64,000 nucleotides of DNA from Cetobacterium sp. 8H (GTDB lineage Bacteria; Fusobacteriota; Fusobacteriia; Fusobacteriales; Fusobacteriaceae). The DNA is taken from NCBI RefSeq assembly GCF_014250675.1, contig NZ_JACHTG010000005.1, forward strand, positions 1 to 64,000. Direction: 5' to 3'. Made by a program: the position numbers and the translations under genes. The notes beneath the pieces were generated by a model that was not told where the DNA came from, did no database searches, and was given only the letters and a program-made list of their open reading frames with translations. The number at the start of each line of letters is the position of its first letter. The first letter of the stretch is position 1. Shown here one piece after another: positions 1-64,000 of this stretch.

Positions 1-549
1 CTCTATCGCATACTCTATCTCTTTTTCTAATTCTATTCTAGAAATTCCTTCATTTATTTTTGCTATATATTCTTCTTTAGTTTCTGAAACACATACTAAA
101 TCAACTAATTTTTGTGGAATCTTTGAAACAAAAATTTTACCATTTTCATTTACATTTTCATATAGAGAATATCTTTTTCTATAGTTTAATGCTGTTCTTG
201 GCGAAACTCCACTTATCTCTAGCCATTTTGTATATACGCCATCTTTACTCCCTGTTTTTGCCAAAGTTTCATAAACATCACTCAATACTTTTCCGAGTTC
301 AATAACACATTTTGATTGAATTGAAAATATTTTTATTGTATTCTCTCTTAAAAAATTCATCGTTTTTTTATCAGTATCCAAAGTATCTAAAAGATTAAAA
401 TCTATTATATCCTTTAAATTTTCTTGATCTAATGCAGTTATTTGGCTCTCTTTTTCAAGTAATTCTTCATTAGTTTTAATCTTTAAACTATTCTCTTGGA
501 CCAATTTATCCTTTAGCCTATTCTTAAATTTATTTGCTATATTACTCAC
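1..549 (-). CDS. Partition-operon protein in the ParB position, 3' end outside window
   Basis: The first 183 codons are visible; the frame is open to the window edge, so the C-terminus is missing. Translation starts at GTG (549-547), six bases after a G-rich Shine-Dalgarno (GGGGGGA). It lies 17 bp downstream of parA on the same strand, where plasmid partition operons carry the centromere-binding protein. The N-terminal part is charged and helical; around residues 105-130 a helix-turn-helix-like stretch reads WLEISGVSPRTALNYRKRY, similar in style to DUF3102-type proteins linked with ParA. No canonical ParB nuclease box is visible in the part seen. The ParB-like role is inferred from position; the coding call is firm. 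Confidence 0.7.
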   Translation of the reverse strand, partial: MSNIANKFKNRLKDKLVQENSLKIKTNEELLEKESQITALDQENLKDIIDFNLLDTLDTDKKTMNFLRENTIKIFSIQSKCVIELGKVLSDVYETLAKTGSKDGVYTKWLEISGVSPRTALNYRKRYSLYENVNENGKIFVSKIPQKLVDLVCVSETKEEYIAKINEGISRIELEKEIEYAIE

Positions 550-566
550 TCAAATCCCCCCAATTA

Positions 567-1292
567 TTAGACTGCTTGTTTCTCTTGAAGTTTTTTTATT
601 ATTTGACAAAATGTATCTTGAACTTTATTGGCATCTTTATTTGTAAACTCCCAAACAGTTTTCTGATTATGTAACATCTTTTCTATAAAAGATAGGTGTG
701 GAATAGGGTCTGCAAAAACTATATCGGTCCCTTCTACAGAATCCATCAGTTCCTCTAAAAATGAGTTTTGAATCTCTGTTGGTCTAAATCTATTTAAAAC
801 TATTGCTAAAATTTTCTCTGCATCTATCTCTTCTAAAACATTAATCATACTCTCTGTTGTAACCTTATCTGCATATCCAGGAATAATTACATAATCTGTA
901 TTTTCTAAAAAAACACTATCTATTCTCAAAACAGGTGTACTATCTATCAATATATAATCGTATTCTTTCTTACAAGCATTTAAAAATTCTGGTAAATCAT
1001 TTAAAAATTTTGCTGAAAATTTATTATCTTCTAATGGTAAAAAATATAAATTTTCTCTTAATCTAAAATACTCTCCATTTTTTTTCGAAACTTGTGCCTT
1101 TAATCCTTTTTCAAACTCGCTATTACCTTTCAATAAATATGAGAATATATTATTTTGAGAGTCACTCGTTAAAACTAAAACTCTATTATCAAGTAAAGCT
1201 AATCCACTTGCCAATTGAGCTGTAACAAATGTTTTCCCAACTCCACCCTTGTTATTTTTTACGGTTATTATCTTTCCAGAAAAATTCTTCAT
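567..1292 (-). CDS. parA: ParA-family partition ATPase
   Basis: A 241-residue ParA/Soj/MinD-type ATPase that segregates low-copy replicons by ATP-dependent non-specific DNA binding. The deviant Walker A motif KGGVGKT is at residues 15-21 with the signature lysine; a D-x-Q motif is near 44-46, and a Walker B-like strand ending in Asp lies near 117 (ILIDSTP). There is no N-terminal HTH extension, so it belongs to the short (type Ib-like) ParA class. It is followed closely by the ParB-position gene and preceded by the rep frames on the same strand, forming a rep-par cassette. Start ATG follows a GGAGG-type site. Confidence 0.92.
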   Translation of the reverse strand: MKNFSGKIITVKNNKGGVGKTFVTAQLASGLALLDNRVLVLTSDSQNNIFSYLLKGNSEFEKGLKAQVSKKNGEYFRLRENLYFLPLEDNKFSAKFLNDLPEFLNACKKEYDYILIDSTPVLRIDSVFLENTDYVIIPGYADKVTTESMINVLEEIDAEKILAIVLNRFRPTEIQNSFLEELMDSVEGTDIVFADPIPHLSFIEKMLHNQKTVWEFTNKDANKVQDTFCQIIKKLQEKQAV

Positions 1293-1344
1293 ATTCCCTC
1301 CAATCTTTTTTCTATATACTTTTATTTTTATTATATCTATATCT

Positions 1345-1596
1345 TTAAAAATTTTTATTAATTATTTCTTCTAATATTTTTGAAGTTAATCCTTCGCCTG
1401 TTATAAATCCTAAAGCTTCTTTTGCTATTCTCTTTTTTATTTCTATTTTTTCTTCATCAGATATATCATAAGCAATTGCATTTAGTTCTATTCCTAATTC
1501 TATTTTTTCTTTAAGTTCTTTAGAATCTTTTATAAATTTCTCTTTAATTTCTTCTATTGAAACTTCTTCTATTAAAACTTTTTCTTTTACAATTTC
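1345..1596 (-). other. 83-codon C-terminal extension of Rep, reachable by -1 frameshift
   Basis: Just past the rep stop, the -1 frame stays open for 83 codons (1596 down to the TAA at 1345-1347). It encodes a charged helical segment rich in Glu, Lys and Ile, including IKEKFIKDSKELKEK and ending near ILEEIINKNF. The frame contains no ATG, GTG or TTG that could start it, and no Shine-Dalgarno is visible, so independent translation is unlikely. It can be joined to Rep only through the A_AAA_AAG heptamer at 1596-1602. Either it is a programmed extension, giving Rep an alternative tail, or it is a formerly continuous C-terminus cut off by loss of one A. Confidence 0.5.
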
Positions 1597-2741
1597 TTTT
1601 TTGGAATTATTTCTGTATCTAACTCTTCCAATATTTTAGGATATTTCTTTAAAAATTTACAGATTAAAGATTTTCTAGCAGCTGCAAATGCTAACTGTTG
1701 AATTTTAGTTTCAACTCCACACTCTTCGATATAATCTCTATATGAATAAGATTCAATCCCATCTTGAATCTCTTTATCCAATTTTTCAAATTTATTAAAT
1801 AAATTTTCATCAAAATTATATGTTTCGTTACTTTTAATTTCTTCAAATATTTGATTTTTAGAAATTTCTAGGGTTTCAACTGTTTCCGTTATATCTTCGG
1901 CCCAATTATTTTCTAAAGCTTTTAAAAAATATGCTCTGATTTTTTCTATTTTATTTTTTTTCATGTATACTGCTGTTGATTTTACTTTACCGTAACCATA
2001 ATGTTGAAGAGCATCATAAATAGTTTTAGGCATTGTTTTTAACTTCTTTGCTTTACTCGGCATTAAATCAAGAATTTCTTGTACATTTGCCTCTGTTACT
2101 TCTTCAATTTCACAACTTAAAATATCTTGATTTTCTGAATTCTCCATAAAACTTAAAGATAGATTAGTAGACATTTTTTTAAATTGGTTATAGTCTTCAA
2201 AAAATCTTTCCTGTTTTTCTGTTATAGAGTGCTCCGGAAAATATATATCAATCTCTGAATTTTCCCAGCTTGAAGTTTTTATAATTTCAAAACTTTCAAT
2301 TAGTTTTTTGTCCTTTAACTCATTTAAATTTTTAGTTAATGTTTTTATTGTTTGAGATATATTTTTCTTATCATATTTCAATGGAATTCTCTTTATAAGA
2401 TATAATACATCTAATTTTAAATACAGATCATTAAATCTAAGTTTTTCAACTAGCATGTAAATAGTTCTAGCTATACTTGTACTTATTTCTAGTAAAGTTG
2501 AACTATCATAAACCAGATATCCTTTAGCTATAATGTTTCTATAAAAGTGATCCGAAATCTCTATTTCATAAACTTCTTTTACTCTTTTATCATCAAATTT
2601 ATTTCTTAAATTTTTATTTTTTTGTTCTTCCAATCTTAAAGTTCTTAAAGATAATATTGTCGTTTCTATTTCTTCAGCTAAAATTGATTTTTTTTCACTC
2701 GAATACATTGTATTTTTAAATTTATAGTTTGTTGAAGCCAA
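1587..2741 (-). CDS. Replication initiator Rep, main frame
   Basis: This frame encodes 384 residues of a plasmid initiator, starting formally at a TTG with no ribosome-binding site. It carries a second winged-helix-like region (about residues 85-160, YLIKRIPLKY to KDKKLIESFEI) and a long charged C-terminal part. It has no credible initiation signal of its own and its open frame runs upstream of the TTG into the preceding rep frame, so it is most likely translated as a -1 frameshift continuation of the 2678-3154 frame. The joined product would be about 522 residues. The family is judged from architecture and context (iterons, parA); an RPA/Rep_3-like initiator is my best guess. Confidence 0.7.
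   Translation of the reverse strand: MASTNYKFKNTMYSSEKKSILAEEIETTILSLRTLRLEEQKNKNLRNKFDDKRVKEVYEIEISDHFYRNIIAKGYLVYDSSTLLEISTSIARTIYMLVEKLRFNDLYLKLDVLYLIKRIPLKYDKKNISQTIKTLTKNLNELKDKKLIESFEIIKTSSWENSEIDIYFPEHSITEKQERFFEDYNQFKKMSTNLSLSFMENSENQDILSCEIEEVTEANVQEILDLMPSKAKKLKTMPKTIYDALQHYGYGKVKSTAVYMKKNKIEKIRAYFLKALENNWAEDITETVETLEISKNQIFEEIKSNETYNFDENLFNKFEKLDKEIQDGIESYSYRDYIEECGVETKIQQLAFAAARKSLICKFLKKYPKILEELDTEIIPKKKL
1596..1602 (-). promoter_or_regulatory. Candidate -1 ribosomal frameshift site 2 in rep
   Basis: On the minus strand the heptamer A AAA AAG lies exactly in -1 slippage phase (codons CCA AAA AAG), two sense codons before the rep stop TAA at 1587-1589. Slipping back one base continues into the 83-codon extension. 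No strong downstream stem or close upstream Shine-Dalgarno stimulator is obvious. The same heptamer in the same phase also joins the first two rep frames. Confidence 0.45.
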
Positions 2742-3154
2742 TCTTGATAAAGCTTTTTTATAACAGATATATAAGCTGTATTTTGAATATTAGCAACTTC
2801 TTTTAACTCGGTTGCTGTAACTATAAACTTTTTTGACATTCCTCTATCTTTCATAATCTTCATCAAAGCTATGAATATTTTTTCCTCTGCTTCTCCAGGA
2901 ATTATATCCCCTTGATATGGAGCAACTGTTATATATGTATCTCGATTGCTGTTAAAAAAATATCTAACAACTTGATTTACTTTTCTTTTTGTATTTTTAG
3001 AGAATATTGGGAACTGTATTATATTTATATCCATTCTAATTAACTGCTTATCTACAGATAAGGAGTCGTCTATAAATAAATTTTCATCTACGAATTCTGT
3101 TGGTGGATTTTCTAGAAATTCATCTTCTAAAAAATCAACTTTTTTTAATTTCAA
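2678..3154 (-). CDS. Replication initiator Rep, N-terminal frame
   Basis: A 158-codon frame starting at TTG (3154-3152), preceded at good spacing by AAGGAGGG. It encodes the N-terminal domain of a plasmid replication initiator: an acidic leader, then a segment with FPIFSKNTKRK and YITVAPYQGD followed by helices ending in ATELKEVANIQNTAYISVIKK, resembling the first winged helix of RPA/Rep_3-type initiators. After the heptamer at 2753-2759 the remaining 24 residues do not continue the fold; the -1 frame does. It could therefore produce a short N-terminal Rep (158 residues) besides the full Rep. The promoter region holds an inverted iteron copy, suggesting autorepression. Confidence 0.75.
   Translation of the reverse strand: MKLKKVDFLEDEFLENPPTEFVDENLFIDDSLSVDKQLIRMDINIIQFPIFSKNTKRKVNQVVRYFFNSNRDTYITVAPYQGDIIPGEAEEKIFIALMKIMKDRGMSKKFIVTATELKEVANIQNTAYISVIKKLYQDWLQQTINLKIQCIRVKKNQF
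2753..2759 (-). promoter_or_regulatory. Candidate -1 ribosomal frameshift site 1 in rep
   Basis: Minus-strand codons ATA AAA AAG give the slippery heptamer A AAA AAG in correct phase at codon 134 of the upstream rep frame. Slippage by -1 leads to GCT TTA TCA AGA TTG, entering the main rep frame without an intervening stop. The resulting junction reads VIKKALSRLASTNYKF, a plausible continuous winged-helix recognition region. Without slippage the upstream frame ends 24 residues later in an unrelated tail. Confidence 0.5.
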
Positions 3155-3170
3155 TTTTTAGCCCTCCTTA

Positions 3171-3190
3171 TCCTTATTACTAAATAATAC
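3171..3190 (-). promoter_or_regulatory. Single inverted iteron upstream of rep (probable operator)
   Basis: Read on the minus strand this is GTATTATTTAGTAATAAGGA, one mismatch from the origin iteron core, in opposite orientation to the array. It directly abuts the rep Shine-Dalgarno. A lone inverted iteron at the rep promoter is the classic arrangement for initiator autoregulation in iteron plasmids. Binding is inferred. Confidence 0.65.
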
Positions 3191-3253
3191 TTTTATTTTT
3201 TCTTAAATTTTACCAAATTTTACTGGAAAAAACAAACTTTTTTCTTATTTTTA

Positions 3254-3440
3254 TTATTTAATCATAAGGAAATTTTAAAGAAATTGATTTTTTTACTAAA
3301 ATACTATTTAATAATAAGGATTTTTATAACATAGTATTTAGTAATAAGGAAAGTAGTATTTAGTAATAAGGAAAGTAGTATTTAGTAATAAGGAAAGTGT
3401 TATTTAGTAATAAGGAAAGTAGTATTTAGTAATAAGGATT
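3254..3440 (+). repeat. Replication origin iterons, 22-bp period
   Basis: Five direct repeats with core GTATTTAGTAATAAGGA start at 3334, 3356, 3378, 3400 and 3422, an exact 22-bp period (two DNA turns). The fourth has one change. Two degenerate copies lie upstream at 3304-3320 and 3254-3270. The array is adjacent to the rep gene, and an inverted copy sits in the rep promoter, so these are very likely the Rep-binding sites of the origin. Confidence 0.88.
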
Positions 3441-3869
3441 GAAAAAAAGTGCTATAACCTTAACAAAATCAAGTGCTAAAAGGGTGTTTTTTACCTATTT
3501 TTTTTGTACATAACAATATAAACAATATAAACAATATAAACAACTATAAACAATGTAAAAAAATTAAAAAAAAAGAATTAAAGAATTTTAAAAAAAAATT
3601 AAAAATTAATTATCTTAATTTAAATTTTTAGATAGATATCTAAAACTCTCTAAAACATACTTTAAACAGATTTTGTTACAAATACATCTTCCAATCTTAA
3701 TAAATGATTCAACACACCTTAAAATCGATTATACAGACCTTAAAATGCATCTAAAGACTTAGTAAATAAAAATAAATGTATTTATAGAAAATAACTTGAA
3801 AATAACTTGAAAATAAAAGTAAAAAGTAATATAATTCACTAAAAAAGTATATTATCCTTAGGAGGATTT
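3441..3869. other. AT-rich origin flank without recognisable gene
   Basis: This stretch is extremely AT-rich with long A runs and short direct repeats, including the 9-bp repeat block at 3513-3559 and a repeated CTTGAAAATAA near 3795. No open frame with a ribosome-binding site is seen. Its position beside the iterons suits a DNA-unwinding region. The promoter of the flavodoxin gene presumably lies at its right end. Confidence 0.5.
3513..3559 (+). repeat. Five tandem 9-bp repeats (ACAATATAA type)
   Basis: ACAATATAA occurs three times in perfect tandem, followed by ACAACTATAA and ACAATGTAA. The block is 75 bp from the last iteron. It resembles the AT-rich tandem repeats that melt in plasmid origins, but could also bind a host or plasmid protein. 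Confidence 0.6.
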
Positions 3870-4367
3870 ATGAAACAAATTGGAATTTTCTACAGTAGCT
3901 CTAGAGGAAAGAGTGAATTTACAGCACAAATGATAAAAGATTTATTAAAAGAGAAATGTGAATTATTTAAAATAATAAATAATGTTGATAAAATAAATAA
4001 TGTTGATAAACTTATTTTTATAATCCCTACATATGGAGCAGGAATACCACAAGAGGATTGGATTAAAAGTTTAGAAAAAATATCTCAAATAAATTTTACA
4101 AATAAAACAATTGGATTTATAGGAAGAGGAAATCAAGGATTCTTTGCAGCTACATTCATAGATGGAATCAAACCAATTTACGATATTGTTATTGAAAAAG
4201 GTGCAAAGGTAATTGGTTTCACAAGTACTGAAGGATATACATTTGTAAAAAGCAAAGCTGTTATAGATAATAAGTTTATAGGTTTAGCTTTAGATGAACT
4301 CTTTATGTACCAAGAGACAAAAGAAAAATTAGAAAAGTGGTTAGAGAAAATCATCGATATAAATTAA
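3870..4367 (+). CDS. Flavodoxin
   Basis: A 165-residue flavodoxin-fold protein, a small cytoplasmic FMN electron carrier. The N-terminal phosphate-binding loop after the first strand reads YSSSRGKSE (about 8-16); IIPTYGAGIP and GRGNQGFF fit the flavin-binding loops of bacterial flavodoxins. Length matches short-chain flavodoxins. Residues near 38-50 contain an in-frame duplication, NNVDKI followed by NNVDKL, caused by an 18-bp tandem repeat, probably in a surface loop. Start ATG follows AGGAGG. It is the first chromosome-like gene after the origin; possible partners are the low-potential electron enzymes in this window. Confidence 0.85.
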   Translation: MKQIGIFYSSSRGKSEFTAQMIKDLLKEKCELFKIINNVDKINNVDKLIFIIPTYGAGIPQEDWIKSLEKISQINFTNKTIGFIGRGNQGFFAATFIDGIKPIYDIVIEKGAKVIGFTSTEGYTFVKSKAVIDNKFIGLALDELFMYQETKEKLEKWLEKIIDIN

Positions 4368-4439
4368 ACATTTAAAAAAGGAAAAATAGATGTAGCTTAG
4401 AAAAGCATATAAAGTTTTTGATTAACAGGAGGTTTCTAA

Positions 4440-5015
4440 ATGAAAATAACAATTATTTTAGATTTTGTATGCCCATATTGTTTTGTAGGTGAAAAGATTT
4501 TGGAAAAAGCTCTAAAAGAAAAAAACATAAAACCTGAATATAGATTTTTACCTTATGAACTTTCACCCGAGCCTAATCCGCAACCAGTTGTGAATGAAAG
4601 TGCTAGAGAATATTTTAAAAAAAATATTGAAAATTGGGCAAAAGAAGAGGGAATAAAAATTAATTTCCCAACTATCAGTCCTAAACCAAGAACAGCACTA
4701 GCTTTTGAAGGATTATATACAGCTGAAAAATATGATAAAGGAATAGATTATATAAGAGCTGTTCTAGAAGCATATTGGATTCATAATAAAGATATTGGAG
4801 ATTTAAATGTCCTAGTGGAAATCGCTGATAATTTAAGAATTCCTAAATTTGAATTTGAAGATTCTCTATTGACTTCTAAATACAGTGAAGCGCATAGAAA
4901 ATTAAATACAGAAGTATCTGAGTATGATTTTGATGTTGTCCCAACATTTTATATAAATGATGAGAAATTAGATAGTTTTCCAAGAAAAGTTGAAGAGTGG
5001 ATTCAGAAAATGTAA
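4440..5015 (+). CDS. DsbA-family oxidoreductase, FrnE-like
   Basis: A 191-residue thioredoxin-fold protein with the redox motif CPYC at residues 11-14 directly after the first strand, a helical insertion, and a cis-proline loop near VVPTFYIND towards the C-terminus. There is no signal peptide, so unlike periplasmic DsbA it should act in the cytoplasm, as FrnE-type thiol oxidoreductases do. Start ATG is preceded by AGGAGG. It lies downstream of flavodoxin with a 72-bp gap and ends before a strong terminator. The natural substrate cannot be told from sequence. Confidence 0.85.
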   Translation: MKITIILDFVCPYCFVGEKILEKALKEKNIKPEYRFLPYELSPEPNPQPVVNESAREYFKKNIENWAKEEGIKINFPTISPKPRTALAFEGLYTAEKYDKGIDYIRAVLEAYWIHNKDIGDLNVLVEIADNLRIPKFEFEDSLLTSKYSEAHRKLNTEVSEYDFDVVPTFYINDEKLDSFPRKVEEWIQKM

Positions 5016-5024
5016 TGATGTTAG

Positions 5025-5073
5025 AACGATTTATCTTGCCTCTTAGTTAGGTTGAGATAAATCGTTTTTTTTT
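5025..5073 (+). terminator. Rho-independent terminator
   Basis: Twelve-base arms AACGATTTATCT (5025-5036) and AGATAAATCGTT (5055-5066) followed by a run of T. Confidence 0.88.
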
Positions 5074-5136
5074 CTATATTTTTTTTCTATATGGTGATAT
5101 CATGTAAAAGTAAATTAATTATATGAAGAGGTGTCT

Positions 5137-6651
5137 ATGAAAAAGAAAAAATATTTTTATTTACTGATAATTTTAATTTTTTTAAGTAGCTGTAGTAGTA
5201 ATCAGCAAATAAATGAACCAGTTTTACCATCTATTCAAAAATTTGAAAACCAAAATATTGAGAAAAAACAAGAGATTGAACAAAATCAAAAAATTGATAA
5301 AAAAGAGGTTAATGTTGTAAATAATTTTATAAAATCTGACATAGTGAAACATAGTAATTTAAGTTTTTATGCAATAGATTTAGATAGTGGAGATGTTATT
5401 GGAAATTACCGAGAAGAAACTTCACTTGTTCCGGCATCTGTTATGAAAGTTGTAACTTCAGCAACAGCTTTAGAGGTTTTAGGGCCAGATGCAACCTTAG
5501 AAACAAAATTGATTGCAGATGGCAATATAAAAAACAAAATGTTAACAGGAAATTTGTATATTCAAGGTGGAGGGGACCCTACACTTGGATCAGATAGAGT
5601 TTCTATTGATAGAGAGGCGTTTTTAAAAGAATGGGTAAGTAGTTTAAAAAAAGCTGGAATAAATACAGTTTCAGGAGATATTATCGTTCTTGATGACCTG
5701 TTTGGATATGAAGGGGTATCTGGAAATTGGCTTTGGGAAGACATGGGAACAGGATATGCTCCAGGAACATATGGAGTTAGTATATTTGATAATATTTATA
5801 CGTTATATCTAACTTCTGGAGCCCCTGGGACTACTCCAAAAATAACAAAAATTAGTCCTAATATACAAGGGCTATCTTTAGATAATCAAAGTAAAGCATC
5901 ACTCAAGAATAAAAAAGATATATATGTTAGAGGGATTCCTTTAGATAAAAAAAGAAGAATTTTTGGAGAGGTTCCAAGTAATAAAGCTGGAATTGCATTG
6001 AAAAGTGATATTCCAGACCCAGGACTTTTTCTTGGACAATACTTTTATGATTATTTAAAAAAGAATGGAATCACAGTTAAAGGGAGAGTAACAACAGCAA
6101 GGTTAACCTCAAGAAGACCAAAAAATCCGACGGTAATAGCTGTAACTAAATCGGTACCCATGTCTGAAATTGTGAAAATACTTCTTACAAGAAGTGATAA
6201 TCACTACACAGAAAGTTTATATCAAATCCTAGAAAAATCCCAAAATATAAATATATCTGAGTTTTGGAAAGAAAGAGGAATAGATGTGGAGCCATTAATT
6301 ATGAGAGATGGAAGTGGACTTTCTCGTAGCGACGTAGTTTCAACCAAATTATTAGTAGATATTTTAAATTATATGAATAAAAATTTTGATAGAGAATCAC
6401 AGGTCAAGTTTGAAGAATTATTTCCAGTTGCAGGTGTTAATGGAACTGTTGCTGGATTTTTAAAAAATACTCCACTAGAAGGAAAAGCCAGAGTAAAGAG
6501 TGGAAGTATGAGTGGAATTCAATCATATACGGGTTATGTTGAAAATAATGGAAAAAAATATGCTTTTGCAGTTATTGTAAATCACTGGAGTGGAAATCGT
6601 TCTGAATTAAAAGCTGAGTTAGAAAAACTTCTGAATAATTTATTCAAATAA
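5137..6651 (+). CDS. dacB: D-alanyl-D-alanine carboxypeptidase/endopeptidase (PBP4, peptidase S13), lipoprotein
   Basis: An S13 penicillin-binding protein that trims or cleaves peptidoglycan cross-links. I start at ATG 5137 because GAGGTG just upstream serves as ribosome-binding site; the GTG at 5131 is part of it. The 504-residue product begins with a lipoprotein signal (lipobox LSSC, Cys19), so it should be membrane-anchored. The three active-site motifs are present: SVMK (101-104), SDN (353-355) and KSG (454-456). A Gln/Lys/Asn-rich linker follows the lipobox. It stands alone between a terminator and the TPP riboswitch. Confidence 0.92.
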   Translation: MKKKKYFYLLIILIFLSSCSSNQQINEPVLPSIQKFENQNIEKKQEIEQNQKIDKKEVNVVNNFIKSDIVKHSNLSFYAIDLDSGDVIGNYREETSLVPASVMKVVTSATALEVLGPDATLETKLIADGNIKNKMLTGNLYIQGGGDPTLGSDRVSIDREAFLKEWVSSLKKAGINTVSGDIIVLDDLFGYEGVSGNWLWEDMGTGYAPGTYGVSIFDNIYTLYLTSGAPGTTPKITKISPNIQGLSLDNQSKASLKNKKDIYVRGIPLDKKRRIFGEVPSNKAGIALKSDIPDPGLFLGQYFYDYLKKNGITVKGRVTTARLTSRRPKNPTVIAVTKSVPMSEIVKILLTRSDNHYTESLYQILEKSQNINISEFWKERGIDVEPLIMRDGSGLSRSDVVSTKLLVDILNYMNKNFDRESQVKFEELFPVAGVNGTVAGFLKNTPLEGKARVKSGSMSGIQSYTGYVENNGKKYAFAVIVNHWSGNRSELKAELEKLLNNLFK

Positions 6652-6703
6652 TAAACAAATTGGTAAAAATATTTACTTTTTTAAAATTTTAATGTAAAAT
6701 AAA

Positions 6704-6789
6704 AGTGCTAGGGGTGTTATTTATGACTGAGAAACCTTCGGGTTAACCCTTTGAACCTGATTTGGCTAAGACCAACGGAGGGAAGCTAT
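6704..6789 (+). promoter_or_regulatory. TPP riboswitch aptamer (THI element)
   Basis: Conserved TPP blocks occur in order: AGGGGTG, CTGAGA, the P3 hairpin with CTTCGGG, ACCCTTTGAACCTGAT, GCTAAGACCAACGGAGGGAAGC. It lies directly upstream of thiS. The 3' end AAGCTAT can pair with ATAGCTT in the 3' arm of the following terminator, giving a simple antiterminator: ligand binding sequesters AAGC in P1 and lets the terminator form, shutting off thi expression. Confidence 0.96.
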
Positions 6790-6824
6790 TTTATCTAGTT
6801 ATAAATTTGATTTTAACTAAATTA

Positions 6825-6858
6825 AAAAAGCTATGCTTTCGAGGCATAGCTTTTTTTT
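6825..6858 (+). terminator. Riboswitch-controlled terminator
   Basis: Arms AAAAAGCTATGC and GCATAGCTTTTT enclose a short TTTCGAG loop, ending in eight T, 36 bases before thiS. This is the expression platform of the TPP riboswitch. Confidence 0.92.
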
Positions 6859-6893
6859 ATAGAATAGCTATTTTATTAAAGGAGGCTTATACT

Positions 6894-7091
6894 GTGAAAT
6901 TTAAATTTAACGGAGAATCTATAGTATTAGATCGTGATATGACTATAAAAGAGTATATATCACTTTTAAATATTGATACAACAGGTATTATAGTTTTAGT
7001 TGATGATGAAATTTTACCAAAAGAACAGTTGGATATTTTGATTAAAGATAGTTGTAATATTGAAGTTCTAAAATTTGTATGCGGAGGATAA
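6894..7091 (+). CDS. thiS: ThiS sulfur carrier protein
   Basis: A 65-residue ubiquitin-like carrier that is adenylated by ThiF and thiocarboxylated to donate sulfur for the thiazole ring. The C-terminus is the required Gly-Gly (CGG). Start is GTG 6894 with GGAGG upstream; a longer frame from 6762 runs through the riboswitch and is not real. The stop codon is next to thiG. Confidence 0.93.
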
Positions 7092-7092
7092 A

Positions 7093-7860
7093 ATGGATAA
7101 ATTGATTATTGGTGGGGTAGAATTTAACAACAGACTTATAACAGGAAGTGGAAAATTTTCAAGTTATAATCTTATAAGAGAGATGCTTAATGAGTCAAAA
7201 AGCGAAATGATAACAATAGCTTTAAGAAGAGTTGATTTAACAGGGAAAAGTGAAAATGTTTTAGATTATATTCCAAAAGGAGTAAAGCTTTTGCCAAATA
7301 CAAGTGGAGCTAGAACGGCTGAAGAAGCTATAAAAATAGCTAGAATTGCTAGAGCTTCAGGATGTGGAGATTTTATAAAAATAGAGATTATAAATGATAT
7401 GAAATATTTAATGCCAGATAATCATGAAACGGTTAGGGCAACTGAAATTTTGGCTAAAGAAGGATTTATTGTAATGCCTTACATAAATCCAGATTTAATT
7501 ACTGCAAAAAAATTAGAAGCGGCAGGAGCGGCAGCAATAATGCCACTAGGAGCACCAATTGGTTCAAACAAGGGACTTTTAACAAAACCTATGATAGAGA
7601 TATTGGTGGAAAATTGTAATTTACCAATTATTGTAGATGCAGGAATAGGAAAACCTTCGCACGCTTGTGAAGCGATGGAGATGGGGTGTAGTGCCGTTCT
7701 AGTAGATACAGCAATCGCAACAAGCGAAAATCCTGTGAAGATGGCTATCGCCTTTAATAAGGCCACTCAAGCAGGAAGAGAAGCATATCTTGCAAAATGT
7801 GCAAAAATAAATAATCATGCAGTAGCTTCATCATCACTTACTGGTTTTTTAAGAGATTAA
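7093..7860 (+). CDS. thiG: Thiazole synthase ThiG
   Basis: ThiG condenses 1-deoxyxylulose 5-phosphate, dehydroglycine and ThiS-thiocarboxylate into thiazole phosphate. The 255-residue TIM barrel has the expected landmarks: GSGKF near the N-terminus, LLPNTSG, the Schiff-base lysine region [15 protein letters not shown] and VDAGIGKPS. Start ATG 7093 follows GGAGG located inside the end of thiS; the GTATGC upstream is not used. Tightly coupled to thiS and thiH. Confidence 0.95.
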
Positions 7861-8979
7861 GTGATGATGATGGATAGAATAGTTGAAAGTTATAATGATT
7901 TTGATTTTGAAAATTTTTTTAGAAGCCTTGATTCTAAAAAAATCTTAGATGTAATAGATAGAAGTGGAGAAAAAGTCTTAGAAGATATGGATCTATTGAC
8001 TCTTTTATCTCCTCAAGCTCAGGAGTTTTTAGAGGAGATGGCTATTAAAGCAAATGTGATAACAAAACAGTATTTTGGAAAAGAGATCCATATATATGCT
8101 CCACTATATATTTCAAATATTTGTGACAATGAGTGTACATACTGTGGATTTAAACATTCAAATCCTATAAAAAGAAGACATTTAACCTATGATGAAATTG
8201 AAAAAGAATCTAAATATATATCTGAAACTTTAGGAGTTCATAGCATTATTTTGCTGACAGGTGAAAGTTATATAAATTCCTTGGAATATTTGAAAAATGC
8301 AATCACGATTTTAAAAAAGTATTTTAATACAGTTATAATTGAAGTTCAGCCACTTTCAGTAGAAGAGTATTTTGAGTTAAAAACTGTTGGATTGGATGGG
8401 GTCACTGTTTATCAGGAGTGCTATGATAAAGAGCTATATAAAACTTATCATCTAAGTGGTAAAAAATCAGATTATAAATATCGTTTAGATACACCTGAAA
8501 GGGCATCAATTGCTGATTTAAGAAGTGTTAATATAGGAGCGTTATTTGGGCTTGGAAATCCAGTTAAAGAGGCATTTTTATCGGGTCTACATTTGAGATA
8601 TTTGACAAATAAATTCTTAAACACACAGTTTTCTATTTCTATACCGAGAATAAAAGAGGCTTATAGAAATATTAAGCCTCAGAATATAATCTCAGATAAG
8701 CAGTTTGTACAATTTCTACTAGCTTATAGATTGTGTTTTCCAACTTCAGGAATAAATATTTCAACTAGAGAATCTAAAGAGTTTAGAGATAATTTACTTC
8801 CTTTAGGAGTTACAAAATTTTCGGCTGGATCGGTGACTGAAGTGGGAGGATATTCATTATCAAATGGTTCTTCACCTCAATTTGAAACAGATGATCACAG
8901 AAGTGTTGTAGAGATAGTAGATATGTTAAAAATTAAAGGATATCAGCCTATTTTTAAAGATTGGGAGAGCAGTATATGA
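7861..8979 (+). CDS. thiH: 2-iminoacetate synthase ThiH (radical SAM tyrosine lyase)
   Basis: ThiH cleaves tyrosine to dehydroglycine and p-cresol for thiazole formation in anaerobes. The radical-SAM CxxxCxxC motif is seen as CDNECTYC around residues 90-97, followed by the typical BATS C-terminal domain (TRESKEFRDNL, KFSAGS). Length about 370 residues fits. The start is ambiguous: GTG 7861 or any of three ATGs up to 7870 lie in a GTGATGATGATG stretch directly after the thiG stop. Presence of ThiH rather than ThiO marks an anaerobic route. Confidence 0.94.
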   Translation: MMMMDRIVESYNDFDFENFFRSLDSKKILDVIDRSGEKVLEDMDLLTLLSPQAQEFLEEMAIKANVITKQYFGKEIHIYAPLYISNICDNECTYCGFKHSNPIKRRHLTYDEIEKESKYISETLGVHSIILLTGESYINSLEYLKNAITILKKYFNTVIIEVQPLSVEEYFELKTVGLDGVTVYQECYDKELYKTYHLSGKKSDYKYRLDTPERASIADLRSVNIGALFGLGNPVKEAFLSGLHLRYLTNKFLNTQFSISIPRIKEAYRNIKPQNIISDKQFVQFLLAYRLCFPTSGINISTRESKEFRDNLLPLGVTKFSAGSVTEVGGYSLSNGSSPQFETDDHRSVVEIVDMLKIKGYQPIFKDWESSI

Positions 8980-9518
8980 GAATAGGAATTGCTGGATGTG
9001 GTGGAATTGGTTCTAATGTTGCAATGAACTTAGTTCGTTCAGGAATTAAAGACTTTGTATTGGTTGATTTTGATAGAATTGAAGAATCAAATTTAAATAG
9101 ACAATTTTTCTTTAAAAATCAAATAGGTAAATATAAATCATTAGAGCTAAAAAAGAATTTAGAAAATATAAATGAAAATGTCTTTATTAAATCTTTTGTA
9201 GAGAAAATTACAGAGAAAAATATAAAAAATTTTTTTGAGAGTTGTGACATAATTGTTGAAGCTTTCGACAAAAGAGAGTTTAAAAGTCTTCTTATAGAAA
9301 ACTATTTTCATAAGAAAATAATCTCGGCAAATGGAATAGGTGGAAGAGATTTAGAAGGAGTAAAAGTTAGAGAGTTAAGTAATTTAACAATTGTAGGAGA
9401 TTTTATGTCAGATATATCAAACTATAAGACATATTCTACAAAAGTAAATTATATCTCTTGTATTATGGCTAACAAAATTTTAGATATTATTGGAGGATTT
9501 AAGGATGAAAAATTTTAA
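8976..9518 (+). CDS. thiF: ThiS adenylyltransferase ThiF
   Basis: An E1-like enzyme of 180 residues that adenylates the ThiS C-terminus. It shows the Rossmann ATP-binding loop GCGGIGSNV near the N-terminus and the DFDRIEESNLNRQ motif typical of ThiF/MoeB. It is shorter than proteobacterial ThiF (about 250), like the compact ThiF of Clostridia, and I see no CxxC zinc pairs. The start ATG 8976 overlaps the thiH stop (ATGA) and is preceded by GGGAGAG. Confidence 0.9.
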   Translation: MRIGIAGCGGIGSNVAMNLVRSGIKDFVLVDFDRIEESNLNRQFFFKNQIGKYKSLELKKNLENINENVFIKSFVEKITEKNIKNFFESCDIIVEAFDKREFKSLLIENYFHKKIISANGIGGRDLEGVKVRELSNLTIVGDFMSDISNYKTYSTKVNYISCIMANKILDIIGGFKDEKF

Positions 9519-10143
9519 GCTTCCTATAGGAGTTTATGCAATAACTGATTCAAAGTCATCAAAAGGAAAAGTTTTTATTGAATATTGTGAGGAGTTATTA
9601 AAGGCTGGAGTAAAGATTATACAATATAGAGAAAAAAATAAAAACATAAAAGAGGTTTTAGAGGAAGCAAAACAGCTCAGAGAACTAACTTTAAAATATA
9701 ATGTGACATTTATTGTAAATGATTATCTTGATATTGCTTTAATTGTTGATGCTGATGGGATACATATTGGTCAAGGAGATCTTCCTATTGAAGATGTGAG
9801 AAAAGTTTTAGGCGATGGTAAAATTATTGGAATTTCAACTCATAATCCAGAAGAAGCAAAGCAAGCTATTTTAGATGGAGCAGATTATATAGGTGTAGGG
9901 CCAATCTATCATACAGAAACTAAAGTGGATGTATGTGCTCCTGTGACTCTTGAATATTTAGAGTATGTGGAAAAGAATATATCGTTACCATATGTGGCTA
10001 TTGGTGGAATTAAAGAGCATAATCTTGAAGAGGTAATATCAAAAGGAGCTAAGAGTATATGTTTGGTATCTGAGTTGGTTGGAGCTGAAGATACTTATAG
10101 CAAAACTAAGACTATTAATGAAAGAATTATTTCTAACTATTGA
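9505..10143 (+). CDS. thiE: Thiamine-phosphate synthase ThiE
   Basis: A 212-residue TIM-barrel enzyme that joins HMP pyrophosphate with thiazole phosphate. Motifs: QYREKN, FIVNDYLDIA, DGIHIGQGD, and the phosphate loop GVGPIYHTETK followed by AIGGI. Start ATG 9505 has GGAGG nine bases upstream, lying inside the end of thiF, so the two overlap. Last gene of the thi operon; thiC, thiD and a kinase are not in the window, so the pyrimidine half must come from elsewhere or from salvage. Confidence 0.94.
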   Translation: MKNFKLPIGVYAITDSKSSKGKVFIEYCEELLKAGVKIIQYREKNKNIKEVLEEAKQLRELTLKYNVTFIVNDYLDIALIVDADGIHIGQGDLPIEDVRKVLGDGKIIGISTHNPEEAKQAILDGADYIGVGPIYHTETKVDVCAPVTLEYLEYVEKNISLPYVAIGGIKEHNLEEVISKGAKSICLVSELVGAEDTYSKTKTINERIISNY

Positions 10144-10258
10144 CTTTTAAAAAATTATAAGTTATATAAAGTACCAAAGAAAATTTGATTCTTATTTATA
10201 AGCACAAAAATAAAAAAACTATAAATTAGTTTTTAAAATAGAAGGAGGAGGGATTTTA

Positions 10259-11257
10259 ATGAAAAGAGTTTTAACGCTTTTAATTACTCTACTACTTGCT
10301 ACTACAGTTATTTTTGCAAATGCTAGTGAAAAGGTACTTGGAATAGTTATGCCAAATGCAACACATGGATTTTTAGGAGAAAGTATAAAGCATGCTAGAG
10401 CATCAGCTGAAGAATATGCTAAAACAAATGGATTTCAATATAAGTTTCTTACATCAGCTGAAGCTTCAGAACAAAATAATCAGTTGGATACTTTGATAAA
10501 TGAAAAAGTAGATTGCATAGTTTTATGGCCTCATAATGGAAACGAGCTAAGATCAGGAGCAATGAAGGTTATGGAGGCTGGAATTCCTTTAATAGTCTAT
10601 GATCGTCTAATTGATAACTTTAAGCCTACAGCTGAAGTTATGGGAGATAATTTTACTATAGGAGAAGAAACAGGAAGATATTTAAATAAATATTTTAAAG
10701 AAGATTTAGCAGCTGGAAAAGTTAATATAGTTGAGTTTAAAGGAGATAACTCAACGGTTCCACAACAACGTTCAGATGGATTCATGAAGACAGCTGATAA
10801 AAACTTAGTTGTTATTCAACAATTTAGTACTGATTGGCAAAGAGCAAAGGCACAAGAACAAATGGAAACACTTTTGAATAGTTTAAAAAAAGAGGAAGTA
10901 GAAAATATAAAAGGTGTATTTACTCATGATGATGAGGTTGCATTAGGAGTTTTAGATGCAATTATGAACTATAATGGTAATGCTAAGTTAAATGTTAAAC
11001 TTGTAACTGGAGTTAGTGGAAGAAAGGAAAATATAGAAACTTTTGACATTATAAGAGATCAGTTAGGAATAGATCAAGTGACTTATCTATTTTCTCCTGC
11101 AATGGTTAGAGATGCTGTTAAAATGGGAGCAGACATATTGGCAGGGAAAACATATTCTGGATTATATCTAATTCCAACAGAGACAATAGATAATAGTAAT
11201 TATAAAGATTATATGAAAAGTGAGCATTGGAAAACAAGATATCAAAGTGGAATTTAA
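10259..11257 (+). CDS. Sugar ABC transporter substrate-binding protein
   Basis: A 332-residue periplasmic binding protein of the ribose/xylose type (Peripla_BP_4). It has a cleavable signal peptide (to about ANA at 19-22), then GIVMPNATHGFLGES, DTLINEKVDCIVLWP and VYDRLI typical of RbsB/XylF-like proteins. It is the first gene of an operon with RbsA- and RbsC-like components, an isomerase and a dehydrogenase. A terminator-like hairpin directly behind it should give it higher expression than the rest. Substrate unknown; a sugar or polyol is likely. Confidence 0.9.
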   Translation: MKRVLTLLITLLLATTVIFANASEKVLGIVMPNATHGFLGESIKHARASAEEYAKTNGFQYKFLTSAEASEQNNQLDTLINEKVDCIVLWPHNGNELRSGAMKVMEAGIPLIVYDRLIDNFKPTAEVMGDNFTIGEETGRYLNKYFKEDLAAGKVNIVEFKGDNSTVPQQRSDGFMKTADKNLVVIQQFSTDWQRAKAQEQMETLLNSLKKEEVENIKGVFTHDDEVALGVLDAIMNYNGNAKLNVKLVTGVSGRKENIETFDIIRDQLGIDQVTYLFSPAMVRDAVKMGADILAGKTYSGLYLIPTETIDNSNYKDYMKSEHWKTRYQSGI

Positions 11258-11262
11258 AAGGA

Positions 11263-11292
11263 AAAAGGGTGAGTTTATCTCACCCTTATTTT
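11263..11292 (+). terminator. Intercistronic hairpin, partial terminator
   Basis: AAGGGTGAG (11265-11273) pairs with CTCACCCTT (11279-11287), followed by ATTTT. Such hairpins after binding-protein genes usually attenuate downstream expression or stabilise the upstream message. Confidence 0.75.
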
Positions 11293-11314
11293 AAAAATTA
11301 GGTTGGTGGTTACA

Positions 11315-12814
11315 ATGCTTTTAGAGATGAGGAACATAGTTAAAAATTTTGGATCTGTTCAAGCATTAAAAGGGGTTTCATTATCTGTAAATAGAGGAGA
11401 AATTCATGGATTATTAGGAGAGAATGGAGCAGGAAAGTCTACATTAATGAACATACTAGCAGGAACATTTGCGCCTACAGATGGAGAAATTTTTTTTAAT
11501 GATAAAAAAATAGAAAATCTTAATACAAAAAAAACTCAAAACTTAGGAATTCGTTTTATACACCAAGAACTTAACTTGGTAAATGATTTGACAGTTTATG
11601 AAAATCTTTTTTTGGGAGAAGAGTTAGTTGATAAATTTGGATTTTTAAATAGAAAAGATATGATAAAGAAATCTAGGGATATATTGGAAAGAATGTCTTT
11701 AGATATTGATCCTAAAATAGAAGTTAGAAAATTAGAAACTTCTAGAAAACAACTTATAGAAATAGCAAAAGCCCTTTTGTTTGATGCCAAACTCATAATA
11801 ATGGACGAGCCAACAACAGCTTTAACAAATAAAGAGATTGAGCATCTTTTTATATTGATGAAAAAATTAAAAGAACATGGTGTAAGTATGATTTATATTT
11901 CTCATAAAATGCCAGAACTCTTTAGTATTTGTGACAGGTATACAGTTCTAAGAGATGGTGTTTATATTGAAAGCGGAGAATTTAAAAATATTGATGAAAA
12001 AAAAGCAACAGAACTATTAGTTGGAAAATCTTTAGAAAATGAGATCTTGGATAATAAAAAAAGTTTAAATGAAATTCTTTTAGAAGTAAAGGATATAAGT
12101 TTAGCTAATAAGTTTAAAAATATTAGTTTTGATTTAAAAAAAGGAGAAGTTATTGCCATAACCGGACTTCATGGAGATGGACGGGACTTTTTAGCAGAAA
12201 CTTTATATGGAGCTCATAAATTAGAACTGGGTTCTGTCTATTTAAATGGCAAAAAAATAAATTATCAAGACATAAAAAGTACTATAAAAGATGGAATAAG
12301 TATGGTTCAAAGAAATAGAAAAGAGCGATCTATAATAAAAGATATGAGTATTTTAGATAATTTTTCTATCTCTAGATTTGCATCGAAGGATAATTCATTT
12401 TTTATCAGTGAAAAATTTCAATTAGAAAGGTTATATATCAGAAAGGAAGAGATGAGTATAAAGTTTGAAAATCCTACAAATATGATAACTTCTTTATCTG
12501 GTGGAAATCAACAAAAGGTAATAATTGGAAGATGCTTAGAATTGGATACAGATGTAATTATACTTGATAATCCTACTCAAGGAATAGATGTTGGAGCTAA
12601 ATTTGAAATTTATAAAATAATAAATAACCTTGCAAAGAGTGGAAAGGGAATTATTATTTTCACTTCAGAATATCCTGAGATAAATAAAGTAGCTGACAGA
12701 TGCTTAGTGATGTATAAAGGGAAAATTAATAGAGAGTTATTAAGAGATGAGTTTAATGAATTAACTATAATGCATTTCGCAACTGGAGCTAATATGGAGG
12801 AAAAATATGAATAA
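11315..12814 (+). CDS. Sugar ABC transporter ATPase (RbsA/MglA type, two NBDs)
   Basis: A 499-residue ATPase with two fused nucleotide-binding domains. The first has Walker A GENGAGKST, Walker B IIMDEPTTAL; the second has the degenerate GLHGDGRDF loop, signature LSGGNQQK and VIILDNPTQGID, exactly the carbohydrate-uptake (CUT2) pattern. I prefer ATG 11315 over TTG 11303 because GGTGG lies just upstream. Its end overlaps the permease start by 8 bp. Confidence 0.92.
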   Translation: MLLEMRNIVKNFGSVQALKGVSLSVNRGEIHGLLGENGAGKSTLMNILAGTFAPTDGEIFFNDKKIENLNTKKTQNLGIRFIHQELNLVNDLTVYENLFLGEELVDKFGFLNRKDMIKKSRDILERMSLDIDPKIEVRKLETSRKQLIEIAKALLFDAKLIIMDEPTTALTNKEIEHLFILMKKLKEHGVSMIYISHKMPELFSICDRYTVLRDGVYIESGEFKNIDEKKATELLVGKSLENEILDNKKSLNEILLEVKDISLANKFKNISFDLKKGEVIAITGLHGDGRDFLAETLYGAHKLELGSVYLNGKKINYQDIKSTIKDGISMVQRNRKERSIIKDMSILDNFSISRFASKDNSFFISEKFQLERLYIRKEEMSIKFENPTNMITSLSGGNQQKVIIGRCLELDTDVIILDNPTQGIDVGAKFEIYKIINNLAKSGKGIIIFTSEYPEINKVADRCLVMYKGKINRELLRDEFNELTIMHFATGANMEEKYE

Positions 12815-13760
12815 AAGTATAGATATAAAAAAAATTTATTCAGAATATACTTTTGTATTTTCTTTTTTAATATTAATAGTGATTGCAACTACAATAAATC
12901 ATTCTTTTTTATCATGGACAAATATATCAACACTTTTATTACAATCTTCTATAAAAGGAATTATTGCTTTAGGGATGACTTTAATCATAATATCTGGTCA
13001 AATTGATTTATCTGTAGGGTCTCAAAGTGCTCTGATTGCCGGACTAGGGGTTGTAGTTTTAAATAAAACTGAAAGTGCTTTGATAATGTTAATATTTTGT
13101 ATGATTTTTGGAGGTTTTTTAGGAACCATTAATGGAATTATAACAACCAAAGGAAAAATTGCGCCATTTATTGTGACGTTAGCAACAATGAGTGCTTATA
13201 GGTCTATTATTGTACAATTAGGACAAGGTGGTCCTTTTAATATTGATATGAAAATTCTTATGAGCTTTAGAAAAATTGCTTCTGGGAAAACTATAGGAAT
13301 TCCTAACTTGGCGATAATATTTATTTTAATAACATTTTTAATGGTTATATTGGCTAAGTATACAAAATTTGGAAGATATGTTTATGCGGTTGGTTCTAAT
13401 GAACATGCAACATTTTTAACTGGTGTAAATGTTGTGAGAGTAAAAACTTTGTGTTTTACTTTAGTAGGACTTTTGACTGGAATCTCATCCTTTTTACTTT
13501 CTTCAAGACTTACTTCAATAACAGCAGCAAATGTTGGGATGTCTTTTGAATTAGATGCTATTGCGGCAGTAGCAATAGGAGGAACATCTATGAGTGGAGG
13601 AAGAGGAAAAATTATAGGGACATTTTTAGGAGCCATAATGTTACAAATGATTGAAGGAATACTTATAGCAGCTAGAATTCCACCATTTTTATCAGGTTTA
13701 GTTAAAGGAGTGATAATAATATTAGCTGTTATCTTTCAAAGTAAAAAAAATAACGATTAA
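12807..13760 (+). CDS. Sugar ABC transporter permease (RbsC type)
   Basis: A 317-residue inner-membrane permease with about 8-10 hydrophobic helices. The CUT2 permease signature is visible as GMTLIIISGQIDLSVGS, and near the C-terminus DAIAAVAIGGTSMSGGRG, which forms the coupling region with the ATPase. Overlaps the ATPase gene at its start and abuts the isomerase gene at its end. Confidence 0.92.
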   Translation: MNKSIDIKKIYSEYTFVFSFLILIVIATTINHSFLSWTNISTLLLQSSIKGIIALGMTLIIISGQIDLSVGSQSALIAGLGVVVLNKTESALIMLIFCMIFGGFLGTINGIITTKGKIAPFIVTLATMSAYRSIIVQLGQGGPFNIDMKILMSFRKIASGKTIGIPNLAIIFILITFLMVILAKYTKFGRYVYAVGSNEHATFLTGVNVVRVKTLCFTLVGLLTGISSFLLSSRLTSITAANVGMSFELDAIAAVAIGGTSMSGGRGKIIGTFLGAIMLQMIEGILIAARIPPFLSGLVKGVIIILAVIFQSKKNND

Positions 13761-13774
13761 TGATGGAGGTTTTT

Positions 13775-14701
13775 ATGAAGTTAGGTTTTTTAACAGGTAT
13801 TATGGGAGATATTCCTTTAGAAGAAAAAATTAAGTGGGCTCATAAAATAGGCTTTGAAACTTTAGAAGTTTCTTGTTGGCCAAAAGCTAATACAAGAGAT
13901 TATTCAGGAAGTGATATAGATATAGAAAAATTTACTTCAGAAGAGGCAAAAAATTTTAAAAAAATATTAAAAGATAATGCTATGACTATTGCAACATTAG
14001 CATATTATGATAATAATTTACATCATGATTTGGAAAAAAGACATGCCTACAATAATCATTTATTAAAAGTTATTGATGCAGCATTTTTATTAGGTGTAAG
14101 AAATGTAGGAACATTTATAGGAAGAGATTTAACATTAACAATAGAAGAAAATTTTGATGAAATGGTCAAAGTATTTCAACCAATATTGGAGTATGCGAAA
14201 TCAAAAGATATAAGAATAATTATTGAAAACTGCTCTATGCCAGGATGGCATAAAGATGGATGGGCAGGAACTATATCATATTCACCAGAGTTATGGGAAG
14301 AAATGTTTAAAAGACTTCCATATGATAATTTTGGTTTGAATTTTGACCCTTCTCATCTTGTATGGTTAGGAATTGATTATATTAAGGCTTTAAAAGATTT
14401 TAGAGAAAAAGTGTTTACTGTCCATGCTAAAGATACTGAGATATTGGAAAATGAAAAACACTATTTTAGTATCTTAGGAAAGCAGTTGGGAAAAAAAGAT
14501 ACATGGGACTTGGGATTTTGGAGACATAGAATGCCTGGAAAAGGAGACATCGATTGGCAAAAATTTATAGACACTTTAAAAGAGATAAACTTTAATAATG
14601 AAGTAATTATAGAGCATGAAGATCTCGAATATCAAGATAGTTTGGAAAAAATAAAAGAAGGATTAGAAATAGGTCACAAATATTTAAAAGAGAGAATGTA
14701 G
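13775..14701 (+). CDS. Sugar phosphate isomerase/epimerase (AP-endonuclease-2 fold)
   Basis: A 308-residue TIM-barrel protein of the xylose-isomerase-like family (IolE/IolI relatives). Metal-ligand motifs can be seen: IIIENCSMPG, NFDPSHLVWLG, FTVHAKDTE and VIIEHED. The true start is ATG 13775 behind GGAGG (13764-13768); the ATG at 13760 lacks a site. Together with the next gene it probably converts the sugar or inositol-like compound imported by the ABC transporter. Exact reaction not determinable. Confidence 0.88.
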   Translation: MKLGFLTGIMGDIPLEEKIKWAHKIGFETLEVSCWPKANTRDYSGSDIDIEKFTSEEAKNFKKILKDNAMTIATLAYYDNNLHHDLEKRHAYNNHLLKVIDAAFLLGVRNVGTFIGRDLTLTIEENFDEMVKVFQPILEYAKSKDIRIIIENCSMPGWHKDGWAGTISYSPELWEEMFKRLPYDNFGLNFDPSHLVWLGIDYIKALKDFREKVFTVHAKDTEILENEKHYFSILGKQLGKKDTWDLGFWRHRMPGKGDIDWQKFIDTLKEINFNNEVIIEHEDLEYQDSLEKIKEGLEIGHKYLKERM

Positions 14702-14711
14702 GAGTGGTTAT

Positions 14712-15758
14712 ATGAAAAAGATAAGAGTTGGAATAATAGGCTGTGGATCAATAACTGAAAAAAGACATGCTCCTGAATATTTAGAGAATCCAAATGTAGA
14801 AATAGTTGCTTTTTATGATTTAAATGAAAAGAGAGCTATGTTGATGGTAGAAAAATTTGGTGGAAAAGCAGTAAAAGATTATAAGGATATTTTAGAAGAT
14901 CCATCTATTGATGCAATCAGTGATTGTACTCCTAATAATATGCATTGCTTAATATCTACTAAAGCAATGGAGTTAGGAAAACATGTTCTATGTGAAAAAC
15001 CTATGTCAAAAACTTTGGAAGAGGCGTTAAAAATTATAGATGTTCAAAACAAAACAGGAAAAATTTTTATGTTAGATCACAATCAAAGATTCACAAAAGC
15101 TCATAGAAAAGTTAAAGAACTGATAAAAAATGGTAAGTTAGGAAAAATTTTGACTTTTAGAACTACTTTTGGGCATAGTGGTCCAGAGTCTTGGAGCGAA
15201 AATAAATCTAAAAATACTTGGTTCTTTAAAAAAGATTTGTGTGAATTTGGAGTTCTGGGAGATTTAGGAGTTCATAAAATAGATCTTATAAGATTCTTAA
15301 CTAATCAAGAGTTTAAAAGTGTTTGTGCTATGGCAGGAACTCTTAATAAGACTTTTGAAAATGGAGAGAAGATAGAGGTATACGATAATGCAATATGTAT
15401 TTTAAAAACAGAAGAAGGGACTTTAGGAACGGGAACTTTTAGTTGGAGTTATTACGGGGAAGAAGATAATTCTACTATTTTATATTTTGAAAAAGGTATT
15501 ATTAGAATATATGATAATCCTATTTACCAAATTATTATCATATATAATGACGGTACAGTAGAAAAATTACAGATAGAATCCATACAAACAAATAGTGAAC
15601 AAACTAAAACTGGGGTTATAGATGAGTTCATACAGTGTATATTGGAGAATAAAGAGTCAACTGTAACAGCTTATGACGGTTTTATATCAATAAAAGTAGT
15701 CCATGCAATAATGAAATCAATAGAAGAAAAGCAAGAGATTGCAATAGATTTGAATTAA
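14712..15758 (+). CDS. Gfo/Idh/MocA-family NAD(P)-dependent oxidoreductase
   Basis: A 348-residue two-domain dehydrogenase. The N-terminal Rossmann fold begins GIIGCGSITEKRH, and the family's catalytic EKPMSKTLEEA motif (Lys in EKP) is near 95-105; the C-terminal alpha/beta domain has GDLGVHKIDLIRF with the conserved histidine. It closes the sugar-uptake operon and presumably oxidises or epimerises the imported substrate together with the isomerase. Followed by a terminator. Confidence 0.9.
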   Translation: MKKIRVGIIGCGSITEKRHAPEYLENPNVEIVAFYDLNEKRAMLMVEKFGGKAVKDYKDILEDPSIDAISDCTPNNMHCLISTKAMELGKHVLCEKPMSKTLEEALKIIDVQNKTGKIFMLDHNQRFTKAHRKVKELIKNGKLGKILTFRTTFGHSGPESWSENKSKNTWFFKKDLCEFGVLGDLGVHKIDLIRFLTNQEFKSVCAMAGTLNKTFENGEKIEVYDNAICILKTEEGTLGTGTFSWSYYGEEDNSTILYFEKGIIRIYDNPIYQIIIIYNDGTVEKLQIESIQTNSEQTKTGVIDEFIQCILENKESTVTAYDGFISIKVVHAIMKSIEEKQEIAIDLN

Positions 15759-15782
15759 AAAAGTTATCTAAATTAAATTTTT

Positions 15783-15838
15783 AAAATCCTTATTTTAAGT
15801 AGATATTGAATCTTTCACTTGAGATAAGGATTTTTTTC
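15783..15838 (+). terminator. Rho-independent terminator of the sugar operon
   Basis: AAAATCCTTAT near 15783 pairs with ATAAGGATTTTT near 15823-15835, followed by T. Confidence 0.75.
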
Positions 15839-15887
15839 ACGAAGTATATTGTATTTTTTTTATATTCATGTTAACATATTCTAAAAG

Positions 15888-15905
15888 TAGTTTACTAGTA
15901 AACTA
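15888..15905. promoter_or_regulatory. 18-bp perfect palindrome, probable MarR operator
   Basis: TAGTTTACTAGTAAACTA is a perfect inverted repeat 19 bp before the efflux adaptor start, where it would overlap the promoter or early transcript. The third gene of the operon encodes a MarR repressor, and MarR proteins bind palindromes of this size, so autoregulation of the whole operon is the likely reading. Confidence 0.65.
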
Positions 15906-15924
15906 AAATTAGGAGTGGTTATAG

Positions 15925-16992
15925 ATGCAACATAAAAGTAAAGCTAAATTTATATATTTAGGTATTATCATTAGCTTTTTATTAGTATTTTTTTTAACTG
16001 TAGGAGTTCAAATGAATATCCCTTATTCTTCAAGGGCTTTTTTAGAGTACCAAGTAGTTCCTGTCCAAAGTAAAGTTTCTGAAAGTGTTGAAAATATATT
16101 TATAAAAAATGGTGATCATGTAAATGCAGGGCAGACTCTTTTTGAAGTTGATAAAAATATTTATATAGCCCAATACACGACCGCTTTAGGCCAGTATAAT
16201 GAGGTTTTAGATTTTATTAAAAACTTAAAAAATGACATTGAGAAAAGTGAGGTTTTAGTAAGTAAAAATAAAGTTTTGGTAGAACAAAATAGAAAAGAAT
16301 TGTCAAAATATAAAAAACTTTTTGATAAAAAGTATATAAATGAATTGGATTATGAAAATATGAATACTAAATTTATTGAATCGGAAAAAGTTTTGAAAGA
16401 AAGCCAAAATGAACTTAATAATCTTCTTATTAAATACAAAAAAGATGAGGAGTTAACACCTCAATTACTTATAGCTAAAGGAGCTTTAAAGAAAGCGGAG
16501 ATCAATTTAAAAAATACAACAGTTGTATCTCCAATATCTGGAGAAGTTGTCATGGATAATTTTTATAAAAATACAATTATAAAGCAGGATACAACTTTAT
16601 TTTATGTTAAAAATGATAATATTCTAACAGTTAATGTAGATTTAAAAGAAAAGAATTTAAAATCAATCATAAAAGGTAGAGAAGCACTTGTAGTTTTTGA
16701 TGGGATTTCCCAAGAAATAATAAAAGGAACTATAGATAAAATAACCCCTGTTCTAGCTGAAGGTTTTTCTACTTCAAATACTTTGGTTAATATAGTTGAT
16801 GATAATCGTTGGGTTAGAGATCCTGGAAAAGTTAGAGTTTCTATAATAATTGAAAATTCTGATCTTGTTAAAAAGTTGTCTAGTGGTTCTAAAGCTTCAG
16901 TGATGTTACTTTCTGAAAATAATAGTGTATTTTATAATACTTTAGCAAAAATATGGATGAATATCATAAAGGTTTTCAATTATGTTTATTGA
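15925..16992 (+). CDS. HlyD/EmrA-type membrane fusion protein
   Basis: A 355-residue periplasmic adaptor. One N-terminal membrane anchor (about 8-30) is followed by a biotinyl-lipoyl-like half (VSESVENIFIKNGDHVNAGQTLFEVD), a coiled-coil hairpin (about 85-175), the second lipoyl half (VVSPISGEVV) and a beta-barrel domain. This is the order seen in EmrA, AaeA and YibH. Start ATG follows AGGAGTGG. Its end overlaps the membrane gene by 11 bp. The export substrate is probably a toxic hydrophobic or aromatic compound, by analogy with MarR-controlled pumps. Confidence 0.9.
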   Translation: MQHKSKAKFIYLGIIISFLLVFFLTVGVQMNIPYSSRAFLEYQVVPVQSKVSESVENIFIKNGDHVNAGQTLFEVDKNIYIAQYTTALGQYNEVLDFIKNLKNDIEKSEVLVSKNKVLVEQNRKELSKYKKLFDKKYINELDYENMNTKFIESEKVLKESQNELNNLLIKYKKDEELTPQLLIAKGALKKAEINLKNTTVVSPISGEVVMDNFYKNTIIKQDTTLFYVKNDNILTVNVDLKEKNLKSIIKGREALVVFDGISQEIIKGTIDKITPVLAEGFSTSNTLVNIVDDNRWVRDPGKVRVSIIIENSDLVKKLSSGSKASVMLLSENNSVFYNTLAKIWMNIIKVFNYVY

Positions 16993-17980
16993 TCACACTA
17001 AAGATATTATAAGAAGTTTGTTAGCAATCGTTTTAGGTCTTATGTTTAGTAAATATATAACATATTCTTTTAACTTTGAAATTCCCATAATTGCTTTAAA
17101 TATTGTTACAACGATGCCTAAATTTAATATTAAAATATTTATTAAAAATAACTGCTGGCTTGTTTTTGCAACTGCTTTAGGTGTTTTAGTTGATCATGTT
17201 TTTCAAGAAAAGTTTTTACTTTTTTATATATTCACTTTTGGTGTCTTTTTTAGTTGCCTTTATCTTATGGATAAAAATCCAAAAGCGTCATCTAATATTG
17301 TCTTGGGGTATTCTTTTACAACTATTTATGCAACATATTATAAACTAAATATGGAAATAATGGTTTATGATATTTTTATAGTGACTGTATTAGGTGGAAT
17401 TTTAGGATGTTTAATTTTAATTTTATTTCCAAAAGAACAAAAAGAGCAAAGCATTCAAAATAATAAATCGAAAGAAATAACTCATAAGAATATAGGGAAT
17501 ATATTTTTGGTGACAAGCATTGTTTTCATAACTTGGGTACTTTATATTATATTTGATATAAAAGATACATTCTTTGCATATGCGACTCTTGCAGGAATAT
17601 ATGGGAATATAAATATAGATAAAATTCATGAACTTACACCATTAAATATAGGTGTACATATAGCTGGATGTTTTTTAGCAACAGTATATTCGTTTTTCAT
17701 TATAGGGATAAGTAAATTTTTTCTTCTTTTTGCACTATCTCTTTCTATCTTGTTTTTTCCTATGATATATTTTAAATACTATGGAGATTCACAAGTAAAA
17801 AAAACGATAGCTAGCGGTTTAATAGTAGCGACTATAATGCCTTTAGCTTTATACTTAACACCATTTGGTGATATTGCATCAAAAGCTGGTGCAAGAGCTT
17901 TACAGATAACAACTATGCTATTTGTTTCATTGATAATTACTAGACTATTAATAATTTTAGGAGGAGAAAAAATTGAATGA
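16982..17980 (+). CDS. DUF2955/FUSC-like inner-membrane efflux protein
   Basis: A 332-residue polytopic protein with two blocks of 4-5 predicted helices separated by a charged loop near 145-165, the duplicated layout of FUSC/aromatic-acid exporter and DUF2955 proteins. It partners the preceding HlyD-type adaptor, as in the yib and aae systems of enterics. The start ATG lies inside the adaptor gene; the end overlaps the MarR gene. No outer-membrane factor is encoded here. Confidence 0.75.
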   Translation: MFIDHTKDIIRSLLAIVLGLMFSKYITYSFNFEIPIIALNIVTTMPKFNIKIFIKNNCWLVFATALGVLVDHVFQEKFLLFYIFTFGVFFSCLYLMDKNPKASSNIVLGYSFTTIYATYYKLNMEIMVYDIFIVTVLGGILGCLILILFPKEQKEQSIQNNKSKEITHKNIGNIFLVTSIVFITWVLYIIFDIKDTFFAYATLAGIYGNINIDKIHELTPLNIGVHIAGCFLATVYSFFIIGISKFFLLFALSLSILFFPMIYFKYYGDSQVKKTIASGLIVATIMPLALYLTPFGDIASKAGARALQITTMLFVSLIITRLLIILGGEKIE

Positions 17981-18386
17981 AAATTTAGTATTTCTTGTAG
18001 CAAAGCTGAGTAGATATCAAAAAAAATATCTCAACCTCCATTTGAAGGATACGGATTTAGAGGATTCACAAGCTGCAATACTTATAAAAATAAAAGAACA
18101 TATAAATATAACACCTAAAGAAATTTTTGAGATGAGAATAGTTGAAAAACCTTCTGTTACAAAAATTTTAAAAAAATTAGAGGAGTTAGAATATATAAAA
18201 AAGGTTTATTCAGAAAATGATGGTAGGAGTTATTCGGTTGCAGTAACGGATAAGGGATTTGAAATGTGTTGCTTTATAGAAGAGATTCTAGTTGAGTTAA
18301 ATTCACGTTATAAAAAATTAATTTCAGATAGATTTTCTGAGGATCTTATGAAAATTTTAAACGAAATATATGGTGAATATGTGTAA
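17973..18386 (+). CDS. MarR-family transcriptional regulator
   Basis: A 137-residue winged-helix repressor. The DNA-binding core lies at about 45-95: ITPKEIFEMRIVEKPSVTK (helix-turn-helix) then wing YSENDGRSYSV. Start is TTG 17973 with GGAGGAG upstream; the overlapping ATG is out of frame. Being third in the efflux operon and given the palindrome in front of the operon, it most likely represses its own transcription until a ligand binds. Confidence 0.88.
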   Translation: MNENLVFLVAKLSRYQKKYLNLHLKDTDLEDSQAAILIKIKEHINITPKEIFEMRIVEKPSVTKILKKLEELEYIKKVYSENDGRSYSVAVTDKGFEMCCFIEEILVELNSRYKKLISDRFSEDLMKILNEIYGEYV

Positions 18387-18416
18387 CCTAATTTTTTTAA
18401 TTTAAGTTCTAAAAAT

Positions 18417-18458
18417 AAAAACCCCAATCCAACTAACATCAATTTGGATTGGGGTTTT
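18417..18458. terminator. Bidirectional terminator between convergent marR genes
   Basis: AAAACCCCAATCCAA pairs with TTGGATTGGGGTTTT around a 12-base loop, with A-rich left and T-rich right flanks, so it can end transcripts from both sides. Confidence 0.9.
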
Positions 18459-18869
18459 TTATAGATTTTCTTTAAGTTTAATTAAAAGAGACTTGAATAT
18501 TTCTAAGTCTTTTTCATCTAGATTTTTAGAGAGATCTTTATTAAACTCTAAATCTATATATTTTAATTTTTCAATTAGAATATGTGCTTTATCAGTTAAA
18601 CCTAGTAAAAAAACTCTTTTATCATTTGGTTTTTCCTGTCTTATTAAATATTCTTTTTTTTCTAGCTTATCAACAATTGCTTTTATAGTATTTTTATCTT
18701 TTTCTACTTTAAAAGAGAGTTCATTTTGTGAAATGTTATCTTTAATTGACAGTTCTCTTAAAATAACCCATTGTTCAGGAGTTATATCATACTCTTTAAA
18801 TTTCAAGCTCAAATTTTGATGTATTTTTCTAGCAACGACACATATCTCATAACCTATAGTATTTATTAT
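18459..18869 (-). CDS. MarR-family regulator with apparent ATA start codon
   Basis: A second MarR protein. The first standard start in frame is TTG 18812, but it has no ribosome-binding site and would delete the first helix. Upstream the frame stays open and a strong AGGAGG (18876-18881) is followed after six bases by ATA ATA (18869-18864). Translation from ATA gives 136 residues, the normal MarR length, with GYEICVVARKIHQN forming the expected dimerisation helix. The helix-turn-helix is SQNELSFKVEKDKNTIKAIVDKL with wing KPNDKRVFLL. It lies 70 bp downstream of the metallo-beta-lactamase-fold gene and is probably cotranscribed and autoregulatory. Confidence 0.8.
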   Translation of the reverse strand: MINTIGYEICVVARKIHQNLSLKFKEYDITPEQWVILRELSIKDNISQNELSFKVEKDKNTIKAIVDKLEKKEYLIRQEKPNDKRVFLLGLTDKAHILIEKLKYIDLEFNKDLSKNLDEKDLEIFKSLLIKLKENL

Positions 18870-18939
18870 ACTCAGCCTCCTATCTTTAAAAAAATGATAT
18901 TTCGATAAATATAATATTACTTTTCATAACTAATTACAA

Positions 18940-19806
18940 TTAATTTTTATTTAAAATCTTATCTATCGATTGATGAAGTTCTTTAAAATATATATCCATT
19001 CCCTCTTCCCCTCTTATGAAAGGGTTTGATTCACCATTTTTTCTATTGTTAGCTATATCTAATTTATTATATCCATTATCAAGAAATAGATGTGCCGTAA
19101 TTTCAGAAGTTGAATTCATATCCTTTGATTTTTTTTCAAAATGAGTAACTGAATTTTTGTAGGCTGATTGCAATTCTTTATCTTGAGGGATACCTGTACC
19201 TCCCCACATTGCAACAACTTCTTTCTTACCATCATTTGTAGTAGGGAAAATTAATGATATACCACCAGGAGTATGTCCAGGAGTTTCAACTATTTCAACG
19301 GATGTTTGTCCTAGTGTTATTTTATCTCCATCATTTACATAAATATCAACTGGAGTTTTAGGAGAACGACTTGAGTTAGCTCCAGTATTTAATGTATTCA
19401 TAAGAATTTCATCAACTTTTGTCATAACTACTTTTGCATTGTATTTATTTCTAAGGTAATTAGCTCCACCATAGTGATCTCCATGTCCATGAGTTACTAT
19501 AATGTATTTAATTTCTTCAGGGTTTAAGCCTAATTTTTTCATACCGTTAATTATAGTTTTAGCGTCAGTATCATCCCACATTGCATCTATTAGAATAATA
19601 CCTTTTTCTGTTTTTATAGCCCAAGCAACAACACTTTTAGTTCCAATACAATAAACATTATCAAATACTTTAGCTGGAGCTAAAGGGGTGTTATCATGAA
19701 GAATTGCCTTTATATTTGCAGGTGGTTCAGAGGCAAAAGTGGTATTTGTTGATACTGGAAGTAATAAAAGACTTAGTAAAGCTGTTTTTTGAATAAGTTT
19801 AAACAT
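18940..19806 (-). CDS. Secreted metallo-beta-lactamase-fold hydrolase (subclass B3-like)
   Basis: A 288-residue exported protein with signal peptide (to about FASE, residue 25). The zinc motif HGHGDHYGG (HxHxDH) lies near 106-114, with a further ligand in GHTPGG (about 180). The overall pattern resembles subclass B3 metallo-beta-lactamases and their relatives, but whether it hydrolyses beta-lactams cannot be told; the C-terminal His region (EITAHLFLDNG) is family-typical. Start ATG follows AGGAGG. A 40-bp perfect palindrome covers its promoter and a MarR gene follows, so expression is presumably inducible. Confidence 0.85.
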   Translation of the reverse strand: MFKLIQKTALLSLLLLPVSTNTTFASEPPANIKAILHDNTPLAPAKVFDNVYCIGTKSVVAWAIKTEKGIILIDAMWDDTDAKTIINGMKKLGLNPEEIKYIIVTHGHGDHYGGANYLRNKYNAKVVMTKVDEILMNTLNTGANSSRSPKTPVDIYVNDGDKITLGQTSVEIVETPGHTPGGISLIFPTTNDGKKEVVAMWGGTGIPQDKELQSAYKNSVTHFEKKSKDMNSTSEITAHLFLDNGYNKLDIANNRKNGESNPFIRGEEGMDIYFKELHQSIDKILNKN

Positions 19807-19825
19807 ATAAACCTCCTAAAATATT

Positions 19826-19865
19826 TAATATAATTATAGTACGTATACGTACTATAATTATATTA
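19826..19865. promoter_or_regulatory. 40-bp perfect palindrome upstream of the metallo-hydrolase gene
   Basis: Perfect dyad symmetry extends 20 bases on each side of the centre at 19845/19846 (core AGTACGTATACGTACT). It lies 20 bases before the start codon and includes TATAAT-like sequence in both arms, so it overlaps the promoter. Likely operator for the downstream MarR regulator. Confidence 0.8.
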
Positions 19866-20032
19866 CGAAATTAAATACTTTGTCAAATATTATTTCTTTA
19901 TTTTTAAAATCATCAGAATTGTAGGAGATTAATAAATTTTTTTAAAATTTAAATTAGGTTTATAAAAGATTTAAGACACTTTAATAGTAAGTAAGATTCA
20001 AGGAATAAAATATAGAATTTGAGGTGAAAGTT

Positions 20033-20617
20033 ATGAAAAGAATGAAAATCTTAATAGTATTAACAGTAACTTTAAGTAGTATTTCTATGGCTGAGATAAA
20101 GGCGGCATATCTAGCGGGAGGATGTTTTTGGTGTACAGAGGCAGATATGGAAAAAGTTCCTGGAGTTATTGATGTAATTTCTGGATATTCAGGTGGGAAT
20201 GTAGAAAGTCCTACATATGATCAGGTGTCTAGTGGAAGTACCGGACATATGGAGTCAATAAGAGTTGAGTATGATAGTGATAAAATTAGTTACTCACAAC
20301 TCTTGTATAGATTTTTAAAAGTAATAGATCCGACAGACAATGAAGGACAATTTGTAGATAGAGGTTACCAGTATTCTCCAGCTATTTTTTATCAAAGCTC
20401 TAACGAGGAAGATATAGCAAAGAAAGTTTTAAAACAAATACAAAAAGATGGAGGCTTTACTGATATTAAAGTCAAACTTCTTCCAATCAATAAATTTTAT
20501 GTTGCTGAAAAGTATCATCAAGACTATTATAAGAAAAATCCTGTGAGATATGAATATTATAGATATCGTTCTGGTAGAGATCAGTTTTTAGAAAAGGTAT
20601 GGGGGAAGAAACAGTAA
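20033..20617 (+). CDS. msrA: Peptide methionine sulfoxide reductase MsrA, exported
   Basis: MsrA reduces methionine-S-sulfoxide in proteins. The catalytic motif GGCFWC is at 29-34 (Cys31), followed by GVIDVISGYSGG and, later, AEKYHQDYYKKNP. A hydrophobic N-terminus (residues 5-20, ending SMA) suggests a periplasmic enzyme that repairs envelope proteins. I start at ATG 20033; the GAGGTG at 20021 is its ribosome-binding site, not a GTG start. No MsrB domain is fused. Single-gene unit between a palindrome-controlled locus and a terminator. Confidence 0.93.
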   Translation: MKRMKILIVLTVTLSSISMAEIKAAYLAGGCFWCTEADMEKVPGVIDVISGYSGGNVESPTYDQVSSGSTGHMESIRVEYDSDKISYSQLLYRFLKVIDPTDNEGQFVDRGYQYSPAIFYQSSNEEDIAKKVLKQIQKDGGFTDIKVKLLPINKFYVAEKYHQDYYKKNPVRYEYYRYRSGRDQFLEKVWGKKQ

Positions 20618-20641
20618 GACTTTGAAAATATCAAAAAAAAT

Positions 20642-20685
20642 AAGTTCATCTAATAATTTTTTTTATTAGATGAACTTAAAATATT
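20642..20685 (+). terminator. Rho-independent terminator of msrA
   Basis: AAGTTCATCTAATAA pairs with TTATTAGATGAACTT around a T-rich loop. Confidence 0.82.
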
Positions 20686-20699
20686 TTTATACTTTTTAA

Positions 20700-20789
20700 T
20701 TAATTACTATAAGTAATTTCTCCATTTATTAAAGTCATTACTGGTTTAATTTCCCATAGCTTATCTTTTTGTGTAGTTAATATATTTTC
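20700..20789 (-). pseudogene. Remnant of an amidohydrolase C-terminus
   Basis: About 29 codons read in one minus frame as ENILTTQKDKLWEIKP then VMTLINGEITYSN and a stop. This looks like the last strand of the composite domain of YtcJ-type amidohydrolases (pattern K-P-x-x-T-x-x-x-G-x-x-x-Y). An in-frame TGA immediately precedes it and nothing upstream continues it, so it is a leftover fragment. The identification rests on a short motif only. Confidence 0.4.
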
Positions 20790-20869
20790 TCAAAATTTAT
20801 TTAAAGAAGGATTTTATCTTTTTTTATGTATAGAGGTTTAAATTGTTTATTTCATTTGGAGGCTATAAT

Positions 20870-21772
20870 ATGAAAAAAGTTGAATCAATAGTTTTAGAAT
20901 TTCCATTAACAAAATATCAAGTATTAGATTATCCTGATATAACATTTTCTCAACCTAATGGAACATTAAATAATCTTTTTAATTTAAAGTTAGATCTTTT
21001 AAAACCAAATGATGATGGTTTGTTTCCATTAGTTGTTTTTGTTACTGGGGGTGGATTTTTCCTATCTCCAAAATATAATTATCTTCAACAAAGACTAGCT
21101 CTAGCTGAATCTGGATATGTTGTGGCCAGTATTGAATATAGAGTTATTCCTCAAGGGAAATTTCCGGATGCTTTAGTCGATGTAAAAAATGCGATACGTT
21201 TCTTAAAATCAAATGCTAAAAAATTTGGAATAGATAAAGAAAGGGTTGCTATTATGGGAGAATCTGCAGGAGGATATTTAGCAGCATTAGCAGCAACAAC
21301 AAATAACTGTAAAGAATTTGAAATAGGAGAAAACTTGGATGAATGTAGTTGTGTTCAAGCCGCAATTGATATTTATGGACTATCAGATTTAACTAAAGTA
21401 GGAGATGATTTCTCTAATGAAATTCAACAAGCTCATGCTTCACCAGCATCACCTGAAGCAATATTTATCAATGGTCTTTCTTTATTCAGTAAGGGAGGAT
21501 CCATACAAGATAATTTAGAATTGGCAGAAAAAGCAAATCCTATAAAATATATTTCTAAAAATACACCTCCATTTTTGTTAATGCATGGAGATAAAGATAG
21601 TTTAGTATCTCCAAGTCAAACAAAAATACTTTTTGAAGCACTCTTAAAAAATAAAATAGAGGCGCAGAGATATATTGTAAAAAATGCAAATCATGCTGAT
21701 AAGTACTGGTATCAACCAGAAGTTATAAAAATCATTATTGAATTTTTAAATAAAAATTTAAAAAAATTATAA
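20870..21772 (+). CDS. Alpha/beta hydrolase (esterase/lipase)
   Basis: A 300-residue cytoplasmic esterase of the carboxylesterase/BD-FAE type. It has an oxyanion-hole motif VTGGGFF (HGGGF variant with Thr-Gly), nucleophile elbow GESAGG, an acid region LMHGDKDSLVSP and a catalytic histidine in KNANHADKYW. Start ATG 20870 follows TTGGAGG. It might deacetylate carbohydrates, but no partner gene is adjacent. It sits between two terminators as a single gene. Confidence 0.85.
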   Translation: MKKVESIVLEFPLTKYQVLDYPDITFSQPNGTLNNLFNLKLDLLKPNDDGLFPLVVFVTGGGFFLSPKYNYLQQRLALAESGYVVASIEYRVIPQGKFPDALVDVKNAIRFLKSNAKKFGIDKERVAIMGESAGGYLAALAATTNNCKEFEIGENLDECSCVQAAIDIYGLSDLTKVGDDFSNEIQQAHASPASPEAIFINGLSLFSKGGSIQDNLELAEKANPIKYISKNTPPFLLMHGDKDSLVSPSQTKILFEALLKNKIEAQRYIVKNANHADKYWYQPEVIKIIIEFLNKNLKKL

Positions 21773-21783
21773 ATGAAGAAAAA

Positions 21784-21838
21784 AGACCCTACAGGATAGA
21801 CACATTTTTTTACCTGTCTATCCTATAGGGTCCATTTT
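21784..21838. terminator. Strong bidirectional terminator
   Basis: GACCCTACAGGATAGACA (21785-21802) pairs with TGTCTATCCTATAGGGTC (21815-21832) with one mismatch, between convergent genes. Confidence 0.88.
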
Positions 21839-21846
21839 ATAAATAT

Positions 21847-22134
21847 CTATTCTTTATTACCAAATTCTTTATCCAATCTTTCTTTTAAATTATTTATACT
21901 ATTACTTGTCAGATGAACAATTGGAATATTATTAGTTTTACAAACCTTAGAACAATTATTTACTAAATTATGACTGACAAGATTTGTGAACACAACACAT
22001 ATTTCGCAGTTTTTTATTTTTTTACAAAAATTTGGGCATTGAGTGTTATATACTTTTCCCTTTAGCTCATATTTTTTTAATAATTCTAAATATTCTCTTT
22101 CTCCTCTTTTTAATCCTCCAATAATAGCTACCAT
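21847..22134 (-). CDS. DUF2325-family protein
   Basis: A 95-residue Rossmann-like protein matching the DUF2325 pattern: VAIIGGLKRGEREYL at the start, a central VVFTNLVSHNLV strand-loop and a C-terminal PIVHLTS strand. Four cysteines (CPNFCKKIKNCEIC) form a possible metal or redox site. It follows the DUF2023 gene with a 10-bp gap and overlapping translation signals, so both are one operon. Biochemical function unknown. Confidence 0.75.
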   Translation of the reverse strand: MVAIIGGLKRGEREYLELLKKYELKGKVYNTQCPNFCKKIKNCEICVVFTNLVSHNLVNNCSKVCKTNNIPIVHLTSNSINNLKERLDKEFGNKE

Positions 22135-22144
22135 TTCATCCCTC

Positions 22145-22480
22145 CTATGATGTTTTTAAATTCTCTTTTTCTTTAAATTGAATATATCTTTCACACTGCT
22201 TTTTTCTATCATACCCAAGCATAATTCCTAATATAAAATCTTCTTCTGCTGTATATCTAGATAAATTTGATTTCCCTATTTTTTTTATAACTTCTATACA
22301 AGATTTACTCCCAAAGAAAACGTTATAATTTCCATTTGATATCTCATATATTTTGTAGGAAATTCCCTTTGACTCTAATCTTTTTTTTACAAATTCTAAA
22401 TGCTTTGGTGATATTGTATGTAATATTAAATTTCTTATTCCTTTTTCAAATTCATATATATGATGTATAAAAACTTCCAT
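22145..22480 (-). CDS. DUF2023-family protein
   Basis: A 111-residue protein with the landmarks of DUF2023: FIHHIYEFEKGIRNLILHT at the start, NVFFGSKSC in the middle and EEDFILGIMLGYDRKKQCERY at the end. DUF2023 proteins often sit beside flavodoxin or DUF2325 genes; here DUF2325 follows directly. Start ATG follows AGGAG. No function is known. Confidence 0.78.
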   Translation of the reverse strand: MEVFIHHIYEFEKGIRNLILHTISPKHLEFVKKRLESKGISYKIYEISNGNYNVFFGSKSCIEVIKKIGKSNLSRYTAEEDFILGIMLGYDRKKQCERYIQFKEKENLKTS

Positions 22481-22577
22481 TTTTTCTCCTAAACTTTTTT
22501 ATTATATTATCAAAAATAACTTTCTTTGTCAAGTATTTTTATAATCAAAATATTTTAAATGAAAATTATTTATATAA

Positions 22578-22610
22578 AAATAAAGATGACTAAAAAAGTC
22601 ATCTCTTAAA
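22578..22610 (-). terminator. Terminator of the FMN/FAD reductase gene
   Basis: On the minus strand AGATGACT pairs with AGTCATCT around a T loop, followed by TTATTTTT. Confidence 0.75.
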
Positions 22611-22625
22611 AAACATATACATTTA

Positions 22626-24380
22626 TTACTTTATTTCTTTAGCTGCATTTTCTCCAGCTATTTTTCCAAATACTGTTATCTCTGCTAGAGCATTTCCACC
22701 TAGACGATTACTTCCGTGAAGTCCACCAGTTACCTCACCAGCTGCAAATAATCCTGGAATAGGATTTCCATTTTTATCAAGTACTTGAGTTTTTTCATTG
22801 ATTTCAATTCCACCCATAGTATGATGTACTGTAGGAACACGAGCTCCTGCATAAAATGGCGCTGCATCTAACTTATTAGCAAAAAGTTTTCTTCCAAATT
22901 CATCAGTTTTATTTTCTACAGCAATATTAAATTTGTCAATTGTATCTTTTAATACAACAGGGTCAATTTGAATCTTAGTTGCTAGTTCCTCTATAGTTTC
23001 ACCTTTAAATGCTCTTCCTTTTTTCACTAAATCCTCTATAGTTTCATTAAAATTATTTTTATTTTGCTCTGTTGGATAAGTGTGAGTATCAACAATTGTC
23101 CACATAAAAGCATCTTCTTGTTCAAATAAAGCATTAGTCATAACATCTCTACGTTCATCCTCTGCTACGAAACGTTTTCCAGACTTATTTACAAATATTC
23201 TATCTTCAACACTTCCTTCAATATTTCCACTTAAACTTCCATTTAAAGGGTCTCCCATTGGAAGAAGTTGTACATATTCAAGTCCTACTAAATTAGCATT
23301 AGCTTTATCTGCAGTTATTAACATTACTTCTCCAGTTGCTCCTGGATGATTAGTTGTAGGAATAGCTTTTGTTAATTTGTTATTATATTGTTGACGTAAA
23401 TCAATATTTGCACCAAATCCACCAGTAGAAATAATGACTCCATTTTTAGCTTTAGCTATGACATTCTCTTTTCTTCCAGTTCCTTTAACACCAACAACTC
23501 TTCCATTTTCTACGATAATATCTTCAACTTTTGTATCTGTTAAAACTGTTATCCCTTTATTTTTAGAGATATAGTCTTCATAAGTACTAATAAATCCTGT
23601 TCCTAATGGTTTTACAGGTTTGTGACTTCTAGGGTATAATGCACCTAAAACAGTAAAAATATCATCTTTAAATTCCATACCTAAACTTTCTAACCATTCG
23701 ATTCCTGGATATGTATTTTCAACAAAAGTCTTGATTAAAACTGGTTTTCCTAGTTTATCTCCACCTTCATATGTATGTTTATAGTGTAAGTCAGTGGAAT
23801 CTTCTATTCCTAGTGGTTTTTGTCTTTTAGGATCCACTGCATTATATGCTGATCCTGCAATAAGAGTATTTCCTCCTAATCTTGGCATTTTTTCTAAAAC
23901 CAATACCGAAGCTCCATTTTGATGAGCGGACACTGCAGCTGCTAAACCAGCTCCACCACCACCTACAACAACTACATCCACATTGTATTCTTTATTTTCT
24001 TTTACTATATTTGTTTGAATTTTTTTTCTCAAGCTGTTCAAATCACCACCTGCTGATCTAAGAGCTCTTGTAATAGCTGCGATAACACCTTTACTTGTAG
24101 CTGTTGCACCTGCAACTTCATCTATACTCAACGATTGATACTCAATAACTTCAGCTGGAATTCTTTGTAAAGCCACATCAGATATAAGTGGACTTTCCCC
24201 GTGTTTAATAACTTTTATTCCTTCTATTTTGTCTGAATTAACCTTAACTTCTACTTGGATATTATCTTTGTATCCTGGTGCAGATCCGATATATGTCCCT
24301 GGTTTAAAATTAGATGCTAAAGAAAAATTAGATAAAACAAGCGTTGAAATAATTAGTTTCCCAATTAATTTAAAGTTCAT
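22626..24380 (-). CDS. Exported FMN/FAD-dependent reductase (fumarate/urocanate reductase type)
   Basis: A 584-residue flavoprotein. Signal peptide (1-22), FMN_bind domain (about 25-115) with the flavinylation motif DEVAGATAT (Thr95 as candidate for ApbE-attached FMN), and a FAD_binding_2 domain (about 133-584) with GGGGAGLAA. Substrate-site residues of the Shewanella fumarate reductase family appear conserved: the HHTMGG histidine (519/520), an Arg in EDERRD, and Arg559 in HGSNRLGGN. It should work in the periplasm as terminal reductase for an unsaturated acid such as fumarate, urocanate or an analogue. A LacI-type operator precedes it and a LacI gene is divergent. Confidence 0.88.
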   Translation of the reverse strand: MNFKLIGKLIISTLVLSNFSLASNFKPGTYIGSAPGYKDNIQVEVKVNSDKIEGIKVIKHGESPLISDVALQRIPAEVIEYQSLSIDEVAGATATSKGVIAAITRALRSAGGDLNSLRKKIQTNIVKENKEYNVDVVVVGGGGAGLAAAVSAHQNGASVLVLEKMPRLGGNTLIAGSAYNAVDPKRQKPLGIEDSTDLHYKHTYEGGDKLGKPVLIKTFVENTYPGIEWLESLGMEFKDDIFTVLGALYPRSHKPVKPLGTGFISTYEDYISKNKGITVLTDTKVEDIIVENGRVVGVKGTGRKENVIAKAKNGVIISTGGFGANIDLRQQYNNKLTKAIPTTNHPGATGEVMLITADKANANLVGLEYVQLLPMGDPLNGSLSGNIEGSVEDRIFVNKSGKRFVAEDERRDVMTNALFEQEDAFMWTIVDTHTYPTEQNKNNFNETIEDLVKKGRAFKGETIEELATKIQIDPVVLKDTIDKFNIAVENKTDEFGRKLFANKLDAAPFYAGARVPTVHHTMGGIEINEKTQVLDKNGNPIPGLFAAGEVTGGLHGSNRLGGNALAEITVFGKIAGENAAKEIK

Positions 24381-24396
24381 TTACTCCCCCTTATTT

Positions 24397-24414
24397 TGCG
24401 CAAACGATTGCGCA
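24397..24414. promoter_or_regulatory. LacI-family operator
   Basis: TGCGCAAACGATTGCGCA: seven-base inverted arms around a central ACGA, the typical LacI/PurR-type operator form with a central CG. It is 17 bp upstream of the flavoprotein start codon, where repressor binding would block transcription. Confidence 0.85.
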
Positions 24415-24551
24415 TTATTTTTTGATACTATCTTACTATATACTTTAAAAAATGTCAATTTTTAAATTTAATTGTTTTGAAATAACATATTTTAATATAA
24501 AAAAATATATAGTAAAATATATATAGTAATTAAAGTTTATGGAGATAAAAT

Positions 24552-25562
24552 ATGGAAAAAATAACATTAAAGGATATTGCAGCCTTAACAGGATATAGCG
24601 TTTCTACAGTATCAAGAAGTTTAAATGACAACGATCGTATACCACTAGAAACAAGAAATGAAATTAAAGAAATTGCAAAACAATTAAATTATACTATAGA
24701 TATTAATGCTAGAAATCTTTCTAAAAAAACATCAAGCACTATTGGTGTATTTATGCAAAATGATTTTTTTAAATTGCCTCATAGTACTTTTACAAATATT
24801 TTTTGGAGTACTCTTCATGAAGAGATTCAAATTAAAGGATATGAACCAGCACTATATCTTTTTAGTGATACTGATGATTTTAAATATAAAGTCTCACAAC
24901 TCTTTAATAGTGGATTAATTGACGGAGTTATTATTTTTTCAAAATTATTAACAAATAAAGAGATTGAATTTTTAAAAGAAATGAAATATCCTTATTCTCT
25001 TTTATATTATGGCCCTGAAAAGTATTCAGAAGAGGTTTTTACTGCTGATAACTACAGTTCTGGAAAGATAATTACCAACTTTTTAATAAGTCGAAATTTG
25101 AAATCTATAGCCACAATAACTACAGATATGACACCTAGTTTTAAAATGAGAACTTTAGGTTATAAACACGCTTTAGAAGAAGCGGGAATAAAATTTAATG
25201 AAAGTTTAGTTATAAAAGCTATTCCTTCTTTCGAAAATGGTGTTGAGATAGCACATCAACTTTATAAAAAATTAGATGAAATTGATGCTATATTTTCTCA
25301 ACATGACATATGGGCATTGGGATTAATTAAAGGGTTTACAGATTTAGGTGTAAAGATACCTGAAGAAATTTCAATAATTGGTCATGATAATTTGGCATTC
25401 AAAACATGGTTTTCTCCAGTTTTGACAACGTTTACAATTGAAACAAAAAAAATATGTATCGATGCTATTGAATCTTTAATAGATGATAAAATTTACAAGA
25501 AAAGAAGAATCCCAATTTTTAAAACTTTAGGAACTTTAGTTATTGGAGAAAGTGTAAGATAG
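24552..25562 (+). CDS. LacI-family transcriptional regulator
   Basis: A 336-residue repressor with an N-terminal LacI helix-turn-helix (TLKDIAALTGYSVSTVSRSLN, here positions 4-24) and hinge ARNLSKKTSSTIGVF, then a periplasmic-binding-protein-like effector domain. It is divergent from the exported reductase, and a matching operator lies between them. LacI proteins usually sense sugars; pairing with a fumarate-reductase-type enzyme suggests control by carbon availability or an unusual ligand. Confidence 0.92.
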   Translation: MEKITLKDIAALTGYSVSTVSRSLNDNDRIPLETRNEIKEIAKQLNYTIDINARNLSKKTSSTIGVFMQNDFFKLPHSTFTNIFWSTLHEEIQIKGYEPALYLFSDTDDFKYKVSQLFNSGLIDGVIIFSKLLTNKEIEFLKEMKYPYSLLYYGPEKYSEEVFTADNYSSGKIITNFLISRNLKSIATITTDMTPSFKMRTLGYKHALEEAGIKFNESLVIKAIPSFENGVEIAHQLYKKLDEIDAIFSQHDIWALGLIKGFTDLGVKIPEEISIIGHDNLAFKTWFSPVLTTFTIETKKICIDAIESLIDDKIYKKRRIPIFKTLGTLVIGESVR

Positions 25563-25608
25563 GTTTATAGCATAATTAATTATATACAATAGTTTAGGAG
25601 GAAGAAAA

Positions 25609-26256
25609 GTGAATACGGATTTGGTTAGGGTAAAAGTAATTGACTATATTAATGATAGGAGTGATAGAAATAGAGATGTTATTATAGAAACAATTTATAA
25701 TGACTTTGGGGCACATGGAATATCTCATATAAAGGATGTTTTGAAATCAGGAGTAACTATAAAAGGAGATAAACTAAATCTTGAAGAAGAATTGGCGATA
25801 ATATTTCACGATTGTGGGAATAAAATAAATAGAAAGATGCACCATGTATTGAGTGCTGAAATCTTTAGAGAAGTATGTGATAATCTCTTAGATAACTTAA
25901 CAATAGGGAGAGTAGCAAGTGCAATACAAAAACATAGAGCTAGCTATAATGGGGACTTTGATAACGACTTAGAAGAGTTACTATCTTCTTCAGATAGAGG
26001 TAATCCTGATGATATAAAAAATATAGTGGTTAGGAGTTATAAGTATGGTTTAGAGGAGCTAAAATTAAGTGAGTCAGCTTCAGTAAATCACGCATTAGAA
26101 CATATTAAGAATAAGTATTCAAGAGAAGGATATGCTAAATATCCTGATATGTATTTAAAGTTTTATGCAGATCAAATGAATGCTTTTTATAAAACTGTAG
26201 ACAATTTAACATTGAAAGATGTTTTAGAGATTATCCATAACGTAAAAAATGGATAA
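25609..26256 (+). CDS. HD-domain phosphohydrolase-like protein
   Basis: A 215-residue protein with HD-superfamily metal motifs: HGISHI (about 35), the His-Asp doublet in FHDCGN (about 67-68), HHVLSAEIF and a later SSDRGNPDD. Start is GTG 25609 with AGGAGG upstream. The helical rest suits a nucleotide phosphohydrolase. It follows the LacI gene by 46 bp and could be cotranscribed. Substrate unknown. Confidence 0.78.
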   Translation: MNTDLVRVKVIDYINDRSDRNRDVIIETIYNDFGAHGISHIKDVLKSGVTIKGDKLNLEEELAIIFHDCGNKINRKMHHVLSAEIFREVCDNLLDNLTIGRVASAIQKHRASYNGDFDNDLEELLSSSDRGNPDDIKNIVVRSYKYGLEELKLSESASVNHALEHIKNKYSREGYAKYPDMYLKFYADQMNAFYKTVDNLTLKDVLEIIHNVKNG

Positions 26257-26287
26257 GTCAGACAAAATTTATAAATAAAAAAATTAT

Positions 26288-26316
26288 AAAACTTTTTTAT
26301 AAACCTTTGCGTCAAA
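26288..26316 (+). promoter_or_regulatory. Candidate sigmaE/ECF-type promoter
   Basis: AAAACTT (26288-26294) and GTCAAA (26311-26316) are separated by exactly 16 bases, close to the sigmaE pattern GAACTT-N16-GTCTAA. It precedes a C-rich, terminator-ended stretch without coding potential. Confidence 0.5.
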
Positions 26317-26322
26317 ATGTTG

Positions 26323-26412
26323 TAATTAAGAAACGCTAATGTAAATGGTTAATAAGTAATAAAATTTAACCCCCCCCTAAGAGGTCCTCATCCCCCCGAG
26401 GACCTTTTTTAT
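26323..26412 (+). ncRNA. Candidate C-rich small RNA, about 90 nt
   Basis: A promoter-like element is followed by about 90 bases without an open frame, ending in a strong terminator hairpin (AGGTCCTC/GAGGACCT, 26382-26405, then T). Two cytosine runs, eight C at 26370-26377 and six C in the hairpin loop at 26392-26397, stand out in this AT-rich DNA; such unpaired C runs are seed regions in sRNAs that block Shine-Dalgarno sequences. A sigmaE-dependent sRNA of about this size (FoxI) is known in Fusobacterium nucleatum; whether this is its counterpart needs alignment. Confidence 0.5.
26382..26412 (+). terminator. Terminator hairpin with C6 loop
   Basis: AGGTCCTC (26382-26389) pairs with GAGGACCT (26398-26405), loop ATCCCCCC, followed by six T. 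Confidence 0.88.
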
Positions 26413-26475
26413 TTTTCAGAACCATTTAAGTTTAAAGTTGGAGTTATAATAATTTTTTTTATATTTTTTTCGGAG

Positions 26476-26965
26476 TCAGACTTATGGAATAGAAAGACCA
26501 GGAGCTGATAAAGAAATTCCTGAAGATGTAAAAGAAAAAATATTAAAATTTGTTGAATCTGGGTTAGCGGTTGCTTTGATGAATGGAAAATCATACCTGA
26601 CAATAGGTAGTGTCTCTATGGGAATTGCAGGTTCTATAGTAAGTTCAGATTTTTTCTCTGACTACTTAGGAATGAGAAATGAGTATGTTGATATGGCTTA
26701 ATTAAAGAGAAGGTTAGATGAAGAGTTTAAAAAAGCTATGGAATGGACAAAACTTCACTGTAGAGAAGGAGAAGATTGGAAAATTGTTGTAAAAATAACA
26801 ATTATAATGAGAGATCTTGTGATAGGGAATGAAAAGTTGAAGGGTAAAGGATATTTGGAAGAAGCGGTAAAAAGAGTTACAGGAAAAGAGTATGAGGGTA
26901 AACCTGAAATTTGGAAAGAATATGAAGAGGCATTAGAAGAGAATAAATTCAAAAAACATACATAA
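26476..26965 (+). pseudogene. fucI: Decayed L-fucose isomerase fragment
   Basis: Translation of one plus frame gives [20 protein letters not shown], then [20 protein letters not shown] and [13 protein letters not shown], clearly the middle of FucI. The start of the gene is gone, an in-frame TAA (26699-26701) replaces a sense codon, and after it the FucI-like reading resumes (LKRRLDEEFKKAMEWTK, then IVVKITIIMRDLVIGNEKL) with an internal deletion before diverging. No active-site C-terminal half remains. The 75-codon open frame at 26738-26965 is only a part of this remnant, not a gene. Confidence 0.85.
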
Positions 26966-27134
26966 GAAATAAAAAAGTGTTGTTTTTCTTAACATTATAT
27001 GATATACTTAAGAAGTAGTAAAGATATAACACAGTTAATAAGAGATTTTGAAGCACTATTTTAAGCAAGTACTTCTTTAGAATGTTATTATGTTGAGGCA
27101 ATAGTTACTAACAAAAAATAACGGAGGTACTTAA
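26966..27134 (+). other. Long leader of the cold-shock gene
   Basis: About 170 bases without coding potential precede csp. CTTAAGAAGTA near 27007 can pair with TACTTCTTTAG near 27070, a long-range stem that could work like the structured 5' leader of cspA mRNA. Confidence 0.35.
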
Positions 27135-27332
27135 ATGAAAGGTACAGTAAAATGGTTTAACGAAGAAAAAGGATTTGGATTTATCACTGGTGAGGATGGG
27201 AAAGATGTATTTGCACATTTCTCTCAAATCAAAAAAGATGGATTTAAATCATTAAAAGAAAATGAAGAAGTAGAATTTGATGTTGTTAAAGGCGACAGAG
27301 GATTACAGGCTGAAAATATTATATCAAGATAA
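27135..27332 (+). CDS. Cold-shock protein (CspA family)
   Basis: A 65-residue single cold-shock domain. RNP1 is KGFGFIT (about 13-19) and RNP2 is VFAHFS (about 25-30); the start MKGTVKWFN is the family standard. It binds single-stranded RNA/DNA as an RNA chaperone. Start ATG follows GGAGG. It is followed by a compact terminator and preceded by a long untranslated leader that may control translation. Confidence 0.96.
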
Positions 27333-27341
27333 TAATATATT

Positions 27342-27368
27342 AAGAGTTCCAACTGGAACTCTTTTTTT
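27342..27368 (+). terminator. Rho-independent terminator of csp
   Basis: AGAGTTCC pairs with GGAACTCT around AACT, followed by seven T. Confidence 0.9.
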
Positions 27369-27395
27369 GTATATTAAAATTTTGGGGTGATTGAT

Positions 27396-27671
27396 ATGGA
27401 AGAGATTAAAATAGAAAAATTAGAGTTTTATATATTAAAAATATTAAAACAATTAAAAACAGAAGAAGAAATTTATTCTTATTTTGAAATATATGTTTAT
27501 GGAGTTTTTACTAAAAGAAATATTAATAATTTAGATTTAAAAACATTTGATTATAAGAAAAATATAAAAAATGCTATTATATTATGGAAAATATTATATC
27601 TATCATTATGTAAAAACGATATTGAGATGAGTTCTGTGTTAAAATATTTAAATGAATTTAAGATTATTTAA
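27396..27671 (+). CDS. Small protein of unknown function
   Basis: A 91-residue protein starting at ATG 27396 behind GGGGTGA. It is Lys/Ile/Tyr-rich and predicted mainly helical (LEFYILKILKQLKTEEE; NAIILWKILYLSLCKND), with no signal peptide or clear membrane span. I recognise no family. It stands between the csp terminator and a non-coding stretch; base composition equals its neighbours. Confidence 0.55.
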   Translation: MEEIKIEKLEFYILKILKQLKTEEEIYSYFEIYVYGVFTKRNINNLDLKTFDYKKNIKNAIILWKILYLSLCKNDIEMSSVLKYLNEFKII

Positions 27672-28171
27672 AAAATAAAAATTAAATATATTATATATAA
27701 TAAAAAGTACATTAAGTATAGTATTGTAATGTAATTTTTGGGAAGTGTATCAAATTTTAAATGTCCAAATAAGCTATCTTAGATTGAGTACTTTAAGCTA
27801 CTTGTTGCTAAGATAGTTTTTTTATTTCAAGTATTTCTCTAAACGCCCTTCATACTCTATTGATAATATTCTTAGAACTCCTTTCTAACCTCTTACTTTT
27901 TGATTCCATTTTTTCATATTAATGCAACATACAATGTTCTATCCTAGTCTCAGGAAAATCGTTAAAATTATTTCCAATAGAAAATTTATTAGTATTAAAT
28001 ATATCTTTTAAACTTTTTATTAGATGTTTAAATTTTTTTCACACTGCCATATTCACAACACATAAAAACAATATTATATGTGTAGGAAAAAGTGTTTTAA
28101 AGAATATATCAAGTTATTATGATCTTAAAAACAAAAAACTAATAAAGTAGAGACAAAAGGAGTGGGTATGA
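27672..28171. other. 500-bp stretch without a recognisable gene
   Basis: No frame with ribosome-binding site and useful length is seen on either strand. The minus strand between about 27830 and 28110 shows coding-like but stop-interrupted sequence (for example GNNFNDFPETRIEHCMLH), possibly the relic of an unidentified gene. A hairpin terminator lies at 27774-27823. The right end should hold the polyferredoxin promoter. Confidence 0.4.
27774..27823 (+). terminator. Hairpin terminator
   Basis: CTATCTTAG (27774-27782) pairs with CTAAGATAG (27808-27816), followed by seven T. It would end transcripts from the small gene at 27396. Confidence 0.7.
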
Positions 28172-29317
28172 ATGTCAAAAGTTTTATCTAAATTTAAATG
28201 GAGTGTGAAAATAATAGTATTTGCAATCGTTTGCATAGTAGCTATTTTACATCAAACAATTGGTGGAGGTTTTAATGGTGCACCAACAGTTCATGCAATT
28301 TGTCCATTTGGAGCATTAGAGAGTTTATTTAATTTAATTACAGGTCAGAGCTTTATAGCAAAAACCTATTATTCAAATATTGTTTTTTTAATTGGAAGTA
28401 GTCTTTTGGTAATTTTATTTGGAAGAATATTTTGTGGTTGGCTCTGTGCTTTTGGAACTTTACAGGATTTATTTTCATCTTTAGGAAAAAAGATCTTAGG
28501 AAAAAGATTCTTAATAAATAGAACTTTGGATTATTACTTAAAATATTTAAAGTATTTTATCTTATTTATTATATTATATTTAACTTGGAAAACAGGTGAA
28601 TTAATTATTGCACCTTACGATCCGTTTGCAGCATTTAGTCATATTCCAGCAGGAATAGGAGAAGTTATAAATGATTATACATGGGGATTTACTTTTTTGA
28701 TTTTAATTTTATTTTCATCTTTATTTTATGATAATATCTTTTGCAAATATATATGCCCTCTAGGTGCTTTCTATAGTATTTTATCAAAAATTAGTGTTTT
28801 TAAAATAATAAGAGATAATTCAACTTGCATAAATTGTAAAAAATGTGATAAAGTTTGTCCTGTAAATATTGAGATACAATCAAATGAGGTTATAAAGTCA
28901 TCAGAGTGTCTATCTTGTATGAGATGTATAGATAGTTGCCCAACAAAGAAAAATTCACTTTCAATAAAAATAAGTAAAACTTCAATATCTCCATTGAGAG
29001 CTAATTTTATTGGACTAGGAACGTTCATTGCGGTTATATTAATAAGTAAGAGTATGGGATATATGAAAACAATGCCTAATACGATGTCTGAGGTTATAGC
29101 TGGGAATCCTGATAAAATTAGAGGCTGGATGAGTATGGAACAAATAATAACAGAGTTTAAATTAGATAAAGAAAAATTTTATAATGAATTAGGAATTGAA
29201 GAGAAAGATTTACCCTTAGATACAACGGTTAAAAAAAGTGAAGAGGTATTAAAAAGTAAAGGAATAGAGTTTGATCATGATAAAATAGGAGAAATTATAA
29301 AAAAATTAATAAATTAA
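28172..29317 (+). CDS. Membrane-bound NapH-like polyferredoxin
   Basis: A 381-residue integral membrane electron carrier with about five helices in the first 200 residues. Cys motifs at helix ends (ICPFGALESL, FCGWLCAFG, FCKYICPLGAF) and two 4Fe-4S clusters (CINCKKCDKVCP and CLSCMRCIDSCP, about 217-260) match the NapH/CcoG-like family. After a further membrane span the C-terminal 85 residues form a soluble domain (MSMEQIITEFKLDKEKF) of unclear role. It could pass electrons from the cytoplasm to periplasmic FMN/FAD reductases such as the one at 22626-24380; that link is inference. Confidence 0.88.
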   Translation: MSKVLSKFKWSVKIIVFAIVCIVAILHQTIGGGFNGAPTVHAICPFGALESLFNLITGQSFIAKTYYSNIVFLIGSSLLVILFGRIFCGWLCAFGTLQDLFSSLGKKILGKRFLINRTLDYYLKYLKYFILFIILYLTWKTGELIIAPYDPFAAFSHIPAGIGEVINDYTWGFTFLILILFSSLFYDNIFCKYICPLGAFYSILSKISVFKIIRDNSTCINCKKCDKVCPVNIEIQSNEVIKSSECLSCMRCIDSCPTKKNSLSIKISKTSISPLRANFIGLGTFIAVILISKSMGYMKTMPNTMSEVIAGNPDKIRGWMSMEQIITEFKLDKEKFYNELGIEEKDLPLDTTVKKSEEVLKSKGIEFDHDKIGEIIKKLIN

Positions 29318-29324
29318 TTATTTT

Positions 29325-29360
29325 ACTGGGATAGTTATATTAGGTAACTATCCCAGTTTT
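29325..29360 (+). terminator. Rho-independent terminator
   Basis: ACTGGGATAGTTA (29325-29337) pairs with TAACTATCCCAGT (29345-29357), followed by TTTT. Confidence 0.88.
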
Positions 29361-29459
29361 AAATTGCTAAAAAGAAAATTTTTTATGGACAATTTCTGTA
29401 AAATACAATATAATTTGACTTTATATAAAGTGAAAATAATAACAAAGTTTACAAGGAAG

Positions 29460-30044
29460 GTGTTCAGAATTAAATTTAAAGCAAAAATACTAATAGCATT
29501 TTTTCTTTTAGTAGGAAGTGTATTTCCAAAAGAAATAACTTCAATTCCAGAGAAGGCTATGATGGACGAATCAATTATAGAAGAAGTTGCTATAGAACAG
29601 AAAAAATTTAAGCCAGAGTTAAGAGTTGTTACAAGTATCTATACAACACATACAAATGACAATGATATTTACAATAACAATACAAATTTAATGGGGATAG
29701 AATATAGACCTTTAAAAGATTTTGGAATTAACTTGGGATATTTTAAAAATAGTTTTAATAATGATTCATATGTTTTATCAGTAGGAAAATATTTAAGACC
29801 TTCTGAAAAACTAGAAGATTTTTATTTTACTATGGGAGTTGGAATTGTAAAAGGGTATAAAAAAGTAAATTATATTTATCACAATGATGAGGTTGTGAAA
29901 AAATCTAAATTTAATACCAATGTTGGCGGAGACTTTATAATTGGTGCTAGCATTGGATTAGGATATGATGTAACGGATTATTTTTCTATTAATGTATCTT
30001 ATGTTGGAGCTTTTGTATCGGCTGTAACTTTAAAGCTTTATTAA
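29460..30044 (+). CDS. Outer-membrane beta-barrel protein
   Basis: A protein of about 194 residues with signal peptide (LIAFFLLVGSVFPKE) followed by a linker and an 8-strand-like barrel: alternating aromatic/polar strands such as MGIEYRPLKDFGINLGYF and FIIGASIGLGYDVTDYFSI, ending in a strand with aromatic terminus (LKLY). An upstream-open frame exists, but translation probably starts at GTG 29460 after AAGGAA, or at the ATT at 29469. Function unknown; OmpW/PagP-like small barrels are possible comparisons. Confidence 0.7.
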   Translation: MFRIKFKAKILIAFFLLVGSVFPKEITSIPEKAMMDESIIEEVAIEQKKFKPELRVVTSIYTTHTNDNDIYNNNTNLMGIEYRPLKDFGINLGYFKNSFNNDSYVLSVGKYLRPSEKLEDFYFTMGVGIVKGYKKVNYIYHNDEVVKKSKFNTNVGGDFIIGASIGLGYDVTDYFSINVSYVGAFVSAVTLKLY

Positions 30045-30140
30045 TCCACTTCAAGGTATTATAAAAAGCTAATTTTTATTAGAAATAGTGCTACATCAAA
30101 TATCAATTTAATTACACTCTAAAAATAAGACTTGGATTCT

Positions 30141-30200
30141 AGAGCACTCAAGAATAAAAAGGAAAGATAGCTAAATATTTTTTTCTGGGTGCTCTTTTAT
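30141..30200 (+). terminator. Possible terminator
   Basis: AGAGCAC (30141-30147) can pair with GTGCTCT (30189-30195) across a long loop, followed by TTT. Confidence 0.45.
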
Positions 30201-30257
30201 CCATAAAAATAATCTCTTATAATAATAGTTTAATATTATTATATAAAGTGTTTATTA

Positions 30258-31583
30258 TTAATCTAGGTAGATTATGAAAGAAAAATTATTTTCTATAATC
30301 TTTATTTCATATTTTAAATTTAATAGTTCTAAAGTATTTTTTACGATATAAAGTCCTAATCCAGACCCCATGATTCCTTTTCCTAGTGTATTACTTCCTC
30401 TTTTAAAAGGTAATAAAAGCGTAGCACTATCTTCTTTTAAGTTAGCATAAGTTTTATTTTTTAAAATTATAAAACTTTGATTAAAATATACACTAATAAC
30501 TTCGTTTTCTAAAGAGTATTTTAAAGCATTTTGAATTAAATTTTCAACAATTATTTTAAAAAACTTATAATCGGTTTTAATTGCTAGATCTTTTTCTCCG
30601 TTTAATTCAACATCAATATTTTTTTCTAACTCTAAAAGTTCATATTTGTATATTATTTTTTGAAGCAAATCTTTTAAATTAAAGTTTTCTCTATGTAGAA
30701 TATTTTTTGAATATGTTATTTTCGAAAGAATTAGTAAATTTTGAATTAATTCATTCATTTCATTACTTTCTTTAATTAATAAATCATAAAGATTTTTTCT
30801 TTCATCTTGAGTAAGGTTATAGTTTTCTCTTAGATTTTGTGATATCATATTTATAGTGGATATTGGTGTTTTTAGCTCATGAGAAGCATTTCCAACAAAG
30901 TTCTTTAAACTAGATATAGCTTTGTTTAGTTCTGAAGACATTTTTTCAATAGAAGTTGCAAGTTCTCCTATCTCATCATCTGTTTTTATATCCAATTTTT
31001 CTACAAATTCTAAATCAGCTATTTTATGAGCAGTTATATTTAGTTTCTCCAAATTTTGAGTAAGTTTTTTAGAAAAATATCTTCCTAAAAGCAAGCTTAT
31101 AAATATGGCTATAAACATGGAGATTCCTTGTATTAAAATGGCCTCATATTGATAATTTTCCAATGTAACTAATGAAAGGATTAAAGTTAAAGGTTGATTA
31201 TTAACAATAGTATAATAGACCAAATAACGTCCCCCCATCTTATTTTTTATGAGTGAAACTTCATTTAGAATTAATGTATTTTGCATAAGAAAATTATTTT
31301 TTTTTCCAATGTTTTTCCCTCTGTGATTACTGTTCATATTACCATAATTAACCTGAATTCCATCAGATTTAAGAGCTTCAATATAGTTATTTAGTTCCTT
31401 TTCGCTATGAACTAACCGTTCCATTTTTTTTACAACTAGAGGGAGTTCAAGTTTTTTTCGATACACATAAAAATTATCTAAAAATATCAGATTTAAGATT
31501 TGAACAATAGCAACACTTATAAATGTAAGAAAGATAGAATATATCATAAGTTTTTTGAAAAAATTAAGCTTTATTTTCATCAT
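30258..31583 (-). CDS. Sensor histidine kinase
   Basis: A 441-residue membrane kinase. Two transmembrane helices (about 12-32 and 155-178) frame a periplasmic sensor of about 120 residues; HAMP follows (about 180-232), then the phospho-acceptor box NASHELKTPIS (about 243-253), N box ENLIQNALKYS and G box GSGLGLYIVKN. It overlaps the response-regulator gene by 20 bp. The nearby small secreted protein gene could be a target, but no binding site can be proved. Confidence 0.92.
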   Translation of the reverse strand: MMKIKLNFFKKLMIYSIFLTFISVAIVQILNLIFLDNFYVYRKKLELPLVVKKMERLVHSEKELNNYIEALKSDGIQVNYGNMNSNHRGKNIGKKNNFLMQNTLILNEVSLIKNKMGGRYLVYYTIVNNQPLTLILSLVTLENYQYEAILIQGISMFIAIFISLLLGRYFSKKLTQNLEKLNITAHKIADLEFVEKLDIKTDDEIGELATSIEKMSSELNKAISSLKNFVGNASHELKTPISTINMISQNLRENYNLTQDERKNLYDLLIKESNEMNELIQNLLILSKITYSKNILHRENFNLKDLLQKIIYKYELLELEKNIDVELNGEKDLAIKTDYKFFKIIVENLIQNALKYSLENEVISVYFNQSFIILKNKTYANLKEDSATLLLPFKRGSNTLGKGIMGSGLGLYIVKNTLELLNLKYEIKIIENNFSFIIYLD

Positions 31584-32226
31584 ATGAATACCCTATTCCA
31601 CGAAGAGTTTTTATTCTTTCACTAAAAATTCCCATTTTTTTTCTGAGCCTTTTAATTATTGTATCAACTACTCTATCATCTCCAGCATAATCAAATCCCC
31701 AAATTTCATTTATAAGCTTTTCTCGACTTAAAACAAATCCTTTATTTCTAATAAAGTATTCTAATATTTGGCTTTCTTTTGGAGATAAATCTATCTTTTC
31801 CCCGTTTACTGTAATCTCTAAAGTTCTACTATCAAATCTCAATCCATTATGGTAATAAATGCTTTTATCATCTATTTTTAATATTCTTTTTATTCTAGCT
31901 AAAAGTATTTTCAAATTAATTGGTTTTGTAATATAATCATCAGCTCCTAGTTCTAAGCCTTTTAATTCGTCAAATTCATTATCTCTTGCAGTCATCATAA
32001 TAACAGGAATATTACTATTAGATCTAATTTCATTACAAATATCCCAACCAGTTATATTGGGAAGATTTATATCTAAAAGAACCAAATCCAGATTTTCATT
32101 ATAAAATTTATCAATAGCTTCTTTTCCATCATGAACCACAAGAATTTCAAAATTTTGATTTTTTAAAAAAAGCTGTATTGAAGCAGCTAAATTTATTTCA
32201 TCTTCTACAATTAATATTTTTTTCAA
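31564..32226 (-). CDS. OmpR-family response regulator
   Basis: A 220-residue regulator. The receiver domain has acidic residues at EDE (8-10), phospho-acceptor Asp in LVLLDINLP (about 53) and the switch lysine in ITKPINL (about 102); the C-terminal winged helix follows (LSPKESQILEYF to RGIGYSYDE). Start is TTG 32226 preceded by AAAGGAG. Partner of the overlapping histidine kinase. Confidence 0.94.
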   Translation of the reverse strand: MKKILIVEDEINLAASIQLFLKNQNFEILVVHDGKEAIDKFYNENLDLVLLDINLPNITGWDICNEIRSNSNIPVIMMTARDNEFDELKGLELGADDYITKPINLKILLARIKRILKIDDKSIYYHNGLRFDSRTLEITVNGEKIDLSPKESQILEYFIRNKGFVLSREKLINEIWGFDYAGDDRVVDTIIKRLRKKMGIFSERIKTLRGIGYSYDENKA

Positions 32227-32295
32227 TATTTCTCCTTTATTTATAATATTTATATTAAAATCAAATTTATTCTAAATAGATTTTATCATATTTTT

Positions 32296-32326
32296 AAAAA
32301 AAAGGCATAGAATACCTACGCCTTTC
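32296..32326 (-). terminator. Terminator behind the small secreted protein
   Basis: On the minus strand AAAGGC-TAG and CTA-GCCTTT arms form a hairpin followed by a T run (A run at 32296-32303 on plus). Confidence 0.7.
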
Positions 32327-32335
32327 CATTTGATA

Positions 32336-32647
32336 TTAGTTATTCTTTACTGCTACATTGTTTGGTAAAATATTATTAACTTGATTATTAAAGGTTTTAC
32401 CTTGTCCATTATTTCTCATTTTTCTTCTTCCTTGATTGTTAAAGTTTTGATTTTGTCCTCTTCCTTGTCCTAAAAACTCTCCTTTATTTGCTCTTTCAGT
32501 AGTTCCTGTTACAACGCAAAGTCCATTATTCGCTGCCATTCTTGTCATTTTATTTGTTTGAGCATTTCCTGCTAATCTACCTGTTCCATTTGCTGCAAAT
32601 GTAAGTGTTCCTAATATTAAAGTTCCTATAATTAATAATTTTTTCAT
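32336..32647 (-). CDS. Small secreted Asn/Gly/Gln-rich protein
   Basis: A 103-residue protein starting at ATG 32647 after GAGGAAA. A clear signal peptide (MKKLLIIGTLILGTLTFA) is followed by a low-complexity mature part rich in Asn, Gly, Gln and Arg (GQGRGQNQNFNNQGRRKMRNN has the character). No lipobox; one cysteine (CVVTG). It lies immediately upstream of the two-component genes on the same strand. The function is unknown; an exported stress or adaptor peptide controlled by that system is a guess. Confidence 0.65.
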   Translation of the reverse strand: MKKLLIIGTLILGTLTFAANGTGRLAGNAQTNKMTRMAANNGLCVVTGTTERANKGEFLGQGRGQNQNFNNQGRRKMRNNGQGKTFNNQVNNILPNNVAVKNN

Positions 32648-32795
32648 TTTTTCCTCCTCTAAATTATATACAATCTTTTGTACTTGTATAATAATATATT
32701 TTTGTGTTATGAATATGGCAAAAGATAGATTCAGAAAAAAATGGAAAAATAAAAGCAGCAATTTTTTTAACATTACATTATTTTATAAATTCATA

Positions 32796-33197
32796 TTACA
32801 TATTAAAAAAATTATTAATTTCTCTTGTACTTGATTCTATACTATCTGAAGTGTGAACAATATTCTTTAAAGTATCTATTGAATAGTCACCTCTTATTGT
32901 TCCGGGTGCTGCTTCTATAGGTGAGGTGCTTCCTGCCATATGTCTAACTATCTGAATACAATTTTCTCCTTCTATAACAACTAGTACAACGGGTCCAGAT
33001 ATAATAAATTCTATAAGGTCATTATAAAAATCTTTCCCTTTATGTATTTTATAGTGTTTTTCTGCTTTTTCTAAAGTTATTTTTTCCATTTTTAAAGCTT
33101 TAATTACCAATCCCTTTTTTTCTATTCTTTGAATAATACTCCCAATCAACTTTCTTTCTACAGCATCAGGCTTTATTATTAATAGTGTTTTTTCCAT
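32796..33197 (-). CDS. ndk: Nucleoside diphosphate kinase
   Basis: Ndk equilibrates NTP pools through a phosphohistidine. The 133-residue protein has LLIIKPDAVER at the start, RHMAGSTSP and the active-site histidine in NIVHTSDS near residue 115. It is somewhat shorter than the usual 140-150, ending soon after the EINNFF helix. Start ATG follows AGGAG. It lies 35 bp downstream of the antiporter gene and may be cotranscribed with it. Confidence 0.94.
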   Translation of the reverse strand: MEKTLLIIKPDAVERKLIGSIIQRIEKKGLVIKALKMEKITLEKAEKHYKIHKGKDFYNDLIEFIISGPVVLVVIEGENCIQIVRHMAGSTSPIEAAPGTIRGDYSIDTLKNIVHTSDSIESSTREINNFFNM

Positions 33198-33232
33198 ATC
33201 TCCTCCATATATATTTTTATTGAAATAGTTTT

Positions 33233-34915
33233 TTAAATTGAAAATTTTCTTGTGAGATACTCTTCAATTTCTTTTTCTGAAGATAACAAATCTAAATACT
33301 TTATTGAGTCACAGTCTTTAGAAAAATTTGTAATTTTTTTTATAACTTTAATTTGATTTTCCTCTTCTTTTTTGGAAGTTAGGATTAAAAAAATATTTTT
33401 TGTTAATCGTCCATCTAAAGAATTCCAGTTTATAGGATTTTCTAAACGGGCAAATATAACTCTAGTTTTTGTATTTTCTTCCACAACTCCTTTAGGAATA
33501 GCGATACTATTTTCTAAGGCAGAACATACAATATCTTCTTTCTCTAAAATGTTTTCCAAAATATTAGTTTCCAGTGTGTTTAAATTGAATATATTTAATA
33601 GTTTATATATTGCTTCTTCTTTATATTGAGCTTCTAGTTTTACATTAGGGTATATTAGTATTTCTAAATTTTCTAAATATGTAAATCTTTTGGATGCAAT
33701 TGCTAACCATGGCCCATTAATTATTGACGAAAGTATTGCAGCAAAAACTATAGCAACAAAAAGCTCTTTATTTAATAGGCCAAAACTTAGAGCGATTAAA
33801 CTTACCACTATGTGCATCTCGCCTCCAGGAGTATGAGCAATCGATATTATATTTCGATATTTTGTATTTTTTGATAAAGTAGACCCAATCCAAGCTCCTA
33901 GATATCTTCCTGCAATTCCTACAAAGGTTATAAAAAGAGCTAAAAATAAATTGAAGCTTTCAAAAAAATTAATTTTAAGACCTATGTTTACAAAGAATAA
34001 GGATGCAAAAATGGAGTATACAAAATTATGGACAGTGTTTCTAGCACTTTTAGTAAAAATAGGTGAATCTCCAGCTACAATACCAGCTATAAAAAATCCA
34101 AAAAGTGTATGAATTCCAATTTCTAGAGTTATTAATCCAAATACAACTCCTGTAGAGATTAAAACTGCTAATACTCCTTGAATACCATCACTATCTTGAT
34201 TTATAGCTTTTGAAAATAGCCAATTTACAATTTTTTTTCCAACATTTAAAGCTAAAAATGTAAAAATTCCTGTATATGCAATTATTTCTGTGGCTATTTT
34301 CCAATCAAAAAATTGCAATGAGAAAAGTGAAAGAAGTAAAGTAAATATAATCCAACCTATGATATCATTAATTGTAAGAGCTGATATTATTAAAAATCCC
34401 AAGTCACTTTTCATAATTCCAACCTCCCTTAAAGCTCTAATAGCTATTGGAAGGGCACTTATAGTCATAATAACCGATATAAAAAAGGATATTATAAATT
34501 TATTGCTGCTAAACTCAAAATAGTGATTAGGTAAAAAATATATAAAAGTCATTGAAAAAATAATTGGAACTATTATATCTAAAGTTGAGATAACTAAAGC
34601 ATTTTTTCTCTGTTTCCAAATACTTGAAAAATCGACTTCTATTCCTGTAGATAAAAGAACTAAGAATAAACCAAACCACCCTAGAGTATCTAGCATTGCT
34701 ATTTGAACTAAATTTTGTGGAAATATAAAATTATATATTTTTGGAAAGAAGGATCCTAGTATTGTTGGACCTAAAAAAATTCCCACCAACAAGTCTCCTG
34801 TTATAGTTGGTTGTTTATTTTTTTTTAAAAAACTGTTAATTAAATTTGATAATATAAAAATTATAGAAAGCTGAAGTAATAAATAAAATATGTTGGATTC
34901 ATCAATTCCAATCAT
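33233..34915 (-). CDS. Cation/proton antiporter (CPA2) fused to a PTS EIIA-like domain
   Basis: A 560-residue fusion. Residues 1-390 form 12-13 membrane helices of a Kef/NapA-type Na+(K+)/H+ exchanger (LLVGIFLGPTILG; a GIHTLFGFFIAGIVAG helix; GGEMHIVVSL). Residues about 405-560 resemble a type-2 EIIA domain (mannitol/nitrogen class), but the phosphorylatable His of the AIPH motif is replaced: the site reads SIAIPKGVVEE. The domain therefore probably cannot accept phosphate and may act as a regulatory sensor. Start ATG follows AGGAGGAG. Upstream of ndk on the same strand. Confidence 0.85.
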   Translation of the reverse strand: MIGIDESNIFYLLLQLSIIFILSNLINSFLKKNKQPTITGDLLVGIFLGPTILGSFFPKIYNFIFPQNLVQIAMLDTLGWFGLFLVLLSTGIEVDFSSIWKQRKNALVISTLDIIVPIIFSMTFIYFLPNHYFEFSSNKFIISFFISVIMTISALPIAIRALREVGIMKSDLGFLIISALTINDIIGWIIFTLLLSLFSLQFFDWKIATEIIAYTGIFTFLALNVGKKIVNWLFSKAINQDSDGIQGVLAVLISTGVVFGLITLEIGIHTLFGFFIAGIVAGDSPIFTKSARNTVHNFVYSIFASLFFVNIGLKINFFESFNLFLALFITFVGIAGRYLGAWIGSTLSKNTKYRNIISIAHTPGGEMHIVVSLIALSFGLLNKELFVAIVFAAILSSIINGPWLAIASKRFTYLENLEILIYPNVKLEAQYKEEAIYKLLNIFNLNTLETNILENILEKEDIVCSALENSIAIPKGVVEENTKTRVIFARLENPINWNSLDGRLTKNIFLILTSKKEEENQIKVIKKITNFSKDCDSIKYLDLLSSEKEIEEYLTRKFSI

Positions 34916-35032
34916 CTTTCTCCTCCTGATTTATTTATTTCTTTTATAAGATATTCTAATACACGAACTTATTTCCTTTAACTATAAATCAAGTTGCGTT
35001 TATGTTTATAATTTGCAAATTGAAATTAATAG

Positions 35033-35061
35033 TTGACATAAAAATTTTCATGTGTTAGTAT
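35033..35061 (+). promoter_or_regulatory. Sigma70-type promoter of the met operon
   Basis: TTGACA (35033-35038), 17-base spacer, TAGTAT (35056-35061). It lies 32 bp before the methionine-rich leader peptide. Confidence 0.75.
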
Positions 35062-35092
35062 ACTTAAAAAATAATTTATAGGAGTGGTTGAG

Positions 35093-35167
35093 ATGACACA
35101 CAATTTAATATCAAAAACTACAATGATGAATATGATGATGCCTATGGGAGTTGGAACCAAAAATTAA
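35093..35167 (+). CDS. Methionine-rich leader peptide (24 residues)
   Basis: A short frame with a good ribosome-binding site (AGGAGTGG, 7 bases before ATG) encodes MTHNLISKTT then MMNMMMPMGVGTKN and a stop. Codons 11-18 hold six Met codons in eight positions. It sits between the promoter and the metNIQ genes and is followed by alternative hairpins and a terminator. This is the layout of amino-acid attenuation leaders such as trpL or hisL, here with methionine as the regulatory codon. The stop codon lies inside the first pairing segment. Confidence 0.8.
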   Translation: MTHNLISKTTMMNMMMPMGVGTKN

Positions 35168-35276
35168 TTTTTAATTTTGGGACGAACTCATTTTTGCTTT
35201 ACTAAATGAGAAAGCTCCCAAGGAATAAAGTTGTTAACATAAAGCTTGGGATTTTAAATCTCAAGCTTTTTTTTAT
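35157..35276 (+). promoter_or_regulatory. Attenuator with antiterminator and terminator hairpins
   Basis: Five segments: 1, CCAAAAATTAA (35157-35167); 2, TTAATTTTGGGA (35171-35182) plus CTCAT (35187-35191); 3, ATGAG (35206-35210) plus TCCCAAG (35216-35222); 4, CTTGGGA (35245-35251); 5, CTCAAGCTTT (35260-35269) with T run. 1:2, 3:4 (antiterminator) exclude 2:3, 4:5 (terminator). A ribosome stalled on the Met codons leaves 1:2 free to form, then 3:4, and transcription continues; a ribosome reaching the stop covers segment 1, so 2:3 and the terminator form. Confidence 0.75.
35241..35276 (+). terminator. Attenuator terminator upstream of metN
   Basis: AAAGCTTGGGATTT pairs with AAATCTCAAGCTTT, followed by T residues, 51 bases before metN. 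Confidence 0.88.
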
Positions 35277-35326
35277 TAAATTTTTTTTAATAGTTACGAA
35301 ATTACTTACGAGATAGGAGGAATAAA

Positions 35327-36361
35327 ATGATACAACTTAGAAATATTATTAAAACTTATGAAAATAAGGGGCAAAGTATTGAAGCTTTAAAGGAGTTATC
35401 TTTTGATTTTAAAAAAGGGGAAATAACAGGAATAATAGGATATTCAGGAGCAGGAAAAAGTACTCTGTTGAGATGCATAAATCTATTAGAAGTTCCAAGC
35501 TCTGGCGAGGTTATAATTGATGGGGTAACTTTAAATGATTTAGATTCTAAGGAGTTAAGAGAAACTAGAAAAAAAATAGGAATGGTTTTTCAACACTTTA
35601 ATTTAATGAGAAGTAGAACTGTAGCTAAAAATATAGCCTATCCGTTAAAAGGAAGTGGGCTTTCTAAAAAAGAGATAAATGAAAGAGTGGATGAACTTTT
35701 AAGTCTAGTGGGATTAGAAGATAAAAAAGATAACTACCCATCACAATTAAGTGGGGGACAAAAACAAAGAGTTGGAATAGCAAGAGCTCTAGCAAATAAA
35801 CCAAATCTTATTCTATGTGATGAGGCAACTTCAGCATTAGATCCTGAAACGACTATTTCAATCTTAAAGCTTTTAAAAAAGATTAATAAAGACTTGGGAG
35901 TAACAATAGTTCTTATTACCCACCAAATGGAGGTTATAAAAGAAATTTGTGACAGTGTCATAGTTATGGAAGATGGAGTTGTAAAAGAAGAAGGAGATAT
36001 TGTAGATATTTTTTCAAGACCAAAAGCTCCAATAACAAAGAGATTTTTATCATCTATTTTCAATAGCAATAAAATAGAGAGCTATTTAGAAAATATATTG
36101 GTTAGAGAGGATGAAAAGATAATAAAGTTAGCTTATGTTGGAACTAGTACAGAAGAAGCTTATATATCGAGAATATCAAGAGATTATAAAGTAGATGCAA
36201 GTATTTTATTTGGGAATATAGAGATTATAAAAGAGACACCTATTGGTAATCTAATAATAAAATTAAAAGGAGATGATAAAAATATTTTCGATTCAATAGA
36301 GTATTTAAATAAAAATAAAATATACCCGGAGGTTTTAAAAGATGGAAGAAAAATTATATAG
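35327..36361 (+). CDS. metN: Methionine ABC transporter ATPase MetN
   Basis: A 344-residue ATPase with Walker A GYSGAGKST, signature LSGGQKQR, Walker B LILCDEATSALDP, and a C-terminal NIL (ACT-like) domain (about 265-344) that in MetN binds methionine and inhibits transport. Motif MVFQHFNLMRSRTV is typical of MetN. Start ATG follows AGGAGG. Its end overlaps metI by 20 bp. Confidence 0.94.
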   Translation: MIQLRNIIKTYENKGQSIEALKELSFDFKKGEITGIIGYSGAGKSTLLRCINLLEVPSSGEVIIDGVTLNDLDSKELRETRKKIGMVFQHFNLMRSRTVAKNIAYPLKGSGLSKKEINERVDELLSLVGLEDKKDNYPSQLSGGQKQRVGIARALANKPNLILCDEATSALDPETTISILKLLKKINKDLGVTIVLITHQMEVIKEICDSVIVMEDGVVKEEGDIVDIFSRPKAPITKRFLSSIFNSNKIESYLENILVREDEKIIKLAYVGTSTEEAYISRISRDYKVDASILFGNIEIIKETPIGNLIIKLKGDDKNIFDSIEYLNKNKIYPEVLKDGRKII

Positions 36362-37022
36362 TTATTTGGGGAATGTAATTAAATATCAAGATGAGATGAT
36401 TAATGCTATAGGTGAAACACTTATAATGGTTGGTATAGCAGGAACAATTTCGACAATACTAGGAACAATTATGGGAATAGTTTTAGTAATAACGAGAAAG
36501 GGTGGGATTTTAGAAAATAGTTTGATCAACAGTATTTTAGGTAAAATAATAAATATTTTTAGATCTATTCCATTTGTAATTTTATTGGCCGCGTTAATCC
36601 CAGTGACAAGATTTTTTATGGGAACAACAATAGGCTTGAAAGGAGCAATTGTACCTCTTATATTTGGATCAGCTCCATTTGTAGCAAGACAGATAGAATC
36701 AGCACTATTAAGTGTCGATTCAGGAGTAATAGAGGCGGCCTATGCAATGGGATCGTCACCTTTTGAAATAATTTATAGAGTGTTACTAAGAGAAGCTTTA
36801 CCAGAAATTATTTATGCTCTTATTATAACTACAGTTAGTTTGATTGGATTTTCTGCAGTAGCTGGTACTGTTGGAGGAGGAGGATTAGGAGATTTTGCTA
36901 TTAGATATGGATATCAACATTTTAAAACGGATATTATGGTGGTAACAATTATTATTCTAATAACTCTGATAACTTTTATTCAATGGTCAGGAGAGAAAAT
37001 ATTAAAAAAAATAAAGCGTTAA
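36342..37022 (+). CDS. metI: Methionine ABC transporter permease MetI
   Basis: A 226-residue permease with about five membrane helices. The EAA coupling loop is seen as DSGVIEAAYAMGSSPFEIIYRVLLREALPEI in the middle (about 118-150). Forms a homodimer with two MetN. It overlaps metN, and metQ follows after 37 bp. Confidence 0.94.
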   Translation: MEEKLYSYLGNVIKYQDEMINAIGETLIMVGIAGTISTILGTIMGIVLVITRKGGILENSLINSILGKIINIFRSIPFVILLAALIPVTRFFMGTTIGLKGAIVPLIFGSAPFVARQIESALLSVDSGVIEAAYAMGSSPFEIIYRVLLREALPEIIYALIITTVSLIGFSAVAGTVGGGGLGDFAIRYGYQHFKTDIMVVTIIILITLITFIQWSGEKILKKIKR

Positions 37023-37059
37023 AAGTAAATATAAAATAAGAATTTAGGGAGGGCAATTT

Positions 37060-37890
37060 ATGAGAGTATTAAGAATTTTGAAGGTGATTATAGTTTTAGT
37101 TTTATCAACGATAGGATTTATAGGGTGTCAAAAATCATCGGATAACTCTGTGAATACAGATAAAAAAGTAGTGAAATTAGGAATAAATGGGGATGAAAAT
37201 GTAATTTGGGAAAATGTAAGGGATCAACTGGCAAAAGAAAACATAGAGCTAAAATTTATAAATTTTGCAGATTATATTAGACCAAATTTAGCTCTTCAAG
37301 ATAAAGAGATAGATATAAATGCATTTCAAACAGAGATATATTTTGACAATTTTAAAAAAGAACATAAATTATCTATAGTTAATTTAGGATACACAGTTTT
37401 AGCTCCTATGGGAGTTTATTCAAAAAAAATAACAGATCTGTCTCAATTAAAAGATGGTGCAACAATAGCTATTCCAAATGATAGTTCAAATGGAGGTAGA
37501 GCTTTACTTTTACTTCAGGATGCGGAGCTTATAAAAGTGAACCAAGATTCTGGAGCGTTTCCAAGAGTTAAAGACATAATAGAAAATCCTAAAAATTTAA
37601 AAATAGTTGAGTTAGTTGCAACTCAAATTCCAAGGTCGATAGAGGATGTAGATGCAGCTGCTATAAACAATGGTGTTGCAGTTCAAGCAGGATATTCTCC
37701 TTTAGCTGATTCAATTTATATTGAAAACTTTAAAAATGAAAGATTAAAATCATACTTCAATATTATAGCTTCAAGAGAGGATAATCAAAATAATCCAGAA
37801 ATAAAAAGAGTTTTAGAAGTTTATCAGACATCTGAAAATAAAAAAATTATAGATGATTATTATAAAGGTTCATCAATAGCTGTATTTTAA
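37060..37890 (+). CDS. metQ: Methionine-binding lipoprotein MetQ
   Basis: A 276-residue NlpA-family solute-binding lipoprotein. The signal peptide ends in a lipobox IGC with Cys23; the mature part has FADYIRPNLALQDKEIDINAFQTE, which forms the methionine-binding cleft, and IPNDSSNGGRALLLLQ. It presents methionine to MetNI at the outer face of the inner membrane. Expression should follow the leader-peptide attenuator. Confidence 0.94.
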   Translation: MRVLRILKVIIVLVLSTIGFIGCQKSSDNSVNTDKKVVKLGINGDENVIWENVRDQLAKENIELKFINFADYIRPNLALQDKEIDINAFQTEIYFDNFKKEHKLSIVNLGYTVLAPMGVYSKKITDLSQLKDGATIAIPNDSSNGGRALLLLQDAELIKVNQDSGAFPRVKDIIENPKNLKIVELVATQIPRSIEDVDAAAINNGVAVQAGYSPLADSIYIENFKNERLKSYFNIIASREDNQNNPEIKRVLEVYQTSENKKIIDDYYKGSSIAVF

Positions 37891-37919
37891 ATATTTTTTA
37901 ACAAAATTGGGAGGGAATA

Positions 37920-39089
37920 ATGGAGAATAGAATTGTAAATTTTTTAGATAATAATAGAGAGAGTTTTATAGAGATTAGTCAAAGAATACATAAGAATCCA
38001 GAAATTGGAAATGAGGAATATTTTGCAGCAGAGTTGTTGACAAAGTTTTTAAAGGATAAAAATTTTACTATAGAAAGAGATATAGCAGGGCATGAAACTG
38101 GCTTTATAGCTAGAAAAAAATCAAAATATGGAGAGTTTCCCAAAATAGCTTTTTTAGCTGAGTATGATGCATTACCAAATTTAGGACATGCTTGTGGACA
38201 TAATATTATAGGGGCGATAAGTGTAGCCGGAGCAGTTGCACTAGGAGAATTGCTAGATAGCATCCCAGGTGAAATTGTTGTTTATGGGTGCCCATCAGAG
38301 GAAGGTGGAGAAAATGGAAGTTCAAAGGGGTCTTTTGTAAGAGAAAATCTCTTTAAAGATATAGATGTAGCTATGATAATACATCCAAGTAGCGAGAACG
38401 CAATAACTAAAAAAAGTTTGGCAGTAAACCCTTTAGATTTTGAATTCTTTGGAAAATCGTCTCATGCTGCGGGATCGCCAGAAAATGGAAAAAATGCTTT
38501 AGATGCACTAATACACTTTTTTAATGGAATTGCAACGCTAAGACAGCATGTAAAGCCGGATGTGAAAATTCATGGAATAATAACTCATGGTGGGGATGCA
38601 CCAAATATAATTCCAGATTATACAAAAGCTAGATTTTATATAAGGTCTTCTACAAAAGAGGGGTGTGATGAAATTACAGAAAAAGTTGAAGCTATAGCTC
38701 ATGGAGCAGCAATCATGACAGGATGTAAAGCAAAGATTTCTAGTTTTCAAAATAGGGTAGATAATTTAGTTCCTACAAGATATTTTGATGATTTATATGT
38801 GGAAACTATGAAAAAATTAGGTGTGGAAGTATGTGTTGATTCAGAAAAAAGTATGGGGTCAACAGATGTTGGAAATGTCAGTCATGTTGTACCAACTATT
38901 CATCCAAATATAAAAATCTGTAATTGTAGTGTTTCTGGTCATACTCATGAGTTTGCACAAGCGGCTGGATCGGTAAAAGGGGATGAAGCTGTAATTTTAG
39001 GAGGAAAAGCCTTAGCTCTATTGGGACTTTCTTTAATTGTAAATAAAGATAAGTTAAATAGGATAAAAGATGAATTTGTGAAAAGATAA
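37920..39089 (+). CDS. M20-family amidohydrolase (AbgB/PM20D2 type)
   Basis: A 389-residue metallopeptidase-like amidohydrolase. Metal and catalytic motifs: AEYDALPNLGHACGHN, the catalytic Glu pair in CPSEEGGENG, a lid domain with the HAAGSPENGKNALDAL histidine and the final GHTHEFA. It is 30 bp behind metQ, so it should be coregulated with methionine uptake and might release methionine from N-acyl or peptide forms taken up by MetNIQ. That substrate is inference from position. Confidence 0.87.
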   Translation: MENRIVNFLDNNRESFIEISQRIHKNPEIGNEEYFAAELLTKFLKDKNFTIERDIAGHETGFIARKKSKYGEFPKIAFLAEYDALPNLGHACGHNIIGAISVAGAVALGELLDSIPGEIVVYGCPSEEGGENGSSKGSFVRENLFKDIDVAMIIHPSSENAITKKSLAVNPLDFEFFGKSSHAAGSPENGKNALDALIHFFNGIATLRQHVKPDVKIHGIITHGGDAPNIIPDYTKARFYIRSSTKEGCDEITEKVEAIAHGAAIMTGCKAKISSFQNRVDNLVPTRYFDDLYVETMKKLGVEVCVDSEKSMGSTDVGNVSHVVPTIHPNIKICNCSVSGHTHEFAQAAGSVKGDEAVILGGKALALLGLSLIVNKDKLNRIKDEFVKR

Positions 39090-39111
39090 CTAAGAAATAC
39101 TGTTTTATAGA

Positions 39112-39166
39112 AAAGATATCCTGGGTTAAAATAAAGCATTACAATATGCTTACCCAGGATATCATC
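39112..39166. terminator. Terminator between convergent genes
   Basis: GATATCCTGGGT (39115-39126) pairs with ACCCAGGATATC (39152-39163); an inner AGCAT/ATGCT pair extends the hairpin. Confidence 0.78.
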
Positions 39167-39187
39167 CATAAAATTCTTTTTATTTTT

Positions 39188-40069
39188 TTATTTTTGAAAA
39201 AGATCTCTATAGTCCTTAGGGCAAATTTTTTCATATTTTTTAAATACTTTTGTAAAGTAACTACTATCTTCTATACCAATTTCATTTGATATTTCTGATA
39301 GAGATTTATTAGTTATTTCTAAAAAATATTTAGCTTTTTCAACTTTTTTTATAAGAACATACTCCTTGAATGTTTTTCCTGTTTCTTTTTTAAAAACCCT
39401 ACTAAATTGGGAAATACTTAAATTGCATAATCCTGCAACATCTTCTAAATGAATATTTTCCTTCATTTTTTCATTTATATAGGTGATAGCTGCTGAAATT
39501 TGAGAGTGACTATATTGAACTCTCTCTTCTTTTATGTTGTTTTCGACAATATGATTGTACCATTTTTTATTTTTAATACACTCACTTATATAAACTGATG
39601 TATAATGTAAAACGCTTGCAATACTTTGCAATTCATTGTATTTAACTTTTTTTAAAAATCCATAATTTTCGGCTATTTTCTTTATATTAAACTCTTTACC
39701 AACATTTTCTACTAAAATGTTTTCCAATTCAAAAGTTTCCTCATCTTCTAAAAGTATCTGCCCTACTAAAAATGCTCCAATTAGTTCTCCTTGATAAATA
39801 ATAGGAATTATCATATCTACTAAGCCAGCGTGGCATCTATAAATGTAAGGTTTTAGGGATAAAAATACTTTGCTTAAAGCTTTTACATCACATTTCTCAC
39901 AAAAACAACTAAGCTCTTTATTCTTTCTAAAAATTTTACAAAACTCCGAATAGTTGCTCTTTTCTGTTAAGTAATTTCCTTCATCATCTATAATTACTAT
40001 AGCCATTTTAGTCATATTAACTATCTCTTCTTGAATTTTTATTAACTCTTTCCTATATTTATGAAGCAT
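39188..40069 (-). CDS. pocR: PocR-domain AraC-family regulator of glycerol/diol use
   Basis: A 293-residue activator. The N-terminal PocR ligand domain (about 10-165) has its cysteine set (CFCEKCD, then YRCHAGLVD) and GAFLVGQIL; the C-terminal AraC domain (about 190-293) has two helix-turn-helix units (IHLEDVAGLCNLSISQFSRVF and LSEISNEIGIEDSSYFTKVF regions). PocR regulators sense glycerol or propanediol. It is the last gene of the dehydratase cluster and probably activates it and divergent dhaT through the repeats upstream of dhaT. Confidence 0.9.
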   Translation of the reverse strand: MLHKYRKELIKIQEEIVNMTKMAIVIIDDEGNYLTEKSNYSEFCKIFRKNKELSCFCEKCDVKALSKVFLSLKPYIYRCHAGLVDMIIPIIYQGELIGAFLVGQILLEDEETFELENILVENVGKEFNIKKIAENYGFLKKVKYNELQSIASVLHYTSVYISECIKNKKWYNHIVENNIKEERVQYSHSQISAAITYINEKMKENIHLEDVAGLCNLSISQFSRVFKKETGKTFKEYVLIKKVEKAKYFLEITNKSLSEISNEIGIEDSSYFTKVFKKYEKICPKDYRDLFQK

Positions 40070-40089
40070 ATTTTACACCTTTCGTTTTT

Positions 40090-40413
40090 TTATTTTTTTA
40101 AAGGTAATCCTTTTAATATTCTAGCAGCATTTTGTCCGAAAACTCGTAACTTTTCTTTTGAACTTTTTATATTTTCTTTTAAAATAAAATCATTTGAATA
40201 TTTTTTTTGATTGAGTATCATCTCCCCATCAAAATCAATCCCTATTCCTATCTCAAATCTCCCATTTGTATACAGTTCTTTATTAATTTTTTCCAGTTGT
40301 AAAAATTGTAAAATATATGGGACTTCTTCCTCTTCTATTCCAAAAAATATCTCTTCAATATCATTAATTTTTATAGTATTTGAACATACGATATCTATTC
40401 CAGTTTTTGTCAT
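40090..40413 (-). CDS. dhaG: Glycerol/diol dehydratase reactivase, small subunit
   Basis: A 107-residue protein that matches the small reactivase subunit (DhaG/DdrB): short alpha/beta fold with GIEEEEVPY near the centre and RVFGQNAARILKGLPL at the C-terminus. It swaps with the dehydratase beta subunit so that damaged cobalamin can leave the enzyme. The start overlaps the stop of dhaF (ATGA arrangement), so the two are translationally coupled. Confidence 0.88.
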   Translation of the reverse strand: MTKTGIDIVCSNTIKINDIEEIFFGIEEEEVPYILQFLQLEKINKELYTNGRFEIGIGIDFDGEMILNQKKYSNDFILKENIKSSKEKLRVFGQNAARILKGLPLKK

Positions 40414-42227
40414 ACTCTATCACCTAAAACTAGTCCTGTTGCAACTGCATTTCTAGGACCCTCTGTTCCTCTTATATTTCCACACCCTGCAACAACACCA
40501 TATTTAGAAAGAGCTTCTGTTATCATTTCGGGTACTTCAAAATCAAGAGCCGATCCACCAACTATGATCACAAATTCAAAATCTCTTATATTTTTTGTAA
40601 GAGATATTTTTTTCAACGCTCTTTTTGAATTTACTACAAATACTTTTCGTTTGCTCTCTCTTCTAATATTTCTAATTTTTTCTAAAGTAGCATCAACTTC
40701 AATTGGAATTAATTCTCCATTTTTAATTAAAACAATTTTGGCATATATATTTGGAGATAAAGGCTCGTTAAAAAATTCAACACTTCCATCTTCATATCTA
40801 ATATGAAAAAATGATTCGACTTTTGCCAATGGATATTTTTTTATATCTTCAGCTAAATTAAAGTCTTTAATCCCAAGTTCTTTTTGGATTAATAAAGTTA
40901 CCATATTTCCTGCTCCTGCTAAATGAGTATGGGCTTTTCTTCCAGATTTATCTATACTACATGCATCTGTGGATCCAGCACCGATATCAATTATAGCTAA
41001 AGGTTTTCCTGTTCCAGGAGTGGTCAAGGCTCCTTTTATTGCCATATCAGCTTCTACTCCACCAACTTCGACATCGATACCCAAATCTTTTTTGATTACT
41101 TTCGCTAAGTGATCCATTTGATTTTTCTCAGTACCGACCATTACAGCTAAACCTACTGCATTTTCTAACATAAACTCTCCAGCTAATCCACCTTTAATTT
41201 TTTGGGGAACAAAAGTATCTACAGCAAGTAAATCTTTTATTTTTATGTCATCTACACTTTCACCTGTAAATTTACTCATAGTATTTTTTACATTTTTAAG
41301 CATTCCGCCTACGTTAGTTCCATTTTCACCAAAAATATCTTGTACATTTAAAAAAGATATTTTTTCCATTATTTTTTCTGCACCTTCTTGGATACCAACT
41401 TCTTCAGTAGATTTATTTCCCTTTATATATAAATTTCCAGCAGGAATAATCTTTTCTTTTACATCTCCTTGAGGAGTTTTTATAACAACTCCCGATCTAT
41501 TACCTATTAAAGCTTTAGATAGTGGAACAACTTTTTTTGTTTCTTCTGGATTTAATTCAAAAATTGTTGCAATTCCATATGGATTTGATATCTTTTCAAT
41601 AACTTTACCTTTTAGAGCCACTTCTATACAACATTTAACTCCTTTAGGTATTTTTTGGAGCAACTGAACTTCATCAACTATTGGAATTTTTATTATTAAT
41701 CTATTGTTTACAAGAACTCCATCATCTCTTTGTAAAATAGCTCCTTTTATTCTAACATTTCTCTCCATTTCAAGATTTAAAATTTTTGCTATATCTAAGA
41801 AATTTTTATCTTTATTTGCTATAACTATGTAGTCCTCATTCAATAAGTCTCCACTTAAATTTTTAAGATCATCCAATTCGATTGTTATTCCAACTCCAAT
41901 ACCGCAACCACCAGGAGTATCTGGGTTATGTCCAATCATAGTTGATTCTGTTATTATAGTTTCGGTTATTGTTTCCATAGATACATCTCCTATTACAGGA
42001 GTGGCTTCATTTATACGAATCAAATCTAAATCCTCTAATTTTAAATGAACTTTTGTCAATAAAGAGGAAATGGCTCTTTTTACTCCTTCTAGATTATCCT
42101 CAGTTCCTTTTAGTCCAGTAGTTTTATAAAGGGAACTTCCTAAAAATTCTATTCCGAAGTTACCTATTTTAGCTAAAGCTACCTCTGTAGTCGCATTACC
42201 TATATCTATACCTGCAATAATTTTCAT
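40410..42227 (-). CDS. dhaF: Glycerol/diol dehydratase reactivase, large subunit
   Basis: A 605-residue chaperone-like ATPase (DhaF/DdrA) with actin-fold motifs: GIDIGNATTEVALA at the start, LAIIDIGAGSTDA near 410 and VIIVGGSALDFEVP near 565. Length is typical of the family. It uses ATP to remove inactivated coenzyme B12 from the dehydratase. Start ATG follows AGGAG; 13 bp after dhaE. Confidence 0.93.
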   Translation of the reverse strand: MKIIAGIDIGNATTEVALAKIGNFGIEFLGSSLYKTTGLKGTEDNLEGVKRAISSLLTKVHLKLEDLDLIRINEATPVIGDVSMETITETIITESTMIGHNPDTPGGCGIGVGITIELDDLKNLSGDLLNEDYIVIANKDKNFLDIAKILNLEMERNVRIKGAILQRDDGVLVNNRLIIKIPIVDEVQLLQKIPKGVKCCIEVALKGKVIEKISNPYGIATIFELNPEETKKVVPLSKALIGNRSGVVIKTPQGDVKEKIIPAGNLYIKGNKSTEEVGIQEGAEKIMEKISFLNVQDIFGENGTNVGGMLKNVKNTMSKFTGESVDDIKIKDLLAVDTFVPQKIKGGLAGEFMLENAVGLAVMVGTEKNQMDHLAKVIKKDLGIDVEVGGVEADMAIKGALTTPGTGKPLAIIDIGAGSTDACSIDKSGRKAHTHLAGAGNMVTLLIQKELGIKDFNLAEDIKKYPLAKVESFFHIRYEDGSVEFFNEPLSPNIYAKIVLIKNGELIPIEVDATLEKIRNIRRESKRKVFVVNSKRALKKISLTKNIRDFEFVIIVGGSALDFEVPEMITEALSKYGVVAGCGNIRGTEGPRNAVATGLVLGDRV

Positions 42228-42240
42228 AATTAAATTACTC

Positions 42241-42663
42241 CTAATCTCTTCTTAACTTACCTCTTTTTTCATAAATTTCTGCAGCTTCTCTAACGAAGTT
42301 TGCATTTACTATAGCTCCATATTTATTTTCAAGTTCGTCTGCTATTTCTAAAAGTTCCTCTTTTTTAGATCTATTTGGTCTTAAAGCATTATATATTTCT
42401 AATATTCTTTCATCTGAAATTTTAACTAATTCACTAGCTCTTTGAAAGTTTCTTTTAATAGTTGGTTGCTCTGCAGCTTCAGCAACCTCTCCTTGAAGAT
42501 TTAGAGTTTCCGAAGAGATTCTAATATCTTGTGCTTTAATATCTTCATTTAAAACATTATCTAAAGTTATATCATCTAACGTTTTCCCAGTTGGAGTTTT
42601 TAACCATTCTTTTCTTTTCTCTCCTAAAGGATAATCTAGTTCAATGTTAATTTTTTTATTCAT
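42241..42663 (-). CDS. dhaE: Glycerol/diol dehydratase small subunit
   Basis: A 140-residue gamma subunit of the B12-dependent dehydratase: LDYPLGEKRKEWLKTPTGK near the N-terminus and RNFQRASELVKI in the middle are hallmark segments. It lacks the extended N-terminal encapsulation peptide of microcompartment-targeted PduE, agreeing with absence of shell genes. Sits between the medium subunit and the reactivase. Confidence 0.93.
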   Translation of the reverse strand: MNKKINIELDYPLGEKRKEWLKTPTGKTLDDITLDNVLNEDIKAQDIRISSETLNLQGEVAEAAEQPTIKRNFQRASELVKISDERILEIYNALRPNRSKKEELLEIADELENKYGAIVNANFVREAAEIYEKRGKLRRD

Positions 42664-42674
42664 TTTTCATCTCC

Positions 42675-43223
42675 TTATTCAAAAGTGTATTCTAACTCTT
42701 CAGGTTTTCCGTTATCTTTTACATGTTTTGTTTCTTTTATATGCAGTAATGCAGCTTTTGCTTGATATTTTGGTCTTACCATTTGATCACTTATTACAGG
42801 AACTGGATTTGGAGATTCCCCTTTAGCATATTTAGCAGCGTTTTTACCGATTAATCTGTAAATTTCTGGTGTCAGAAGTGGGGCCTGAGGGAATAGTTCT
42901 AAGTTATTTAAAGGCAGTAAATCCTTTTGATGTATAACTGTTGTTCCTTTAGATTGTATACCTATACCTATGCCTGAACCACTTAACTTAGCAGCATCAT
43001 TAGCTATAAAACAAACATCTGAAGTTCTAGTTACTCTTACTACCCTAGCTATTAATCCCTCTTCTTCTATTCCAGCAATTAGTTCCATTAATACTATATC
43101 ATGTGGAACGTCAGTTATAGTTTTATTTTGATATTTTTTAAATGCGGGTGCTAATCCGATAACTACTTCCTCTATTTTAACACCTTTTTTTGCAATTCCA
43201 ACCTCTTTTATTTTTATTTCCAT
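42675..43223 (-). CDS. dhaC: Glycerol/diol dehydratase medium subunit
   Basis: A 182-residue beta subunit with [36 protein letters not shown] and [15 protein letters not shown], all standard landmarks; these contact coenzyme B12. The N-terminus is short, as in glycerol dehydratases rather than shell-targeted PduD. Gap of 9-11 bp on both sides within the operon. Confidence 0.94.
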
Positions 43224-43232
43224 TTCTTCCTC

Positions 43233-44897
43233 CTATTCAATGCTCTCTGGCTTTATAGCTGTTGGAATATTAGAAATCTCATTCCATCTCTCTTCACTCA
43301 TTCTATATCCACTTCCTGGACCCATATAATCATTTTTATCATTTATTGCACTTACAATTTTAAAGTCTTTATTCAAAATAGCTGATGTTTGAAGATAGTC
43401 TCCCGAAACTCTTTGTTTTAACATATTAAGTACATTTTCTGCAACATCTTTAAATCCACTTTTACTTAAACCTTTCACTAAATCTAAACCAGTTATTCCT
43501 CTTTTTAAAAGTTCTTCAGCTCCTTTTAGATCTTGAACAACATCTCTAAGTGGCATATCTTTACTTCCATGTGCATAAGTTGCTGCGTATACCTCTTCAT
43601 CAGTTATTTCCGGAAGGTCTAACTCTTTAAATAATCCTTGAATTGCTTTAGCAGCTTTATTTCTTATTTTTATTACTTCTTCTTCAGATACTGGTCTTAA
43701 TCCACCATCAACTTTTAAATCTCTTTGTAAAATGTTATAGTCATCAAAATCCTCGGCATCAAAATTTGATCCAGCAAACATATTATCATAATTTGGAACT
43801 GCACTATATCCAGAGAAAATAAAATCTGTTCCAGGTAGCATCTGCATTAAAGTTCTAGCTGTTCTTCTTATATCAGAATGAGAAAAAGTTTGGTCATTAG
43901 CCGAAGCACATTCTAAATCTAAAAGCATTGCTATTAAGTTTTCTCCTAGAACTGCTCTAATTCCTCCTGGAAGTGCACCAGGCATTCCAATACAACTTAC
44001 TGCTCCATTTTGTAGTCCTTGAACTCCAGCTCCTCTAGTTATATAAATACATCTAGTTTCTAAGTATAACATTGATTTTCCTTCAGAATATCCCATTAAT
44101 GCTTCAGAACCTGTTCCTGAAGTAAATCTCATTTTTAAGCCTCTTGAAGCATAAGCTGATGCCAAAAATGCTTTTGACCAAGGGGTATCATCACCATCAG
44201 TAAATACTTGTTCTGTTCCATAAACAGAAACTGTTTCTGCATAACTTGTAAATCCTTTCATTCCAAGTTCTAATTCTGTAGCTTCTTCAACTGAACACTG
44301 AGTTAAAACTCCACCTCTTCCAACTTGAGATCCAACAAAAATAGCAATAGCATTAAATGGAGCATATCTTACAATTCCAACAGTTGTTTCTTGTTCATCG
44401 AACCCTCTGATAGCAGCTTCAGCTGCATCTGCTGAAATTTGTACTGGGTTATCTCTTAAATTTGTTACATGGCATTGATTAGAAGGAGTTTTTCTAGCTC
44501 TCATCTTTTGAACTGACATCATCATCTCTACAACATTTAGATGACTTATTACTTCGACCATTTTTGCAGGTGTTATTCCTGTAGTTATTTTAAGAATATC
44601 TTCTTTTTTAACATTTATATCAACTAACTTTTTTGCAATTTCTAATGTTGATAACTTCATCGCTTCTTCAGCATATCTTAAATCGATAGCATAATCAGCT
44701 ATGAAAAGATCTATCATATCAAAATCTTCTCTTTTTTTTCCATCTAACTCTATGATTTTTCCATTTTCAATTATTAAACTTGCTTTAGGGTCTAGAGGGC
44801 TATCCATAGCTATTAAACCTTCCTCTTTCCATTCTCCTATAAATCCATCTTTATTTACTGCTCGCTTACTTAAAGCTTCAAAACGTTTTGATTTCAT
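43233..44897 (-). CDS. dhaB: B12-dependent glycerol/diol dehydratase large subunit
   Basis: The 554-residue catalytic alpha subunit, a TIM barrel that converts glycerol to 3-hydroxypropionaldehyde (or propanediol to propanal) by adenosylcobalamin radicals. Recognisable segments include KRFEALSKRAVNKDGFIGEW, ARKTPSNQCHVTN, EQETTVGIVRYAPFNA and MLYLETRCIYITRGAG. Its neighbours (1,3-propanediol dehydrogenase, PocR) favour glycerol as substrate, but diol specificity cannot be excluded. Start ATG follows AGGAGG. Confidence 0.95.
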   Translation of the reverse strand: MKSKRFEALSKRAVNKDGFIGEWKEEGLIAMDSPLDPKASLIIENGKIIELDGKKREDFDMIDLFIADYAIDLRYAEEAMKLSTLEIAKKLVDINVKKEDILKITTGITPAKMVEVISHLNVVEMMMSVQKMRARKTPSNQCHVTNLRDNPVQISADAAEAAIRGFDEQETTVGIVRYAPFNAIAIFVGSQVGRGGVLTQCSVEEATELELGMKGFTSYAETVSVYGTEQVFTDGDDTPWSKAFLASAYASRGLKMRFTSGTGSEALMGYSEGKSMLYLETRCIYITRGAGVQGLQNGAVSCIGMPGALPGGIRAVLGENLIAMLLDLECASANDQTFSHSDIRRTARTLMQMLPGTDFIFSGYSAVPNYDNMFAGSNFDAEDFDDYNILQRDLKVDGGLRPVSEEEVIKIRNKAAKAIQGLFKELDLPEITDEEVYAATYAHGSKDMPLRDVVQDLKGAEELLKRGITGLDLVKGLSKSGFKDVAENVLNMLKQRVSGDYLQTSAILNKDFKIVSAINDKNDYMGPGSGYRMSEERWNEISNIPTAIKPESIE

Positions 44898-44913
44898 TAC
44901 TCCTCCTATAAAA

Positions 44914-45330
44914 TTATAAAGAATTTAGTGCCGCTTTAGCTATTTCCATATCCTCTTCAACTGTTCCACCACTTACACCAACAGCTCCAACAATTTCCCC
45001 TTTTATAATAATAGGAAAGCCACCACCAAAAGTTATTATTCTCGAGTTATTTGTTAAATTTAAACCATATAAACTTTCTCCAGGTAAAACAACTTCACTA
45101 AGTTGATCGGTTCCTTTTTTTAATGCCCAAGCAGTAAAAGCTTTATTTATAGATATATCAACACTAGTTACAAAAGCTTCATCCATTCTTTCTAAATATA
45201 ATAAGTTTCCTCCATTATCAACAACAGAAAATACTACAGGAACCTTTATTTCTAAAGCTTTTTTTAGTGCTGCAGTACCCATTTTTTTTGAAGCATTCAA
45301 AGTGATTTGATTAAAACTTTTTGTAATCAT
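44914..45330 (-). CDS. GlcG/HbpS-family protein (PduO C-terminal-like)
   Basis: A 138-residue protein of the DUF336 family: AALKKALEIKVPVVFSVVDNGGNLLYLERMD is split here by the helix-strand border, and GGGFPIIIKGEIVGAVGVSGG is the conserved C-terminal segment. Homologues are heme- or corrinoid-associated modules beside glycerol/propanediol and glycolate genes. It is the first gene of the dehydratase operon; a role in cofactor handling is likely but unproved. Confidence 0.88.
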   Translation of the reverse strand: MITKSFNQITLNASKKMGTAALKKALEIKVPVVFSVVDNGGNLLYLERMDEAFVTSVDISINKAFTAWALKKGTDQLSEVVLPGESLYGLNLTNNSRIITFGGGFPIIIKGEIVGAVGVSGGTVEEDMEIAKAALNSL

Positions 45331-45458
45331 AACTTTTACCTCCCTATTTTCTTATTTTTATGTTCATATATCGAATAATAACAACTTCTTATACATACTT
45401 CAAGGTAATTAAATTCCTTAAGTTAGTATTTTTTTGTCATTTTTAATAGATATGACTT

Positions 45459-45500
45459 TTTTTTACCATTTTTAGATAGTTTTTTACCTTGTTTAGATAT
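45459..45500 (+). promoter_or_regulatory. Tandem 21-bp direct repeats upstream of dhaT (candidate PocR site)
   Basis: TTTTTTACC-N3-TTTAGATA occurs twice in direct tandem with TTAGATA starting at 45472 and 45493, exactly 21 bp apart. A weaker ATAGATA lies at 45446. Same-face direct repeats are the usual target of AraC-type activators. The position, in the dhaT/dehydratase divergent region about 60 bp before dhaT, suits activation. Confidence 0.55.
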
Positions 45501-45559
45501 TATTTTTTTGTTATTCTAAAAATGAAACAATGATTACTTTATTTTTGGAGGAGATTATA

Positions 45560-46717
45560 ATGAGATTTTATGATTATTTAATGCCTAGTGTTAACTTTTT
45601 TGGACCAGGATGTCTTAGTGTAGTTGGGGATAGAGCTCAAATACTAAACGGAAAAAAAGCTTTAATTGTTACGGATAAATTTTTACACTCTTTAAAAGAT
45701 GGAGCTGTTGAAAAAACTATAAAGTATTTAGATGAAGTTGGAATTCAAAGCGTAATATTTGATAATGTTGAGCCAAATCCTAAAGATACAAATGTGTATG
45801 AAGGTGCTGATATATATAGAAAAGAAGGGTGTGACATGATTATCACAGTTGGAGGAGGTTCGCCTCATGATTGTGGTAAAGGAATCGGAATAGCTGTTAC
45901 ACATCCAGGAGATATTTGTGATTATGCTGGAATTGAGACTTTAATAAATCCACTTCCTCCAATTATCGCTATCAATACTACAGCAGGAACTGCTTCTGAA
46001 GTTACAAGACATGCAGTTATTACTAATACTAAAACTAAAGTAAAGTTTGTCATTGTTAGTTGGAGAAACTTACCACAAGTTTCCATTAATGATCCATTAC
46101 TTATGGTTGGAAAACCAGCTGGATTAACTGCTGCTACAGGTATGGATGCTCTTACTCATGCTATTGAAGCATATGTGTCAAAAGATGCTAATCCTGTTAC
46201 AGATGCTGCTGCTATTCAAGCAATTAAACTGATCTCACAAAATTTAAGACAAGCTGTTGCTAATGGGGAAAATTTAAAGGCTAGAGAAAATATGGCGTAT
46301 GGGTCACTTTTAGCTGGTATGGCATTTAATAATGGAAATTTAGGTTATGTTCATGCTATGGCCCATCAATTAGGTGGACTTTATGATATGCCACATGGTG
46401 TTGCGAACGCTATGCTACTTCCTCATGTTTGTCGTTATAATATGATTGCTAATCTTGAAAAATTCGCTGATATAGCTGAATTTATGGGAGAGAAAATAGA
46501 TGGATTATCAGTTGTTGAAGCTGCAGAAAAATCTATAGATGCTATTTTAAGACTTTCAAGTGATGTTGGAATTCCTAAGAGCTTAAGAGAAGCAGGAGTT
46601 AAAGAAGAAGATATTGAACTTATGTCAATTAATGCTTTAAAAGATGGAAATGCTTTTAGTAATCCAAGAAAAGGAAATGAAAAAGAAGTTGCTAATATAT
46701 TTAGAAGCGCTATGTAA
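45560..46717 (+). CDS. dhaT: 1,3-propanediol dehydrogenase
   Basis: A 385-residue iron-dependent alcohol dehydrogenase that reduces 3-hydroxypropionaldehyde to 1,3-propanediol with NADH. It starts MRFYDYLMPSVNFFGPG as DhaT does; NAD loop GGGSPHDCGKG (about 97-107); metal-binding DALTHAIEAY, with histidines in AMAHQLGG and MPHGVANA. I start at ATG 45560 behind GGAGGAG. Divergent from the dehydratase operon and followed by a strong terminator. Confidence 0.95.
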   Translation: MRFYDYLMPSVNFFGPGCLSVVGDRAQILNGKKALIVTDKFLHSLKDGAVEKTIKYLDEVGIQSVIFDNVEPNPKDTNVYEGADIYRKEGCDMIITVGGGSPHDCGKGIGIAVTHPGDICDYAGIETLINPLPPIIAINTTAGTASEVTRHAVITNTKTKVKFVIVSWRNLPQVSINDPLLMVGKPAGLTAATGMDALTHAIEAYVSKDANPVTDAAAIQAIKLISQNLRQAVANGENLKARENMAYGSLLAGMAFNNGNLGYVHAMAHQLGGLYDMPHGVANAMLLPHVCRYNMIANLEKFADIAEFMGEKIDGLSVVEAAEKSIDAILRLSSDVGIPKSLREAGVKEEDIELMSINALKDGNAFSNPRKGNEKEVANIFRSAM

Positions 46718-46764
46718 TAGCTAATAAAAAAGCCTCCAATTGGAGGCTTTTTTTATTAGCTATA
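46716..46764. terminator. Near-palindromic terminator of dhaT
   Basis: AAAAAAGCCTCC pairs directly with GGAGGCTTTTTT; the symmetry extends outward through ATAGCTAATA/TATTAGCTAT. Confidence 0.92.
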
Positions 46765-46873
46765 TGAACTGGGGTAGATTTTAGAATTTTACAGGAATTT
46801 TCTCGAATATAGAGAACAATATTAATATATAAGCTTAAAGAATTTACAAATAGAATTTTGAATGGGGGGAAAG

Positions 46874-48988
46874 ATGAGAAAATTAAAATTGTTAACAGTA
46901 TATTCTATTATTACTATGTGTACTTTTTCTCAAGATGGAGCTATAAAGCTGGAAGATTCAGTTATTGTTTCAACCACAGGATTTGAGACACCTCTTTTTT
47001 CAGAGAATAAAAATGTTACAGTTTTATTTAAAGAGCAGATTGACAATGGAAATTATAAAAATGTAGAAGATGTTTTAAGAGATGCACCCAATATAATTGT
47101 CCAAGATACATATTTTGGACCAAGAGTTGATATTAGAGGAAATGGAGAAAAATCAATTTCTAAAGTAAAAGTTTTATTAGATGGAATAGCTTTAAATCCA
47201 ATTGAAGATGCTATGGGAACGCTTCCTATTAATACTATATCCTTAAACTCTATCGAGAAAATAGAGATAATTCCTAGTGGAGGAACTGTTTTAAACGGTT
47301 CAGGAAGTTCAGGTGGAGTTGTAAATATTATAACAAAAACTTCTTTAAAAAAAGAATTTCTAGTTTTCGAAGGCGGAGTGAAGTCCTATGATTTTAGAGA
47401 TATAGGTCTATCATTAGGACAGAATTTAAGTGAGGATATATATGGAAACTTCAATTATAGTTATTTGAAAGGTAATGGCTATAGAGATGGAGATTCTCAA
47501 GAGTCTAATAATTTTAATGGAGGAATAGATTATACTTTAGATGAAAAAAATAGACTTAAATTTCAGATAGGATATTTTGATGAAAATAGAGATTATTCTA
47601 CGGGAGTAGATAAAAAAGAGTTAGAAAAAGATAGAAAAGCTATGGGATTTCCAATTATAAGTACTTTTAAAAGAGAGAGCTATGTTTTAGATTATGAATA
47701 TAAGCTTAATGATTCTTTAACTATTTTAAATACTTTTTACTATAATAGCTCTAAAAGAGATTTTACTGAAAACTCTCTTATGGATTATGAGATCCCAAAA
47801 TTAGGAAGTATGCCTTTTGATATTTTAGGAAAGGATTTACCAGTCTCAATGCATGGATTTTTTAAAGAAGAAGGAAAAGGTGCAAAAGTAAGAGGGAAAT
47901 ATACCTATGAAAAAGGGGAAACTATTTTAGGTTATGACTATAACTATACAAAACTTCTTAGAACTAGTGAGATTCAAGCAAACGGTTATTTTTTTCCAAA
48001 GTTAATGCCAAATTTTAAAATAAAAGGGGATGTGAGAGTAGATTTAAGAAATGATATTTTTAAAGAGACAAATGCTCTCTATGGAATAAATAAATATAAC
48101 ATAACAGATCGATTAGAACTTATTTTGGGAGCTAGGTATGAACATTCAAGATTTGGTGGGAAAAGAATTAACGAAACTGAGATACTCTCAATGAATAGGA
48201 TTTATGAGTATAAAGAGTTAGAAAGCCAAGAAAAAAGTGACAACTATGCTTTTGAGTTAGGGACAAATTATAGATATAGTGACTCTGGAACAATTTATAC
48301 AGGATATGAAAGAGGTTTTACATCACCATTACCAGGTCAAATTACAGATAAAATAGATATGAAATATGTTCCAAATAATTTGAAATCAGAGACTTCAGAT
48401 AACTTTGAAATTGGAGCTAGAGATATCATAGGAGAGACTTTTGTAAATTTCTCTTTATTTCTTACTTTTACTCATGATGAAATTATGCTGATTCAAAAGA
48501 ACTCATATAATCCTGCAATAAAAGAGTGGCAATATAAAAATTTGAATGAGGTTAGAAAGTTTGGAGGAGAATTATATTTAGAACAGTACTTTGAAAAGCT
48601 GACAACATATCAATCGGTTTCATATGTGCACACAGAGATAACAGAGGGGCTATACAGCGGCGAGGAGTTACCTATGGTACCTAAGGGTAAAATAATATTA
48701 GGAATGGGTTATGAGTTGAATGATAGAGCCACAATCAATGCTAACTTTAATTTGATTGGAAGCTATATGGTTAAAGAATATGATAGAGATAATATACCAG
48801 TAAATACACAGATTAATAGCTATAACTATACTGATATCATGATGACTTATAAGATAACAGAACTTTTTAGTATAAGTTTTGGAATCAACAATCTATTCAA
48901 TCAAAAGTATAACTATGAAGAGATGAGTACAATATCAGTTCCAGCTCCGGGTATAAATTATTTTCTTTCAGGAAAAGTTCAGATTTAA
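46874..48988 (+). CDS. TonB-dependent outer-membrane receptor
   Basis: A 704-residue receptor. Signal peptide (to about FSQ), plug domain (about 25-150: DVLRDAPNIIVQD, VDIRGNGEKS, IEIIPSGGTVLNGSGSSGGVVNIITK), then a 22-strand barrel with FGINNLFNQKYNYEE and an aromatic/charged end. Start ATG 46874 follows GGGGGAAAG. No B12 riboswitch or obvious Fur box is seen upstream, so the ligand stays open: corrinoid uptake is attractive beside a B12-dependent dehydratase, but a siderophore or heme is as likely. Confidence 0.92.
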   Translation: MRKLKLLTVYSIITMCTFSQDGAIKLEDSVIVSTTGFETPLFSENKNVTVLFKEQIDNGNYKNVEDVLRDAPNIIVQDTYFGPRVDIRGNGEKSISKVKVLLDGIALNPIEDAMGTLPINTISLNSIEKIEIIPSGGTVLNGSGSSGGVVNIITKTSLKKEFLVFEGGVKSYDFRDIGLSLGQNLSEDIYGNFNYSYLKGNGYRDGDSQESNNFNGGIDYTLDEKNRLKFQIGYFDENRDYSTGVDKKELEKDRKAMGFPIISTFKRESYVLDYEYKLNDSLTILNTFYYNSSKRDFTENSLMDYEIPKLGSMPFDILGKDLPVSMHGFFKEEGKGAKVRGKYTYEKGETILGYDYNYTKLLRTSEIQANGYFFPKLMPNFKIKGDVRVDLRNDIFKETNALYGINKYNITDRLELILGARYEHSRFGGKRINETEILSMNRIYEYKELESQEKSDNYAFELGTNYRYSDSGTIYTGYERGFTSPLPGQITDKIDMKYVPNNLKSETSDNFEIGARDIIGETFVNFSLFLTFTHDEIMLIQKNSYNPAIKEWQYKNLNEVRKFGGELYLEQYFEKLTTYQSVSYVHTEITEGLYSGEELPMVPKGKIILGMGYELNDRATINANFNLIGSYMVKEYDRDNIPVNTQINSYNYTDIMMTYKITELFSISFGINNLFNQKYNYEEMSTISVPAPGINYFLSGKVQI

Positions 48989-49002
48989 AAAGTTATATAT
49001 TT

Positions 49003-49040
49003 TGAAGCTAGCTATATTAACTTATAGCTAGCTTTTTTAT
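49003..49040. terminator. Terminator between convergent genes
   Basis: AAGCTAGCTATA pairs with TATAGCTAGCTT around TTAACT, followed by T. Confidence 0.85.
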
Positions 49041-49051
49041 TAGTTAACTTG

Positions 49052-51532
49052 CTAATTTAAGATTGATTGACCTGCGATAATTCCAAAAATGAGACTATCA
49101 GAGATAGCAGTTCCAGTTAGACAGCTAGCCCCATGCAATCCACCAGTAACTTCACCAGCAGCAAAAAATTTTTTTATAGGAATATTTTCATCATCTAAAA
49201 CTTGAGCATGTTCATCTATTAATATACCACCATTTGTATAATGAACAGATGGAGAAATCTTTAAAAAATAAAAAGGAGGAATTAAAATTTTAAAGTTAAG
49301 ATTTCTACGATTAAACTCTAAGTCTTCATGGTTTATAACATAATTGTTATAGTTGCTAATTGTATTTTTTAAATTTTGTGAGTTGATTTCCATAAAATCA
49401 CAGCCTTCTTCAATAGTATTAAAAGATTTAAAAGAATTTATAGATGTAATTCTAAAAAGTTCATCTTTAAATTTCTTAGTATAATTAAATTTTTTTTCTA
49501 AGAAACTGTCCCAAATTATAAAAGCACACTGATTTTCTTGTGAAAGAATATTTTCTGAAAGAATATTCCTATTTAAATTTTCTTTAGCAAATCGGCATCC
49601 GTTTTTATTGATAAGAATAGCCCCATCATAAATGGCATATCCTATATGAGAAAGTTCACCAGAATTATAATTAGCAAATGGAATAGTTTCAACACATTCC
49701 ATATTTGAAAGTTTAGCTCCTATTTTTGTAGAAAATATAATACCATCACCAGTGCTTCCGCTATTGTTCGTACAGTTGTATCTAGAGTCAAGATTTTTAA
49801 CAAAAGATTGTCTAAGAAATAAGTTATTACTAAATCCTCCGCTAGCAAGAATAACTCTTTTATTAGCCATAATTTTTTTTTCTATTCCCTTAATTTCAAA
49901 AATAGCTCCTTTGACCTCTTTATTTTCATAAATTAAATTTTTACAGATTGAATTAGTAAAGATTTGTACTCCAAGATTTAAAGCTCTTTCATTTAGTCTA
50001 GAAATTAATTCTACTCCATATCGTCCAGGAATTTTTTTCTGAAGATATTCGTTAATTTTAAATTTAAATATTCCCTCATTTTCAAATTTAAAATTAATTT
50101 CTTCAGACAACCAATTTTCTAAATTTTTTAAATTTTTTAAAAAAGTATCCACTAATTTAACTGAATTCATTCCTTTTCCAACAGATAAAAGATCTGTTTT
50201 TAGATTCTCAACACTTTTTATATTACTAAAATCAGGAAATATAAATGTTCCAAGAGATAAAAGTGTATTTCCACCAATATATGGCATTTTTTCAAAAATA
50301 GCAACAGATAATCCTTGTTTTCTAGCTTCTATTGAAGCTGCAAGACCAGCAGCTCCGCATCCTATTATGATGACATCAAAAATAGAATCAGAACTTTTAG
50401 ATTGATTTTTATCCCATCCTATTTTTGGAAGAATATTAGATTTAAAAAATAGAAAATTTAAATAATTTTTATCACCGCCAGCATTTATAAGAGCATCTTT
50501 TACAGCACTTTTAATACCTTTAGAAGTGTAAGAACAACCTGATGTATTGGGTATATAAATAGAGTTTTCCTGCTCTATAATTTTGGGAATAATCTCAAAA
50601 GCAGGTGCAGAAATTATAGGTGTTTCTCTATGAGAAAGAATAGTTATTTTTTTTATTTTATTTTTGCAAATTAAAACTTTTAAATTTATTTCGCCATTGT
50701 ATCCAAGTCCATAAGAAGGATAAACTCCATCTTTCAAAATTAAATTTTTAGATTCTTGTATCTCTAATGGGATTTGTATTTCTTTAATATAACTTTTATT
50801 ATTTTGAGGCATAAAAAAATTTATAAGTTCAATTTCATAAAACTGTTTTTTTAAATTCAAATTATTTTTTAAAGCAAAATCAAACATTTTTTTTAAAGCG
50901 AGTTCTCTATTTTCTGAGTAAGTAATTGTTAAAAAAATTCCATTTTCAATAGTATCATAGCTAGAGTTATTTTTGTCTTGAAAAATTAAAATTGGAGAAT
51001 CAACCACAGAATTTTCTTTGTTTGTAAAAAAGACATTTCCTAAATGAGCATATCCATTTCCAATTGTGGTATCAAGTAGTTGAAAAGTACTTAAAATATT
51101 TTCTGAAAGTATATTATCATCTAAAGATATGTAATTTCTTTTTGGAAAATTTTTAATTGCTATTTTATCGTGAACATTGATATTTAGAACCTCCATAGAA
51201 TAGAGAATATTTTTTTTGATCTCTTTCAATTCATCTATTTTCTTATTAATTTCTTCTAATTTTTTTTGATGATTTTGAAAAAAAAGATTTATATTTTGAT
51301 TTTGAGAATTTTTTATATGTTCTTGAATTTCTTTTAAATTAAATCCTTTTTGTTTAAGAGAGTCGATCAATTTAATTTTTAAAAGTTGATAGTTTTTATA
51401 ATATCTATAGCCTGTCTTAGGATTGATATAATCAGGAACAATTAAGTTAATATCACTATAATATCGAATAGTTTTTTCACTTAAAGAAGATTTTTTGCTT
51501 AATTCACCAATACTTAAAAACTCTTTTTTCAT
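49052..51532 (-). CDS. MerR regulator fused to FMN-binding and fumarate-reductase-type FAD domains
   Basis: One continuous frame of 826 residues. Domains: MerR DNA-binding domain (1-72, SIGELSKKSSLSEKTIRYYSD), coiled coil (75-115), GyrI/BmrR-like effector domain (118-258), FMN_bind domain (262-352) and FAD_binding_2 reductase domain (383-826, GCGAAGLAAS to GEVTGGLHG). No signal peptide, so it is cytoplasmic. The FMN motif is altered (SGCSYTS, Pro328 where the acidic residue is expected), and the substrate Arg of the HGxNRLGG motif is Cys804, while His764 remains. It therefore looks more like a flavin-based sensor than an enzyme. Divergent from the acyl-CoA dehydrogenase operon. Confidence 0.9.
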   Translation of the reverse strand: MKKEFLSIGELSKKSSLSEKTIRYYSDINLIVPDYINPKTGYRYYKNYQLLKIKLIDSLKQKGFNLKEIQEHIKNSQNQNINLFFQNHQKKLEEINKKIDELKEIKKNILYSMEVLNINVHDKIAIKNFPKRNYISLDDNILSENILSTFQLLDTTIGNGYAHLGNVFFTNKENSVVDSPILIFQDKNNSSYDTIENGIFLTITYSENRELALKKMFDFALKNNLNLKKQFYEIELINFFMPQNNKSYIKEIQIPLEIQESKNLILKDGVYPSYGLGYNGEINLKVLICKNKIKKITILSHRETPIISAPAFEIIPKIIEQENSIYIPNTSGCSYTSKGIKSAVKDALINAGGDKNYLNFLFFKSNILPKIGWDKNQSKSSDSIFDVIIIGCGAAGLAASIEARKQGLSVAIFEKMPYIGGNTLLSLGTFIFPDFSNIKSVENLKTDLLSVGKGMNSVKLVDTFLKNLKNLENWLSEEINFKFENEGIFKFKINEYLQKKIPGRYGVELISRLNERALNLGVQIFTNSICKNLIYENKEVKGAIFEIKGIEKKIMANKRVILASGGFSNNLFLRQSFVKNLDSRYNCTNNSGSTGDGIIFSTKIGAKLSNMECVETIPFANYNSGELSHIGYAIYDGAILINKNGCRFAKENLNRNILSENILSQENQCAFIIWDSFLEKKFNYTKKFKDELFRITSINSFKSFNTIEEGCDFMEINSQNLKNTISNYNNYVINHEDLEFNRRNLNFKILIPPFYFLKISPSVHYTNGGILIDEHAQVLDDENIPIKKFFAAGEVTGGLHGASCLTGTAISDSLIFGIIAGQSILN

Positions 51533-51701
51533 TTATTTCCCCCAAAATATATTTGTTTATAAAAGATTATAGTTTATTTTTTTAAAATATGGAAGAATAA
51601 AAAACTTTCCAGTAACTAGAGAGTTTTTTTTGAGAAAAAATATAAAATTAAGAATACCCTAGTAGTGGATAATTTAGAGGAAAAATTAAAATAAAAATTG
51701 A

Positions 51702-51712
51702 TTTGCCGCAAA
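51702..51712. promoter_or_regulatory. Small dyad TTTGC-C-GCAAA in the divergent promoter region
   Basis: A perfect 5+1+5 inverted repeat between the MerR-fusion gene and the acyl-CoA dehydrogenase operon. It is the only GC-containing dyad there and a possible site for the MerR domain. Weak evidence. Confidence 0.3.
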
Positions 51713-51738
51713 GTTGTGTTAACATTTAGACATATAAC

Positions 51739-51785
51739 AGAACTTAAAGATTTTAAAAAGAACTTAAAGAATGTAAAAAGAACGA
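51739..51785 (+). repeat. 20-bp tandem repeat in the operon leader
   Basis: AGAACTTAAAGATTTTAAAA and AGAACTTAAAGAATGTAAAA follow each other directly, with a third partial unit AGAACGATT running into the Shine-Dalgarno of the first gene. Two mismatches between full units. Could be a binding site or replication slippage product. Confidence 0.6.
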
Positions 51786-51796
51786 TTGGAGGACTA

Positions 51797-52933
51797 ATGA
51801 GTATTGAATTGACAAAATCACATAAATTTTTTAAAAAATTTTTAAAAGAGTTTGCAGAAAAAGAAATTTTATCTTTAGCAAAAGAAATTGATGAAACGGG
51901 GAATTTTCCAAAAAAAACTTTTGAAAAATTATCAAAACTTGGATTAACAGGAATACACACTCCTTTAGAATTTGGAGGAGCTGGTGCGGATGAGATTGCT
52001 AAAGTTATTGCAGTAGAGGAACTTTCAAAAAAATGTGCAACAACAGGAGCGATATTATCAATTCATCTACTATTTGGAGAATTAATAAAAAAATTTGGAA
52101 ACGAAAATCAGAAACTAAAATACTTACCAATGATGTCTGAAGGAGGAAAATTAGGAGCATTTGCTTTAACAGAACCGAATGCGGGCTCAGATGCAGGCTC
52201 GGTAAAAACAATAGCAATTTCTGATGGAGATCATTATGTAATCAATGGAACTAAGTGTTTTATAACTGGAGGTGGACAAGCAGAATCGTTAGTTTTAATT
52301 GCATCTACAGATCCTAGTAAACAACTAAAAGGATTATCAGCTATTATAGTAGACAAAGGGACGCCAGGATTTTCTATAGGTAAAATAGAAGATAAAATGG
52401 GAATAAGAGGTTCAGAAACAGTAGAGCTTATTTTTGAAAATTGTAGAGTTCCTAAATCGAATCTTCTTGGAAAAGAAGGAGAAGGATTTAAAATATCTAT
52501 GATTGGACTTGATGGAGCAAGGATAGGAGTAGGAGCTCAAGCTTTAGGAATTGCAGAAGGTGCTTTAGAAGAAGCAATTAAATATTCTAAAGAAAGATCT
52601 CAATTTGGAAAACCTATTTCTAGTTTTCAAGGAATAAGTTGGTATATAGCTGATATGGCAACTCAAATAGAAGCAGCAAAACATATGATTTACTATGCGG
52701 CTAGACTGAAGCAGGAGGGAAAACCACATTCTAAAGAAGCTGCAATGTGTAAATATTTTGCTTCAGAAACAGCTAAATTTGTAACAGATAAGGCACTTCA
52801 AATTCATGGTGGTTATGGATATATGAAGGAATACCCATTAGAGAGAATGTTAAGAGATGCAAAAATTACAGAAATATATGAAGGAACATCTGAAATACAT
52901 AAAATAGTTATTGCCAAACACGTTATAGGATAG
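51797..52933 (+). CDS. Acyl-CoA dehydrogenase (first)
   Basis: A 378-residue flavoenzyme. Signatures: FALTEPNAGSDAG (flavin/substrate loop), GTKCFITGG, RERMLRDAKITEIYEGTSEI region with the catalytic glutamate in YEGTSE. I start at ATG 51797 behind GGAGG. In an anaerobe, next to etfB and etfA, it is likely to run as enoyl-CoA reductase, as in caffeoyl-CoA or acryloyl-CoA reductase complexes, possibly with electron bifurcation. Confidence 0.93.
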   Translation: MSIELTKSHKFFKKFLKEFAEKEILSLAKEIDETGNFPKKTFEKLSKLGLTGIHTPLEFGGAGADEIAKVIAVEELSKKCATTGAILSIHLLFGELIKKFGNENQKLKYLPMMSEGGKLGAFALTEPNAGSDAGSVKTIAISDGDHYVINGTKCFITGGGQAESLVLIASTDPSKQLKGLSAIIVDKGTPGFSIGKIEDKMGIRGSETVELIFENCRVPKSNLLGKEGEGFKISMIGLDGARIGVGAQALGIAEGALEEAIKYSKERSQFGKPISSFQGISWYIADMATQIEAAKHMIYYAARLKQEGKPHSKEAAMCKYFASETAKFVTDKALQIHGGYGYMKEYPLERMLRDAKITEIYEGTSEIHKIVIAKHVIG

Positions 52934-52945
52934 GGAGAAAAATTT

Positions 52946-53734
52946 ATGAAAATAATAGTTTGTTTAAAACAGGTACCAAATACATCAGAAGTAAAAATTA
53001 ATAAAGAAACAGGAACATTAATAAGAGATGGTATTGAAAGCATAATTAATCCAGATGATAAATATGCTTTAGAAATGGCTTTAAAACTTAAAGATAAGTA
53101 CAATGCAGAAGTAACTATTCTTACGATGGGACCTGCTCAAGCTAAAGATGCTATAAACGAGGGCTTATCAATGGGAGCAGATATGGGGATACTTTTGACA
53201 GACCGTGCTTTTGCGGGATCTGATACTTGGGCTACAGCGACAATATTGTCAGCTGCAGTTGAAAAAATAAAAGATTATGACATTATAATTTGTGGAAGGC
53301 AAGCTATTGATGGAGATACGGCACAAGTTGGACCAGAAATGGCAGAATTTTTAAATTTGCCTCAAATTACTTATGTAAATCAACTAGATGTTAGAGAAAA
53401 TAAAGTTATTGCGAATAGATATTTTGAAGATAGAGATATAAAAATGGAAGTTGATGTTCCAGTTTTAATAACAGTCATAAAAGGAGAAGATGAACCAAGA
53501 TATCCAACGGCAAGAGGAATCTTTAAATATTTTAACCAAGATTTTATAAAAGAATGGACAATTAAAGATTTAGATACAATAGATATTAGTCAAATTGGGT
53601 TAAAGGGATCACCAACAAATGTATATAAAAGCTTTGTACCAGTTAAAGAAAAAAAAGTAGAAATAATAAAAGGAGATATTATTACTATTAAAAATAGCTT
53701 TAGCGAAAAATTTAAAGAATTAAAGTTGATATAG
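52946..53734 (+). CDS. etfB: Electron transfer flavoprotein beta subunit
   Basis: A 262-residue EtfB with KIIVCLKQVPNTSEVKI at the start, DKYALEMALKL and CGRQAIDGDTAQVGPEMAEFL, the family signature. Etf passes electrons between NADH/ferredoxin and the acyl-CoA dehydrogenase. The SGSDTWATA-like loop and adenine-site segments are complete. Close spacing (12 bp) to the dehydrogenase and to etfA. Confidence 0.95.
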   Translation: MKIIVCLKQVPNTSEVKINKETGTLIRDGIESIINPDDKYALEMALKLKDKYNAEVTILTMGPAQAKDAINEGLSMGADMGILLTDRAFAGSDTWATATILSAAVEKIKDYDIIICGRQAIDGDTAQVGPEMAEFLNLPQITYVNQLDVRENKVIANRYFEDRDIKMEVDVPVLITVIKGEDEPRYPTARGIFKYFNQDFIKEWTIKDLDTIDISQIGLKGSPTNVYKSFVPVKEKKVEIIKGDIITIKNSFSEKFKELKLI

Positions 53735-53747
53735 CGGAGGGAAGAAG

Positions 53748-54773
53748 ATGAGATCTAAAGTCAATCAAAATATAAATTTACAAGAGTATAAAGGTGTTTG
53801 GATAATAGGAGAACAAAGAGACTCTCAAATAGAACCCGTTACATTAGAACTTTTAGGAGAAGGGAGAAAGTTAGCTACAAAAATAAATGAAGAATTGACA
53901 TTAATAATCTGTGGAGAAAAATTAGAATCTGAAATAGAAAAACTTTTAGATTATCCTATAAACAATATAATTTATTTAAATAATGAGCAATTAAAGAATT
54001 ATCAAACAGATAGTTACGTAAATTTAATAAGTAAAATAATAATGAAAGACAAACCAAATATTGTTCTTATTGGGGCCACAACAATTGGAAGAGATTTAGC
54101 TCCAAGATTAGCTGGGAGAGTAGGAACAGGATTGACGGCAGATTGTACAGCTTTGGAAATAGATGAAGTAGATAAAAAATTATTGCAAACAAGACCTGCT
54201 TTTGGAGGAAATTTGATGGCAACAATAATTTGTCCTAAGAATAGACCACAGATGTCAACAGTTCGTCCTGGCGTAATGAAAAAAATAGAGAAAGAAAATG
54301 ACTTTGAAACAAAAATTATTGAACCTTATTTAGAAGAGAAATTATTGTTTTCAAGAGTGCAAAATGCTGAAATAAAATTAAGAAATTCTTCAAAAATAGA
54401 TTTATCTCAAGCGGATGTAATTGTTTCAGGTGGAAGAGGAATAAAAGGACAAATAGGGGTACAACTTTTACAAAATCTTGCTGAATGTCTAGGAGGAACA
54501 GTTGGAGGATCGAGAGCAGCCGTTGATAGTGGATGGTTTGAGCACGAAAGACAAATAGGGCAAACTGGGAATACAGTTAGACCAAAAGTTTACATTGCTT
54601 GTGGTATATCGGGGGCTATACAGCATGTCAGTGGAATGGGTGAGTCAGACTATATAATAGCAATCAATAAAGATGAAAAAGCACCAATATTCTCAATTTG
54701 TGATTATGGAATAGTAGGAGATTTATTTGAAGTTGTACCAGAGATGATAAAAAGCTTTAATAATAAAAGATAA
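53748..54773 (+). CDS. etfA: Electron transfer flavoprotein alpha subunit
   Basis: A 341-residue EtfA. The C-terminal FAD domain has VSGGRGIKGQ, GGTVGGSRAAVDSGW, QIGQTGNTVRPKVYIACGISGAIQHVSGM (here in parts) and the closing DYGIVGDLFEVVPE. No N-terminal ferredoxin domain is attached, unlike CarE-type subunits. Start ATG follows GGAGGG. Confidence 0.95.
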   Translation: MRSKVNQNINLQEYKGVWIIGEQRDSQIEPVTLELLGEGRKLATKINEELTLIICGEKLESEIEKLLDYPINNIIYLNNEQLKNYQTDSYVNLISKIIMKDKPNIVLIGATTIGRDLAPRLAGRVGTGLTADCTALEIDEVDKKLLQTRPAFGGNLMATIICPKNRPQMSTVRPGVMKKIEKENDFETKIIEPYLEEKLLFSRVQNAEIKLRNSSKIDLSQADVIVSGGRGIKGQIGVQLLQNLAECLGGTVGGSRAAVDSGWFEHERQIGQTGNTVRPKVYIACGISGAIQHVSGMGESDYIIAINKDEKAPIFSICDYGIVGDLFEVVPEMIKSFNNKR

Positions 54774-54790
54774 GGTATGAGGAGGGTACG

Positions 54791-56029
54791 ATGAATGAAA
54801 ATGAAGTAATAATATTGCAAGAAGAGTCTAAGATAGAATTAAGAGGATGGATGATAGTAATTTTAGCATGGTCAGCTTTTATGTTAGCAAATCTTTCAAA
54901 TTTTGCATTTGGAATGATTTTACCAAGTATGAGATCTGAAATAGGATTTGGACTAGAAATGTCAGGATGGTTAAGTGCGGTGGCTTGGATGGGAAAAGGA
55001 CTACTAACAATTCCAATATCATTATTTATAACTAAAGCTAAACCTAAAAGAATTTTACAAGTTATTTTCTTCTTAATGGGAAGTGGGATGCTTCTTCAAG
55101 GATTTGCAGTAAATATTTTTATGTTATTCTTAGGAAGAATATTTGTAATGGGTGTAGCAGCAGGAATACTAACAGTATTAGTTTTATTCAAAATTCAATA
55201 TATACCTAAAGATAAAATGTCTATGATTAATGGGATAGAAACATTTACTGGACCGGCAGGACAGACAATGGGAACGCTTTTAATTCCATTTTTATTATTA
55301 GCTCTTTCAGGGTGGCGAAATATAATGATTTCTATGGGAATAATTTCGGTGATAATAGCTTTATTGTGGGGAATCGTTTGTAAAGATAAGAATGAAGAGG
55401 TAAAGATAAAATCGACAGAAAAAGTTCCAATATTAGAACCACTGAAAGAAGCACTGAGACAAAAGAATATCTTATTATTAGCTTTTGGTTGGCCTGGAAC
55501 ATCATTAACATGGATAGCAATATATACATTTTGGCCAACATATGCAGTGGAATCATTAGGTCTTACAATGGCCGAAGCGGGAATGGTTTTAGGTTTTTTA
55601 CCAGCAGCTTCTATGATTGCATCCTTGACTACTCCAGTAATAGCTAAGAAAATAGGATACGATAAACCGATAATTTGTTTATCAGGGTTTATTTTACCAC
55701 TCTCATATTTTTCAATGCTACAAACATCTAATATTACATTACTTTGTTTAGCTTCATTTATATCGGGATTTGCAGCTTATGCATTTGTTCCGTTAGCTTT
55801 CACAATTTTATATAAAATACCAAATTTATCTTCAAGAGCAATCTCTTTGGGAACAGGATTTATATTTACACTGGTTGGATTAGGTGGAGCCCTTGGTGGG
55901 ACTTTAGCTGGAATTTTAGGAAGTGAATTTGGATTATATAGAGCAATTTCATTAACATGTATAGCACCATTTTTATTTGGAATACTAACTTTATTTTTAG
56001 ATGAAACAGGGGAGAAAAGAAAAAGATAA
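54791..56029 (+). CDS. MFS transporter
   Basis: A 412-residue major-facilitator permease with 12 hydrophobic helices and a charged central loop near 205-220. The first cytoplasmic loop contains the segment TKAKPKRILQ. Lying between etfA and a second acyl-CoA dehydrogenase, it most likely imports the organic acid processed by the operon or exports its reduced product. Substrate class uncertain; oxalate/formate-type or aromatic-acid-type carriers are the closest in general layout. Confidence 0.85.
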   Translation: MNENEVIILQEESKIELRGWMIVILAWSAFMLANLSNFAFGMILPSMRSEIGFGLEMSGWLSAVAWMGKGLLTIPISLFITKAKPKRILQVIFFLMGSGMLLQGFAVNIFMLFLGRIFVMGVAAGILTVLVLFKIQYIPKDKMSMINGIETFTGPAGQTMGTLLIPFLLLALSGWRNIMISMGIISVIIALLWGIVCKDKNEEVKIKSTEKVPILEPLKEALRQKNILLLAFGWPGTSLTWIAIYTFWPTYAVESLGLTMAEAGMVLGFLPAASMIASLTTPVIAKKIGYDKPIICLSGFILPLSYFSMLQTSNITLLCLASFISGFAAYAFVPLAFTILYKIPNLSSRAISLGTGFIFTLVGLGGALGGTLAGILGSEFGLYRAISLTCIAPFLFGILTLFLDETGEKRKR

Positions 56030-56054
56030 AATAAAATATAGGAGGGTATATTAT

Positions 56055-57200
56055 ATGTCTATAATGTTATCAAAAGAGGATCAAGCTTTATATGAAAAAG
56101 CATTAAATTATGGGAAGAACGTTCTTTATCCAGCAGGTTTAGATTTAGAAAAAAGTTCAGAATTAACAAGAAAAATGTTTTTAGATATGGCAAAGAATGG
56201 ATTTTGTGGATTAGGTATTCCTAAAGAGATGGGCGGGAAGGGATATAATTATCTTAAAAGTGCTTTAATTTATGAAGGATTAGCTTATGGTGATGGAATG
56301 ATGTCTTTTATAATGCAACTGCATAACAACATATCTATGGAAATAGCAACTTTTTATGAAGGAATTTCAGAGGAAATAAAAGCTATAGTTCCTGGTCTGG
56401 CTGATGGAACAAAAACAACAGCTTTTGCTTTAACAGAATCAGTTTCAGGGTGTGATCCTTCTGCCACATCTTCATATGCAGAATTAAGAGATGATGGATA
56501 TCATATTTTCGGGAAAAAAGATTGGATAGCGAACGGAAAAGATGCAGATTATTATAATGTAATGGTAAAAGATGGAAAAGATTCTAAAAATATGATAATG
56601 CTACTAGTTGATAAAGGAACACAGGGATTAAAATTTTTAGAAAATAGAGAACGTTTAATTGGAAATGGTATTTCATGTGGAAGTTTGGAATTTGATAACT
56701 GTATAGTGCCAAGAGATAGATTATTGTCAAATAATGGATTTAAAGAAGCTTTAATAGCAATAGATGTTGCTAGAGTTTTTACACCAGCTATAGCTGTAGG
56801 AATAGCTCAAAGAGCTATAGATATAACAGCAGAATATTTATCAAGTCGAGTTTCTTTTGGTAATCCGATTATTAAAAATCAAGGAGTTCAATGGGAATTA
56901 GCTGACTTGAGTGCGAAAATTGAAGCCGCAAGATGGTTAGTTTATAGAACAGCGTCTGTTATGGATTCTGGAGAACCAGTAGCTTCTATAGCCGCAAAAA
57001 ATAAGTATTTTGGAACAGAGGTTGCAATGGAAACAACAGTAAAATGTGCTCAATTATTTGGTTCAGAAGGATTTATGAAGGATTCTAGAATTAGTAAGCT
57101 TTTATATGTGGCAAAAATGTTACAAATAGTAGATGGAACAACTGAAATTCAAAAGATTGTTATTGGTAGAGATATTTCAAGAAAATTTCTAAAAAAATAA
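56055..57200 (+). CDS. Acyl-CoA dehydrogenase (second)
   Basis: A 381-residue homologue, clearly diverged from the first. It has FALTESVSGCDPSA in place of the usual TEPxAGSD and ends with a LQIVDGTTEIQKIVIGRDI segment; the catalytic Glu position reads DGTTE. The start is ATG 56055 after GGAGGG; an upstream-open frame begins inside the MFS gene but lacks a site. Two dehydrogenases sharing one Etf pair suggest a heteromeric enzyme or two substrates in sequence. Confidence 0.92.
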   Translation: MSIMLSKEDQALYEKALNYGKNVLYPAGLDLEKSSELTRKMFLDMAKNGFCGLGIPKEMGGKGYNYLKSALIYEGLAYGDGMMSFIMQLHNNISMEIATFYEGISEEIKAIVPGLADGTKTTAFALTESVSGCDPSATSSYAELRDDGYHIFGKKDWIANGKDADYYNVMVKDGKDSKNMIMLLVDKGTQGLKFLENRERLIGNGISCGSLEFDNCIVPRDRLLSNNGFKEALIAIDVARVFTPAIAVGIAQRAIDITAEYLSSRVSFGNPIIKNQGVQWELADLSAKIEAARWLVYRTASVMDSGEPVASIAAKNKYFGTEVAMETTVKCAQLFGSEGFMKDSRISKLLYVAKMLQIVDGTTEIQKIVIGRDISRKFLKK

Positions 57201-57221
57201 TAAAAGGGGAGTGTATAATTT

Positions 57222-58793
57222 ATGAAAGTAACGAAAAAAATAATCTCAGCAGAGGAAGCAGCTAAATTAGTAAATTCAGAGGATACAGTAGCAATAAATG
57301 GCTTTGGATCTCTATTATATCCAGAAGAAGTAACAAAAGCTTTGGGAGAAAGATTTGTTTCAACAGGAGAACCTAAAAATTTAAGCTATATATTTGGACC
57401 AGGACTTGGGGAGTCTACAGAGGGAAGATTAATAGATACAATTAGTCATGAGGGAATGGTTAGAAAAGTAGTCGCATCACATTTTATAAAAATGTTGGGA
57501 TTAAAGACATTGGCTAAAGAAAATAAAATAGAGGCTTATAACTTACCTTTTGGAGCGATCTCTCATATGTTTAGAGCGGCAGCAGGAAAAAAACCAGGAA
57601 TTATAACAAAAATTGGATTAAAAACTTTTGTAGATCCTAGAAATACTAGAGGGGCATTAAATGAGATTTCAAAAGATACATTAGCTGAATTAATGGTTAT
57701 TGATGGAGAAGAGTATTTATTCTATAAATCTCCAAAACCAAATATTTCAATAATAAGAGGAACAACAGCGGATAAGAATGGAAATATAACTTTCGAAAAA
57801 GAAGCATTTTATATAGATCCATTTACAACAGCTATGGCAGCCAAAGCTAATGGAGGAAAAGTTATTGTTCAGGTTGAAAGAATTTCTGGTGAAAGAGCAA
57901 ATCCAAGGGATGTAAAAATACCAGGTGTAATCGTAGATGCCATAGTTGTATCGCCTAATCAATGGCAGACTATGATTGAACCGTATAATCCAGGATATAC
58001 TGGTGAGTTACTAGTTCCAGAGCATGAAATTCCTAAAATGCTAAATGAAGTAACAAGATTAAGTGTTGGTGGAGGAAAAAAAGAAAGAACATTAGTTCAT
58101 AAAATAATAGCTAGAAGAGCAGCAATGGAATTAAAAGATAATGCTGTTGTTAATTTAGGAATTGGAATACCAGAGTTAGTGCCAGCGGCAGCAAGAGAAT
58201 TAGGAATATCTGCAGAGTTAGACCTTACAATTGAAGCAGGATTAATAGGTGGAACTCCTTCAGGAGGATTAAGTTTTGGAGCAGTAATTAATCCTGAAAT
58301 GTGTCAAGACTCTGCATATCAATTTGACTTATATGATGGTGGAGTTTTAGATATTACATTTGTTGGAGCTATGCAAGTTGATGAAAAAGGAAATGTTAAT
58401 GTAAGTAAATCAGGAGGAAATATAATTGGTGTTGGTGGCTTTGTTAATTTAACTCAAAGTGCTAAAAAGTGTGTATTCTGTTTCCCATTCTCAGGTGGAG
58501 GAAATATAATAGACTTTAAGGATAATAAATTAGAAATAGTTAAAGAGGGGAAATATCAAAAGTTCTTTAAAAATGTTGATGAAATAAGTGCGAGTGGAGA
58601 ATTTGCAATAGATACAAATCAAGAAGTATTATATGTTACAGAAAGATGTGTCTTTAAATTAACTAAGAAAGGATTAGAAATTATAGAAATTGCACCTGGA
58701 TTAGATTTAGAAAAAGATATCATTTCATTAATGCCATTTAGACCATTAGTATCAGATAGCTTGAAAGAAATGGATCAGAGATTATTTGTTTAA
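57222..58793 (+). CDS. Class I CoA-transferase (propionate CoA-transferase type)
   Basis: A 523-residue fused alpha-beta CoA-transferase. The N-terminal half starts KIISAEEAAKLVNSEDTVAINGFG; the C-terminal half has NLGIGIPELVP and the catalytic glutamate in TIEAGLIGGTPSGG (about 345-358). Family members move CoA between short-chain acyl-CoA and free acids. In this operon it would charge the incoming acid using the CoA of the reduced product, the energy-saving loop known from caffeate reduction. Confidence 0.92.
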   Translation: MKVTKKIISAEEAAKLVNSEDTVAINGFGSLLYPEEVTKALGERFVSTGEPKNLSYIFGPGLGESTEGRLIDTISHEGMVRKVVASHFIKMLGLKTLAKENKIEAYNLPFGAISHMFRAAAGKKPGIITKIGLKTFVDPRNTRGALNEISKDTLAELMVIDGEEYLFYKSPKPNISIIRGTTADKNGNITFEKEAFYIDPFTTAMAAKANGGKVIVQVERISGERANPRDVKIPGVIVDAIVVSPNQWQTMIEPYNPGYTGELLVPEHEIPKMLNEVTRLSVGGGKKERTLVHKIIARRAAMELKDNAVVNLGIGIPELVPAAARELGISAELDLTIEAGLIGGTPSGGLSFGAVINPEMCQDSAYQFDLYDGGVLDITFVGAMQVDEKGNVNVSKSGGNIIGVGGFVNLTQSAKKCVFCFPFSGGGNIIDFKDNKLEIVKEGKYQKFFKNVDEISASGEFAIDTNQEVLYVTERCVFKLTKKGLEIIEIAPGLDLEKDIISLMPFRPLVSDSLKEMDQRLFV

Positions 58794-58797
58794 TTAG

Positions 58798-60300
<1,503 letters not shown>

Positions 60301-60351
60301 TTTGTAAGGATATATTTTATAAATTTTTTATAAAATAAGTCTTAAGTTTTT

Positions 60352-60388
60352 AAAAGAGGATGGAAGAAATTCTATCCTCTTTTTTATT
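60352..60388 (+). terminator. Terminator behind glpK
   Basis: AAAAGAGGATGGAA pairs with TTCTATCCTCTTTT with a short loop, followed by T. Confidence 0.85.
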
Positions 60389-60581
60389 TATTAATTTTGC
60401 AAATAAGGTAAATATATTTCAAAGTTATCAGATGGGAAAAATAGGACAGTTATAAGACAGCTAGAGATTCAAAAATAGAATAAATTAAGTAAATAAAAGG
60501 AGTTGTATAAAAAAATTGACAAAATTATAGTGCATAATATAACATATTGTATGTCATTTTTTTAACTACAAGGAGTTATAA

Positions 60582-61538
60582 ATGAAAAAAACGTATGAAA
60601 AAACTATACAAATAAGAAAGCAAAAAAAGTTAAGCCAAAAAGAATTGGCAAGGCTCTCAGGAGTTAGCATAAAAACAATAAATCGTTATGAAAATGGAGT
60701 AAAGATCAGTTTTTATTGTGAAAAAAAAATATTAGAAGTTTTGGACTTTGATTTTTTAAATGCTTATGATGAAAATAGTGATAAAAATAAAGTTTCTTTT
60801 GATAAACAAGCAGAAGAATATGAGGAGTCAAAATATATTAATCAAAAAAATAGTGTTCTTCAGCTAATAAATAAAGGATATCCATATACAGAGAAAAGAG
60901 TATTAGATTTGGGAGCTGGCACTGGTTTTGTATCTAGAGAGGTAGCTAATTTTGCAAAGGAGATATATGCTTTAGATATAAGTGATGTGATGATAAAAAA
61001 AATGAATATTCTAAATCAGAAAAATAATTTAACTAATATTATTCCAATTAAAGGGGATGCTCATAATTTAAACTTTGAAGATAATTTTTTTGATACGGTA
61101 ATTACCAGATTGACTTTGCATCATCTAAAAGATGTTGATTTGGCTTTAAATGAAATTAAAAGAGTTTTGAAAAATTTTGGAGAATTAATTATAGTTGATG
61201 TAATAGCATCAGATGATGATGAAAAAGCAGATTTACAAAATAGTTTTGATAAAATAAGAGATTTTTCACATAATAAGTTTTTTAAATTAAATGAACTAAA
61301 GAAAAAATTAAAAGAAATAGATTTCTATAATTTAGAGGTAAATATTTGGAAAGAAGAAAGAAATTTTAGAGATTGGATAAAGTTAGCAAAATATAAGGAT
61401 AAGGATAATGTCTTGTTTAATATAATGAAATATTTTGCTGTAAATGGAATAAAATTGGGGCTTGATTTAGAATATAAGGAACCAGAATTAAGCTTTAAAC
61501 AAAAGATGGTTTTGATAAAATCTATAAATATAAAATAA
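60582..61538 (+). CDS. XRE helix-turn-helix fused to SAM-dependent methyltransferase
   Basis: A 318-residue fusion. Residues 1-60 are an XRE-type DNA-binding domain (IRKQKKLSQKELARLSGVS, then TINRYENG). Residues about 75-260 are a class I methyltransferase (Methyltransf_11-like) with SAM loop VLDLGAGTGFVSREV and the motif LTLHHLKDVDLALNEIKRVLK. No DNA-methyltransferase catalytic motif (NPPY/DPPY) is seen, so the methyl acceptor is probably a small molecule. The next gene is an M20 peptidase 36 bp away. Confidence 0.85.
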   Translation: MKKTYEKTIQIRKQKKLSQKELARLSGVSIKTINRYENGVKISFYCEKKILEVLDFDFLNAYDENSDKNKVSFDKQAEEYEESKYINQKNSVLQLINKGYPYTEKRVLDLGAGTGFVSREVANFAKEIYALDISDVMIKKMNILNQKNNLTNIIPIKGDAHNLNFEDNFFDTVITRLTLHHLKDVDLALNEIKRVLKNFGELIIVDVIASDDDEKADLQNSFDKIRDFSHNKFFKLNELKKKLKEIDFYNLEVNIWKEERNFRDWIKLAKYKDKDNVLFNIMKYFAVNGIKLGLDLEYKEPELSFKQKMVLIKSINIK

Positions 61539-61574
61539 AATATACAATATAACAATGATATTACAGGAGGAAAC

Positions 61575-62762
61575 ATGAACTATAATTTAGAAAAGGCTTT
61601 TAATTTTATCGATGAAAATGAAAAAGAGATGCAAAAGGTTTGGATAGATCTTTGCATGATTGAGAGTCCGTCAATTGATACTAATGGAGTAAATCAGGCT
61701 ATTGATTTTTTAAATAAAAAATTAATTGAATATGGTATGACGACAAAAATTCATGGATTTAATCAAGGACCAAATAGTATCACAGCTTATTTTGATAATA
61801 AGAGTGATGAAAAAGAAATAGCAATTTTAGGACATTTAGATACTGTTCATAAAAAAGGATTATTCGGAGAAGAAATTGTTAAAGTTGATTATGAAAATGA
61901 TATAATCTATGGTCCAGGAGTTTTAGATTGCAAAGGGGGTGTAATTGTTGGAACTTTAGTAGCTCGAGCTTTAAATCATATTGAATATGATAAGGTGGTT
62001 AAACTTGCTTTTTCAGGAGATGAAGAGGTTGGACATAGATATACAGTAGGAGAAGGTAAACAGTTTTTTTTAGACGAATTGAAGGGATTCAAGTCTTGTA
62101 TTGACTGTGAGACAGGTTTTGTAGATGGGAGAGTTGTCATAGGTAGAAAAGGGACTACAAACTTTAAAATTTCAATAAGAGGGAAGGCGGCACACTCAGG
62201 AAATGAACCTCAAAATGGAATTAGTGCAATAAAAGAAGCGGCATGTAAAATAATTGAGATAGAAAAAAATAATGATTTTAAGTCAATTCATTACAATGTG
62301 GGAGTAGTAGAAGGTGGAACTAGTCAAAATACAATTCCTGAATTCTGTACAATAACTGTGAATGTAAGATTTAGAAAGTTAAGTGATTTAGAAAAAATTC
62401 AAGAATTTTTAACAAAAATTACAAAAAAATCTTTTATTGAAGGGACAACAGCAGAAATAACACAAATATCTTTATCAGATCCTATGGAAGAGACAGAGAA
62501 AAATATCAAGTTGTTTGAGTTATTAAAAAAAAATTCAGAAGAATTAGGATTTGGAACACCATATTCTTGTTACTTAGGGGGAGGCTCTGATGCTGCTCAT
62601 AGTGTTACTCTAGGGATTCCAACACTTTGTGGAATGGGAGTGAAAGGGTATGAAAATCATACAATAAGAGAAAGAGCAATATTAAGTTCTTTAGTTGAAA
62701 GAGCAAAATTGCTAGTAAAAACAATAGTAACTTTACCAGAAAATTTTGAGGAGGCAAATTAA
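61575..62762 (+). CDS. M20-family metallopeptidase (YgeY/ArgE/DapE type)
   Basis: A 395-residue dinuclear zinc hydrolase. Motifs: GHLDTVHKKGLFG, GPGVLDCKGG with the bridging Asp, SGDEEVGHRYT, lid domain RGKAAHSGNEPQNG and the final GGGSDAAHSV. Typical activities are deacylation of N-acyl amino acids or dipeptide cleavage. It is followed after 2 bp by two membrane genes of the nucleoside-gate family, so substrate import and hydrolysis appear coupled. Confidence 0.88.
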   Translation: MNYNLEKAFNFIDENEKEMQKVWIDLCMIESPSIDTNGVNQAIDFLNKKLIEYGMTTKIHGFNQGPNSITAYFDNKSDEKEIAILGHLDTVHKKGLFGEEIVKVDYENDIIYGPGVLDCKGGVIVGTLVARALNHIEYDKVVKLAFSGDEEVGHRYTVGEGKQFFLDELKGFKSCIDCETGFVDGRVVIGRKGTTNFKISIRGKAAHSGNEPQNGISAIKEAACKIIEIEKNNDFKSIHYNVGVVEGGTSQNTIPEFCTITVNVRFRKLSDLEKIQEFLTKITKKSFIEGTTAEITQISLSDPMEETEKNIKLFELLKKNSEELGFGTPYSCYLGGGSDAAHSVTLGIPTLCGMGVKGYENHTIRERAILSSLVERAKLLVKTIVTLPENFEEAN

Positions 62763-62764
62763 AA

Positions 62765-63397
62765 ATGTTAACAGCAGAACAAAAAAAGTCAATAACTGGT
62801 TGGGGATCACTATTTATATTGATGGTAATGTTTTCAGGATTATTAAAAGATCATCAAACATTAAGAGCTTTTGATTTTAGTTATCTTTTAGGAAAATTTG
62901 GAATAATAACAGACAAGATAAATTTTACTGGAAAAGGCGGAGATGGAACAAGACAGGGTTTTTTAGTGGCATTAACCTTAGCGCCATCATTGATGCTATC
63001 ATCCGGACTAATAACTGTTGCTCAAGAACTGGGAGCATTAGAAGCGGCTTCTAAATTTTTTAGTCCAATTTTAAGGCCATTAATGGGAATTCCAGGGAGT
63101 GCAGGGCTAGCATTTGTAAGTTCTTTTACATCATCGGATGTTGGGGCAATTATGACAAGAGAGTTATATAGTGATAACTATATAACAGAAGAGGAAAGAG
63201 CTATATTTGTGGCATATCAATATGCCTCATCAGGAGTTGTAACAAATACTATATCAGCAGGTGGTCCATTGTTAGGAATATCATTACTTCCTCTTGGTGG
63301 AATTATAATGATTCAATTTGCAATGAAAATAGTGGGTGCAAATATAGTGAGACTTATTATAAAAAAAAGTAAAAAAAGTGTTGAATATGCAGCTTAA
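62765..63397 (+). CDS. Nucleoside-recognition (Gate) membrane protein, first half
   Basis: A 210-residue membrane protein with about five helices and the Gate-domain pattern: FSPILRPLMGIPGSAGLAFVSSFTSSDVGAIM. Similar to YjiH and to SpmA. It is paired with the next gene, which has the same fold, so the two probably build one heteromeric transporter, here for the substrate or product of the M20 peptidase. Confidence 0.82.
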   Translation: MLTAEQKKSITGWGSLFILMVMFSGLLKDHQTLRAFDFSYLLGKFGIITDKINFTGKGGDGTRQGFLVALTLAPSLMLSSGLITVAQELGALEAASKFFSPILRPLMGIPGSAGLAFVSSFTSSDVGAIMTRELYSDNYITEEERAIFVAYQYASSGVVTNTISAGGPLLGISLLPLGGIIMIQFAMKIVGANIVRLIIKKSKKSVEYAA

Positions 63398-63409
63398 TGG
63401 AGGAAAAAA

Positions 63410-63886
63410 GTGGAGCAAGTAAAAAATAAACAAAGTGTTGTAGAAATATTTATGAAGGGAGCAAAAAAAGGTTTGAATATAACCTTGGAGCAAATTGCGC
63501 CAGCAATGGTTTTAGCATATGCACTAATTGTTTTTTTAAGAACAACAGGACTTATGGATGTAATTGCTAAAATGTTAACACCTGTTATGGGATTATTTGG
63601 TCTTCCTGGCGAAGCAGCTTTAGTTATAATTGCAGCCTTTTTTGCAAAAGCAGCAGGAGCTGCAACTGGATTAATGTTGTATCAAGAAGGTATATTAACT
63701 CAAGAACAAGCAACAATATTATATCCTGCGGTTATTCTAATGGGAACATTAGTTGGACATTATGCTAGAATAGTTATTATTTCAGGAGTTTCAAAAAAAT
63801 ATTATAAATTATTACTAATAGTACCACTAATAGATGCTACATTAGCTATGTTTGTAACAAGAATAATTTTACAAATATCAAAATAA
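63410..63886 (+). CDS. Nucleoside-recognition (Gate) membrane protein, second half
   Basis: A 158-residue membrane protein starting at GTG 63410 after GGAGG. It shows the matching Gate motif LTPVMGLFGLPGEAALVIIAAFFAKAAGAATGL, with about four helices. Only 12 bp separate it from its partner. In other bacteria both halves can be one protein (YjiH-like) or two (SpmA/SpmB). Confidence 0.82.
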   Translation: MEQVKNKQSVVEIFMKGAKKGLNITLEQIAPAMVLAYALIVFLRTTGLMDVIAKMLTPVMGLFGLPGEAALVIIAAFFAKAAGAATGLMLYQEGILTQEQATILYPAVILMGTLVGHYARIVIISGVSKKYYKLLLIVPLIDATLAMFVTRIILQISK

Positions 63887-63896
63887 ATATCATTTA

Positions 63897-63945
63897 AAAC
63901 CTCCAAGTTAAGAGATTGTTAATTCATTTAATCGGGAGGTTTTAT
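63897..63945 (+). terminator. Terminator at the right end
   Basis: AAAACCTCC (63897-63905) pairs with GGAGGTTTT (63935-63943). No further gene can be recognised in the remaining bases. Confidence 0.75.
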
Positions 63946-64000
63946 ATATTTTATTAGTAATATTTTTGAATTTTTCTTCTTTATGCAGCAATTAGTGTTT

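Follow-up and report, generated by a model that had tools for sequence, protein, structure and literature searches.

A methionine-codon leader upstream of metNIQ in Cetobacterium sp. 8H, a predicted member of a Fusobacteriota-wide family of attenuators with exchangeable codon runs

The metNIQ operon in the 64,000-nucleotide stretch of Cetobacterium sp. 8H DNA analysed here (the window) is very probably controlled by a ribosome-mediated transcription attenuator, in which Met-tRNA supply is predicted to be read via Met codons clustered in a 24-codon leader. The region contains the features expected of an attenuator (a short ORF led by a Shine-Dalgarno sequence, a cognate codon run, an intrinsic terminator and an exclusive antiterminator pairing), and comparison among genomes provides the leader, its retained run, a covarying stem 1:2, the competing stems 2:3, 3:4 and 4:5, and an association with methionine genes. 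Missing from the preliminary description of this region is the wider family: related elements occur across the phylum, and their codon runs vary with the regulated gene. The leader and its expression signals are as follows.

35033–35061, plus strand: sigma-70-like promoter, TTGACA-N17-TAGTAT with TG before the -10 hexamer (10 of 12 matches)
35080–35084, plus strand: leader Shine-Dalgarno AGGAG, from the sequence
35093–35167, plus strand: leader peptide ORF, MTHNLISKTTMMNMMMPMGVGTKN plus stop, from the sequence and genus orthologues
35123–35146, plus strand: Met codon run (codons 11–18, MMNMMMPM), presumed stall region, from a chance test and runs kept in three genera
35241–35276, plus strand: intrinsic terminator, 13-pair stem (35241–35269) and U tract, present in every copy

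The leader starts with an ATG at 35093 and stops at 35165–35167, and its Met codons are at positions 11, 12, 14, 15, 16 and 18, so that the 24-codon peptide with its own Shine-Dalgarno and six Met codons within eight is just as the preliminary description gave it, as is its location between a TTGACA promoter and metN (ATG at 35327, downstream of the terminator). Of all short ORFs with a Shine-Dalgarno sequence on either strand of the window, this leader alone reaches at least four Met in eight codons, and 60 simulated 64-kb sequences yielded one such ORF with at least four and none with at least six. The Met run, the scaffold described below, the terminator and metN are all on the plus strand, and a minus-strand scaffold match at the same element (11.5 bits) is noise. 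The RNA from 35067 to 35280 folds 3.3 standard deviations better than its shuffles. An Rfam search of the leader region gave no match to a leader, riboswitch or T-box family, and the covariance models of the Proteobacteria leader families (His, Thr, Trp and Leu leader) do not match here; matches to HrrF and snoRNAs that came up by E-value threshold score far under the gathering cut-offs and are attributed to chance.

The element is present in 10 of the 12 genomes of the genus with the Met-run frame intact in all ten, so that the comparative search for Met-rich leaders before metN proposed in the preliminary description has a clear outcome, with recurrence in two further genera. In nine of these genomes it lies directly upstream of metN, and in the tenth the contig stops before metN; the two genomes without the element also lack this metN. 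The promoter hexamers and their spacing are the same in the genus orthologues, and the leader Shine-Dalgarno AGGAGTGGTT is retained by most metN and metY copies within the genus. Differences in leader length are whole-codon, in-frame indels (MTHN/MTTHN, NMMM/NMM), and the C-terminal stretch PMGVGTKN is constant. Copies with more divergent DNA (77–81% identity), whose leaders include MFDKIIKTTMMNMMPLGVGTKN, stand before metY (O-acetylhomoserine sulfhydrylase; TIGR01326, over cut-off), before lysC (aspartate kinase) and before the gene of an SBP_bac_5 peptide-binding protein, and the RNA 3' of the run is strongly conserved among the paralogues. At one locus (L120, G056:C71) the Met leader is intact and the metN frame after it stops at about 15 codons, from either decay of metN or a misjoined assembly.

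A covariance model of the same-genus copies with the terminator included (R1) was searched against 98 genomes of the phylum and has matches in six genomes from a second genus of this family (g14). There the leader encodes another peptide, MRNFEFRQLNMMMMLWKGL, also with a Met run; it is located before metN (all five metN copies) and metG (methionyl-tRNA synthetase; TIGR00398, over cut-off), and another g14 leader, MVNSRIGQLNMLMMMLW, precedes metY and hom (homoserine dehydrogenase; NF004976, over cut-off). In Sebaldella (g25), MINYKYINDNMMMYMRYRV is found before metY and MIKYKYFNNNMMMYMRV before metE. The gene downstream of the Met-run leaders in these two genera is methionine-related in every case.

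The RNA that follows the run can be divided into segments with alternative partners.

35141–35150, plus strand: 5' arm of outer stem P1, CCUAUGGGAG, partner of D in the termination fold
35142–35222, plus strand: match to scaffold model R3 (75 bits), with no other strong match in the window; the element is part of the R3 training set
35148–35152, plus strand: segment 1 (A), GAGUU, partner of segment 2, from A:B covariation
35157–35180, plus strand: local hairpin P2, inside 1:2, holding the leader stop codon
35185–35193, plus strand: segment 2 (B), AACUCAUUU, partner of A (1:2) or C (2:3), followed by a conserved UUUUG-type stretch
35204–35210, plus strand: segment 3 part C, AAAUGAG, partner of B
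35215–35223, plus strand: segment 3 part D, CUCCCAAGG, partner of the P1 5' arm (termination) or T5 (antitermination)
35245–35252, plus strand: segment 4 (T5), terminator 5' arm, CUUGGGAU, from terminator and fold analysis
35258–35265, plus strand: segment 5 (T3), terminator 3' arm, AUCUCAAG, from terminator and fold analysis

A second covariance model, R2, also includes the terminator and matches additional leaders with Tyr, His, Asn and Cys runs. It also gives reverse-strand and terminator-only matches at 20–31 bits, a range overlapping that of the true ones; as both R1 and R2 contain the terminator and R2 finds spurious matches, a third model, R3, was built without terminator or codon run. 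Alignment of the part after the run in 19 sequences (A4) reveals a shared scaffold of a GRGUUUG-like A at the end of the ORF, hairpin P2, B (CARACUC; the core in the window is AACUC, 35185–35189), an N-UUUU(G) stretch and a further segment able to pair with B again. Pairing in helix A:B is 93% over the 19 sequences compared with 23–53% in slid controls, and seven cells are changed on both sides compared with 2.1 in shuffles; kinship of the sequences stays in the slid control and is not removed by the shuffles. Both sides change at pairs 9-49, 10-48 and 12-46 (AU/GC, GC/AU and UA/CG). Of the segments, whose covariation the preliminary description put forward as a check, those of stem 1:2 covary; P1 and 3:4 show little covariation within the genus, where the sequences are near copies and non-independent.

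Across the phylum R3 has a match in 67 of the 98 genomes at E≤1. We read the flanks of 60 matches at E<0.02, none of them in the model (E-values of home-made models are rough), and in 58 a short ORF with its own Shine-Dalgarno terminates at the scaffold. Runs were counted as identical residues within six codons with K, I, L and F excluded, using 3000 shuffles of the same regions as the control; at least three identical residues occur in 53 of the 60 (1.4% of shuffles), at least four in 41 (5 of 3000 shuffles, 0.17%) and at least five in 23 (no shuffles). Two R3 matches (L281 and L283) are false and are not leaders, and about half of 20 inspected matches at E>0.02 are coding or intergenic noise. 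About six antisense poly-His leaders resemble Met runs (ATG read backwards is CAT) and were excluded from the Met count. In 48 genomes outside the phylum, taken from a MetN search that returned no fusobacterium and mostly Firmicutes, Proteobacteria or Actinobacteria (AT-rich clostridia included), there are no R3 matches at E≤0.05, the phylum scan serving as positive control.

The identity of the run corresponds to the gene that follows it, and by sequence comparison the window element appears to be a member of a Fusobacteriota-wide family with one RNA scaffold and differing codon runs (Met, His, Tyr, Trp, Pro, Asn and Cys) matched to the downstream genes. His runs precede HisZ or SBP_bac_3 importers, Tyr runs AGCS carriers, PIPPR-like Pro runs the sodium/proline symporter PutP, Asn runs the asparagine synthetase AsnA, and WW leaders NSS-type transporters; NMMMYM is found before metY and metE, and a Cys leader (MCMC) before a sulfite/nitrite reductase-like gene. 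Mixed aromatic leaders (WYFYYYF and FWYFYYF; L291, L293, L297 and L302), with Trp, Tyr and Phe codons in one leader, are located before DAHP synthase. Synonymous codons vary within the runs (CAT 95/CAC 11, TAT 59/TAC 21, AAT 49/AAC 7; Met has no synonyms), as is expected if the residue is what counts.

In the window's own genome R3 also identifies Tyr, Pro and His leaders besides that of metN. The Tyr-run leader MEQKIIFNINSYYYYYLT (L198, G000:C4:881391-881543, minus strand) precedes an AGCS sodium/amino-acid carrier, and in its relatives the Tyr codons pair with a downstream segment; the Pro-run leader (L264, G000:C4:297964-298045) is before putP and the His-run leader (L287, G000:C4:1524499-1524577) before an SBP_bac_3 importer. 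A further locus (L273, G043:C2:755475-756996) has a Thr/Ile leader, MFRLTITTTIIIM, with scaffold and terminator, resembling thrL of E. coli. It is 535 nt before asd (aspartate-semialdehyde dehydrogenase) with an apparent tandem glycine riboswitch intervening, and it was not counted as gene-matched.

The preliminary description had proposed five segments forming mutually exclusive hairpins, and 1:2, 2:3, 3:4 and 4:5 have all been located; since 1:2 covaries and the other three are present, the five-segment logic fits. When Met-tRNA is scarce, the ribosome would halt on codons 11–16, before or over segment 1, and segment 1, either paired in 1:2 or covered, would be unable to pair with D in P1; D would then be unpaired and could form 3:4 with T5, giving read-through. 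When Met-tRNA is ample, the ribosome would reach the stop codon inside P2, 1:2 would not form, 2:3 and P1 would, and segment 4 would be left unpaired, such that the terminator 4:5 would end transcription. The conserved stretch 3' of stem 1:2 may be a pause site.

Masked folding, with a ribosome footprint placed on the leader and the RNA ending where segment 4 is just exposed, agrees in direction with these mutually exclusive antiterminator pairings. The predicted 3:4 pairing is 0.71–0.86 with the ribosome on Met codons 11–16, 0.41 at the stop and 0.18 on codon 18, so the direction of the stall logic in the preliminary description, with more 3:4 during a stall on Met codons than at the stop, is reproduced by the model. 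For 1:2, the predicted pairing is 0.76–0.99 with stalls on codons 11–15; it falls to 0.08 on codon 16 and to 0 at the stop. As soon as segment 5 is transcribed, the fold calculation has the terminator prevailing at equilibrium in every ribosome state, and the decision must therefore be kinetic, during transcription. For leaders of the other genera masked folding is less clear-cut than for the window.

Other readings of the region can be weighed against these data. If the conserved region were the aptamer of a SAM- or methionine-binding riboswitch and the short ORF incidental, the strong conservation of post-run RNA between paralogues would be explained, and a SAM riboswitch does occupy the position before metN in most other fusobacterial genera; yet the same scaffold carries matching runs before His, Tyr, Pro, Asn and Trp genes, and specificity therefore tracks the codons and not the scaffold. 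With leader indels of whole codons and no Rfam riboswitch match, we regard this reading as highly improbable. A plain terminator or transcript-stability element that does not sense translation, with the ORF as a relic, would account for the strong terminator, and the case for an attenuator is itself built on sequence and folding, but it leaves unexplained the runs kept across genera, their synonymous changes and gene-matched identity, and the competing antiterminator pairing; it is scarcely credible.

Two further possibilities retain a role for translation. The constancy of PMGVGTKN within the genus could reflect TnaC-like arrest, with ribosomes stalled by the completed peptide together with free methionine; this stretch, however, overlaps the RNA pairing segments, the leaders of other genera share the run only and no peptide motif, and arrest by free methionine predicts induction by excess, which is odd for an importer, making this very unlikely. 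Methionine is also needed for initiation, and Met starvation could act through failed initiation on the leader (fMet-tRNA) instead of stalling in the run, similar to an idea proposed for the Streptococcus fthC uORF (PMC11109978); untranslated RNA keeps 0.61 antiterminator pairing in a truncated fold without a ribosome. Such a mechanism has no need of a Met run, and versions with His, Tyr, Pro and Asn use the same scaffold, so as a replacement for in-run stalling it is improbable, although failed initiation may add to it. For an attenuator read by a ribosome on the Met codons this presents a puzzle, in that Met starvation should slow initiation on the sensor peptide itself and complicate the sensor.

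The SAM-I riboswitch (RF00162) has no match over its gathering score at the window leader, and the T-box (RF00230) has none here or elsewhere in the genus (12 genomes); T-boxes are rare in the phylum. The closest metN orthologues outside the genus (G018, G019 and G020; 73% identical protein) have a SAM-I riboswitch 75–78 nt upstream, and within the genus a second metN paralogue is under a SAM-I riboswitch (for example L206, G001:C13:32715-33877), so the two metN importers appear to respond to different signals, SAM and Met-tRNA. The window's genome has a single SAM riboswitch, before metK (named from its N-terminal sequence), and in two genera metN may have switched from sensing SAM to sensing Met-tRNA, with metK staying SAM-sensing. 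We think it likely that one ancestral scaffold has spread in Fusobacteriota genomes and acquired new targets at least seven times through codon-run exchange (Met, His, Tyr or mixed aromatic, Trp, Pro, Asn and Cys; perhaps Thr/Ile), filling the role of the Firmicutes T-boxes and replacing the SAM riboswitch before metN in two genera.

Ribosome-mediated attenuation is classical in the his/trp/thr type of Proteobacteria. The window element is alike in having a short leader ORF, regulatory codons, competing hairpins, a terminator and amino-acid genes, but here the codons are Met, one scaffold is used for many amino acids, and the phylum is Fusobacteriota. The geometry also departs from that in E. 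coli, as the run precedes segment 1 and the stop is inside P2, so that stalling permits 1:2 and 3:4. Both the SAM-I riboswitch and the T-box share features with the element, the former having the same position before metN orthologues and transcriptional control of Met genes but binding SAM directly, and the latter sensing tRNA charging upstream of genes for transport, biosynthesis and tRNA synthetases but without involvement of translation. Leader-peptide attenuation has also been described in Actinobacteria and, for His, in Firmicutes (PMC2965389, PMC1262725, PMC9413887). The Firmicutes His leaders (PMC2965389, PMC9413887) resemble the fusobacterial His members in having 3–5 His codons and a terminator/antiterminator outside Proteobacteria, but they are in another phylum and the reports concern His only; R3 finds nothing outside Fusobacteriota (48 genomes). 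The trpB motif, reported upstream of trpB and of an ABC transporter as a candidate riboswitch for which its authors leave a classic attenuator open (PMC11109978), is by description similar in occurring in Firmicutes and Fusobacteria with a terminator and amino-acid genes.

The preliminary description took Met-codon attenuation to be rare or undescribed, and this agrees with the open-access literature, in which we found no Met-codon attenuator except one claim in Streptomyces and no report of leader-peptide attenuation for Fusobacteriota. That claim, for a 'metL' leader peptide before metNIQ in Streptomyces lividans (PMC8079986), is weak as a case of Met attenuation: MSTTSDRTPATEATTTPGARCMCRRMCAF contains just two internal Met, which are not adjacent; it is leaderless and has no typical terminator. 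Novelty appears to lie in the Met specificity, in the phylum and in the modular nature of the scaffold. If the interpretation is correct, Fusobacteriota possess a general charging-sensor system on a single scaffold and transporter substrates could be read from leader codons, with the AGCS carriers being probable tyrosine carriers and the SBP_bac_3 importers probable histidine importers; it would also provide a clean example from nature of orthologous genes in front of which a metabolite riboswitch and a codon-run attenuator have been swapped.

The genes predicted to be under this control are as follows.

35327–36361, plus strand: metN, ABC ATPase with C-terminal NIL domain, best NCBIfam TIGR02314 MetN, under cut-off
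36342–37022, plus strand: metI, permease, NF008049 MetI at 206 bits against a cut-off of 212
37060–37890, plus strand: metQ, substrate-binding lipoprotein, MetQ families under cut-off; Pfam Lipoprotein_9

Because the transporter is under the NCBIfam cut-offs for MetN, MetI and MetQ, its substrate is a prediction from family and leader together. An M20-family amidohydrolase gene (37920–39089, plus strand) begins 30 nt past metQ and is probably part of the metNIQ operon; the enzyme may release methionine from an N-acyl form. Convergent to the operon is a gene for an AraC-type regulator with a PocR sensory domain (39188–40069, minus strand). Elsewhere in the window there is a TPP riboswitch (RF00059, 71.9 bits) at 6700–6800 on the plus strand.
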